DNA from: Planctomycetota bacterium
GTDB lineage: Bacteria; Planctomycetota; Planctomycetia; Pirellulales; UBA1268
Direction of reading: 5' to 3'
Assembly: GCA_016872555.1 (NCBI GenBank)
Contig: VGZO01000033.1
Coordinates: 1 to 47,251 of the forward strand
Length of the DNA: 47,251 nt
Below are positions 1 through 47,251 of this stretch, in pieces. Position numbers and translations under genes: made by a program. Under the pieces are notes generated by a model. The model had not been told where the DNA came from. It saw nothing but the letters and a program-made list of their open reading frames with translations, and searched no databases. Position 1 is the first letter of the stretch; every line of letters begins with the position of its first letter.

Positions 1-69
1 CTGGTCGTGGGTTGGTTGGCGTTGGCCGTTGGGTTGAGTGCGGTGCTCGCTGCCGCGTTCAGCGCGTAG
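1..69 (+). CDS. possible 3' end of a membrane protein (partial)
   Basis: Reading from the first base, the frame encodes 22 residues and ends at TAG (67-69). The peptide is almost entirely hydrophobic (LVVGWLALAVGLSAVLAAAF), as in a C-terminal membrane helix. That composition and the stop are the only evidence; the rest of the gene lies outside the window. It could equally be chance, since one short open stretch in GC-rich DNA proves little. Confidence 0.25.
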   Translation: MVVGWLALAVGLSAVLAAAFSA

Positions 70-150
70 GGAGCTCGTACACAGCAGAGCCTCGTTCCCG
101 TCGAGCGGGTCGGCTCGTTGAGACTCCCCGATACTCCCTCGAAAAACCCC

Positions 151-399
151 GGGACAGCCGGGACAGCGACGCAAAGCCAAGTCCCTCAAGGAGAAGCGTT
201 GAGGGGCGTCTTGGACAGCACGTGGACAGGGGCGGGACAGACCCCGGACGGTTCCCCCGGGAGGGTCTTGGTCAGCGAGGTTTGGGAACGCTCGAGGACC
301 TTCCGCGGCTCACCCCGAGGCTGTCCAGGCGCTGTCCAGCAGGCGATTCGCCCGATCACCTTGAAGGGCTTCAGCTTGGAGCCCTGTCCCGCCTGTCCC
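151..399. repeat. imperfect inverted repeat, arms 151-229 and 321-399
   Basis: The hexamer GGACAG occurs at 152, 161, 213, 224 and 235, and its complement CTGTCC at 321, 332, 384 and 393. Four of the five left copies have an exact mirror partner about a centre at position 275. Comparing 151-229 with the reverse complement of 321-399 without gaps gives 54 matches in 79 positions by hand count. Both arms can be translated into related peptides in the same relative frame (for example LDSxWT near the end of each), but stops and the lack of a full-length gene argue for decayed copies. No gene was recognised between 70 and 667. Confidence 0.6.
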
Positions 400-667
400 G
401 CACGATTTCGGGAGGGAATCTTGGGGAGGGGCAGGACTTCAGGGAGCGCGGGTTCTCGCCTCACTCGTTCCCGGTCTTCGGCGACTTGTTTCCGAGCAAG
501 TCGTGACCTATTCCGGCCGGCCTCCCGAGCACCGGCGTACTTCTGGCCTTGCTGCCCTCTCTCGACAAGTCGTTGACAAGTCGCCATTCCCGAAGGGCTA
601 GTTGGAGTGGAATGGCCCGAAGGGCGGAATGGGGCTCCGAGGCCGTAAAAGACGCTATTCCCGAAAG

Positions 668-754
668 CGGATGGGGTGGGATTCGAACCCACGAGCGACT
701 TTCGCCGCTGCCGGTTTTCAAGACCGGTGCATTCAACCGCTCTGCCACCCATCC
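668..754 (-). tRNA. tRNA-Ser (anticodon UGA)
   Basis: Read on the minus strand, the acceptor stem GGATGGG (754-748) pairs with CCCATCC (675-669), followed by discriminator G at 668. The anticodon arm is CCGGT-CTTGAAA-ACCGG with anticodon TGA. A long variable arm follows, as expected for a class II tRNA, then the T arm GTGGG-TTCGAAT-CCCAC. The length is 87 nt. The 3' CCA is not encoded (the next bases are CTT), so it must be added enzymatically. It reads UCA and, by wobble, other UCN serine codons. Confidence 0.95.
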
Positions 755-890
755 ATTCGACCGTCTCCCCGCCATCTCGACCACCGCCGACTCAGTACCG
801 AGTCCATCGCGCGGCGACCGCCCGCGGAGCGGTGGAAAACGTCCAGAGCAGAAGTCTACGCGCCCCCCGGGAAGGCCGCACCAACGCAGT

Positions 891-918
891 GGCTTTGACG
901 GGCAGAGCCGGGTTTTTT
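891..918 (+). terminator. Rho-independent terminator without an assigned upstream gene
   Basis: A 7-bp stem GGCTTTG (891-897) / CAGAGCC (903-909), with one G-U pair and the loop ACGGG, is followed by GGG and six T residues (913-918). The T run lies only on the plus-strand exit side, so it would stop plus-strand transcription. No plus-strand gene is visible between the tRNA (ends 754) and this site. It is therefore either the end of a small RNA or an attenuator ahead of the gene at 975. Confidence 0.6.
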
Positions 919-974
919 AGAGTTTGGAGCCTGGCGGTCGCCCCGCCGCTTCCCCGTACACGCCGGAGACCACC

Positions 975-1169
975 ATGGGCGGCATCAGCAATCGGATGAA
1001 GGAAGTCAAGCGGCGCCGGCACCGGAAGCAGAAGGTCGCGAAGTTCCGCACCAAGCTCAAGAAGGCCACGACGTCGGAAAAGCTGATGATGGCCGAAAAG
1101 CTTCGGAAGATGACCACCGGCTGCGAGGGAATCATCGCCGCGATGGGCCTCGAAGAGCGGAAGCGTTGA
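975..1169 (+). CDS. small basic protein, DUF6800-like
   Basis: The product is a 64-residue, strongly basic protein. Its N-terminus reads MGGISNRMKEVKRRRHRKQK, followed by a Lys-rich helix-forming stretch and a conserved-looking end (TGCEGIIAAMGLEERKR). It resembles the small DUF6800 proteins I know from planctomycetes, whose function is unknown. The composition (about one third Lys/Arg) suggests RNA, DNA or ribosome binding; that is inference. The start at 975 was chosen because upstream in-frame residues are Pro-rich and unlike the family. It follows an orphan terminator by 57 nt and is convergent with the sulfotransferase gene. Confidence 0.75.
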   Translation: MGGISNRMKEVKRRRHRKQKVAKFRTKLKKATTSEKLMMAEKLRKMTTGCEGIIAAMGLEERKR

Positions 1170-1194
1170 GCCGGGGCGCGACGCGCCGCCGCCG

Positions 1195-2160
1195 TCACGC
1201 CGACTCGTTCGCCGACTCGTTCGCCGACTCGTTCGCCGACTCGTTCGCCGACTCGTTCGCCGCGTGGACCGCGTTGCGTAGCGCCACCATCTCCCTGCCG
1301 ATCGCCGACAGCGGTCCAGACGGCACGGCCGGTACCAGCCGCCACCATGGGATCAGCCGATCCAGGTCGGCCGCGATCGCCGCGAGCTCGGCGGCCGTCC
1401 AGCGGCGCGACAAGTCGAGCCGCGCGGTATCGACTCCCGGCGGCGGCGCCTCGCCGGCCGGCGACGTGCCGAGCTGGTGCGTCGGATCGTAGGGCACGTA
1501 CTCGCGCCCCAGCCACGCCTGGAGCTCTCGGGCGACGCCCGCCGGATCGGCCGCGGCGGCGGCGAACGGGAGCAGCCATACCGTGTCGGCCGACTCTTGC
1601 GTCGCGTCGACGAGGCCGATCGTCGACAGCCGGATCGCCGCCGCTGCATCGGTGACCGTGTTGCCCAGCCGGAGCCACGAGCAGGTCACCTGGAGCGGAT
1701 CGCGGAGGACCACGACCACCGGCGATCCCGGGGCGCGCCTGCGCACGTCGGCAAGGCACGCCATGTAACGCGGCGTCTTGTCGATCAGCGGCAGCTCCTT
1801 GCGCCGGATGTAGCACTCGTCGCGAAGCAGCCGATAGCCCTCCTCGAACGAGCCACACCGCCGGTAGCGGTCGAGAAAATCCGCCCGCAGTTGCCACGAC
1901 TCGACAAGGTTCGCGCCGTACGGCTCGGGGATACCGTCGGCCGGATGCTCGGCGAGCAGCAGGCCCCCCTCGAAGGCGCTCCGCAGCCGGCCGGTGTTGC
2001 GGAGGAGATCCTTGACGAGTGTCGTGCCCCCCTTCTCGTAGCCGGCGACGATGCAGCCGAGCACGTCGCGCGGGATCGGACGATGCGCGGCCCGCGGCAT
2101 GGCCGGGCCGTCGAGGGGGCTGTTCGGCTCCGCACCGTCGGTGGTCGTGCCGTCGCTCAT
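1195..2160 (-). CDS. sulfotransferase family protein with C-terminal tandem repeat
   Basis: This 321-residue protein has the P-loop-like 5'-phosphosulfate binding segment of PAPS-dependent sulfotransferases at residues 40-48 (GYEKGGTTL). A second PAPS-binding segment with the expected Arg and Ser lies near residues 150-165 (LRDPLQVTCSWLRL). It probably transfers sulfate from PAPS to a sugar or other acceptor; the acceptor cannot be read. The C-terminus is five copies of Asn-Glu-Ser-Ala, encoded by a perfect 12-bp repeat. The gene starts 22 nt after the clpB stop, on the same strand, so it may be cotranscribed with the chaperones. Confidence 0.85.
   Translation of the reverse strand: MSDGTTTDGAEPNSPLDGPAMPRAAHRPIPRDVLGCIVAGYEKGGTTLVKDLLRNTGRLRSAFEGGLLLAEHPADGIPEPYGANLVESWQLRADFLDRYRRCGSFEEGYRLLRDECYIRRKELPLIDKTPRYMACLADVRRRAPGSPVVVVLRDPLQVTCSWLRLGNTVTDAAAAIRLSTIGLVDATQESADTVWLLPFAAAAADPAGVARELQAWLGREYVPYDPTHQLGTSPAGEAPPPGVDTARLDLSRRWTAAELAAIAADLDRLIPWWRLVPAVPSGPLSAIGREMVALRNAVHAANESANESANESANESANESA
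1199..1258. repeat. 12-bp tandem repeat, five copies, inside the sulfotransferase gene
   Basis: The unit GCCGACTCGTTC is repeated five times without change, ending with a partial copy at 1259-1262. Because the unit is a multiple of three, copy-number change keeps the reading frame, adding or removing NESA blocks at the protein C-terminus just before the stop. Confidence 0.95.
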
Positions 2161-2182
2161 CGGCGTCTCGCCACCACCGGGA

Positions 2183-4828
2183 TCAGGAGACCGGCGTGAA
2201 GGTGAACTCGTCTTGGACGAAGTCGACCCGGACGTGGCTCCCCTCGGGAAACCGACCCGAGAGCAATTCGCGCGCGAGGGGGTTTTGCAACTGCTGCTGG
2301 ATCACCCGCTTCAGCGGCCGCGCCCCGTAGACGGGATCGTAGCCGAGCCGGGCGATTTCGGCGATCGCCACCGGAGTGCACTCGAGCGCGATTCCCGCCC
2401 GGGCCGCCTGGGCCACGAGCCGCTTGACTTGAATCTCGACGATCCGCTCGATGTGACGCTCGTCGAGCGGATGGAAGACGATCGTCTCGTCGATCCGGTT
2501 GAGGAATTCGGGGAGGAACCGGGTCTGGAGGGCCTCCTTGACCGCCTGCCGGACCTCCTCCTGCGAGCCCCCCTCCTTCGTGATCTCCTGGATCACCTGA
2601 CTGCCGATGTTGCTGGTCATGACCACGATCGTGTTGGTGAAGTCGACGGTGTGGCCGAGGCTGTCGGAAAGCCGGCCGTCGTCGAGCACCTGGAGCAGCA
2701 CGTTGAACACGTCGCGGTGTGCCTTCTCGATCTCGTCGAGGAGGACGACCGAATACGGCCGGCGCCGGACCGCCTCGGTGAGGCGGCCCCCCTCCTCGTA
2801 GCCGACGTAGCCCGGCGGGGCGCCGATCAGCCGCGAGACGGTGTGCTTCTCCATGAACTCGCTCATGTCGAGGCGGACCATCGCGTTCTCGTCGTCGAAC
2901 AGCACCTCTGCCAGCGCCTTGCACAGCTCCGTCTTCCCGACGCCCGTCGGCCCGAGGAAGATGAACGACCCGATCGGCCGGTTGGGATCCTGGAGGCCGG
3001 ACCGGCTGCGCCGGACGGCGTCGCTGACCGCCTCGACCGCCTCGTCCTGGCCGACGACCCGCTGGTGGAGGCGATCCTCGAGGACGAGCAGCTTGGCACG
3101 CTCGCTCTCCACGAGGCGCGTCACCGGGATCCCGGTCCAGGCGCTGACTACCTCGGCGATCTCCTCGGGGCCGACCTCGCGGCGCAGAAGACGCTTGCCG
3201 GGCTGAGCCCCCTTCGGTCCCTTCGGTCCCTGCTCTTCCTCCTGCTCGGCCCGCGCCGCCAGGGCGCGGCGCTTCTGGTCGAGCTCGTAGAGAGTCTGGT
3301 AGAGCTCCTCGCCGACCGGCTGCCCTGAGGCCTGCCGCTCCTTGATCTGGACGCTCGCCTGCTCGAAGGCGAGCTCGGCGGCGTCGAGCTGCTGGCGCAG
3401 TTCCCCGGCGCTCCCCGCGCCGCTCTTCTCCGCCTCCCACTGCTCGCGAAGGCCGGCGAGCTTCGTCCGCAGCGTCGCCGACTCCTCCTCGATGTCGCGG
3501 AGGCGCTCCTTGGCGTGCTCCTCGGTCTCCTCGGCGAGCTGGCGGGCGGCGAGCTCGAGCTGCACGAGCCGGCGCTGGACCTCGTCGATCTCGCTCGGCA
3601 CGCTCTGCAGCTCCATCGCGATCCGGCTGGTCGCCTCGTCCATGAGGTCGATCGCCTTGTCGGGGAGGAAGCGGTCGGCGATGTAGCGGTTGGAAAGCTC
3701 GGCTGCGGCGACGAGGGCCGAATCCTTGATCTTCACTCCCTTGTGATGGGCCTCGTAGCGCGGTTTGAGGCCGCGGAGGATCGCGATCGTGTCGTCGACG
3801 CTCGGCTCGCCGACCATCACCGGCTGGAAGCGGCGCTCGAGGGCCGCGTCTTTCTCGATGTGCTTGCGGTACTCGTCGAGCGTGGTGGCACCGATGCAGC
3901 GCAGCTCGCCGCGCGACAGCGCCGGCTTGAGGAGGTTGGCGGCGTCGGCGGCCCCCTCGGCGGCGCCGGCGCCGATCATCGTGTGGAGCTCGTCGATGAA
4001 CAGGATCACGCCTCCGGCGGCGGCCTCGACCTCGCGGAGGATCGCCTTGAGCCGGTCCTCGAACTCGCCGCGGTATTTCGTGCCGGCGATCAGGGCGCCG
4101 AGATCGAGCGCGATGACGCGCTTGTTGCGCAGGCTCTCGGGCACGTCGGACTGCACGATCCGCAGCGCCAGCCCCTCGGCGATCGCCGTCTTGCCGACCC
4201 CCGGCTCGCCGATCAGCACGGGGTTGTTCTTCGTGCGCCGCGAGAGCACCTGGATCACGCGGCGGATCTCGGCGTCGCGGCCGATCACCGGATCGAGCTT
4301 GCCCTGGCTGGCGCGCTGGACGAGGTCGACGCCATATTTCTCCAGTGCCTGGAACTTCTCCTCCGGGCTCTGGTCGGTGACCCGGCTGCTGCCGCGCACG
4401 GCGCGGAGGCCGGCGAGGAGGTCTTTCTCGGCGACGCCGCCGAGCTGGAGGAGGTTCTTGGCTTTCGAGGGCGTCTTCGCGAGGGCGAGGAGGAGGTGAT
4501 CGGTGGAGACGAACTCGTCCTTCATCGTCGCCGACTCGGCGACCGCCCCCTCGAAGACCTTCATCAGCTCCTGGTCGGGCTGCGGCTGGGCGCCGCCCGA
4601 CACCTTGGGAAGGTGCGACAGCTCCGCCTCGACGATCCGCTCGAGGTGGCCACGGTCGACCCCGACCTTCTCGAGCAGCGGACGGACGATCCCCTCGCGC
4701 TCGCCGACGAGCGCCGCCAGGAGATGAACCGGCGTCGCCTGGGGATTGCCCCGGTCGGCCGCCACGTCGATGGCGCGCTGGACCGCTTCCTGGGCCTTGA
4801 TCGTGAACTTGTCGAAGCGAACGGCCAC
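2183..4828 (-). CDS. clpB: ATP-dependent disaggregase ClpB
   Basis: The protein has 881 residues, slightly longer than the usual 855-870. It opens with a Clp N domain ([19 protein letters not shown]). First AAA+ module: Walker A GEPGVGKT at 207-214 and sensor and arginine-finger regions downstream. Next is a long coiled-coil middle domain rich in Glu, Gln and Leu. The second AAA+ module has Walker A GPTGVGKT at 626-633 and a C-terminal D2-small domain. A short Gly-Pro-Lys insertion ([12 protein letters not shown]) ahead of the second module explains the extra length. ClpB works with DnaK to pull proteins out of aggregates in the cytoplasm. The gene lies 160 nt downstream of dnaK on the same strand, a functional pairing. 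Confidence 0.97.
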
Positions 4829-4988
4829 TGGTCACCTCGTCTGGTTGAAAGTCATGGTGTGACGTCGTCGGCGCGTCCGGGCGCGAACGCGGGCAGGCCA
4901 CCCGCCGCCCGCGGCACGTGCCGGCCGTGGCGACGGGCACCTGCCCGTGTCGGATGGATCGGCCCCGCCGGGGGCGCGGTGTCTGCCG

Positions 4989-6884
4989 TCAGGCGTCCTT
5001 TTTCACCTCGAACTCGGCATCGATCGTGTCGTCCTTCGGGCCCGGTGCCGGCTCGCCCTGGCCCCGGGCGGCGGTCGCCTCGTAGAGCACCTTCGAGAGG
5101 GCGTGGGCCGCCTGCTCGAGGGCGTCGTGGGCCGACGTGATCGCATCGACGTCGTCCCCCTTGGCCGCCTCGCGAGCCTTGGTCACCGCCGCCTCGAGCG
5201 GCGCCTTGTCGGCCGCCGAGAGCTTCGCGTCGTGTTCCTTGATCAGCTTCTCGGTCTGGAAGCAGAGCGCCTCGGCACGGTTGCGGGCCTCGGCGAGGCG
5301 CTGCTTCCGCTTGTCCTCCTCGGCGTGGACCTCGGCGTCCTTCCGCATCCGCTCGATCTCGGTCTCGTTGAGGCCGCTCGACTGCTCGATCTTGACCGAC
5401 TGCTCCTTGTTGGTGCCGAGGTCCTTGGCGCTGACGGCGAGGATGCCGTTGGCGTCGATGTCGAACTTGACCTCGATCTGCGGCGTGCCGCGCGGCGCCG
5501 GGGGGATGCCCTCGAGGTTGAACTGGCCGAGGAGGCGGTTGTCGCGGGCCATCGGCCGCTCTCCCTGGAACACGCTCACCGTGACCGCCGTCTGGTTGTC
5601 GGCGGCGGTGCTGAACACCTGCTTTCGCTCGGTGGGGACGGTGGTGTTGCGCTCGACGAGCTTGGTGAACAGGCCCCCCTCGGTCTCGATGCCCAGGCTC
5701 AGCGGCGTGACGTCGAGGAGGAGCACGTCCTGGACATCGCCGCCGAGCACGCCCCCCTGGATCGCCGCGCCGAGGGCGACGACCTCGTCGGGATTGACGC
5801 CCTTGTGGGGCTCCTTGGAAAACAGCTTCTTGACCAGCTCCTGGACCTTCGGAATCCGCGTCGAACCGCCGACGAGGACGACCTCGTCGATGTCCTTGGG
5901 ATCGAGCTTGGCGTCCTTGAGGGCCTGGATCACCGGCCCGCGGCACTTCTCCACGAGGTGGTCGCACATCTGCTCGAACTGGGCCCGCGAGATCGTGATC
6001 TGGAGGTGCTTCGGGCCGGTCGCGTCGGCGGTGATGAAGGGAAGGTTGATGTCGGTGCTCTGGGCGCTCGACAGCTCCTTCTTCGCCTTCTCGCAGGCTT
6101 CCTGGAGGCGCTGCAGGGCCATCGTGTCCTTGCGGAGGTCGATCCCCTGCTCACGCTTGAACTGGTCGGCGACGTGGTTGATCAGCGTCTGGTCGAAGTC
6201 GTCGCCGCCGAGGTGGGTGTCGCCGTTGGTGGCGATCACGCGGAACACGCCGTCGGCGACCTCGAGCACCGAGACGTCGAACGTCCCGCCGCCGAGATCG
6301 AACACCACGATCTTCTCCTGGGCCTTCTTGTCGAGGCCGTAGGCGAGCGCCGCGGCTGTCGGCTCGTTGATGATCCGCATCACCTCGAGGCCGGCGATCT
6401 GCCCGGCATCCTTGGTGGCCTGCCGCTGGGCGTCGTTGAAATAGGCCGGGACGGTGATCACCGCCTTGTTGACCTTGTGGCCGAGGTAGCTCTCGGCCGC
6501 CTCCTTGAGGCTGCGGAGAACCTTGGCGGAGATCTCCGGCGGGGTCATTTCCTTGTCGCCGGCGCGGACCTTGACGTAATCCTGCGGCCCGCCGACGACC
6601 TCGTACGGGACCATCTTCTCCTCGCCGGCCACCTCGTTGTGACGGCGGCCCATGAAGCGCTTGATCGAGTAGATCGTCCGCTTCGGGTTGGTCACCGCCT
6701 GGCGGCGGGCGACGTCGCCGACGAGTGTCTCACCCTTGTCGTTGAAGGCGACCACGCTCGGCGTGAGGCGATTGCCCGCCTTGTTGGCGATCACCTTCGG
6801 CTCCTTCCCCTCCATCACGGCGACCACCGAGTTGGTCGTGCCGAGGTCGATGCCGATGATCTTCTCGCCCTGCTTGGTCGCCAT
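4989..6884 (-). CDS. dnaK: molecular chaperone DnaK (Hsp70)
   Basis: The 631-residue product begins [19 protein letters not shown]; the phosphate-1 loop DLGTTNS lies at 13-19. The actin-like ATPase continues with phosphate-2 ([16 protein letters not shown]) and adenosine segments, then the linker and substrate-binding domain. It ends in the family's acidic tail with IDAEFE. The start at 6884 was chosen because the family consensus begins there; the open frame further upstream is Arg/Pro-rich and not homologous. It refolds client proteins in the cytoplasm. No grpE or dnaJ is adjacent, and no CIRCE operator (TTAGCACTC-N9-GAGTGCTAA) is visible upstream, so control by HrcA is unlikely. Confidence 0.97.
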
Positions 6885-7089
6885 GAATGTGTCCCCGCTG
6901 GTGATCGGAACGGTCGAAGTGGGGCATGGCAGCCGCGGCGCGCCCGCCGACGGCAGCCACCCCATTGCCCGTCGGCCGGCCGCGATCGCCCCGGTCGGGC
7001 GAACGGCAGCCGGCTGACCCCTCATTTGGTGAGCAAAGCCCGTGCCGGCGGCTTTTGGCGGGCGTCGCTGCGGGGGAGCCGATGCCGCA

Positions 7090-7119
7090 GGGGTGAAACT
7101 TCGCGTTTTTCCGCACCCC
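7090..7119. promoter_or_regulatory. inverted repeat in the dnaK-pheA divergent intergenic region
   Basis: GGGGTG (7090-7095) and CACCCC (7114-7119) are perfect inverted copies separated by 18 nt, with an inner AAAC/GTTT pair at 7096-7099 and 7105-7108. It lies in the 346-nt gap (6885-7230) between two divergent genes, where an operator or hairpin would be expected. No convincing -35/-10 pair was found for either gene in this gap, and nothing else was recognised there. Confidence 0.3.
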
Positions 7120-7230
7120 GCTTTCCGACTACAGTTGGGGCTTGTCTGACGACGTACCCCCTGTCGTTCCCACGGCTGCCATTTTGGCCGGCGGGCGTCC
7201 CCTGGTTCCTTCCGTACCACCCTGACGCCG

Positions 7231-8382
7231 ATGGCGAAGACGCCCCGCCCCGCCCCGCCACCGTCGCCGATCGCGCCGCCGACGGCGACCGCCGCAGCTG
7301 CCCCGCTGTCGGCCGATCTCGGCGAACTGCGCGGTGAGATCGACCGGATCGACCGGGCGCTCGTCGGACTGATGAACGAGCGCGCCCAGGTCGCGCGGCG
7401 GATCGGCCAACTCAAGAAGGCCTCCGGACAGCAGACCTACGACCCGTCGCGCGAGGAGACGGTCCTCGAACGCGTCGCCGGGCTCAACCCCGGGCCGTTG
7501 TCGGGGGCGAGCGTCAAGGCGGTGTTCCGCGAGCTGATCAGCGGGTCGCGCGCGATCGAGCAGCACCTCCGCGTCGCCCACCTCGGCCCGGCCTGGACCT
7601 ACAGCCATCTCGCCGCCCTCCACCGCTTCGGCAACGCCGTCGAGTTCGTCCCCGTGGCGAGCATCTCGGCGGCCTTCGAGGAGGTGTTCGCCGGCCACTG
7701 CCACTACGGCGTCGTGCCGCTGGAAAACTCCACCGACGGCCGGATCGCCGACACGCTCGACAACTTCTTCCGCCACCCGGTGAAGATCTGCGCCGAGGTC
7801 CCGCTGCGGATCCACCACAACCTCCTCGCCGCCTGCGACCGGACGCAGATCCGCGAGGTCTACAGCCGGCCGCAGGCCCTGTCGCAGTGCCGCAACTGGC
7901 TGGCGCGGCATCTTCCCGAGGCGCGGCTCACCGAGGTCACCAGCACCGCCGTCGCCGCCGAGACCGCGGCGCGCACGCCCCATGCCGCCGCGATCGCCAG
8001 CCGGCAGAGCGCCGTCCACTACGGCCTCAACGTCCTCGCCGAGAACATCGAGGACGTCGCCGGCAACACGACACGGTTCGCGGTCATCGGCCACGCCGAC
8101 GCGGCCCGCACCGGCCGCGACCGGACGGCGCTGATGTTCGAGATCGAGCACCGCCCCGGCGGCCTCGCCGACGCCCTGGCGATCCCCAAGCGCCAGAAGC
8201 TGAACCTCACCTGGATCGAGTCGTTTCCCTTACCGGGCGCCGAACGCGGCTACGTGTTTTTCGTCGAGCTCGAGGGGCACCGCGACGACCAGCCGGTGAA
8301 GCGTGCGATCCGGGCGCTCGAATCCCGCTGCAAGCGTGTCGTGATCCTCGGCTCCTACGCCGCCGCCGCCGCCGTCGGCTGA
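7231..8382 (+). CDS. pheA: bifunctional chorismate mutase / prephenate dehydratase
   Basis: The protein has 383 residues. After a Pro/Ala-rich N-terminus, residues about 30-110 match an AroQ-type chorismate mutase ([20 protein letters not shown]). Residues about 113-285 match prephenate dehydratase, with [10 protein letters not shown] and the catalytic-threonine motif NTTRF. Residues about 298-378 form an ACT domain. It converts chorismate to phenylpyruvate in phenylalanine synthesis. The ACT domain's phenylalanine-binding ESRP motif is ESFP here (330-333), and GALxxxL is GGLADAL, so feedback control may differ. It is the first gene of the long plus-strand housekeeping run and is divergent from dnaK. 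Confidence 0.93.
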
Positions 8383-8426
8383 TACGGCGCCCTCCCGCGC
8401 ACCGTCCCCTGCTCCAGGAGATCCCC

Positions 8427-9197
8427 ATGGCTGAACGCCGCCCGATCGTCGCCGGCAACTGGAAGATGAATCTCGACCGCGCCGCAGCCCGGGCGCTGGC
8501 CACCGCGGTGGCACGCGGCGCCGGTGACGTGCGGGGGGCCGAGATCGTCGTCTGCCCGCCGGCGGTGTATCTCGACTCGGTCGGCGCGAGCCTGGGGCAG
8601 GAAGGGGGCGGTGTCGGCCTCGGCGGCCAGAATGCGTGGGACAAGGCGAGCGGGGCGTTTACCGGCGAGGTCGCGCCGGCGATGCTCGTCGACCTCGGCT
8701 GCCGCTACGTGATCCTCGGCCACTCCGAGCGCCGCACGCTGTGCGGCGAGACCGACGCGGTCGTCAACGCCAAGCTCAAGGCGGCGCTCGCCGCGGGCCT
8801 GACGCCGATCGTGTGTGTCGGAGAGACACTGGCGGAGCGCGAGGCGGAGCGGACCGACGACGTCGTCGCCACCCAGATCCACGGGTCGCTCGCCGGCCTT
8901 GACGCGGCGGCGATCGCCCGCCTCGTGATCGCCTACGAGCCGGTGTGGGCGATCGGCACCGGGAAGGTCGCCACGCCGGAGCAGGCCCAGGCGGTCCATG
9001 CCCTGATCCGGAAGTTGCTCGCCACGCTGGCCGGGCCGGAGGTCGCCGCGGGGGTCCCGATCCAGTACGGCGGCAGCGTCAAGGCCGACAATGCTGCGGT
9101 CCTCGCCGCCCAGCCCGACATCGATGGAGCCCTCGTCGGCGGCGCGAGCCTCGACGCCCCCGGGTTCCTGGCGATCGCCCGGGCGTTTGCCGGGTAG
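8427..9197 (+). CDS. tpiA: triose-phosphate isomerase
   Basis: At 256 residues the length is normal for the family. All catalytic residues are in place: Lys13 in GNWKMN, His99 in LGHSERR and Glu171 in [11 protein letters not shown]. The phosphate-binding loop GGSV and the C-terminal GALVGGASL segment are also present. It interconverts dihydroxyacetone phosphate and glyceraldehyde 3-phosphate in glycolysis. The ATG at 8427 is preceded by CAGGAG (8415-8420), a good ribosome-binding site. secG follows 126 nt downstream, a neighbourhood common in bacteria. Confidence 0.97.
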
Positions 9198-9264
9198 CCG
9201 CGCCGCCGACTGCGGCCAACTGCCCCCACCGTGCACTGCGGTCGGCGCGGCGCGGTCGGCACCG

Positions 9265-9270
9265 TATGAT
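9265..9270 (+). promoter_or_regulatory. possible -10 element upstream of secG
   Basis: TATGAT lies in the 126-nt tpiA-secG gap, 54 nt before the secG start. No good -35 hexamer is found 16-18 nt upstream, so this is a weak candidate for an internal promoter of the secG-yicC-gmk run. Confidence 0.3.
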
Positions 9271-9323
9271 CGTGAGCCCGCGGCCCACGGAAGCCGGTGG
9301 GAGCCCTGTCCTGGAGTGTTCCG

Positions 9324-9776
9324 ATGTCGTCGCTGATCAACTTCTTCCTCGGCCTGATGCTGGTCCTGACGTCGCTGTTCCTGATCCTGCTGGTCCTCAT
9401 CCAGCGCGGGCGCGGCGGCGGGCTGGCCGGGGCGTTCGGCGGCGCCGGTGGGCAGAGCGCCTTCGGAACCAAGGCCGGCGACGTGTTCACGAAGATCACC
9501 GTCGGCGTGGCGACGTTCTGGATCGTGCTCTGCATCCTCGCGCTCAACATCCTCGGCCGCCGGCAGTCGCTCATCAGCTCCAACCTCGGCGGAGCCGCAC
9601 CGGCTGCCACGCAGGCGGCTCCGGCCGATGGCACACCGGCGGCAGCGCCCGGTGCCTCCCTCCCCGCCGCGCCGGCGGCCGGTGAGCCAGGGTCCGCCGC
9701 GCCGGCCGCGACTGCAGCCCCGGGTGGCGAGGCGGCTCCCGCCGCGGAAGCCCAGCCCGCCGCGCCGGCCCCATGA
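9324..9776 (+). CDS. secG: preprotein translocase subunit SecG with long Ala/Pro tail
   Basis: The product has 150 residues. Residues about 1-25 form the first membrane helix ([20 protein letters not shown]), followed by the cytoplasmic loop with the SecG-typical [10 protein letters not shown] and a second helix around 60-80. The remaining 70 or so residues are low-complexity Ala/Pro/Gly, which makes it about twice the usual SecG core length. SecG assists SecYE in protein export across the inner membrane. The ATG at 9324 was chosen because the first membrane helix begins four residues later and CTGGAG precedes it. Confidence 0.88.
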
Positions 9777-9854
9777 TGCCCTGTTCGATGCCGTCGCACG
9801 GTGCCGCGTTCTCGGTCGTCACCGGCCCCTTCCCCGCCCCCTGAGCCGGTCACG

Positions 9855-10736
9855 ATGCCGACGAGCATGACCGGATGCGGCGACGCGGTGGCCAGCGACG
9901 GCGGCAACACCTGCCGCATCGAAGTCCGGGTCGTCAACAACCGGTTCTTCAAGCTCGCCCTGCGGACGCGCGAAGGCTACGCCGCGCTCGAGGCGACGAT
10001 CGAGGCGGAGGTCCGCAAGCGGATCCGCCGCGGCGCCGTGCAGGTGACGCTCGATCTCGATGGCCCGCAGGCGCTGGCCCGGCGGCGGCTCGACTGCGCC
10101 CAGTTGGCCGCCTACCTCGACGACCTCGAGCACTTCTGCAGCCAGCGCGACCTGCCCGTGCCGCGCGACGTCGGCGGGCTCCTGTCGCTGCCCGGGATCC
10201 TCGTCGAGGACTGGCCGGGGCAGGAGTCGCTCCAGACCCTGTGGCCACTCGTGTCGCGGGTGCTGGCTGCGGCTCTCGACAAGGTCGACGCCATGCGTCG
10301 CCGCGAGGGGGAAACGCTGGCCCGCGACCTCGAGGCCTGCTGCGCCGAGATCCGGGGGCTGGGAAACGGGATCGCCGGCCGGTCGGCGGCGCTCCTTGAC
10401 GAGCACCGGCTGCGGCTCCGCGACCGGATCAGTCGGGCGGTCGCCGGCCTCGGCGTCACGATCGCCGACGGCGACCTGGCCCGCGAGATCGCCCTGCTGG
10501 CCGATCGCAGCGACATCGCCGAGGAGCTGGTCCGGCTCGACAGCCATCTCTCCCAGTTCGTCCGGCTGCTCGCCGACGAATCCCCCGGGCGGCAGCTCGA
10601 TTTCCTCTCGCAGGAATTGGCCCGGGAGGCCAACACGATCGGGTCGAAATCGGCCGACGTCGCCGTCGCCCACGCCGTCGTCGAGATCAAGACCCGGGTC
10701 GAACGGCTCCGCGAACAGGTCCAGAATCTGGAGTGA
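9855..10736 (+). CDS. yicC: YicC family endoribonuclease/adaptor protein
   Basis: The 293-residue product starts MPTSMTGCGDA, matching the family signature (I)xSMTGFG. It carries the later conserved EVRVVNNRFF, the RVAxL-like stretch and the C-terminal DUF1732 segment (GRQLDFLSQELAREANTIGSKS). YicC proteins are ribonuclease-associated factors; E. coli YicC affects decay of the small RNA RyhB. The gene is placed just before gmk and rpoZ, an order conserved in many bacteria, which supports the assignment. The ATG at 9855 gives the N-terminal family signature; an ATG at 9867 would remove it. Confidence 0.92.
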   Translation: MPTSMTGCGDAVASDGGNTCRIEVRVVNNRFFKLALRTREGYAALEATIEAEVRKRIRRGAVQVTLDLDGPQALARRRLDCAQLAAYLDDLEHFCSQRDLPVPRDVGGLLSLPGILVEDWPGQESLQTLWPLVSRVLAAALDKVDAMRRREGETLARDLEACCAEIRGLGNGIAGRSAALLDEHRLRLRDRISRAVAGLGVTIADGDLAREIALLADRSDIAEELVRLDSHLSQFVRLLADESPGRQLDFLSQELAREANTIGSKSADVAVAHAVVEIKTRVERLREQVQNLE

Positions 10737-10784
10737 ACGGGGCCGGCGGTGGTCGGCCGCGACGCCGTGCTGTACAACGCAGCG

Positions 10785-11486
10785 ATGGATCAGCCGAGCG
10801 CTGCACCGCATGGCCGTCTGGTGGTCATCTCCGGTCCGTCCGGGGTGGGCAAATCGACCCTCCTGCGGATGCTTCTCGAGCGCGCCTCGGCGCTCGTGCC
10901 GAGTGTCTCGGCCACGACCCGCCCCCCCCGAAAGGGCGAGAGCGACGGCGTCGATTACCACTTCCTCTCCGCGGAGGAGTTCGAGCGCCGGCGTCAGGCG
11001 GGGGAGTTCCTCGAGTGCTGCCGCGTCTACGGCCGGCAACACTGGTACGGGACGCTCGTCGACGAGGTCGTCCCCCGGCTGGCGGCCGGGGCGTGGGTCG
11101 TCCTCGAGATCGACGTCGAAGGTACACTGTCAATCGTCGATCGGTTTCCCGACGCGGTGACGATCTTCGTCGCCCCGCCGGAGCGGGCCGACCTCGAACG
11201 ACGGCTCCAGCGCCGCGGGACGGAAACCCCCGAGGCCATGGCCCGCCGGCTCGAGGTGGCCCACCGGGAACTGGACCAGGCCGACCGCTACCGCCACCGC
11301 GTCGTCAACGACGAGTCGTCCCGGGCCGTCGACGAGATCATCGCCATCCTCGAAGACGCCGGCCTCCGCTCCCCGCATGCCGCTGCCAGCCTGACCTCCG
11401 CCGACCTGCCTGCCGCGACCGACGTCCGGCGTGCCCCGCCATCGTCGCGCCCCGCGTTCGACACCGCCCCCCGATCGTCTCCCTGA
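10785..11486 (+). CDS. gmk: guanylate kinase
   Basis: The product has 233 residues, longer than the usual 200-210 because of a disordered C-terminal extension of about 40 residues. The P-loop GPSGVGKST lies at 17-25. The GMP-binding segment follows (SATTRPPRKGESDGVDYHF), then the EIDV strand and the lid Arg residues. It phosphorylates GMP to GDP. The start at 10785 places the P-loop at its usual distance; an in-frame upstream GTG/ATG region has no family similarity. It lies between yicC and rpoZ. Confidence 0.95.
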   Translation: MDQPSAAPHGRLVVISGPSGVGKSTLLRMLLERASALVPSVSATTRPPRKGESDGVDYHFLSAEEFERRRQAGEFLECCRVYGRQHWYGTLVDEVVPRLAAGAWVVLEIDVEGTLSIVDRFPDAVTIFVAPPERADLERRLQRRGTETPEAMARRLEVAHRELDQADRYRHRVVNDESSRAVDEIIAILEDAGLRSPHAAASLTSADLPAATDVRRAPPSSRPAFDTAPRSSP

Positions 11487-11548
11487 CCCGTCACCAGCCG
11501 TTCGACGTGCTCGACGCCGACTGGATCCCGTTTGGATGGAGTGCACCC

Positions 11549-11809
11549 ATGATCGATGACCTGCGCGAGGAAGAGATCGTCAACAAGGTCGGCGGGCGGT
11601 TCAAACTGTCGACGCTGATCCAGAAGCGCCTCGTGGCGCTCAACGCCGGGGGCCGGCCGCTGGTCGACATCGACAGCGACGACAAGATGCAGATCGTCAT
11701 CGAGGAGATCAAACAGGACAAGATCTACCTCGACACGTCGTCCAACCTCCGGATCACCGGAGAGTCGCCCGAGGCCGGCGGACCGCTCGACTTCACCGCC
11801 GAGCTGTGA
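11549..11809 (+). CDS. rpoZ: RNA polymerase omega subunit
   Basis: This 86-residue protein resembles omega: the segment VNKVGGRFKLSTLIQKRLVAL has the conserved Arg/Leu pattern and is followed by the GGRPLVDI turn. Omega promotes assembly of RNA polymerase. The position directly after gmk matches the gmk-rpoZ order seen across bacteria and strengthens a call that rests on a short protein. The ATG at 11549 is preceded by GGAGTG (11538-11543). Confidence 0.88.
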   Translation: MIDDLREEEIVNKVGGRFKLSTLIQKRLVALNAGGRPLVDIDSDDKMQIVIEEIKQDKIYLDTSSNLRITGESPEAGGPLDFTAEL

Positions 11810-11851
11810 CCGAAGGGACTTCCCCGGCCCCGCCCTGACGCACCGACGCCC

Positions 11852-12463
11852 ATGGCTCAATCACCGGACTCCGACCCGGCGTGCGGCACGGCGGCCGGCG
11901 CCCACCTGGCGGGGCGGGAGATCATCGTCGGCGTGGCGGGGGGCATCGCGGCCTACAAGGCGGCGGTCCTCACCAGCCAGCTCGTCCAGGCCGGAGCCGG
12001 TGTCACGGCGGTGCTCACGCCGGCGGCGCGGCGATTCGTCGGCACGGCGACCTTCGCGGCGCTCACCGGCCGCCCGGTGGCGACGCGCGTCTTCGACCCG
12101 CAGCGCTTTCCGCTCGGCGCCCACATCGAACTGGCCGAGCGGGCCGATGCGGTCGTGGTCGCCCCCGCCTCGGCCGACCTTTTGGCGCGGATGGCCGCCG
12201 GGATCGCCGACGACCTGCTCGCGACGCTGCTGCTGTGCGCCGAGTGCCCGGTGCTCGTCGCCCCGGCGATGAACGCCGCGATGTGGGCCAAGCCGGCGGT
12301 GCAGCGGAACGTCGGGCGCGTCGCGGCCGACGGGGCCGTCGTCGTGCCGCCGGGTGTCGGCTGGCTGTCGTGCCGCAAGCAGGGGGCGGGGCGGATGGCG
12401 GAGCCCACCGAGATCGCCGCCGCCCTGGCGGCGGCCCTCGCGGGCCGACCGCGCCGTCCCTGA
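11852..12463 (+). CDS. coaC: phosphopantothenoylcysteine decarboxylase (stand-alone CoaC)
   Basis: The 203-residue flavoprotein carries the family's features in order: the FMN-binding GVAGGIAAYKA, the active-site His in GAHIELAERADAVVVAPAS, the PAMNAAMW motif, and the substrate flap with its Cys (GWLSCRKQGAGRM). It decarboxylates 4'-phosphopantothenoyl-cysteine in CoA synthesis. In most bacteria it is fused to CoaB; here the frame ends after the flavoprotein domain and CoaB is a separate gene starting 14 nt later. Confidence 0.93.
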   Translation: MAQSPDSDPACGTAAGAHLAGREIIVGVAGGIAAYKAAVLTSQLVQAGAGVTAVLTPAARRFVGTATFAALTGRPVATRVFDPQRFPLGAHIELAERADAVVVAPASADLLARMAAGIADDLLATLLLCAECPVLVAPAMNAAMWAKPAVQRNVGRVAADGAVVVPPGVGWLSCRKQGAGRMAEPTEIAAALAAALAGRPRRP

Positions 12464-12477
12464 CCGGCGAGGCGACG

Positions 12478-13119
12478 ATGGCCCGCGTGCTGATCACCTC
12501 CGGCCCGACCCGCGCCTACCTCGACGACGTCCGCTTCCTCACCAACGCCTCGAGCGGACGGATGGGGGCCGCCGTCGCCGCCGCGGCGCTCGCCGCCGGC
12601 CATCGCGTCACCGTCGTCTCCGGCCCGGTATCCGTCCGCTATCCGGCCGCGGCACGGGTCGTGCGGGTCACGACCACCGCCGAGATGCTCGCTGCGGGGC
12701 TCGAGGCCCTCCCCGACGTCGACGGCGTGATCGCGGTCGCGGCACCCTGCGACTTCCAGCCGGTCGAGCGGCAGCCGGGGAAGATCCCGCGCTCGGGCGC
12801 CGGCCTCTCCGTCGCACTCGAGCCGACCGTCGACGTCGTCGCCACGCTGGCCACGCGCGCCGCGGCCGGGCAGTGGTTCGTGGCCTTCGCGCTCGAGGTC
12901 GGCGCCGACCCGCGGCGCGCGGTGGCGAAGGTCGTCGCCAAACGCTGCGACCTGATCGTCTGCAACGACCTGCCGGCGCTCGAGGCGGCGCGGACCGCCG
13001 TCGCCGTCTACGACAGGACCGGCGCGTGCCTCGGGCGGCGCCAGGGGGCCAAGGCGACGGTCGCCCGCTGGCTGGTGGCGCTCGTCGGCGAACGGCTCGG
13101 CGCCGGCCGGCGGCGCTGA
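12478..13119 (+). CDS. coaB: phosphopantothenate-cysteine ligase (stand-alone CoaB)
   Basis: The 213-residue product begins MARVLITSGPTRAYLDDVR and has the CoaB nucleotide-binding start TSGPT, the NASSGRMG motif, VIAVAAPCDFQP (the family's AAVADYRP region) and DLIVCND. Near the end is GAKATVARWL with the conserved Lys. It joins cysteine to 4'-phosphopantothenate using CTP or ATP. The distance of 14 nt from coaC and the same strand imply translation from one message. The two enzymes are usually one polypeptide (Dfp). Confidence 0.92.
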   Translation: MARVLITSGPTRAYLDDVRFLTNASSGRMGAAVAAAALAAGHRVTVVSGPVSVRYPAAARVVRVTTTAEMLAAGLEALPDVDGVIAVAAPCDFQPVERQPGKIPRSGAGLSVALEPTVDVVATLATRAAAGQWFVAFALEVGADPRRAVAKVVAKRCDLIVCNDLPALEAARTAVAVYDRTGACLGRRQGAKATVARWLVALVGERLGAGRRR

Positions 13120-13145
13120 CGACCGGGAGCGAAAGGGGGTATAGT
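13116..13145 (+). promoter_or_regulatory. candidate promoter for argC-argJ
   Basis: CTGACG (13116-13121) and TATAGT (13140-13145) are separated by 18 nt. The -10 hexamer matches TATAAT at five of six positions and the -35 matches TTGACA at four. It overlaps the coaB stop codon and lies 35 nt before the argC ATG. Confidence 0.45.
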
Positions 13146-13179
13146 CTCACTCCCTTTTCCCCAGCCCGCGGTGCGCACG

Positions 13180-14199
13180 ATGGCCAGCCCCGTTCCCGTC
13201 GCGATCCTCGGAGCCACCGGCTACACGGCCCTCGAGCTGATCAAACTCCTCCTCCGCCACCCCCACGCGCGGATCGTGGCCGTCACCAGCCGCCAGGAGG
13301 GGAAGCCGCCGATCGCCAGCGTCCACCCCTCCCTCGTCGGCAGGCTCGACCTGGCGCTCGAGGACCTCGACCCCGAAGCGGTCGCCGCCCGTGCCGCCTG
13401 CGTGTTCAGCTGCCTGCCCCACGCGGCCAGCGCCGAGGTCGTGGCGCGGGTCGTCGCCGCCGGGGCGCGGGTCGTCGATTTCAGCGCCGACTACCGTCTC
13501 GACGACGAACCCACCTACCGCGAGTGGTACGGCCACACCCATCCCGACCCCACGCGCCTCGGCACGACCGTCTACGGCCTGCCCGAACTGTTTCGTGCGG
13601 CGATCCCGGCGGCGCCGCTCGTGGCCAACCCGGGGTGCTACGCGACGGCGGCGATCGTCCCCCTCGCGGCGCTCCTCGCCAGCGGCAGGTTCCACGACGA
13701 CGACATCATCGTCGACGCCAAGAGCGGCGTCAGCGGTGCCGGGCGGTCGCCGAAGCTGACGACGCACTTCCCCGAGTGCAACGAGAGCCTGTCGGCCTAC
13801 AACGTCGGCCGGCACCGCCACACGCCGGAGATGGAGCAGGTCGTCGCCCGCCACACCGGCCGGCGGCCGGAGCTGATCTTCACGCCGCAACTGGCGCCGA
13901 TGGACCGGGGGATCCTGGCCACGATCTACCTCAAGCCACGGGGGCCGATCACCGAGGCGGAAGCGTTCGCGATCCTCCGCGACGCCTACCGGGGCGAGCC
14001 GTTCATCCGCGTCGTCGACCACCTCCCCGCCACGAAAGACTGCGTCGGCACCAATTGCTGCGACGTCACGGTTCGCGTCGTCCGCGGCCGGGTGCTGGTG
14101 ATCAGCTGCCTCGACAACCTCGTCAAGGGGGCCAGCGGCGCCGCCGTGCAGAACTTCAACTGCATGTTCGGCTTCCCCGAGACGACGGCGCTGGAGTGA
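13180..14199 (+). CDS. argC: N-acetyl-gamma-glutamyl-phosphate reductase
   Basis: The 339-residue enzyme has the NADP-binding start AILGATGYTALELIKLL, the catalytic Cys153 in NPGCYATA, the KSGVSGAGR loop, and the C-terminal VISCLDNLVKGASGAAVQN. It reduces N-acetylglutamyl phosphate to the semialdehyde in arginine synthesis. ATG 13180 is preferred over an in-frame GTG at 13171; neither has a clear ribosome-binding site. argJ follows 43 nt later, so the two act in the same acetyl cycle and are probably cotranscribed. Confidence 0.95.
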   Translation: MASPVPVAILGATGYTALELIKLLLRHPHARIVAVTSRQEGKPPIASVHPSLVGRLDLALEDLDPEAVAARAACVFSCLPHAASAEVVARVVAAGARVVDFSADYRLDDEPTYREWYGHTHPDPTRLGTTVYGLPELFRAAIPAAPLVANPGCYATAAIVPLAALLASGRFHDDDIIVDAKSGVSGAGRSPKLTTHFPECNESLSAYNVGRHRHTPEMEQVVARHTGRRPELIFTPQLAPMDRGILATIYLKPRGPITEAEAFAILRDAYRGEPFIRVVDHLPATKDCVGTNCCDVTVRVVRGRVLVISCLDNLVKGASGAAVQNFNCMFGFPETTALE

Positions 14200-14242
14200 G
14201 CCGGCGGCGATTTCCCTCCCCTTTCCGCGACGGGCCCCTGCC

Positions 14243-15466
14243 ATGGCGATCACCGAAACGGCGGTCAAGCTCCCGATTCCGCGCGTGCCCCGCGGCTACC
14301 GGATGGCCGGCGTCCACGCCGGGCTGAAGCGCAATCCGACGCGCGAGGACGTGGCGCTGGTCGTGTCCGACCGGCCGGCGACCGCGGCCGGCGTCTACAC
14401 CACCAACCTCGTCCACGCGGCGCCGGTCGCGTTCGACCGGGCGCGGACACCCGGCACCGGGTTTCGCGCGATCGCCGTCAATTCCGGCAACGCCAACGCC
14501 TGCACCGGCACCCGCGGCCTCGACGACGCGCGGCGGATGGCGGCCGCGGCGGCGGCGCGGATCGGCGTCGACGAGGCGGGAGTCCTCGTGCTCTCGACCG
14601 GGATCATCGGCGAGTTCCTCCCCCTGGCGAAGATCACCGCCGGGATCGACGCCGTCGCCGAGCGCCTCGGCAGCGATGCCGAGGCGGCGGTGACGGCCGC
14701 CCGCGGGATGCTGACGACCGACACACGGCCGAAGTTCGCCGGCGCGACGTTCACCGCCGACGGCGTCGAGCAGACGCTGTTCGGCATGGCCAAGGGGGCG
14801 GCGATGATCGGACCGCGGCTGGCGACGATGCTCGGCGTCGTCCTCACCGACGCGGCCCTCGCCCCGGCCGACGCCCAGCGGCTCCTCGCGGCCGCCGCCG
14901 AGGTGACGTTCAACTGCGTCAGCGTCGACGGCCACACCAGCACCAACGACACCGTCCTCCTCCTCGCCAACGGCGCCGCCGGTGCGCCGCCGCTGGCCGG
15001 CGCCGCGCTCGAGGCGTTCGGCGGGGCGCTCGAGGGGGCCTGTGCGACGCTCGCCCGGGAGATCGCCGACGACGGCGAGGGGGCGACGCACGTCCTCCGG
15101 GTCGAGGTCCGTGGCTGCACCAGCCGCGACGACGCGCGGCGGATCGCACGGACCGTGGCCGACAGCCCGCTGGTGAAGACGGCGATCCACGGCGCCGACC
15201 CCAACTGGGGGCGGATCGTCTCGGCGGCGGGCTATTCCGGCGTCGTGTTCGATCCCGGACGGCTCACGCTCCACCTCAACGGCACGCTGCTGTTCCGCGA
15301 CGGGGCACCGGTGCCGTTCGACGGAGCAGCGGTGTCGGCGGCGATCCGTGCAGCGCGCGAGACGCTCATCGAGCTCGACCTCGACGACGGTCCCGGTGCC
15401 ATCCGCTTCTACTCCAGCGACCTGACGGCGGAGTACGTCCACCTCAATGCCGACTACCACACCTGA
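14243..15466 (+). CDS. argJ: glutamate N-acetyltransferase / N-acetylglutamate synthase
   Basis: This 407-residue ArgJ is made as a precursor that cleaves itself ahead of a Thr. The site is LATMLG with Thr195, preceded by the conserved MAKGAAMI. Other family marks are VNSGNANACTG, NCVSVDGHTSTND and GADPNWGR. It transfers acetyl from N-acetylornithine to glutamate, and bifunctional forms also use acetyl-CoA. Whether this one is bifunctional cannot be read. It follows argC in a likely two-gene unit. Confidence 0.95.
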   Translation: MAITETAVKLPIPRVPRGYRMAGVHAGLKRNPTREDVALVVSDRPATAAGVYTTNLVHAAPVAFDRARTPGTGFRAIAVNSGNANACTGTRGLDDARRMAAAAAARIGVDEAGVLVLSTGIIGEFLPLAKITAGIDAVAERLGSDAEAAVTAARGMLTTDTRPKFAGATFTADGVEQTLFGMAKGAAMIGPRLATMLGVVLTDAALAPADAQRLLAAAAEVTFNCVSVDGHTSTNDTVLLLANGAAGAPPLAGAALEAFGGALEGACATLAREIADDGEGATHVLRVEVRGCTSRDDARRIARTVADSPLVKTAIHGADPNWGRIVSAAGYSGVVFDPGRLTLHLNGTLLFRDGAPVPFDGAAVSAAIRAARETLIELDLDDGPGAIRFYSSDLTAEYVHLNADYHT

Positions 15467-15733
15467 CGGGTGCGCCGGCTGTTTCCGAGGGGGGAAAGGG
15501 CGTCGCCGGCGGACTGGCGGCTCCGGCGACTGCCGCCCGCCTTGACGGCCCCCGCCCGACACGGTTTCCTAACTGGTCTTGGAAACGGTTCTCGGTGCCC
15601 TGTTCCGAGAGGCCGACGGCGGGAGCACGACCGGCGTCGGCCCGGCCGACCTCCAACCGCGTCCTGCGGCGTGTCACGTCATCCACGGCCTGCTCACGGT
15701 TCGGCGCCCGGTTCCTGTCAGCGGACTCCCCCA

Positions 15734-16069
15734 ATGCTCTCGTCGATGATTCCATTTCCCGTCCGTCCGTCATCCACACCGGCGTGGACCGGTCCGTGCC
15801 CGACAGCGCTGCCCGCTCCCCGGCCGGCCGTGCAGCCGCTCCGGGCGGGAGACAACCCCGACGAAGAGGACGAGGACGACCTCGTCGACGACGAACCGCT
15901 CGCGCCGGACCAGCCGCTGGCCGACGAGGATTCCGCGTTCGAGGACTTCGACGACGAGTTCGACGACGACTTCGAGGAGGACGAGCACGACCCCGACTGG
16001 GACCACCCCGACGAGGGCGACGCGCCCCCGCCGCCCCCGCCGGCGAAGGGGCCGGGCAGGAAGAAGTGA
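15734..16069 (+). CDS. small acidic protein, unknown function
   Basis: The likely product is 111 residues starting MLSSMIPFP. Residues about 40-95 are extremely rich in Asp and Glu (for example FDDEFDDDFEEDEHD). A poly-Pro stretch and a short basic end (KGPGRKK) follow. No fold or domain was recognised; it looks disordered. The start is uncertain because the frame is open further upstream; 15734 was chosen as the first Met before the less biased part. The TPR gene begins 6 nt after its stop, suggesting cotranscription. The 267 nt before it contain no recognised gene. Confidence 0.6.
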   Translation: MLSSMIPFPVRPSSTPAWTGPCPTALPAPRPAVQPLRAGDNPDEEDEDDLVDDEPLAPDQPLADEDSAFEDFDDEFDDDFEEDEHDPDWDHPDEGDAPPPPPPAKGPGRKK

Positions 16070-16075
16070 GCCGGC

Positions 16076-16519
16076 ATGGCAACCCCCGAGGAACAGCGCG
16101 GTGAATCGCGTCGCGGTCCACTTCCGCGGCCGGACCAGCGTTCACGCGGCGCCGAGGGGGCGTGGTTCGGTCGCCTCGGTCAGCTCGACTTCGACATCGA
16201 CTTCCTCGAGCGTGTGATCGCCCGCAACGAGCGGGCGGTCGACGCCCTGCGGGCACTCGGCGAACTGGCCGCGCGCAAGGGGCTCACCGACAGGGCGGTC
16301 GAGATCGATCGTCAACTGGTGTGCTGCCTGCCACACGATCCGCTGGCCCGCTACAATCTCGGCTGCTCGCTGGCCGTCGCCGGCCGTGGCGACGAGGCGC
16401 TGGAGAGCCTCCGGACCGCGGTCGGGCTCGGCTACGCCGATCTCGACTTCATGCGCAACGATCCCGATCTGGCCTCGCTCCGCGACCGGCCGGAATTCCT
16501 CGGCCTTCTCCGGCCATAG
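16076..16519 (+). CDS. TPR-repeat protein
   Basis: The 147-residue protein has a basic, likely disordered N-terminus, then helix pairs with tetratricopeptide spacing. The clearest are residues about 54-85 (ALRALGELAARKGLTDRAVE) and about 88-120 (ARYNLGCSLAVAGRGDEALE), followed by a helix containing DPDLASLRDRPEF. That last motif recurs in bacterial TPR proteins. It is a protein-protein interaction scaffold; the partner is unknown. It lies 28 nt before the nucleoside phosphorylase gene. Confidence 0.8.
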   Translation: MATPEEQRGESRRGPLPRPDQRSRGAEGAWFGRLGQLDFDIDFLERVIARNERAVDALRALGELAARKGLTDRAVEIDRQLVCCLPHDPLARYNLGCSLAVAGRGDEALESLRTAVGLGYADLDFMRNDPDLASLRDRPEFLGLLRP

Positions 16520-16547
16520 CCCACCGCGCCGCGGGGGCCCGACACCG

Positions 16548-17384
16548 ATGCTCGACCTGTACGACAAGATCACCGACGCCTGCGGGGCGATCGGCTCGCG
16601 CTGGCCAGGCCGACCGGCCGTCGGCATCATTCTCGGCAGCGGCCTGGGGGCGGTCGCCGAGGCGATGACCGACGCGGTGCGGATCCCGTACGAGGAGATC
16701 CCGCACTTCGCCCGCTCGACCGCGCACGGCCACGCCGGCCAACTGGTCTGCGGCCTGCTCGACGGCGTGCCGGTGGTGGTCATGGAGGGGCGGATGCACG
16801 CCTACGAGGGCTATCCCCTCGCCCAGATCACCTTCCCCGTCCGCGTCCTCCACCGGCTCGGGGCGGGGCTGTTGATCGTGACCAACGCCTGCGGCGGTCT
16901 CAATCCGCAGTTCCGCACCGGCGACATCATGGTGATCGAGGACCACATCAACCTGATGAACGACAATCCGCTCGTCGGGATCAACGACGAGCGTCTCGGT
17001 CCGCGCTTCCCCGACATGTCGGCCCCCTACACGCCGCGGCTGATCGATGCGGCGCTGGGCGTGGCGCGGCGCGGCGATTTCGTCGCCCACCGCGGTGTGT
17101 ACGTCGCCGTCACCGGCCCGAACCTCGAGACCCGGGCGGAGTACCGGTTTCTCCGCGGGATCGGCGCCGACGTCGTCGGCATGTCGACCGTGCCCGAGGT
17201 GATCGTCGCGGTTCACGCCGGCCTCGAGGTCCTCGGCCTGTCGGTGGTCACCGACATGTGCCTCCCCGACGCGCTGGAGGTGGCGACGGTGGAGCGGATC
17301 CTCGCCGTCGCCCGCGGGGCGGAGCCCAAGCTCCGGGCGATCATCGGCGCTGCGGTCCAGTCCGCCGGCGCGGCCCGCCCCTAG
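16548..17384 (+). CDS. punA: purine nucleoside phosphorylase, trimeric type
   Basis: The product has 278 residues. Family marks are ILGSGLGAV near the start, the phosphate-binding [33 protein letters not shown] and [14 protein letters not shown], followed by [11 protein letters not shown]. It splits purine nucleosides such as inosine and guanosine with phosphate to free base and ribose 1-phosphate in salvage. The Glu in ETRAEY and the later substrate region (SVVTDM) are those of the trimeric inosine/guanosine class. It is 13 nt upstream of ileS. Confidence 0.93.
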
Positions 17385-17397
17385 GAGGCCGCCGCGC

Positions 17398-20834
<3,437 letters not shown>

Positions 20835-20838
<4 letters not shown>

Positions 20839-21434
20839 GCACCGCCGGGGAGCGGCCGCGCCTCGCCGTGCTCGTGTCCGGGTCCGGCCGGTCGCTGGCC
20901 AACCTCCTCGAGTGCTCCGCGGCCGGTTCACTACCGGCGCGGGTCGTGCTCGTCGTCGCCAGCCGGCCGGGGCTCGGCGCCGAGGCGGTCGCCCGCCGGC
21001 ACGGCGTCGAGGTCGCGGTCATCCCGCGCGACGGTGCTCTGGCCCGGGACTGGAGCGCGCGGGTATTTGGCGCCTGCCGTGATGCCGGGGCGACGCTGGT
21101 CGTCATGGCCGGCTGGCTCCACCTCCTGCCGATTCCCGCCGACTTCGCCAGCCGCACGATCAACATCCATCCGGCGCTCCTCCCCGCCTTCGGTGGCAAG
21201 GGCTTCCACGGCCTCCATGTCCACCGCGCCGTCCTCGCCCGCGGCTGCACCGTGTCGGGGTGCACGGTCCACCTCGTCGACGACGAATACGACCATGGGC
21301 GGATCCTCGTGCAGCGCACGGTCCCCGTTCTCGCCGACGACACGCCTGAGTCGCTCGCCGCCCGGGTGTTCGCCGCGGAATGCCGTGCCCTCCCCGAGGC
21401 GATCGGCCGGTTCGCCGCCGGGAGCCTGCCCTGA
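20835..21434 (+). CDS. purN: phosphoribosylglycinamide formyltransferase
   Basis: The product has 199 residues. It carries [14 protein letters not shown] at the start, the catalytic Asn110 and His112 in [10 protein letters not shown], and the second catalytic segment with Asp in [13 protein letters not shown]. It formylates GAR with 10-formyltetrahydrofolate in purine synthesis. ATG overlaps the ileS stop as ATGA, so translation is probably coupled to ileS, an unusual partner for a purine gene. The Gly-rich [11 protein letters not shown] segment follows the catalytic Asn as in PurN. Confidence 0.93.
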
Positions 21435-21487
21435 TCGATCGCGTCCCCGTCCCTCGTGTCCGTCTTCCACTTTTCCTGGAGAGAGCC

Positions 21488-22009
21488 ATGTCGCGCAGCC
21501 ACGGAAACTGCATCGCCGATTCGCTTCAACTGTCGCTCGGCTACGCCGACCGCCTCCTCGCCGGCATCGGCGCCGACCGCTTCGCCCGGTTCGCGGCGGC
21601 AGGGCCGACGACGGTGGAGTCGAACCACCCGGCATTCGTCCTCGGGCACCTTGCCATCTACACGCCGCGGATCGTCGCCCTGCTCGGCGGCACGCCGACC
21701 CCGATGCCGGAGCGGTTCACGGCTGTGTTCTCCAAGGACGAGAAGTGCGTCGACGACACCGCGGGCACCGAATATCCGCCAATGGCCGAGGTGGTGGAGG
21801 TGTTTCGCCGCGGCTGCACCGAGGCGATCGCCGCGCTCCGCGCCGCCCCCGACGAGGTCCTGCAGCAGGCCAATCCGATGAAGGGGCAGATGGCGGAACT
21901 GTTTCCGTCGATCGGGTCGCTGACCGGGTTCCTTGCCGGCGGCCACATGATGATGCACCTCGGCCAGATCAGCGCCTGGCGGCGCATCGAAGGGCTCGGC
22001 GCGGCCTGA
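21488..22009 (+). CDS. DinB-like four-helix-bundle protein
   Basis: The 173-residue protein has the DinB/DUF1569-like pattern: an N-terminal helix with a His in ESNHPAFVLGHLA and a later His-rich helix GGHMMMHLGQISAWRR, the usual metal ligands. Such proteins often catalyse thiol-dependent reactions or act with mycothiol or bacillithiol analogues; the substrate here is unknown. The start at 21488 is preceded by CTGGAGAGAGCC, a good ribosome-binding site. It is the last gene of the plus-strand run and is convergent with a DUF1501 gene. Confidence 0.75.
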   Translation: MSRSHGNCIADSLQLSLGYADRLLAGIGADRFARFAAAGPTTVESNHPAFVLGHLAIYTPRIVALLGGTPTPMPERFTAVFSKDEKCVDDTAGTEYPPMAEVVEVFRRGCTEAIAALRAAPDEVLQQANPMKGQMAELFPSIGSLTGFLAGGHMMMHLGQISAWRRIEGLGAA

Positions 22010-22030
22010 CCGGCAACGCCGGCACCGTGA

Positions 22031-23476
22031 TCAGGCGACGATCCCGCGGATCACCGAGCCGTGGACATCGGTGAGCCGGTAGTCACGGCCGCCCCAACGA
22101 TACGTCAATTCCTCGTGGTCGACGCCGAGGAGATGGAGGACCGTCGCCCACAGGTCGTAGATCGAGCACGGCGACTCGACGACGCGGTAGCCGAAATCGT
22201 CGGTCACCCCGTGAATCGTGCCCCCCTTCACGCCACCGCCGGCCAGCCACACGGAGAACGCCATCGGATTGTGGTCGCGGCCGTTCGACCCTTGCGAAAA
22301 CGGCGTCCGGCCGAACTCACCGGCCCAGACCACGAGCGTCTCGTCAAGGAGGCCGCGGTCGCGGAGGTCGCCGAGCAGCGCGGCGATCGGCTGATCGACC
22401 TGCAGCGCCATCGCCGCGTGCCCCTTCTCGAGGTCGCCGTGCTGGTCCCAGGGATTGCCGGCGCCGCCGGCGCCGATGTTTTGCGTCAGGCAGGAGAGTT
22501 CGATGAACCGGACGCCGCGTTCGACGAGCCGCCGTGCCAGCACGCACTGCCGCGCGTAGGCCGCCGTCGGGGCGTTCGGCGAATCGACGCCGTAGCGCGA
22601 CAGCGTCGCGGCCGACTCCCCCGACAACTCGCACAGTGCCGGCACCGCCGCCTGCATCCGGAACGCCGTCTCGGCATTGGCGATCGCCGCCTCCACCGCC
22701 GCAGGTGCGCCGGTCGCGGTGAGGTAGCCCCGGTCGAGCGCGGCCACCGCGTCGAGCCGCCGCCGCTGGAGGTCGGCCGCACCTGCGGGGGTGATGTTGC
22801 GGATCGCCTCGGCCGCGTCGGCCTTGAGGATCGAGGCCTGGTGCTGCCCCGGCAGGAAGGCGTTGCTGAACAGGCCGACGCCGCCGTGCGGCACCGCCGC
22901 GCCGCCGCTCTGGAGGACGACATACGCCGGCAGGTCGGCGTTTTCACTGCCCAGCCCGTACGACACCCACGCCCCGGCCCCCGGGAATCCGAGGAATGGA
23001 AACCCCGTGTGCATGAGGAAGTTGGCCTGGGCGTGCTCGCTGACCGGCGTCGTCATCGAGCGGACCACGGCGAGCTCGTCGGCCATTTTCCCGATCCAGG
23101 GAAACATGCTGCTGACCGGGATCCCGGACGCGCCGTGGCGGGTGAACGAAAACGGGCTGCGCATCACGCGGCCGTTGTCGTTGAACATCGTCCGCTCGAC
23201 CTTCATCGGCGGCGGCTTGCCGTGGTCGACGTCGAGGCGCGGCTTGGGGTCGAACGAGTCGAGGTGCGACACGCCCCCCGACATGTAGCAGAAGATCACG
23301 TGCCGGGCCCGGGCCGGATGGTGCGTCTGCGGCAGCGCCGCGCCGGCAGGCAGCGGCGCTGCGGTACCCGAGCGGCCGAGCAGGCCGGCGAGCGCGACAC
23401 TGCCGAAGCCGATCGACGCCTCGGCCAGGAGGCGCCGCCGCGGGGGAAGCATCACTGAGTCGATCGATCCGGTCAT
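22031..23476 (-). CDS. DUF1501 (alkaline-phosphatase-like) exported protein
   Basis: The 481-residue product carries a twin-arginine-like N-terminus ([21 protein letters not shown]). DUF1501 landmarks follow: [30 protein letters not shown], the GEFGRTP motif and the [16 protein letters not shown] segment. It ends [18 protein letters not shown]1501 proteins are alkaline-phosphatase-fold proteins of unknown activity, typically encoded beside PSD1 proteins in planctomycetes. It starts at 23476 behind AAGGGAGAGC and is separated from the PSD1 gene upstream by 275 nt holding a hairpin repeat. Confidence 0.9.
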
Positions 23477-23531
23477 GGATGTGCTCTCCCTTGTGTCTCT
23501 CACAGAACCTCTCGACAGCCCGGACTCCTCG

Positions 23532-23721
23532 GTTTGTCGAATTCTCTCAGGCAGCGGTAGAGGGTAAACGTCGGGGCTGCCCACGCCCCGTCGCCGGACG
23601 CTCACTTCAGCCCTCCGGGCTTCCGCTCGCTCGCAGACGACTGCGCTTCGCCATCCATGGCTCCGCTGGTCGCCTGAACGCCGGCTCTCGGGGCATGGGC
23701 AGCCCCTCCGCGTTTGTCGAA
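23532..23721. repeat. hairpin-forming inverted repeat element
   Basis: Arms 23567-23597 and 23681-23714 are inverted copies. The 18-nt core GGGGCTGCCCACGCCCCG matches its partner at 17 of 18 positions, and flanking bases also pair (AACG, GCCGG). The loop is about 83 nt. The 10-mer GTTTGTCGAA occurs at 23532-23541 and again at 23712-23721 as direct copies. The element occupies the gap between two genes of the same strand. It may be a small non-autonomous mobile element or a structured mRNA spacer; no open frame in it looks real. Confidence 0.55.
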
Positions 23722-23751
23722 GGGGAATCGAACATCGCCGAAGAGAAATGA

Positions 23752-26700
23752 TTACCGCAGGTAGATGAACTCCTTGCAGAGGAATAGCGCGCCAGCCACC
23801 TCGGCCCATACGACCCGCTCCTCGTCGGCCACCGGAGCGATTGCCCGCCGCTGCCCCTCGGCCTCGTCGATCTCCGCCACGAGCGCCCGGGCCCGGGCGC
23901 CATCGTCGGCCGGGAGTGCCGCGATCAGCGCCTCGCGCGACCGGCTCCCGGCGGCGGCGGCGAGCGTCGCCACCTCGTCGGCCGAAAGGGCTCGGTCGTG
24001 GAGCGTGGCCCGGAGGATCCGGCCCGACAGCAGCCGATTGCCACCGGCGGGCAGGTGGCGGAGGCCGAACGAGACGACGGTCGAGCCGGCGGGAAACTCG
24101 ACCGGCGCCGACGTCCGGTAGGGTGCGCCGTAGGGGACGCCGTCCCGGTAGCCGCGGACGGTGCCGTCGTCATCCCAGCAGATCGCCACATGGACCGGGC
24201 GCGCCGCGGCCTCGGTTTCGCGCGGCCCGCCGAACGGCCGGGTCCGCGCGAAGACGTTGCTTCCGGCGAGCCACTCCCCTGGCTGCTGCTCGCCGAACAC
24301 GATCGCGTCGAACACGGCGCCGTCCGCCGACTGGATCGACATTACCCCGCCGCCACGCTGGTCGAGCGAATCGAGGCAGACGAGTGCCGCGAGCGTCCGG
24401 GCCCGGATCGACCGGGGAAGCGGGGCGGTCGTGGCATACCCGGAACCGGCGAGCGACAGCGCCCCGTCGCCAACGGCAGCGCCGCCGTGGAGCGTCACGG
24501 TCGGCCCGCCAGCGAGGGCGTCGCTACCGGCGGTGAAGTCCCAGGCAAAGAGCGCCGGTGGCGGCACTGCCTCTGGCGCGGTCGCCCGAGCCGGCGCGTC
24601 GGCGAGGAGTCGGTCGAGTGCCTGCCGCGCGGCCATAACGCGGCCGTCGAGCTCGGCCAGGCGGCGCTGCCGCGCCGCGACCTCGTCGCGCGCCGCGGCG
24701 ACGAGCTGGCGAAGCTCGTCGCGCTCCGCCGGGAGGCTCGCGCGGCCGAGGGCCTCGCGGACCATGGCGTCGAGACGGTCGTCGGCCGTTCCACCCGGGG
24801 TGGCGGCGATCACCCGGGCGGCAAACGCCTCCGCCAGCCCGCCGACCTGAGGATCGTTGAGCAGCGCCAGCGCCTGGGCGGGCACGTTGGTCACGTCGCG
24901 GGCGCCGGTGGCACTGGCCGGCTCGGGGAAGTCGAACACCCGGAGCAGAGGGTCGATCGCGTTGCGGGCCACGCGCACATACAGGCTTCGGCGCGCGGCG
25001 GAACCGTCGGTGGGCGGGCCATGGACCGTGCGGTCGAGCGTGCCGGCGCAGGCCAGCAGGGCGTCGCGGATCGGCTCCGCCTCGAGCCGCCGGACGGCGG
25101 CCCGCGCCCAGAGGCGGTTGTCGGGGTCGAGCGCCAGGCTCGCCGATGGCGCCGCCGAGTCGAGGCGCCACGCCCGCGCGGTCACGACATGCCGCACCAG
25201 CGCCTTCAGCGACCAGCCCCCCTGCTCGAGGCGCACCGCGAGGTGATCGAGGAGCTGCGGATGGGTCGGCGGCTGCCCGAGATGGCCGAGGTTGTCGGGG
25301 GTGGCGGCGATTCCCCGGCCCCAGAGGTGGTGCCAGATGCGGTTGGCCAGCACGCGTCGCGGCAGCGGATTGCCTGGCGCGAGCAGGTCGGCTGCCACCT
25401 CCAGCCGTCCGCTACCGGCGGTCACCGGCGTGGCCGTGCCGAACAGCGCCGGGAAGCCGCGCGGCACGGCATCTTCGGGAGTACGGTGGTCACCGCGCCG
25501 GTAGAGCGGATGGTCGAGCCCCGCGGTCTCCTCGGGCGCCGGCACGCGCGGCTGGCTCGGCACGAGCGCCTCGAGGCGGCGCTGCTCGGCGACGAGGCCC
25601 GCCGCCGCGCCGAGGTGGGCGAGCCGGTTTTCGAGCAGCCCCTGCGCCAGTGCCGCGTCGATCAGCAGGGCATCGCGGTCGGTCGCCCGCCCGCCGCCCC
25701 AGGCGGTGATCGCGTCGCCGAGTGCGGCCACCAGCGCCGTCCGGTAGCCGGTCGGGTCGGTGGCACCCGCGCGCGTTGCCACCGTGGCACGCGGCTCGTC
25801 GGGCAGCAGCGGCGCGGGGGATCCACGCGGCACGATCCGCACCTCGCGGAGCGCGAACCACGACCGCTCCGCGGCGTTGGGCGCCGGCAACACCGCGTCG
25901 CGCGCCGTCGCCAGCTCGACATGGATCCGATCGCCGTCCCAGTAGGTGAGGTCGAAGCGGTGCCATTTCCACTCCGGGGTCAGCCCGGCGATCGGGTACA
26001 CCGGCCCGCTGCGGGGATAGTCCTCGACGACGTAGCGCACCGTCGCGCCACCGCCGCCAGCCGCGAGGACCCACAGTTCCCGCTCGCCGGTGACCCCGAT
26101 CACCGGCGAGCAGGCGCGGCCGCCATGCTTCGAGGAGATCGCCTGGGTGACGACGGCCCGCGGCAGGACGCGGTCGATCGCCCGCTCCCCCTCGACGGCC
26201 ACGTCGAACCGGCCGGCGACGGGCGCCGCCGCCATGTCGACAAGGCCGCTGCCGACCCCCGTCCAGGCCCGCCGGTCGGCCTCGATCGCCATGTCCCAGC
26301 GGACGATCGGCTCGGGCGCGGCGCCGGCCGGCTGTGCCACGGGAAGCGCCGCGCGGAACGCCGCGGTGTCCGTCCCGTCGGCGCCGGCGCGGTGGAGCGG
26401 GTGGAGGAGGAGCCGCGGCTCGGTGGCCGCGGCGACGAGTGGATCGAACGACGCGAGCCGATTCGTGAGGTCGCCGAGCGAGGCCTGCCACCGGTCGGCA
26501 AGCGCCTTGCGGAGCGGTGGCGCCACGTCGAGGATCGCCGCACGGCTCACCTGGGCGCTGTCCGGCGGCCCGGCCTCGCGCCGGCCGGGGCGGCTCGAGG
26601 CGATCACGCCGGCCAGGGCGTAGTAGTCGCGCTGGCTGATCGGGTCGAACTTGTGGTCATGGCAGCGGGCGCAGGAGACGGTCAGGCCGAGAAAGGCCTT

Positions 26701-27804
26701 GGTAAAGGCGGCGATCTGGTCGTCGACGAACCGCATCTTCTCCTCGAGCGGATCGGTCGGCGAGTAGCCGTGGAACACCATCCGCCAGTGGGCGGTGAGC
26801 AGCGCCGAATCGTCGATCGTGCCCGACGGATCGAGGCGCGGATCGGGCACGAGGTCGCCGGCGACGTGCTCGCGGATCAGGCGGTCGAGCGGCACGTCGG
26901 CATTGAGGGCGCGCACCAGTGCGTCGCGGTAGAGGTGGGTGTTGACGATCTCCGGATCCCCCTCGGAGCCGTGCGTGTCGGCGTAGCGGATCCAGTCCAT
27001 CCAGTGCCGGGCCCAGCGCTCGCCGAAGTGGGGGCTGGCGAGGAGCCGGTCGACGAGCGCCTCGAAGCCTCCCGGCGATGCGAGGCGCGCGGTCCACTCC
27101 GCCGCTTCGTCGGCAGTCGGCGGCAGGCCGACGAGCGTGAAAAACAGCCGCCTGACGAGCACCTCGGGCGGGGCCTCGGCGGCCGGCTCGACGCCCGCCT
27201 CCCGCCACCGCGCGGCGAGAAACCGGTCGACGGCGTGGGTGCCGAATCGCCCGGCGCCGGCCGGGACTTCGGGCTCGACGAGCGGTTGGAAGCTCCACCA
27301 CGCCATCCGCCGCCCGCGGACGGCTTCCCAGGACGTTTCCGCCTCGAGCTCGACACGGCTCGGCGGGGTGTCGCGGGGATCGACCGCCCCCGCCGCGATC
27401 CAGCGCTCGACGTCGGCGATCGCCTCGGCAGACAGCCGCCCCGAATCCTTGGGCATCTTCAGCCCGTCGACCTCGTGGCGGAGCACGCGCACAAGCAGGC
27501 TCGCCGCCGGGTCACCGGGCACGATCGCGGGACCCGAGTCCCCCCCGGCAAGGAGACCGGCACGCGAATCGAGTGCCAGGCCCCCCTCGGCGGCGTTCGC
27601 CGCGTTGTGGCAGGCGTAGCAGCGATCGACGAGCAGCGGCCGGATCCGCGACTCGAACAGCTCCTGCCCGTCGGGCTGGGCTGCGGCCGGGACCGCCGCC
27701 AGCAGGAACGGGGCGATCAGCACCGCCAGCCCCGGCCGGCGTGACCACCGCCCGGCGACGGGCCCCGGGACCAGCCGGTGGTGCTCGCGGCTGCGCCTGT
27801 CCAT
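23752..27804 (-). CDS. PSCyt1-PSD1 protein with a LamG-like domain, planctomycete cytochrome family
   Basis: The product has 1350 residues. A signal peptide (hydrophobic [18 protein letters not shown]) is followed by haem-binding CYACH at 62-66 in a PSCyt1 (DUF1588/cytochrome) domain. DUF1549 follows, containing [15 protein letters not shown] and the [11 protein letters not shown] motif, then DUF1553, with [26 protein letters not shown] and [13 protein letters not shown] LamG/concanavalin-like domain ([17 protein letters not shown] region) and a helical C-terminus ending [12 protein letters not shown] complete it. These surface proteins are typical of planctomycetes and are thought to bind or process glycans; their reaction is not established. 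A likely promoter lies at 27846-27874. Confidence 0.88.
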
Positions 27805-27845
27805 CGAGCGTGTCCCCTGGGGATCCGGTCGTCGGCTGAGCCGAA

Positions 27846-27874
27846 AGTATCCCCCGACCGGGCCACCACGGCAA
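27846..27874 (-). promoter_or_regulatory. candidate promoter for the 23.7-27.8 kb PSD1 gene
   Basis: On the minus strand, TTGCCG (27874-27869) and GATACT (27851-27846) are 17 nt apart; each matches its sigma70 consensus at four of six positions. The start of transcription would lie about 35 nt before the ATG, and AGGGGA sits at a suitable distance. If real, it allows expression separate from the sialidase upstream. Confidence 0.45.
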
Positions 27875-27900
27875 ACCCGATCCGGGTGGCCGCGTGCCCG

Positions 27901-29127
27901 TCACGGGGTGCCGCCATCGAGCAACCAGCCGAGCCCGACACGGGCGGCGACGATCCGGTCGTCGGCCTCGTACAGGCAGATGACCGTGCCGTCGGACAGC
28001 ACCGCCAGGTCGGAGTAGGCGCTCGGGCCCGGCTCGAGGACGCGCACGATGGGCCAGCTGCGGCCGTCGTCGCGGCTGACGCGGAGCGACAGCTTTCTCC
28101 GCTTGCCGCGCCCCGCCGGCACTTCGGCCCCCGCGGCGTCGCGCGCCACCGAATCGGGGCAGGAGAGGATCATCATCCCCGGCCGGGCCGGATCGGCGAC
28201 GAGCCCCGCCATGCAGATCGGCTCGGGAAGGTCGTCCTGGAACGCCGGAGTGCTCCAACCGGCGGCGCCGTCGGGGCCGACCGTCACCAGCTTGCGGTTG
28301 GGGGCGGAGACGTTGCGCGACACGAGCAACACGCTGCCGTCGGAGCGCTCGGCGGCGATCGACTCGTTGGGATCGCCGCGGCCGTCTCCGGCCGGCACCG
28401 CCACCTCTCCGGCTTGCCACGAGCGGCCACCGTCGTCGCTCTTGATCGTCGCCGCAACCGACGGATGATGGGATCCCGCAGCGCCGAACGCGAGCCACAC
28501 GGGGGCGACGATCCGGCCGGTCCGCAGCTGCAGCGCGTGCCCCGGGCCGGTGGCGATCACCTTCCAGGGCACGTGGTCACGGAACGGCGCGAACGCGGCG
28601 GTGATCTCGACGGGTGGGGAAAACGAGACGCCGTCGTCGGCGCTGCGGATCACGAAACACCGTGCGTAGTTCACGCAGTACAGCATGACGACGTCGCCGC
28701 TGGTGCGGTCGACGACGGCGACGGGGTTGTTGACCGTCTGCTCGTGCTCGCCCCCTTCGAGCTTCGTCGGATTCCCCTCGATCCGCGCGCCGTGATGGGC
28801 GACGTGGCGTGCGGCCTCCCAGGTCTTCCCGCCATCGGTGCTGCGCCGCAGGTGGACCTCGATCTCCCCCCAGTCCTTCCGCGAGTCGCGCCGCGCCTCG
28901 CAGTAGGCCAGGAGCGTGCCACGCGGCGTGACGACGATCCCCGGGATCCGGTACAGCGTCACCCCCGAGTCCCCCGCCTGGAACACCGTCACCGCCTGCG
29001 GTTCGGCGCCGTGAACGGCGGCAGCGAGAGCCGCCAGAAAGACGACCGCCAGCGCCGTCACGGCCCGGCGCCGTCGCAAAGGCGCCCGGCGCACACGCCG
29101 ACCGGCCCCGTCGTCAGGCAGGTGCAT
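27901..29127 (-). CDS. secreted exo-sialidase (neuraminidase-like)
   Basis: The 408-residue product has an N-terminal signal segment (AVTALAVVFLAALAAAVHG). It carries the sialidase YRIPG motif (YRIPGIVVTPRGTLLAYCEAR) and four Asp-box repeats: RSTDGGKTW, RSADDGVSF, KSDDGGRSW and RVSRDDGRSW. The later NESIAAERSDGSVLLVSRN and SAYSDLAVLSDGTVICLYE hold the Glu and Tyr region. It probably releases sialic acid from glycans outside the cell. The ATG at 29127 has GGGAGAG ahead of it and overlaps the end of the upstream DUF1338 gene by 14 nt. Confidence 0.9.
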   Translation of the reverse strand: MHLPDDGAGRRVRRAPLRRRRAVTALAVVFLAALAAAVHGAEPQAVTVFQAGDSGVTLYRIPGIVVTPRGTLLAYCEARRDSRKDWGEIEVHLRRSTDGGKTWEAARHVAHHGARIEGNPTKLEGGEHEQTVNNPVAVVDRTSGDVVMLYCVNYARCFVIRSADDGVSFSPPVEITAAFAPFRDHVPWKVIATGPGHALQLRTGRIVAPVWLAFGAAGSHHPSVAATIKSDDGGRSWQAGEVAVPAGDGRGDPNESIAAERSDGSVLLVSRNVSAPNRKLVTVGPDGAAGWSTPAFQDDLPEPICMAGLVADPARPGMMILSCPDSVARDAAGAEVPAGRGKRRKLSLRVSRDDGRSWPIVRVLEPGPSAYSDLAVLSDGTVICLYEADDRIVAARVGLGWLLDGGTP

Positions 29128-30730
29128 GGAGATCTCTCCCGGGGTGATCGTGCCGATCCGCGCTCGCGATGCCGAGCCGTTCGAGCGTCTCACGGATCGA
29201 CGCCGCCTCGGTCTCGGTGTCGGCGGCGACCGGGTCGATGATCGTCCGCCCGAGGATCGTCTCCAGCTCGCCGCGCGTCCGGGCCGCCGCGGGAGCCGTG
29301 GCGGCGCTGCCGGCCACCTGGCGGAGGTTCGACGCGAAGATTCCGGCGGCACTCACCGGAAGGAAGTCTTCGTAGCGCAGCGGCTCGCGCGACACGAGGC
29401 CGGCGGCGAGGAGGACCTCGAGGTCGCCGGTGAGCCGTGCGCCCGCGGCCCGCGCGGCGAGGCCGGCCGCGGTCGGCCGGTAGCGGCCGACGATCTGCCC
29501 CCGTGCGAACAGCTCGTCGGCCGCGTGACCGAGGGGCGCGAACGCCCCGGTGTCGGATCCTCGGGACAGGCAGTCGTCGTAGAGGGCGCGGCCGTGGCGG
29601 CTGCAGGCGTAGCCACGCTGTTCCACCTCGCCAAACCGGGCCGTGTGCGACCCCGCGACCGTGCCGCCGGCGAGCGTGTGAAACGACACCGGCTCGGTGA
29701 GGGCCCGGTAGGAATCCTGCCGCAGCAAGACCGGCACGTCGGCCGGCGGTCCCTCGGTCGATTCCTTGAACCCGGCGTGCCGCAGCCGATGAAGCGCGAA
29801 CGGTTCGGTGCCGAGCCTGTCGGCGAGGTCGGCGGCGATTCCCTCGACGACCGCGGCGGGCACAGCCTCCCCGGTCGGGAGCGCGGCGGGCACCCCGGGA
29901 AGGAGGAGGCGGACGAGCGCTGCGTCGGTGCGGTCGGCGAGCCCGGCGAGGACCGCGCCGGCGCGGGCGCGGAACCAGGCGTCGTCGCGCTCGGCGAGGC
30001 AGCGGCGCATCGCCGCCGTGAACAGGTCGATCGCCAGAGAATTGAACGCCAGGTGGTTGAGGTGGTGCGACGGGAAGCAGGCGATGTCGGCGGCGATCCG
30101 CATGTCGGCGGCGACGAGATCGCGGTACAGCTCGTGGGGCCCCCCGCGGCCGGTCCACGCGAAGATCCGGCCGACGCACTCCCCGACGAGGGCCGCCCCC
30201 TCGTCGGCGTCGAGGCCACCGTTTCGATCGTGGAGGTCGAGGAGCCGGCGCGCTTCGTCGCCGAGGACGTCGCGCGGGGCCAGCGCCTCCTCGATCCGCT
30301 GCCGGACGTCGGCGGGAAACCCGTCGGTCACCAGCAGCGAACAGAACATCCGGTGCTCGGGACGCCGCCGCGAGCGGAACGCGGTCGCGATGATCGGCTG
30401 CCGCTTCGCGCCGACGCTGGTCATGTCGTAGAAGCCGTGCGGCTCCATCGCGAAGCAGGCGAACAGCCGCCCGACCTGACGATACTCGTCGGGGCGGCCG
30501 ATGCGGATCGCGCCGTGGCGCTCGGCGCCGAGTGCGGCGGGCGCGACACCGGCCCGCAGGCCGGGGAAGCGCGCCGCCAGCAGCCGGCAGGCGGCGGCGT
30601 TACAGGCCTCGTTGACCGCCAGCGCCCCGCCGTACAGCGGCACCTCGCCGGCGAACATCGTCGACAGCGCCGCGAACAGCCGGTCTTGGAGGAGACGGGG
30701 ATCGACGAACCCGCCGAACGCCATCGCCAT
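29114..30730 (-). CDS. DUF1338 protein, 2-oxoadipate dioxygenase/decarboxylase-like
   Basis: The 538-residue protein matches the HglS/YdcJ family. Family marks are the start with VPLYGGALA, His72 and Arg76 in ERHGAIRIG, the metal-ligand helix SHHLNHLAFN (222-230), GPPADVPVLLRQDSYRAL and HTARFGEVEQRG (362-373). HglS converts 2-oxoadipate to 2-hydroxyglutarate in D-lysine breakdown with Fe(II) and O2; other members may have other substrates. AGGAGGGAGC precedes the ATG. It starts 15 nt after DUF1501 and overlaps the sialidase start by 14 nt, so all three are probably cotranscribed. Confidence 0.85.
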   Translation of the reverse strand: MAMAFGGFVDPRLLQDRLFAALSTMFAGEVPLYGGALAVNEACNAAACRLLAARFPGLRAGVAPAALGAERHGAIRIGRPDEYRQVGRLFACFAMEPHGFYDMTSVGAKRQPIIATAFRSRRRPEHRMFCSLLVTDGFPADVRQRIEEALAPRDVLGDEARRLLDLHDRNGGLDADEGAALVGECVGRIFAWTGRGGPHELYRDLVAADMRIAADIACFPSHHLNHLAFNSLAIDLFTAAMRRCLAERDDAWFRARAGAVLAGLADRTDAALVRLLLPGVPAALPTGEAVPAAVVEGIAADLADRLGTEPFALHRLRHAGFKESTEGPPADVPVLLRQDSYRALTEPVSFHTLAGGTVAGSHTARFGEVEQRGYACSRHGRALYDDCLSRGSDTGAFAPLGHAADELFARGQIVGRYRPTAAGLAARAAGARLTGDLEVLLAAGLVSREPLRYEDFLPVSAAGIFASNLRQVAGSAATAPAAARTRGELETILGRTIIDPVAADTETEAASIRETLERLGIASADRHDHPGRDLHAPA

Positions 30731-30745
30731 GCTCCCTCCTGCCGG

Positions 30746-32221
30746 TCAGGCGAGGATCCCCCGGATGACGTGGCCGTGGACGTCGGTGAGCCGTCGCTCG
30801 ACGCCGTTGTGCCGGAACGTGAGGCGCTCGTGGTCGATCCCGAGGAGGTGGAGGATCGTGGCGTTGAAGTCGTAGAGCGGGTGGATCTCCTCGACGGCCT
30901 TCGCGCCGAAGTCGTCGGTCTGCCCGACGCTCACCCCCGGCTTCACGCCGGCGCCGGTCATCCAGCAGGTGAAGCCGTCGGGGTTGTGGTCGCGCCCCTG
31001 GGCGCCCTTCTGGAAATACGGCATCCGGCCGAATTCCGTGCACCACACCACCAGCGTGTCGTCGAGGAGGCCGCGGGCACGGAGGTCGCGGATCAGCGCG
31101 GCGGCGGGGCGGTCGAGGATCGCGGCGTGGCGGTCGTATTGCTCGCGGAGCTTGGAGTGGCCGTCCCAGTTGAGCTCGCCGCCACTCGCGTACGCCCCGT
31201 TGAACAGCTGCACGAACCGCACCCCCTGCTCGACCAGCCGGCGGGCGAGGATGCAGTTCCGCGCGAAGCCGCCGCGCACCGGATCGGGGTCGTCGGCGCC
31301 GTAGGCGCGGAGCGTGGCCGCGCTCTCGGTCGAGAGGTCGGCGATCCCCGGGACCGCCAACTGCATCCGCGCGGCCAGTTCATAGGCGGCGATCCGCGCC
31401 GACAGGGCCGTGTCGGCGGGGTGGGCAGCGGCGTGGCGGCGCTCGAGACGGGCGAGGAGGTCGCGGCCGGCACGGTCGGCCCCGGCGCTGATCCCCGCCG
31501 GCAGGGAGAGGTGGCGGATCGGCGCGGTGCTGCTCCACGTCGTGCCCTGGAACTCGGCAGGGAGGAAGCCGGGGCCCCAGTTGTTGCCGCTGGCCTGCGG
31601 GATCCCGCGCGGATCGGGAATCGCGACGAACGCCGGAAGGTTGTCGTTCTCACTCCCCAGGGCGTAGCCGATCCAGGCGCCGAGGCTCGGAAACCCGTCG
31701 GCGGCGAACCCGGTGGAAAGGAAATTCTCCGCCGGCCCGTGGGTATTGGACCGGCTGGTGAGGGAGTGGACGAAGGCGATGTCGTCGGTCAGCTCGGCGA
31801 GGTGTGGAATCAGGTCGGAGACCATCTTCCCCGTCTGGCCGCGCGGCCGGAACGCGTAGCGCGGCCGGGCGAGATTGCCGGCCGGCCCCTGGAAGGTGAC
31901 CGCCGGCCCACCGGGGAGCGGCCGGTCGTCCCAGTCGACGAGGCGCGGCTTCCAGTCCCAGGTCTCGAGCTGGCTCACCGCCCCGGCGCAGAAGATCACG
32001 AGCACGCGCCTGGCCCGGGGCGCGAAGTGCCCGGCACGCGCGGCAAACGGCCGTGCCTGATCGATCGCCGGCACCGCGCCCAGAGCCCCGTCGCCGTCGA
32101 GAAGGCTCGCCAGCGCCATGCCCGCAACCGCCGTCGCGGCATCGCCGACGAACGCGCGGCGGTCGAGCAGCGCTCGGCGGGGCGACGGCGCGGGGGAGAA
32201 GGGGTTCACGACCGGGGACAC
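30746..32221 (-). CDS. DUF1501 protein, second copy
   Basis: The product has 491 residues. It carries a twin-arginine-like start ([20 protein letters not shown]) and DUF1501 landmarks: [61 protein letters not shown] and [15 protein letters not shown]. The start is GTG at 32221, abutting the TGA of the PSD1 gene upstream (TGAGTG). The arrangement makes translational coupling likely. It is clearly related to the DUF1501 at 22031, especially at the C-terminus, but diverged overall. Confidence 0.9.
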
Positions 32222-34495
32222 TCAGGGGATGAAGAGGAACTCGCCGGCATTGAACAGGACCCGGGCGAGCGCCGGAAGGCCATGGTCGGCGACCAGGCGC
32301 CTCGCCTCGTCGGCCTCGTCGGGCTCGGGGGCCCGGCCGAGGACGAGGGCGAACGCGCGGGCGACCGCGGCGCCCGTCGGATCGGCGGCGCCTGCCGTCT
32401 CGGCGCCCACCCGTGTGGCGAGGGCCGCCGACTGGTCGACCGTGAACGGGCTGTTGAGCAGCGCCAGGGCCTGCAGCGGGGTGGTCGACTGGCGGCGGCG
32501 GCCGATCGTCTGGCCGGCGTCGGGGCAGTCGAACGCGCCGAACACGCTCTCCTTCTCCATCCGGATCCGGTGGGAATAGATCATCCGCCGCAGCCCCGCG
32601 CCGGTGAACGACTCGATCGGCGGAAAGCCCGACAGCCCGCCGCGCGTGGTGAACAGGTCGAACCCCCGGCCCCCCGCGGTGAGATCGAGCGTGCCGGCGA
32701 CGGCGAGGATCGAATCGCGGATCGCCTCCCCCTCGAGCCGCCGGGGGGGAAAGCGCCACAGCAGCCGGCAGCCGGCGTCGATTGCACCGGCGCGCTGGTC
32801 GGTCTCGCTCGACTGGCCATAGGTGGCGGACAGCACGATCAGCCGGTGGAGCGCCTTGAGCGACCAGCCCTCGGCCACGAGCCGGGCGGCGAGCCAGTCG
32901 AGGAGCTGCGGATGGCTCGGCGGCGTGCCGCTGCGGCCGAAGTCGTTGGCCGTCTCCACCAGGCCGGTCCCGAAGTGGGTCTGCCAGATCCGGTTGGCGA
33001 TGACCCGCGCCGTCAGCGGGTGATCGGGACGCACGAGCCATGCCGCCAGCGCCCGGCGCCGCTCCTGCTCCGGGGCGTCGGCCGCGAGACTCACGCTCCC
33101 CGCCGTCGGCGCGAACAGGCCCGGGGTCGCCGGTGCGAGGCGCTCGCCGCGCTGCTCGGCATCGCCGCGGCGCAGCAGCCAGGTCGGCTCGGGCTCGGTG
33201 AATCGCCCGCCGTAGACGAAGCGCCGAACCGCGACCAGCTCCGCCTCGAGCCGGGTGACGTCGGCGGCGGCCCCGTCGCGCTCGGCATCGTCGGCATCGA
33301 GCGCCGTCGCGAGGCGCTGCCGGGCGAAGCGGAGCAATGCCTCGATTCGCCCCGTCGCCGGATCGGGCAGCTCCCTGTCGCCGTAGTGGACCCCGGCGAA
33401 GAACGCCTGGAGCGCGTAGTAGTCGCGCGCCGGGAGCGGATCGAACTTGTGGTCGTGGCAGCGGGCGCAGCCCACCGACAGGCCGAGCAGCGCGTCGCCG
33501 AGATTGACGAGGATGTCGGCCAGGGCGTCTTGGCGGGCGGCGCGCTTGGAGACGTCGTCGGCGCCGATCTGCCCGGGCAGGAGGACCGCGGCGGTCACGA
33601 GGAAGCCGGTCGCGGCGTCGGCACCGGTGGCGTCGCCGACGACCTGGTCGGTGACGAACCGGTCGAACGGCAGATCGCGGTTGAAGGCGTCGACCACCCA
33701 GTCGCGGTAGCGCCAGGCGTGTGGCCGCTCGGTGTTGACCTCGTAGCCGTCGGTCTCGGCGAAGCGGACGACGTCGAGCCAGTGCTGCGCCTGGCGCTCG
33801 CCGAACCGGGGCGAAGCCAGCAGCTTCTCGACGACGCGCTGCCGCGCCGCCGCCGACGGCTCGGCGACAAACACCTCGACCTCCTCGGGCGTGGGAGGCA
33901 GCCCGGTGAGGTCGAGCGTGACCCGCCGCAGCCAGGTCCGCGCGTCGGCGGGCGCGGCGGGGGCGAGCCCCGCGTCCTCGAGGCGCGCGAGGATGAAGCG
34001 GTCGATGTCCCCCGCCGGCCAGTCGGCCCGCTGCACCTCCGGGGGGGAGGTGACGGTCACGGGGCGGAATGCCCAGTGGTCGGCGGGGTCGGCGAGCCTG
34101 ACCCGATCGACGCCGTCGGGCCAGGTCGCCCCTCCGTCGATCCAGCGCGCGAGGAGATCGACGGCGGCGGCCGGCACCGGCGCCACGCCCGAATCGGCCG
34201 GCGGCATCCGCGGCACGCCAGCGCCGCCGCGCGCGAATCGCACCAGATTGCTCTCGGCGGACTTCCCGGGAACGATCGCCAGGCCGTGGCCGTCGCCGCC
34301 GGCGAGCGCCTTGGCCCGCACGTCGAGCCGGAAACCGCTCTCCGCTCGCTCCCCCTCGTGGCAGCGGATGCAGTGGGCGTCGAGGATCGGACGGACGTCG
34401 CGGACGAAATCGACCGGCTCGGCGGCAAGCCCCCGGCACACCAGCGCGATGGCCAGCGCCGTCTTCACCCGCGGCACCGCTCCGCTCATCGGCAT
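32222..34495 (-). CDS. PSCyt1-PSD1 protein, second copy
   Basis: The 757-residue product has a signal-like start (TALAIALVCRGLAAEP), haem-binding CIRCH at 42-46, then DUF1549 (HWLDVVRFAETDGYEVN and [12 protein letters not shown]) and DUF1553 (RVIANRIWQTHFGTGL, PPSHPQLLDWL, TTPLQALALLNSPF). It ends ARVLFNAGEFLFIP. It lacks the LamG-like insertion of the copy at 23752-27804 and is much shorter. The start at 34495 was chosen for the signal segment that follows; an in-frame Met at 34489 is an alternative. It directly precedes its DUF1501 partner. Confidence 0.9.
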   Translation of the reverse strand: MPMSGAVPRVKTALAIALVCRGLAAEPVDFVRDVRPILDAHCIRCHEGERAESGFRLDVRAKALAGGDGHGLAIVPGKSAESNLVRFARGGAGVPRMPPADSGVAPVPAAAVDLLARWIDGGATWPDGVDRVRLADPADHWAFRPVTVTSPPEVQRADWPAGDIDRFILARLEDAGLAPAAPADARTWLRRVTLDLTGLPPTPEEVEVFVAEPSAAARQRVVEKLLASPRFGERQAQHWLDVVRFAETDGYEVNTERPHAWRYRDWVVDAFNRDLPFDRFVTDQVVGDATGADAATGFLVTAAVLLPGQIGADDVSKRAARQDALADILVNLGDALLGLSVGCARCHDHKFDPLPARDYYALQAFFAGVHYGDRELPDPATGRIEALLRFARQRLATALDADDAERDGAAADVTRLEAELVAVRRFVYGGRFTEPEPTWLLRRGDAEQRGERLAPATPGLFAPTAGSVSLAADAPEQERRRALAAWLVRPDHPLTARVIANRIWQTHFGTGLVETANDFGRSGTPPSHPQLLDWLAARLVAEGWSLKALHRLIVLSATYGQSSETDQRAGAIDAGCRLLWRFPPRRLEGEAIRDSILAVAGTLDLTAGGRGFDLFTTRGGLSGFPPIESFTGAGLRRMIYSHRIRMEKESVFGAFDCPDAGQTIGRRRQSTTPLQALALLNSPFTVDQSAALATRVGAETAGAADPTGAAVARAFALVLGRAPEPDEADEARRLVADHGLPALARVLFNAGEFLFIP

Positions 34496-34519
34496 GTCCC
34501 CCCTTCGTCGACAGCCGGA

Positions 34520-34525
34520 AGTGTA
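34520..34525 (-). promoter_or_regulatory. possible -10 element of the 32.2-34.5 kb gene
   Basis: TACACT lies on the minus strand about 25 nt before the ATG, with AAGGGGGGAC as a ribosome-binding region between them. There is no good -35. The 244-nt gap to the divergent kinase holds no gene. Confidence 0.3.
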
Positions 34526-34739
34526 CCGCAGGCCCGCCGCGGCCTGGCGCGCCGGCACGAGCCGGCCGGGGGGAGCGACGACGGTGCGGGTCATCGTGGT
34601 CGCAGCGATCGCCGGAGGAATTCGCGGCAAAGGCTGTGGCCGCGTCGCCTCTCCATCGCTACGAGGGGGGAGAGGCGGCCGGTAGGATGTCGGTGGACCG
34701 TGGCAGTCGTCCACCCGTAAATCCCCATCTCTCCGAGCC

Positions 34740-37700
34740 ATGACCACACCGTCGTCACGCCCGGCCGGCACGTCGCCCGTCCGCCTTGCCAGCACCACGC
34801 TCACCACCGCGGTTCGCGAAGCCTGTGAGCGCTTCCGGTCGAGTTGGCGCGATGGCACCGGGCCGACGATCGAGCAGGAACTGGCTGACCTACCTGCCGA
34901 CGTGCGCCCGATGATGCTCCAGCGGCTGCTGGTGATCGAGATCGCCGAAGCTCGCGCCGCCGGTCATGGCCCCGACCTCGCCGCGCTGCGGCACCGGTTT
35001 CCCCAGGACCGGTCGATCGTCGATGGCGCCTGGGAGGAGAGCTGGCGGACCGAACCAGTCTCCCCGTCCCGCGATCCTCTCGAGACGCGCGGCACGAGCG
35101 GCTCCGGCGACACCGCCAACGCCGCGACCGATCCGGGGGCGACCCGGCCTTCCGCCGTCGCCTCCGACACGATGACGACGGCGACCCGCTACACGCGCTT
35201 TCGCCATCATCGCAGGGGAGGCATGTCGATCCTCCGGATCGCCCACGACGAAGACCTCGACCGCGAGACGGTCGTGAAAACGCTCCGTGAGGAGTACCAG
35301 GACGGCGACGCCTTCCGTCGCCAGCTCCTCGCCGAGGCGTCGATCACCGGCAAGCTCGCTCATCCCGGGATCGTGCCGGTCTACGGTGTCGGTCACGACT
35401 GGGACGGCCGCCCCTTCTACACGATGCGGCGGATCGACGGCAAAGATCTTCACTCGCACGTCGAGCGCCATCATGCGACCTCGAACACGGGCATGCCGGC
35501 CGAGCAGGTCCTCGATCTGCGCGACCTGGTCGAGCATCTCGTCGATGCCTGCAACACGATCGCCTACGCGCACGACGCCGGCGTCCTGCACCTCGACATC
35601 AAGCCGCAAAACATCATGGTCGGCCGGTACGGCGAGACGTTCGTCGTCGATTGGGGGCTGGCCCGCCCGTTCGAACGCTCGACGGAGTTCCGTAACGAGC
35701 CGACCGTCGCGCTGCGGGAAGACCTGCGCGGCGGCCTCGAGGCCTTTACCAGGCCGTTCGTGAGCCCCGAGCAATACGCCGGCGGGGCGCTCGGACCGGC
35801 GGCCGACATCTATAGCCTCGGCGCGACGCTGTATTTCATCATCGCCGGCGTCACCGGCCTGCGGGGCGACGAGCCCGACTTCCGCGATCGGCTCGCGGCG
35901 GGGCGCGTTCCCCCGGCCCGCAGCCGGCGTCCGGGAGTGCCCAAGGCCCTCGACGCGATCTGCCAGCGGGCGATGCAGGCGCAGCCATCGGGCCGATATC
36001 CGACGGCGAAGGCGCTCGCCGCCGACCTCCAGGCCTGGCTCCGCGACGAGCCGGTGAATGCCCTCCCCGAGCGGTTGACCGACCGCTGCCTGCGCCAGGT
36101 CCGCCGGCACGCCGGAATCGTCGCCACGGCAGGCGTGGCACTGCCCGTCGTCGTCGCGGCGGTGGTCGCCGCGGGAGTGCTGTGGAGGCAGGCTGACCGC
36201 GAGCACCGCAACGCCACGCAATCGGCAACACTCGCTCTCAACGCGACGCGCGCCAAGGAAGACGCGACGCTCCAGCGGAAGCGCGCCGACGCCCGCTTCG
36301 ATGCCGCGGTCAACACGTTCGAGAAAATCGCCAATCCACTCGTGACGTCGAACTGGAGCAACGTCGAACTGTTCGGGCAGCTCGCCCGCGACATCGACGC
36401 ATTCTCCGACGAGTTTCTCGCCGACTCGCCCGACGAGACCGCCTCGGCCCCGCCGCTGCAGCTTGCCAGGATCCGCGAGCTGAAGGCGATCGCGGCGAGC
36501 GTTTCGAACGTGGCGGGAAAGATGAACCTCGAGGATCTGATCTCCGCCGAGGGGGCGTTGATCAAGGCCCGCGAGAAGGATCGCACCGATGCGAATCTCG
36601 TCCGGCGGCTCGCCCGCAACAAGCTGCTGCAGGGGCAGCAACGCTTCCGCCGCGACCGGGAACATGACCCGCGAACCGACATGATCTCGACGACGCCCCG
36701 GGACCTCGAAGCGGCACTGACACACTTCGAGGACCTGAGAAGCGGCTTCGGCACGTCCCTGAGCGACTCCGACGAGTTCCTGCTCGCCGAGGTTCACCAC
36801 GAGCTCGGCCGCTGGTATCTGTGGCTCGGCGAAAACTCGTCCAAGTCGGCGGAATTCACGGACAACGAGTGCTACACCAAGTCGCACAAGCACTTCACCG
36901 AGGGGTTGCAGATCCGCCAGGCGCTGTACGACAAGTCGCCGAGCGAGGAGGCGACGCGCGACCTTGCCCGGAGCTTCGGTTTCCGCGGCGACCTGTACGC
37001 CAGGTTCGGGAAACTCGCCGACGCTCGCGCAGACTACGAACGGTCCGAGACTCTTCGCGAGAGGTGCCTGGACAACAGGCGGGCGAACATCGACTACCAG
37101 GTGCAATACGCCCGCGGCCTCGCGAATTTCGTCGCTTTGGAACTGATCGACGTGACGGACCTGGACAATGTCAACAAGACCATCGAGCGGTTGAAGCAGG
37201 CCGCCAAGATCCAGGAAAAGCTCCTCGCGGAGTACCGCCACAACGGCTCGTTCGTGCGGGAAATCCGCCGTGACCTCGCCTGGTCCTACGCAGCGACGGC
37301 CGAGTTGTATCTGCTGTTCGGAGCGCACGACGCCGCCGACGGGCTGTCTCTCGAAGACGCAGCCACCTACGCCAAGAAGGCATTCGACCTCCTCGACGAA
37401 GTCCAAAACCCGGACGACGAGACGCGCCGGTCCAAGTACCGCTATCGCGTCCTTCTCGCAGAGGCAAGGCGTGATGCCGACGTCGCTCGGGACGCGAAGA
37501 AATTCTTCGAAGACAGGAATGTCGAGAATATGGATCCAGATTCGATCTGGGCGCTGACGGTCGCCCGGGCCCTCACCGAGGACGACAAGGGCGCCAGCGA
37601 CGCGTTCGATCGCCTCGTGAATCGGGGCGGGAAAAACCGCGCCCAGTACGAGGCGCGATTCCAGGCAGGAGGATCACTCGCCCGGATCGCCGACATGCCG

Positions 37701-37751
37701 GACGTGGTCGAGAAACGGAAAACTCTCGAGGCGCAGCCGTCAACGCGCTGA
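34740..37751 (+). CDS. transmembrane Ser/Thr protein kinase with helical C-terminal region
   Basis: The 1003-residue protein has an N-terminal regulatory part, a kinase domain at about 150-440, one membrane helix at about 459-482 (GIVATAGVALPVVVAAVVAA), and a long TPR-like C-terminus. Catalytic Lys180 lies in VVKTL. The catalytic loop is HLDIKPQN (284-291), not HRD, and the DFG motif is DWG (304-306). The Gly-rich loop region (HHRRGGMSI) is atypical. The Lys, catalytic-loop Asp and Asn and DWG Asp are kept, so activity is possible. It is a single gene divergent from the PSD1 operon; the substrate is unknown. Confidence 0.88.
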   Translation: MTTPSSRPAGTSPVRLASTTLTTAVREACERFRSSWRDGTGPTIEQELADLPADVRPMMLQRLLVIEIAEARAAGHGPDLAALRHRFPQDRSIVDGAWEESWRTEPVSPSRDPLETRGTSGSGDTANAATDPGATRPSAVASDTMTTATRYTRFRHHRRGGMSILRIAHDEDLDRETVVKTLREEYQDGDAFRRQLLAEASITGKLAHPGIVPVYGVGHDWDGRPFYTMRRIDGKDLHSHVERHHATSNTGMPAEQVLDLRDLVEHLVDACNTIAYAHDAGVLHLDIKPQNIMVGRYGETFVVDWGLARPFERSTEFRNEPTVALREDLRGGLEAFTRPFVSPEQYAGGALGPAADIYSLGATLYFIIAGVTGLRGDEPDFRDRLAAGRVPPARSRRPGVPKALDAICQRAMQAQPSGRYPTAKALAADLQAWLRDEPVNALPERLTDRCLRQVRRHAGIVATAGVALPVVVAAVVAAGVLWRQADREHRNATQSATLALNATRAKEDATLQRKRADARFDAAVNTFEKIANPLVTSNWSNVELFGQLARDIDAFSDEFLADSPDETASAPPLQLARIRELKAIAASVSNVAGKMNLEDLISAEGALIKAREKDRTDANLVRRLARNKLLQGQQRFRRDREHDPRTDMISTTPRDLEAALTHFEDLRSGFGTSLSDSDEFLLAEVHHELGRWYLWLGENSSKSAEFTDNECYTKSHKHFTEGLQIRQALYDKSPSEEATRDLARSFGFRGDLYARFGKLADARADYERSETLRERCLDNRRANIDYQVQYARGLANFVALELIDVTDLDNVNKTIERLKQAAKIQEKLLAEYRHNGSFVREIRRDLAWSYAATAELYLLFGAHDAADGLSLEDAATYAKKAFDLLDEVQNPDDETRRSKYRYRVLLAEARRDADVARDAKKFFEDRNVENMDPDSIWALTVARALTEDDKGASDAFDRLVNRGGKNRAQYEARFQAGGSLARIADMPDVVEKRKTLEAQPSTR

Positions 37752-37769
37752 GCGACGCCGCCCCGCTGT

Positions 37770-38927
37770 TCACGGCGCTGCTACCGGCGGCGCCGGTGGC
37801 AGCGACAGCGACTGGAAGAAGCCCTGGACGACCGGCGTGTCGTAGGCCATGTCGGCCGGGCCCTCCACGACCAGCGCCGCGGCCACGTCGGCCCCCTGCG
37901 CGAGGCGCACGATTCGCCGCCGGCCGGCGCCGTCGAGCACGGCATCGCGCCAGTCGGCAGTCGCCGCGGGCTGGTAGATCGCCGCGCACGCGAACCCCGG
38001 ATGAAGCAGTTCGAGGTTGGCCAGCGCCCGCTCGAGATGGAACTCGGCCGTGGCGTCGCCGATGTCGCGCGGCGTGATCGTCGCGGTGAAGGTGCGGTCG
38101 TCGGCCGTGGCGCGAAACGCCTTCGCTCCCGCCGACGCCGCGGCAGCGAACTCGCGCTCGGGGCCGGTGAGGTGGCCGACCGGATCGATTGGCACCGGAG
38201 CGACGGGAAACCGCACCGCCACGCCAGGGAAATCGACCGGGAGCGGCAGCCACGAGCCGGTATCGGCCGGCGGCGCGGCCAGCGCCGGGGCAGGAACCGC
38301 CGCCGGCGGGCCTCCGCGACCGCGCGAGGGCACGGCCGGCTCCGCTTTCTCTCCCGCGCGGGCCGCGCTTCGTGCGCCCGTGAGGCGTGCGGGGCGTGGC
38401 CTGCCGCGCGTCGCCAGCCAGACTCCGCCGAACAGCGCGATCCCTGCCGCCCCGAGCCCCGCAGGCACGAGCCAGCGCGGTCGAGCCAGCGGCCGCTGCG
38501 GAGGAGTCACGCGGGCCGGAGCCGGGGTCACCCGCGGCGGAGCACCGGCACCGGTCGTCGTGATCACGATCGCGTCGTGGGCGGGGGGAATCGGGCCCGG
38601 CGCCGAAGTCGGGCTCGATGGCTCGGGGTCAGCGAGCGAGATCGGAACAGGCGGTGCGGCGCTCGCGGGCTCGATTCGCGACGCCGGGGCAAGGCGTGGG
38701 GCGGGAGCGGTCTTGCCGGTCGTGACGATCACCGGCAGCGCGCCGTCGGCGACCGGGGCCGGGTCCTCGACCACGACGGGCGGCACTACAGCCGCCGGAA
38801 TCGCCGCCGTGGCCGACGGGATCGCCACAGGTTGGCCGCACTTCGGGCAGCGGAGCGTGCGCCCGCGATGGCTGTCCTGCGGCTTGAGCCGCACCTTGCA
38901 CGACGGGCACACGACGGAGTCGGGCAT
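37770..38927 (-). CDS. zinc-ribbon membrane protein, unknown function
   Basis: The 385-residue product has an N-terminal zinc ribbon with two Cys pairs (VCPSCKVRLKPQD and LRCPKCGQPVAIP). A Pro/Ala-rich linker, one membrane helix around residue 150 (WLVPAGLGAAGIALFGGVWLA), another linker and a C-terminal globular domain of about 150 residues with no recognised fold follow. GGGGAG sits 8 nt ahead of ATG 38927, so this start was chosen over an upstream in-frame Met. The layout, a cytoplasmic zinc finger with an external domain, is common in planctomycete membrane proteins of unknown role. Confidence 0.65.
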   Translation of the reverse strand: MPDSVVCPSCKVRLKPQDSHRGRTLRCPKCGQPVAIPSATAAIPAAVVPPVVVEDPAPVADGALPVIVTTGKTAPAPRLAPASRIEPASAAPPVPISLADPEPSSPTSAPGPIPPAHDAIVITTTGAGAPPRVTPAPARVTPPQRPLARPRWLVPAGLGAAGIALFGGVWLATRGRPRPARLTGARSAARAGEKAEPAVPSRGRGGPPAAVPAPALAAPPADTGSWLPLPVDFPGVAVRFPVAPVPIDPVGHLTGPEREFAAAASAGAKAFRATADDRTFTATITPRDIGDATAEFHLERALANLELLHPGFACAAIYQPAATADWRDAVLDGAGRRRIVRLAQGADVAAALVVEGPADMAYDTPVVQGFFQSLSLPPAPPVAAP

Positions 38928-39009
38928 GACGCTCCCCGGTTCGCTCGAGCCGGTCATGATAGCCGCCCCCCTCGGCCCGCTGCACCGCGTGCCCGTGGCG
39001 AGCGGGGCG

Positions 39010-39540
39010 TCAGCCGAGCGGCTTGGTGAAAAACAGACCGAACCCGGCACCGGGGCCGCCGTCGGCGTGTGCGAATCCCATCTTTTCGTACAGCGCGCGG
39101 GCGGGATGATTGGTGTCGCCGACCTCGAGCGTGAGCTTCACACACCCGAGGGTCCGGGCCTCGGCTTCGACACCGGCCAACAACGCCGCGCCGATCCCGA
39201 CTCCACGGTGTCCCGCCAGGACGGCGACGTCGTGGATGTTGAGCAGCGGCCGCGCGGCGAACGAGGAGAAGCCGACGAAGCAGGTGGCGATTCCGACCGG
39301 CACGGCGCCGTGGAACGCGAGCAGGATCACCGTGGTCGGGTGCGCCGCCAGCGCCGGCACGAGCCGTTCACGCACGTCGGGAGCGAGCGCCGCCCCCTGC
39401 CCCATCGGGTCGCGGGCGTAGGCATCGGTCAGGGCGAGGACGGCAGCGCGGTGGTCGTCGCGCTCGAAATCGGCGCGGACGACGACGACAGCCCCACGCG
39501 GGTCGCCGGAATCACGAGGGCCGTCGATCATGGAGGGCAT
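39010..39540 (-). CDS. GNAT family N-acetyltransferase
   Basis: The 176-residue protein shows the GNAT motif A with HDVAVLAGHRGVGIGAALL (acetyl-CoA loop HRGVGIG), followed by motif B LEVGDTNHPARALYEKMGF. It acetylates an amine of an unknown small molecule or protein. The gene is separate from the other acetyltransferase at 40511 and not similar in its N-terminus. Confidence 0.88.
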   Translation of the reverse strand: MPSMIDGPRDSGDPRGAVVVVRADFERDDHRAAVLALTDAYARDPMGQGAALAPDVRERLVPALAAHPTTVILLAFHGAVPVGIATCFVGFSSFAARPLLNIHDVAVLAGHRGVGIGAALLAGVEAEARTLGCVKLTLEVGDTNHPARALYEKMGFAHADGGPGAGFGLFFTKPLG

Positions 39541-39579
39541 CGCGTCATCCTGACGTGGCGGCCGGAATCCCGCCCGGAT

Positions 39580-40140
39580 TCAACGGCCTGGCTGACCGGC
39601 CGTCGCGGTCCGACCGCTCCCCTCCTGACGCGACACGAGCCGCCAGGCCCACGGGACAAGCAGGGTGAACAGGGCGATCAAACCCCATTTCATCGTCGCC
39701 GCACAGCCGGCAAGCAGGTAATCCAGCGCCGGCCGGCTTCCGGGAGCCGCAGCCGCGAGCCCTTGCTGGATCACGTCCTCGACGGCATCGCCACCGGCGG
39801 CCAGTGGCATGAGCCATGGCAGAACGCCCTTCAGCCACCGTGGCTGCTCGAGCCGGTCGGCAAGCCACGTCCCGAGCGCCCACCCGAACACCCCGAAACA
39901 GACGAGGAACGGGTAGTCGTAGGCGAAGTGGGCGGCAAACCGCCGTTGCCCGTCCGGTCCCCAGGCCTCGAGAATCCGTCGGAACGCCGGCTCGGTGAAC
40001 GTGAACTGGATCTCGCCGACAGTCGGGTCGAGCGTGCCGACGAGGCGCAGCATCGCCACGAAGATGAGCGCACCCACGGCAGCGCTAACCAGCGCCAGCC
40101 ATCCCAACCATCGCCCTCGTAGCTGCTCCGCATCGGCCAT
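39580..40140 (-). CDS. membrane protein, unknown function
   Basis: The 186-residue product has about four membrane segments, including WLGWLALVSAAVGALIFVAM, a central YPFLVCFGVFGWALGTWL and ALIALFTLLVPWAW-like helices near the end. No family was recognised. It ends 39 nt before the GNAT gene start at 39540 and starts 26 nt after a second small membrane gene, suggesting one unit of three or four genes. Confidence 0.6.
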   Translation of the reverse strand: MADAEQLRGRWLGWLALVSAAVGALIFVAMLRLVGTLDPTVGEIQFTFTEPAFRRILEAWGPDGQRRFAAHFAYDYPFLVCFGVFGWALGTWLADRLEQPRWLKGVLPWLMPLAAGGDAVEDVIQQGLAAAAPGSRPALDYLLAGCAATMKWGLIALFTLLVPWAWRLVSRQEGSGRTATAGQPGR

Positions 40141-40166
40141 CGACCGCTCCTCGCACCAGCTCTCAC

Positions 40167-40514
40167 TCACGCTCGGGCGGTCAGGAGAGCCACGCCGATC
40201 GCCGCCTCGAACGCGACTCCTCCCAGATCCCGCCGGGTCGCCGTCCCGGTGACGGCGAGTGACAGGGCCCGGCCGAAGGCGGCTGCATACCACGCGACCC
40301 CCACGACGGTGAAGATCATCGGCGAACGCGTGAACAGGCATGCGACGCCAAGGGCGAGGAAAAACCCCCCATAGGTCGCGCGGATCTCGGCCAGCCCAAG
40401 AGCTCCCCGCGGCTCGATCCCGACGACGTTCGCCACGGCTGCCGGCCACACGAGCCCGGCACAGCCAAGGAGCGCCGTGACCAGCGCGGCAGCCAGGGGG
40501 ATTCCGCCGATCAT
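40167..40514 (-). CDS. DUF4345-like small membrane protein
   Basis: The 115-residue product has four hydrophobic segments and the family-like motif IRATYGGFFLALG after a first helix. DUF4345 proteins are small membrane proteins of unknown function. Its ATG overlaps the stop of the GNAT gene upstream by 4 nt (ATGA), so translation is coupled. Confidence 0.7.
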   Translation of the reverse strand: MIGGIPLAAALVTALLGCAGLVWPAAVANVVGIEPRGALGLAEIRATYGGFFLALGVACLFTRSPMIFTVVGVAWYAAAFGRALSLAVTGTATRRDLGGVAFEAAIGVALLTARA

Positions 40515-41032
40515 TCGCGATTGCCCCCGCGCGGCGGCCCCCGATCGTCGCGCCCGGCATCGGTCGGCCCTCCGACTGCCATAGCCTGCCAGAAGGCCGT
40601 CGCCTCGTGCCAGTCGACCCGCGTGTCGGCCGTGAGCGGCCCATGACCACGCGCGGCGGCGGCGTTGGCCGCCGTCGCCACCAGCGCCCGCCCGATGCCA
40701 CGTCGCCGCCACGCCGGGCTGACGAGGAGCCAGCCGACCGAAACGGCACCCTCGGTCGTGACGAGCGTGACGAGCCCCACGCACCCGCCCCCTGCCTCGG
40801 CCGTGGCCACCCACGTTTCGACCGCTCGCCCGGGCCTCGACGCCAGCTCGCCGAGAAGACCGTCGGAGCGCACGGCCGGCCCGGCGGTCGCGAGCGCGGC
40901 GTCGCGGCAGGCAGCGACCAGTGCCGTGATCGGGCCGCGCATCGAGGCCGGATCGGCGCAAGCGCCGATCGCCACCCCGTCGACGGCTGCCGCCGCCCCA
41001 TCCTCCGCGATCACGTGACGGACGACTGCCAT
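40511..41032 (-). CDS. GNAT family N-acetyltransferase
   Basis: The 173-residue product has an acetyl-CoA-binding region SVGWLLVSPAWRRRGIGRALV (WRRRGIG loop) and a downstream TADTRVDWHEATAFWQAM motif B. The substrate is unknown. It is the first gene of the minus-strand unit next to the BMC operon and is divergent from it; GTAGGG precedes the ATG. Confidence 0.85.
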   Translation of the reverse strand: MAVVRHVIAEDGAAAAVDGVAIGACADPASMRGPITALVAACRDAALATAGPAVRSDGLLGELASRPGRAVETWVATAEAGGGCVGLVTLVTTEGAVSVGWLLVSPAWRRRGIGRALVATAANAAAARGHGPLTADTRVDWHEATAFWQAMAVGGPTDAGRDDRGPPRGGNRE

Positions 41033-41197
41033 TCCCTACCCCCCCGTTCCCTACTCCAGGCGCTCGCGGGCCCCTCGTCGAGCCGCCGCGCATCTGCATC
41101 GGCATCGAGGCCGCCACCCACCATAGCGGTTTTTTCGTCATGACCGATATCAACATCACGACTGATAGGAAACTAGCACATTCATTCATTGAAATCA

Positions 41198-41227
41198 TTG
41201 ACAACAATTGAAACACATGCATACTAT
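41198..41227 (+). promoter_or_regulatory. near-consensus sigma70 promoter of the BMC operon
   Basis: TTGACA (41198-41203, perfect) and TACTAT (41222-41227, four of six) are separated by 18 nt in an AT-rich patch (41140-41240) that contrasts with the surrounding GC-rich DNA. The expected transcription start is near 41234. Two CATTGA copies (41187-41192 and 41196-41201) and the palindrome CAATTG (41205-41210) are candidate operator parts for the regulator encoded just downstream. Confidence 0.65.
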
Positions 41228-41252
41228 CTATCGCTTACGGAGCTTTTCCGGC

Positions 41253-42131
41253 GTGTCGACGCAGCTGAGGCGGACGAGATTGATCGACTTCATCCGCATC
41301 CGCGGGTTCGCGGCGCTTGACGAACTGGTCGGCGAGCTGGGCGTCTCGGAATCGACGGTCCGCCGCGACCTCGACGCTCTCGAGGAGGAAGGGCTCGCCC
41401 GACGTACGCACGGCGGGGTCCTCGCCGCCGGCGGACCGCCGCGGCTCGCCGAGTTCGACGAGCGGCAGCCGGCCAACTGGGCAGCGAAGCGGGTGATCGC
41501 CGCCGCCGCCGCGGGGATGATCGCCGACGGCGAGACGGTGCTTCTCGACGGGGGCACGACCACCTACGAGGTCGCCCGGCTGCTCGTCGGCCGGTCGCTC
41601 CAGGTCGTCACCAACAGTCTTCCGGTCGCCAACCTGTTCGCCGCCCAGGCGCGGACCGACCTCGTGCTCCTCGGGGGCTACGTGTCGCCGCGGACAGGCG
41701 TCTGCCTCGGGCCCTACGCCAACGAGCTCCTCGGCCGGCTCCACGTGACGACGACGGTCCTGTCCGCCGCCGGGATCACGGCCGAGGGGTTGTTCAATGC
41801 CCATCTGCTCCTCGCCGAGACCGAGCAGGCGATGCTCCGCGCCGCCGGCCGCGTGATCGTCGTCGCCGACAGTTCGAAATTCGGGCGGAAGAGCCTGACG
41901 TTCGTGTCGGGCCTCGATGCCGTCGATGTCGTCGTCAGCGACAGCGGCCTCGACGGGGCGTGGCGCGGGATCGTCGCCGCAGCCGGTTCGGAACTGCAAC
42001 TGGCCTCCCTGCCCGCGGCGGAATCAGCCGCTGCCGTCGAGATGCCCGCCATGCCGCTCGAGCCGGCCGGCCCGCGCGCTGCGGTGCGGAAGCGGGCTGC
42101 CGTCGGCAAGCGCCGTGGAGGCCGGTCATGA
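41253..42131 (+). CDS. DeoR-family transcriptional regulator of the BMC operon
   Basis: The 292-residue protein has a DeoR helix-turn-helix at about residues 20-45 ([21 protein letters not shown]), the THGG hinge and the C-terminal sugar-phosphate-sensor domain with [14 protein letters not shown] basic tail ends it. The start is taken as GTG 41253 because GGAG (41239-41242) lies 10 nt ahead and the promoter's transcription start is near 41234; a TTG at 41208 and an ATG at 41217 lie upstream of that point. The 4-nt ATGA overlap with pduL makes it part of the operon, so it may autoregulate. Confidence 0.88.
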
Positions 42132-42841
42132 TCGCCGCCGCTCCCCTGGCCGGGCTTCCCGCCGGCCTCGACCGGACCGCCGTCGAGCGCGTGGTGCGCG
42201 AGATCGTCCTTCGCTCGAGCGGCGTTGTGCCCTCGCAGGCGGCCGCGACGCGGGCCGGTGCCGCACCGAAGCTCGTCGTCAGTATTTCGGCCCGCCACTG
42301 CCATCTCACCGACGACCACGTCGAGAAGCTGTTCGGGCCGGGGCGGACGCTGACGCCGATGAAGCCGCTCTACCAAGACGGCTTTTATGCCGCCGAGGAG
42401 ACGGTGATGCTCGTCGGGCCGAAGCGAAAGATGCTCCCCACGGTGCGCGTCCTCGGGCCGACCCGCAAGGCATCGCAGGTCGAGTTGGCGTTCACCGACG
42501 GCATCTCGCTCGGGATCGATCTCCCGGTGCGGGCCAGCGGCAAGATCACCGGCACTCCCGGGTGCATCCTCGTCGGGCCGGCCGGCGCCGTCGAGCTCAC
42601 CGAGGGCGTGATCCGCGCCGAGCGCCATGTCCACATGAGCTTCCCCGACGCCGAGCATTTCGGTGTCCGCGACGGCGACCGGATGAGCCTCGTGATCCGG
42701 TCGGGATGTGGGATCGTGTTTCGCGACCTGCTCGTCCGGGCCGACGCGACGAGCAAACTCGAGGTCCACATCGACACCGACGAGGGCAACGCCGCCGATC
42801 TCGACCACGCCGACAGCGTGGAACTGGTGAGGCAGGCATGA
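42128..42841 (+). CDS. pduL: PduL-type phosphotransacylase
   Basis: The 237-residue enzyme has the two PduL halves: the first with metal-binding [16 protein letters not shown] and the second with [21 protein letters not shown]. It swaps CoA for phosphate on an acyl group, giving acyl-phosphate and free CoA inside the shell. An amphipathic N-terminal helix (about 15-29, [15 protein letters not shown]) precedes the catalytic domains and looks like an encapsulation peptide. It overlaps both neighbours by ATGA junctions, deoR upstream and a shell gene downstream. Confidence 0.93.
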
Positions 42842-43272
42842 GCCGGAAGCGCGCCGCGGGTAGGCAGCGGACCACGGCGGGAAGGCCGAAGACGAACACG
42901 ACCGTCCAGCCGGTGCGAGCCGGCGCGGTCGGCGGGGAGGTCCCCGCGGCGAGTGACATGGTCTCCACGACAGGAGCACGGCGGCAGATGGCCAAGAACG
43001 TCGAAGCCCTCGGCATGATCGAGGTGAAGGGGTTCGTCACCCTGGTCGAGGCGGTGGACGCGATGATGAAGGCGGCGAACGTCACCTTCATCGGGTGGGA
43101 CAAGATCGGCAGCGGGCTGGTGACGGCGTTCGTCTCCGGCGACGTGGCCGCGGTGAAGGCGGCGACCGACGCGGGTGCGGCGGCCGGGGGCCGGATCGGC
43201 GACGTGGTGGGGGTGCAGGTCATCGCCCGCCCGCACGAAGACCTCGAGATCGTCCTCCCGTCGAAGAGCTGA
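42838..43272 (+). CDS. BMC-H hexameric shell protein with N-terminal extension
   Basis: The BMC-H domain begins near residue 54 ([20 protein letters not shown]) and covers about 90 residues, with the family's KAANV and GDVAAV segments. A basic, Ala/Gly/Thr-rich extension of about 50 residues precedes it. The start is ATG 42838, overlapping the pduL stop (ATGA). An in-frame ATG at 42988, with GGAG at 42973-42976, would give a normal 94-residue shell protein, so the extension may be absent or both forms may be made. BMC-H hexamers tile shell facets. Confidence 0.92.
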
Positions 43273-43292
43273 GCGGCTTCCCGCCCAGACTC

Positions 43293-43358
43293 GATCGTTT
43301 TCAGTCACTTCTGATCGGTTTCATTCATCCTCTTTGATCCATTTCCCAGGGGTTTTCC
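43293..43358 (+). promoter_or_regulatory. pyrimidine-rich leader with spaced GATC units before the second BMC-H gene
   Basis: In the 86-nt gap between the shell genes, GATC occurs at 43293, 43313 and 43336, each followed by a related T/C-rich stretch (GATCGTTTTCAG, GATCGGTTTCAT, GATCCATTTCCC). CGATC and GATCG could pair. It may control translation or stability of the second shell gene; CAGGGG (43347-43352) is a possible ribosome-binding site. No promoter was seen. Confidence 0.3.
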
Positions 43359-43628
43359 ATGAACACGGCGATCGGACTGCTCGAAACCAAGGGACTCGTC
43401 GGCCTCGTCGAGGCCACCGACGCGATGGCCAAGGCGGCCAACGTGAAGATCCTCAAGCGGATCAGCATCGGCAACGCTTTCGTGGCCACGATCGTCCAGG
43501 GGGACGTGGGCAGCGTCCGCGCGGCGGTCGAGGCGGGAGCCAATGCGGCCCAGCAGGTCGGGGAGCTCGTGGCCAGCCACGTCATCCCGCGTCCGGCCGA
43601 GAGCCTGACGGCGGCGTTCTTCAGCTGA
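43359..43628 (+). CDS. BMC-H hexameric shell protein
   Basis: The 89-residue protein is a normal-length BMC-H with AIGLLETKGLVGLVEATDAM at its start and the GDVGSVRAAVEAG segment. It is related to the preceding shell protein but lacks an extension and ends FFS. It forms hexamers in the shell facets. A 109-nt gap with no recognised gene follows before ackA. Confidence 0.95.
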   Translation: MNTAIGLLETKGLVGLVEATDAMAKAANVKILKRISIGNAFVATIVQGDVGSVRAAVEAGANAAQQVGELVASHVIPRPAESLTAAFFS

Positions 43629-43737
43629 CGGCGATGTGTCGGAGCCGGTCGCCCGCGGAGTCGCGGCGGCCGGCACGGCGAATGGTCGTGATCCCGCCCG
43701 GCATCTGCCGGCGCGGTCGTCCTCGGCGTTTTCCTCC

Positions 43738-44973
43738 ATGAAGATCCTCGTCGCCAACCTCGGCTCCACGAGCTTCAAGTACCGGCTCTTCGAGCTGCCC
43801 GACAGCGCCGCGCATGGAGCGCACGGCGCCGAGGTCGAGCTTGCGCGCGGTGGGGTGGAGCGGATCGGCGCCGAGGAAAGCCGGGTCTACGCCACGGCGA
43901 CCGTGCCCGGCCGCGAGCCGGTGAAACTCGAGGCGGTCCAACGGGTGCCCGACCACGGCGTGGCCCTCGAGGCGGCGCTGGCCCAACTCACCACACCGGG
44001 CGGGGCGCTCGAGAGCGTCGGCGATGTGGCCGCGGTGGGGTTCAAGGCGGTCCATGGCGGCCGCTACTCGGGCGTCGTGCGCGTCGACGACGACGTGCTG
44101 GCGGCGATGGAGGAGATGGCGGAGGTCGCCCCGGCCCACAATCCGCCCTACGTGAAGGCGATGCGCACCGTCCGCCAGCGGCTCGGCGGCGTGCCGCTCG
44201 TGGCGGCGTTCGAGACGGCGTTTCACACCACGATCCCGCCGCGCAACGGGCTGTACGCCGTGCCCACCTCGTGGGTCGAGGAGCACCACGTCAGGCGCTA
44301 CGGGTTCCACGGGGCGAGCCACCGCTACGTCGCCACTCGACTGCTCGACCTGGTGCCCACGCGCCCGTTGCGTGCGATCTCCTGCCATCTCGGCGGGTCG
44401 AGCAGCGTGTGCTGGCTCCACGACGGGCGGAGCGTCGGCACGTCGATGGGGATGAGCCCGCAGTCGGGGCTCCCGCAAAACAACCGCGCCGGCGACCTCG
44501 ATCCGTTCGCGATTCTGCACGTCGCCCGGCGCACGGGCCGCGACTTCGGCGACTTGCTCGCCGAACTGTCGGGCCGTGCCGGCCTGGCCGGGATGTCGGG
44601 CACCAGCGGCGACATGCGCGACCTCGAGGAGGCGGCCGCGGCGGGGAATGACCGGGCGCGGACTGCGATCGAGGTCTATGTCGCCAGCATCCGCCACTGG
44701 CTCGGTGCGGGACTGGTCGAGCTCGGCGGGCTCGACTGCATCGCCTTCGCCGGCGGGATCGGCGAGAACGCGCCGGCGATCCGCGCCGCGGTGCTCGCCG
44801 GCCTGGCCGACCTCGGGATCGCGATCGACCCAGAGGCCAATACCGCGCCCGCCAGCGGCGAGCGCCCGATCCACCAGCCGCGATCGCGCGTCGCGGTGTG
44901 GGTGATTCCGACCAACGAAGAGCTGGTGGTCGCCCGCCAGACCCGCGAGTGCCTCGCCGAGGGAGGTGGCTGA
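43738..44973 (+). CDS. ackA: acetate kinase-like acyl kinase of the BMC operon, divergent active site
   Basis: The 411-residue ASKHA-fold kinase aligns with acetate kinase at NLGSTSFKYRLFE, HGG, TAFH, YGFHGASHRY, CHLGGSSS, RAGDLDP and GIGENAP. Several active-site residues differ from the Methanosarcina enzyme: Arg91 appears as Lys103 in FKAVHGG, Asp148 as Glu159 in FETAFH, and Asn of CHLGNG as Gly220. Arg250 (Arg241 equivalent) and Glu343 (Glu384 equivalent) are kept. It would make ATP from an acyl-phosphate; the acyl group could be lactyl or propionyl. Residue equivalences are by motif. Its TGA overlaps the next start by one base. Confidence 0.88.
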   Translation: MKILVANLGSTSFKYRLFELPDSAAHGAHGAEVELARGGVERIGAEESRVYATATVPGREPVKLEAVQRVPDHGVALEAALAQLTTPGGALESVGDVAAVGFKAVHGGRYSGVVRVDDDVLAAMEEMAEVAPAHNPPYVKAMRTVRQRLGGVPLVAAFETAFHTTIPPRNGLYAVPTSWVEEHHVRRYGFHGASHRYVATRLLDLVPTRPLRAISCHLGGSSSVCWLHDGRSVGTSMGMSPQSGLPQNNRAGDLDPFAILHVARRTGRDFGDLLAELSGRAGLAGMSGTSGDMRDLEEAAAAGNDRARTAIEVYVASIRHWLGAGLVELGGLDCIAFAGGIGENAPAIRAAVLAGLADLGIAIDPEANTAPASGERPIHQPRSRVAVWVIPTNEELVVARQTRECLAEGGG

Positions 44974-45278
44974 TGTTCGTCGCGATGGTGACCGGCTCGG
45001 TCGTGGCCACGCAGAAGACCGAGTCGATGACCGGCCACAAATTGCTGGTCGTCGAACCCTACCGGCTCGACGAGAAGACGCGCGATCGGCTCGTCACCAC
45101 GGGCCGCACGTTCATCGCCGTCGACACGCTCGGGGCCGGCGAAGGGCAGTTCGTCCTCGTCACGCAAGGATCGAGCGCCCGGCTGACGCCCGAAACCAAA
45201 TCGCTGCCGATCGACGCCGTCGTCATCGGCCTGATCGACTCCGTCCGGATCGGCGGCAAGCCGGTGTTCGACCGCTGA
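44973..45278 (+). CDS. BMC-P pentameric vertex protein (EutN/CcmL family)
   Basis: The 101-residue protein starts MFVAMVTGSVVATQKTESM, the EutN/CcmL pattern (GxVxxTxK), followed by GHKLLVVEP and FIAVDTLGAGEGQFVLVTQGSSAR. The last segment and the ending AVVIGLIDSV are characteristic. BMC-P pentamers close the shell vertices. The start shares one base with the ackA stop (TGATG), implying translational coupling. Confidence 0.95.
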   Translation: MFVAMVTGSVVATQKTESMTGHKLLVVEPYRLDEKTRDRLVTTGRTFIAVDTLGAGEGQFVLVTQGSSARLTPETKSLPIDAVVIGLIDSVRIGGKPVFDR

Positions 45279-45318
45279 GCCTTCGCCACCCTCCACCGCC
45301 CGTCGAGAACCATATCCC

Positions 45319-46803
45319 ATGGCGACCGCCACTCCCTCCTGCCCCGACATCGCCGCGATCGTCCGCCAGGTGATCGCCGAGTTGCGCACCGGCGCGCCGC
45401 CGGCCCCCGCGGCAATCCCCGCCGGGCCGGTCGCCGCGCCGTCGTTCGCCGGTCGCCACGGCATCTTCGCCAGCGTCGACGAGGCCGTTCGCGCCGCCGG
45501 CGAGGCCTTCCGGCAGCTGGAGCGCGCCGGCATCGCCGGGCGGAAGCGGGCCATCGAGCACATCCGCCGGATCTCGATCGACGACTCGGTGGAACTGGGC
45601 ACGATGGAGTTTCACGAGACGCGGATCGGCCGGCTCGACCACAAGATCGAAAAGCTCCGCGTGCTCGGCGAGCGCTCGCCCGGGGTCGAATTCGTCACCA
45701 GCGACGTGTTCAGCGGCGACCACGGCCTGGCGGTGGTCGAGCATGCCCCGTTCGGCGTGATCGGCGCGATCACGCCGGTCACCCATTCGCTGCCGACGAT
45801 CACCGGCAATGCCGTGAGCATGATCGCCGGCGGCAACACCGTCGTCGTCAACCCGCATCCCTCGGGCAAGCGGGTCGCCGCCGAGGGGGTGCGCCGGTTC
45901 AATGCCACGATCCACCGCGATCTCGGGATCGACAACCTCGTGTGCCTCGTCGCCGAGCCCACGCTCGAGACCGCCGCGGAACTGTTCGACCACCGCGGCG
46001 TCAAGCTGATCTGCGTGACCGGTGGCCCGGCGGTTGCCAAGGCGGCGCTGCAGTCGAGCAAGCGGGCGATCGTCGCCGGCCCCGGCAACCCGCCGGTCGT
46101 CGTCGATGCCACCGCCGACCTCGACCACGCCGCGCGGTCGATCATCACCGGCGCCGCCTACGACAACAACCTCCTGTGCATCGCCGAGAAGCAGGTGTTC
46201 GTCGTCGCCGCGGTGTTCGACGCGATGCTCGCGGCCATGGAGCGGGCCGGGGCGCTGCGCTTGAGCGCCGCACAGGTCGACGCCCTCACCGCCAAGGCGA
46301 TCGTGATGGCCGGCGAAGGGGCCCACCGCCACCCGGTGCCCTGCAAGGACCTCCTCGGCCAGGATGCCGCCGTCCTCGCCCGTGCGGCCGGGGCGACGCC
46401 TCGCGACGGCCTCGAGCTGGTGTTCGGCGAGACCGCCCCCGACAACCCGTTCGTGCCGACCGAGCAGATGATGCCCTTCCTCCCCTTCGTCCGTTGCAAG
46501 GACGTCGACGAGGCGATCGAACGGGCGCACGACAGCGAGCACGGCTTCCGCCACACCGCGATCATCCACTCCCGCGACGTCCGCGCGATGACGCGGATGG
46601 GGCGCCTCCTCGACACGACGCTGTTCATCAAGAACGGCCCGAGCATGGCCGGCCTCGGCCTCGGCGGCGAGGGATATCTGTCGTTCTCGATCGCCACGCC
46701 GACTGGCGAAGGGGTGACGACACCGCTCACGTTCACCCGCCAGCGCCGCTGCACGCTCGTCGACGACCTGCGGATCCTCGGCAGCGCCGACACCCTCGAC
46801 TGA
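45319..46803 (+). CDS. CoA-acylating aldehyde dehydrogenase (PduP-type)
   Basis: The 494-residue enzyme begins with a likely encapsulation helix (10-22, DIAAIVRQVIAEL) and a Pro/Ala linker, then the ALDH fold with catalytic Cys287 in NNLLCIAEKQ. Conserved parts are GVIGAITPVTHSLPT, CVTGGPAVAKAAL and the end MAGLGLGGEG. It oxidises an aldehyde to acyl-CoA with NAD+; in characterised planctomycete BMCs the substrate is lactaldehyde, but the sequence alone cannot fix it. It lies between two BMC-P genes. Confidence 0.93.
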   Translation: MATATPSCPDIAAIVRQVIAELRTGAPPAPAAIPAGPVAAPSFAGRHGIFASVDEAVRAAGEAFRQLERAGIAGRKRAIEHIRRISIDDSVELGTMEFHETRIGRLDHKIEKLRVLGERSPGVEFVTSDVFSGDHGLAVVEHAPFGVIGAITPVTHSLPTITGNAVSMIAGGNTVVVNPHPSGKRVAAEGVRRFNATIHRDLGIDNLVCLVAEPTLETAAELFDHRGVKLICVTGGPAVAKAALQSSKRAIVAGPGNPPVVVDATADLDHAARSIITGAAYDNNLLCIAEKQVFVVAAVFDAMLAAMERAGALRLSAAQVDALTAKAIVMAGEGAHRHPVPCKDLLGQDAAVLARAAGATPRDGLELVFGETAPDNPFVPTEQMMPFLPFVRCKDVDEAIERAHDSEHGFRHTAIIHSRDVRAMTRMGRLLDTTLFIKNGPSMAGLGLGGEGYLSFSIATPTGEGVTTPLTFTRQRRCTLVDDLRILGSADTLD

Positions 46804-46817
46804 CCCGGTGGTTCCCG

Positions 46818-47084
46818 ATGCAACTCGCCCGGATCATCGGCACGGCGACGGCGACGGTGAAGCACCGCTCGCTGGCGGGCACGCGCCTCCTCGTGGTGCA
46901 GCCGTTGTTGGCCGATCGACGGGGATTCGACGGCGATCCGCAGCTGGCGATCGACCTGGTCCATGCCGCCGTCGGCGACCTGGTGGTGATCACCAGCGAC
47001 GGCCGCCTGCTCCGTGAACGCCTCGGCTCCGACACCACCCCCGCCCGCTGGAGCACGATCGGCCTGGTCGACGCCACTGCCTGA
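46818..47084 (+). CDS. BMC-P pentameric vertex protein, second copy (EutN/CcmL family)
   Basis: The 88-residue protein starts MQLARIIGTATATVKHRSL and has GTRLLVVQP then GDLVVITSDGRLLRERLG, with the closing GLVDA. It differs from the preceding vertex protein in the SDG loop, so the two are paralogues rather than duplicates. It starts 14 nt after the dehydrogenase stop. Confidence 0.92.
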   Translation: MQLARIIGTATATVKHRSLAGTRLLVVQPLLADRRGFDGDPQLAIDLVHAAVGDLVVITSDGRLLRERLGSDTTPARWSTIGLVDATA

Positions 47085-47097
47085 CCACGGCACCGCC

Positions 47098-47251
47098 ATG
47101 ACACCACATCCCGCTCCCCCGACCGCCGACGAGATCCGTGCCCTCGTCGCCGAGGTGATCCGCCGGCTCCGCACCGCCGGTCCTGCGGCCGGCACCGCGG
47201 CGTTTCCGACCGGCGCGGCTTCCGGCGCCGCGCCGGGAGTCGCCTCGGGCT
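47098..47251 (+). CDS. BMC operon protein with N-terminal helix (partial)
   Basis: The window ends after 51 codons. Residues 11-25 (DEIRALVAEVIRRLR) form an amphipathic helix like the one on the aldehyde dehydrogenase, followed by an Ala/Pro/Gly linker, as for proteins packaged in microcompartments. The catalytic or shell domain is outside the window. Candidates from known loci are an aldolase, a dehydrogenase or a third vertex protein; it cannot be decided here. It starts 13 nt after the preceding stop. Confidence 0.75.
   Translation, partial: MTPHPAPPTADEIRALVAEVIRRLRTAGPAAGTAAFPTGAASGAAPGVASG

What the first reader, a model, noticed from the sequence alone, without database searches (positions are those of the whole stretch)
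151..399. Mirror-symmetric GGACAG/CTGTCC array beside tRNA-Ser
Four GGACAG copies (152, 161, 213, 224) are matched at exactly mirrored positions by CTGTCC (393, 384, 332, 321) around centre 275, with 9-11 bp spacing within pairs. The arms agree at 54 of 79 ungapped positions. One shared frame gives related peptides (12 of 27 residues identical by hand). This could be two decayed, oppositely oriented gene ends or a large symmetric recombination or protein-binding site. Position next to the 3' end of a tRNA gene, a common integration target, adds interest.
Basis: seen in the sequence. Interest (0 to 1): 0.6.

Follow-up and report, generated by a model that had tools for sequence, protein, structure and literature searches.

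The report
Paired iteron arrays beside tRNA-Ser
Next to a serine tRNA gene this planctomycete carries two facing copies of a repeat cluster that elsewhere marks where phage-like parasites start copying their DNA, so the spot is most likely the end of an inserted mobile element and not the remains of two genes.

Summary
Four GGACAG (152, 161, 213, 224) mirror four CTGTCC (393, 384, 332, 321) exactly about 275. The arms match at 54 of 79 positions against a shuffle maximum of 48, and the inverted homology runs 124-229 / 321-428.

The arms are not gene ends. The arm is a conserved site: repeats at 0, 9, about 61, about 72 and sometimes about 83. It recurs at G000:C47, in G026 and twice in G025, and open frames break differently in each.

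tRNA-Ser(TGA) is an integration hotspot in this family. Truncated 3' halves ending at the anticodon loop mark element ends, with ACAAGTC pairs 11 bp apart on both sides. The arrays lie inside such ends.

The same geometry recurs in unrelated viral contigs, at the 3' end of a primase/helicase gene in 8 of 9. Phage P4 has the same layout: att core, arm repeats, then crr, two 120-bp iteron repeats.

Best reading: a P4-crr/PICI-ori-like iteron region, probably a remnant, at the end of a tRNA-Ser-integrated element. The copies are inverted, unlike P4's. No primase was found beside the planctomycete arrays, and the spacer is 71% GC, so function is inferred. Integrase or excisionase binding is the main rival.

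The parts
1..69 (+). 3' end of a gene, last 22 codons and stop (LVVGWLALAVGLSAVLAAAFSA*), membrane-helix-like; last visible gene of the putative element
   Evidence: Translation; contig starts at base 1
124..229 (+). Left iteron copy: GGACAG at 152 and 161 (9 bp apart), core with CCCTCAAGGAGAAGCGTTGAGGG, GGACAG at 213 and 224 (11 bp apart)
   Evidence: model R1 73.2 bits
235..240 (+). Fifth GGACAG, 11 bp after 224, no mirror partner; the third 11-bp-spaced copy as in G025 and the viral arrays
230..320 (.). Spacer between the two copies, 71% G+C, not AT-rich
321..428 (-). Right iteron copy, inverted: CTGTCC at 321, 332, 384, 393; outer flank 400-454 has a homologue in G055
565..582 (+). Two ACAAGTC 11 bp apart: candidate integrase arm-type sites; pairs of the same kind recur at element end B in relatives
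667..722 (-). Attachment core: 3' half of tRNA-Ser up to the anticodon loop, the part duplicated as truncated copies in relatives
667..754 (-). Intact tRNA-Ser (TGA)

Best explanation
Bases about 1-666 are one end of an integrative element (satellite- or island-like) inserted into the 3' half of tRNA-Ser(TGA). The two mirror-image arrays are its iteron region, a cis-acting replication site like phage P4 crr or a PICI ori. In each copy a 9-bp-spaced set and an 11-bp-spaced set of GGACAG would be bound by the element's primase/helicase initiator once the element has excised and circularised. The ACAAGTC pairs would be the integrase arm sites and the tRNA 3' half the crossover core. Shown: the repeat geometry and its conservation, the element-end position, the att duplications, and the primase association of the same geometry elsewhere. 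Inferred: that this particular copy binds an initiator, and that the element replicates. It may be a remnant.
For: (1) The array occurs at six places in three genomes (window L and R, C47, G026, G025 twice) and keeps the 0, 9, 60/61, 71/72 spacing while the sequence between diverges; G026 has one degenerate repeat. (2) The tRNA-Ser 3' half is a used att site: truncated copies ending at window 722 in several genomes, with ACAAGTC 11 bp apart about 202-215 bp inside the element. The array-ACAAGTC-tRNA order is the same in the window and G026; the arrays of G025 repeat with the same neighbouring genes in tandem. (3) A pattern blind to genes hit 9 viral contigs; 8 have the array at the 3' end of a primase/helicase gene with DUF5906, VapE, DUF3987, DUF927, Prim-Pol or AAA_25. 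Reversed motif and shifted spacing gave 1 and 4 hits, with no match to ten reference primases. (4) P4: att core 4078-4097, arm repeats 4151-4174, crr 4291-4590 with two 120-bp repeats and iterons 9 bp then 11 bp apart, next to the alpha gene; offsets from the core resemble the window's. (5) In this family, G055 has an integrase, a DUF5906 primase and 9-bp-spaced GTGGGCA iterons just after it. (6) PICI origins lie 3' of the initiator gene as two iteron sets (PMC6092414).
Against: No DUF5906 or VapE primase in the own genome, and none of ten reference primases matches the DNA fetched beside the planctomycete arrays; other primase types were not searched genome-wide. The spacer is 71% GC, with no AT-rich melting stretch. 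P4 crr copies are direct repeats, these are inverted. The iteron sequence differs from P4's GGTGAACAG. The other planctomycete sites have a single array. The left element boundary is beyond the contig.
Confidence: 0.58

Rival explanations
1. The GGACAG arrays are arm-type binding sites of the element's tyrosine integrase or excisionase, part of attP, and have no role in replication.
For: They lie 230-540 bp from the att core at element ends. The 11-bp phasing equals that of the ACAAGTC pairs. An integrase remnant lies in the G025 element, and a Comamonadaceae array lies just past an integrase gene.
Against: ACAAGTC pairs on both sides of the core already fit the arm role, while GGACAG arrays occur on one side only. 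The same geometry in viral contigs lies at primase 3' ends. In P4 the arm repeats and the crr iterons are separate features with this same order.
Confidence: 0.25
2. Ends of a small transposon or MITE, or of a recombinase-trio element, with about 109-bp terminal inverted repeats at 124-229 and 321-428.
For: Inverted homologous arms with a short interior; dispersed copies in the genome family.
Against: Other copies are single, not paired. No target-site duplication was seen by eye. No Y1 transposase and no recombinase inside. Flank similarity differs between copies.
Confidence: 0.06
3. Transcription operator for the neighbouring element genes.
For: In G025 the array lies about 700-800 bp upstream of a GDSL-type gene in both tandem copies.
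Against: In viral contigs the array is at gene 3' ends. In the window the only gene on that side ends before the array.
Confidence: 0.07
4. Two decayed, oppositely oriented gene ends.
For: A shared frame gives similar peptides.
Against: That frame has a stop in winL, C47 and G026, and the window ORFs over the arrays have no Pfam match. Repeat spacing is kept while codons are not.
Confidence: 0.03

Closest known systems
crr (cis replication region) of satellite phage P4
   Same: Between attP arm repeats and the replication gene; two copies of about 110-120 bp; iterons in a 9-bp-spaced and an 11-bp-spaced set; similar distance from the att core
   Different: P4 copies are direct repeats with the two iteron sets on opposite strands; iteron GGTGAACAG against GGGACAG; AT-rich; alpha gene adjacent, whereas no primase is seen here
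Replication origins of PICIs (3' of pri-rep, two iteron sets around an AT-rich region)
   Same: Two iteron sets at the end of an att-integrated element; ori next to the initiator gene in the viral relatives found here
   Different: Spacer in the window is GC-rich; no pri-rep gene adjacent in the assembled sequence
Iteron arrays at primase 3' ends in IMG/VR contigs (L036, L105, L108-L110, L112-L114)
   Same: Same repeat unit GGACA and similar 9-bp set, about 61 bp, 11-bp set geometry
   Different: Three repeats at 9-bp spacing against two; primase adjacent; no tRNA in those checked
attP arm-site arrays of tyrosine integrases
   Same: Repeats phased at 11 bp at an element end
   Different: A separate ACAAGTC pair is present on both sides of the core

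Membership tests
P4 crr / PICI-type iteron origin | Multiple short direct iterons with fixed spacing in two sets | tested here: met
   0, 9 and 61, 72 (83) in every copy but G026, which has one degenerate repeat
P4 crr | Two roughly 120-bp homologous copies | tested here: met
   109 bp, 69.7% identity
P4 crr | Copies are direct repeats | tested here: not met
   Copies are inverted; P4 direct
P4 crr | Position next to attP arm repeats and core | tested here: met
   ACAAGTC pair and tRNA-Ser core; arm role of ACAAGTC is inferred
P4 crr / PICI ori | Adjacent primase/helicase initiator gene | tested here: inconclusive
   Contig ends at base 1; no DUF5906 or VapE in the own genome; other primase families not searched; met in 8 of 9 viral relatives
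PICI ori | AT-rich region between iteron sets | tested here: not met
   231-320 is 71% GC
P4 crr / PICI ori | Initiator binds the iterons and drives replication | not testable with these tools
   Needs binding and replication assays
Integrative element at a tRNA gene | Duplicated 3' tRNA segment flanks the element | tested here: inconclusive
   Met in relatives, including G026 and G025 which carry the array; no fragment found in the own genome, where the contig ends at base 1
Integrative element at a tRNA gene | Integrase gene in the element | tested here: inconclusive
   Only a C-terminal remnant in G025; not visible for the window

The most novel reading that the evidence does not exclude
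A single iteron architecture (9-bp set, about 46-bp core, 11-bp set of GGACA) is shared by many unrelated primase-driven mobile elements across phyla. Planctomycete elements in tRNA-Ser carry it as a primase-free cis site, hitch-hiking on another element's initiator in trans, so that primase-less islands could replicate as satellites of primase-encoding elements.
Probability: 0.15. Interest if true: 0.7.

Novelty: new variant of a known kind. Interest (0 to 1): 0.45.

Why it matters
If right, it shows P4/PICI-style replication sites and att anatomy in Pirellulales, and gives a searchable geometry that found primase-linked origin-like sites in viral contigs without using genes. A primase-free copy beside att would make trans-replication of islands directly testable.

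Tried and rejected
RAYT/REP: the GGAC-like motif suggested it, but no Y1_Tnp in the own genome. Simple protein-coding GQ repeats: several GGGACAGNNGGGACAG hits in relatives look like coding repeats (L016, L019, L020), unlike the four-site array. Coding sequence over the arrays: no Pfam hit, frames broken. Known RNA: only the tRNA. Plasmid collection: the 20 matches listed were the tRNA only. Hits of the blastn search in long coding genes (L009, L010) set aside as chance. A PHROGs call failed on coordinates and two paper look-ups on short terms. A second G055 match (E 0.005) is too weak to use.

Full report
What is there. They exceed chance: 9 GGACAG/CTGTCC in bases 1-660 against a mean of 0.56 in shuffles, and 54 inverted identities in 79 against a shuffle maximum of 48. 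BLASTN extends the inverted homology to 124-229 / 321-428, 109 bp at 69.7%, E 9e-7. A fifth GGACAG at 235 has no partner.

The unit. The arm also occurs in the own genome at C47:29096-29174, in G026 and twice in G025, relatives in the same family. Offsets of GGACA are 0, 9, 61, 72 (83) in the window and C47, 0, 9, 60, 71, 82 in G025, and 0, 9, 72 in G026, where the third repeat has changed. A sequence model of five copies finds nothing else in 72 family genomes except a weak G055 match. A related pattern found no convincing case in 397 genomes of the class (its one extra hit, G330, reads as a coding-type repeat). The 'shared peptide' frame contains stops in three copies, so the constraint is on DNA sites, not on a protein.

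The place. tRNA-Ser(TGA) is at 667-754, minus strand. In this family its 3' flank differs in almost every genome, and truncated 3' halves ending at or near the anticodon loop (window 722) occur in several, twice in G050, G053 and G106. Inside the fragment-side end, two ACAAGTC 11 bp apart sit at about 202 and 213 bp in several of these loci. The window has the pair at 565 and 576. In G026 the order array, ACAAGTC, att segment repeats. In G025 two tandem units carry the array with the same GDSL, small and ResIII-helicase genes, and one also a GACAAG pair. The array is thus part of an integrated element's end. The window's contig begins at base 1, so the element itself is not visible.

What it resembles. 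A pattern for the geometry, blind to genes, hit 9 viral contigs. The ninth, L111, is a simple tandem repeat. Control patterns gave 1 and 4 hits with no match to the reference primases. In bacterial genomes the geometry appears next to a VapE gene (Rhizobiales) and just past an integrase (Comamonadaceae), as well as in loci where no primase was seen. Phage P4's record shows att core, arm repeats, then crr: two 120-bp repeats with iterons 9 and 11 bp apart, next to the primase gene alpha. Distances from the core are of the same order as the window's: P4 arms 54-77 bp and crr 194-493 bp from the core's end; here about 85-102 bp and 239-543 bp from the tRNA 3' end. A relative, G055, has integrase, DUF5906 primase and 9-bp-spaced GTGGGCA iterons in one contig. 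PICI origins are described as two iteron sets 3' of the initiator gene flanking an AT-rich region (PMC6092414).

Mechanism. Inferred: after excision by an integrase acting at the tRNA core and the ACAAGTC arms, an initiator primase/helicase would bind the GGACAG sets and open the DNA. Not shown: a cognate primase (none of two families in the own genome; none next to the arrays) or an AT-rich melting stretch (the spacer is 71% GC). The copy may be a remnant, may use an initiator in trans, or may serve integrase/excisionase binding, the main rival.

Verdict. Real, non-random and mobile-element-derived; works like a P4-crr/PICI-ori iteron region by anatomy. Full membership is not claimed, because the copies are inverted, no AT-rich stretch is present and no initiator gene was seen.

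Noticed in passing
L034, L067, L068, L069, L072, L073/L074: tRNA-Ser(TGA) is a serial integration hotspot across this Pirellulales family, with up to two truncated 3' halves stacked beside the intact gene and units of about 2-20 kb between them; in the loci checked with one integrase query only a remnant was found.
   Followed up: partly
window 1198-1262: 12-bp tandem repeats (cgactcgttcgc) at the C-terminal end of the minus-strand ORF 1195-2160, giving repeated ESAN.
   Followed up: no
L119 10086-10259 (G055:C143): GTGGGCA iterons, 9 bp apart, in alternating orientation right after a DUF5906 primase, on a contig that also has a 446-aa integrase ORF: a candidate satellite.
   Followed up: partly
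G000:C101:1168, G025:C6:1016, G026:C537:1000, G050:C13:115361: A family of 382-383 aa tyrosine recombinases with a longer catalytic region, three of the four within about 1.2 kb of contig coordinate 1; possibly integron integrases.
   Followed up: no
L099 and L102 (Calothrix PCC 7103), L091 and L098 (Nostocales): GGACA arrays of the same geometry in cyanobacteria with no recognised primase in the DNA held; L102 also has a mirrored TGTCC set nearby.
   Followed up: partly
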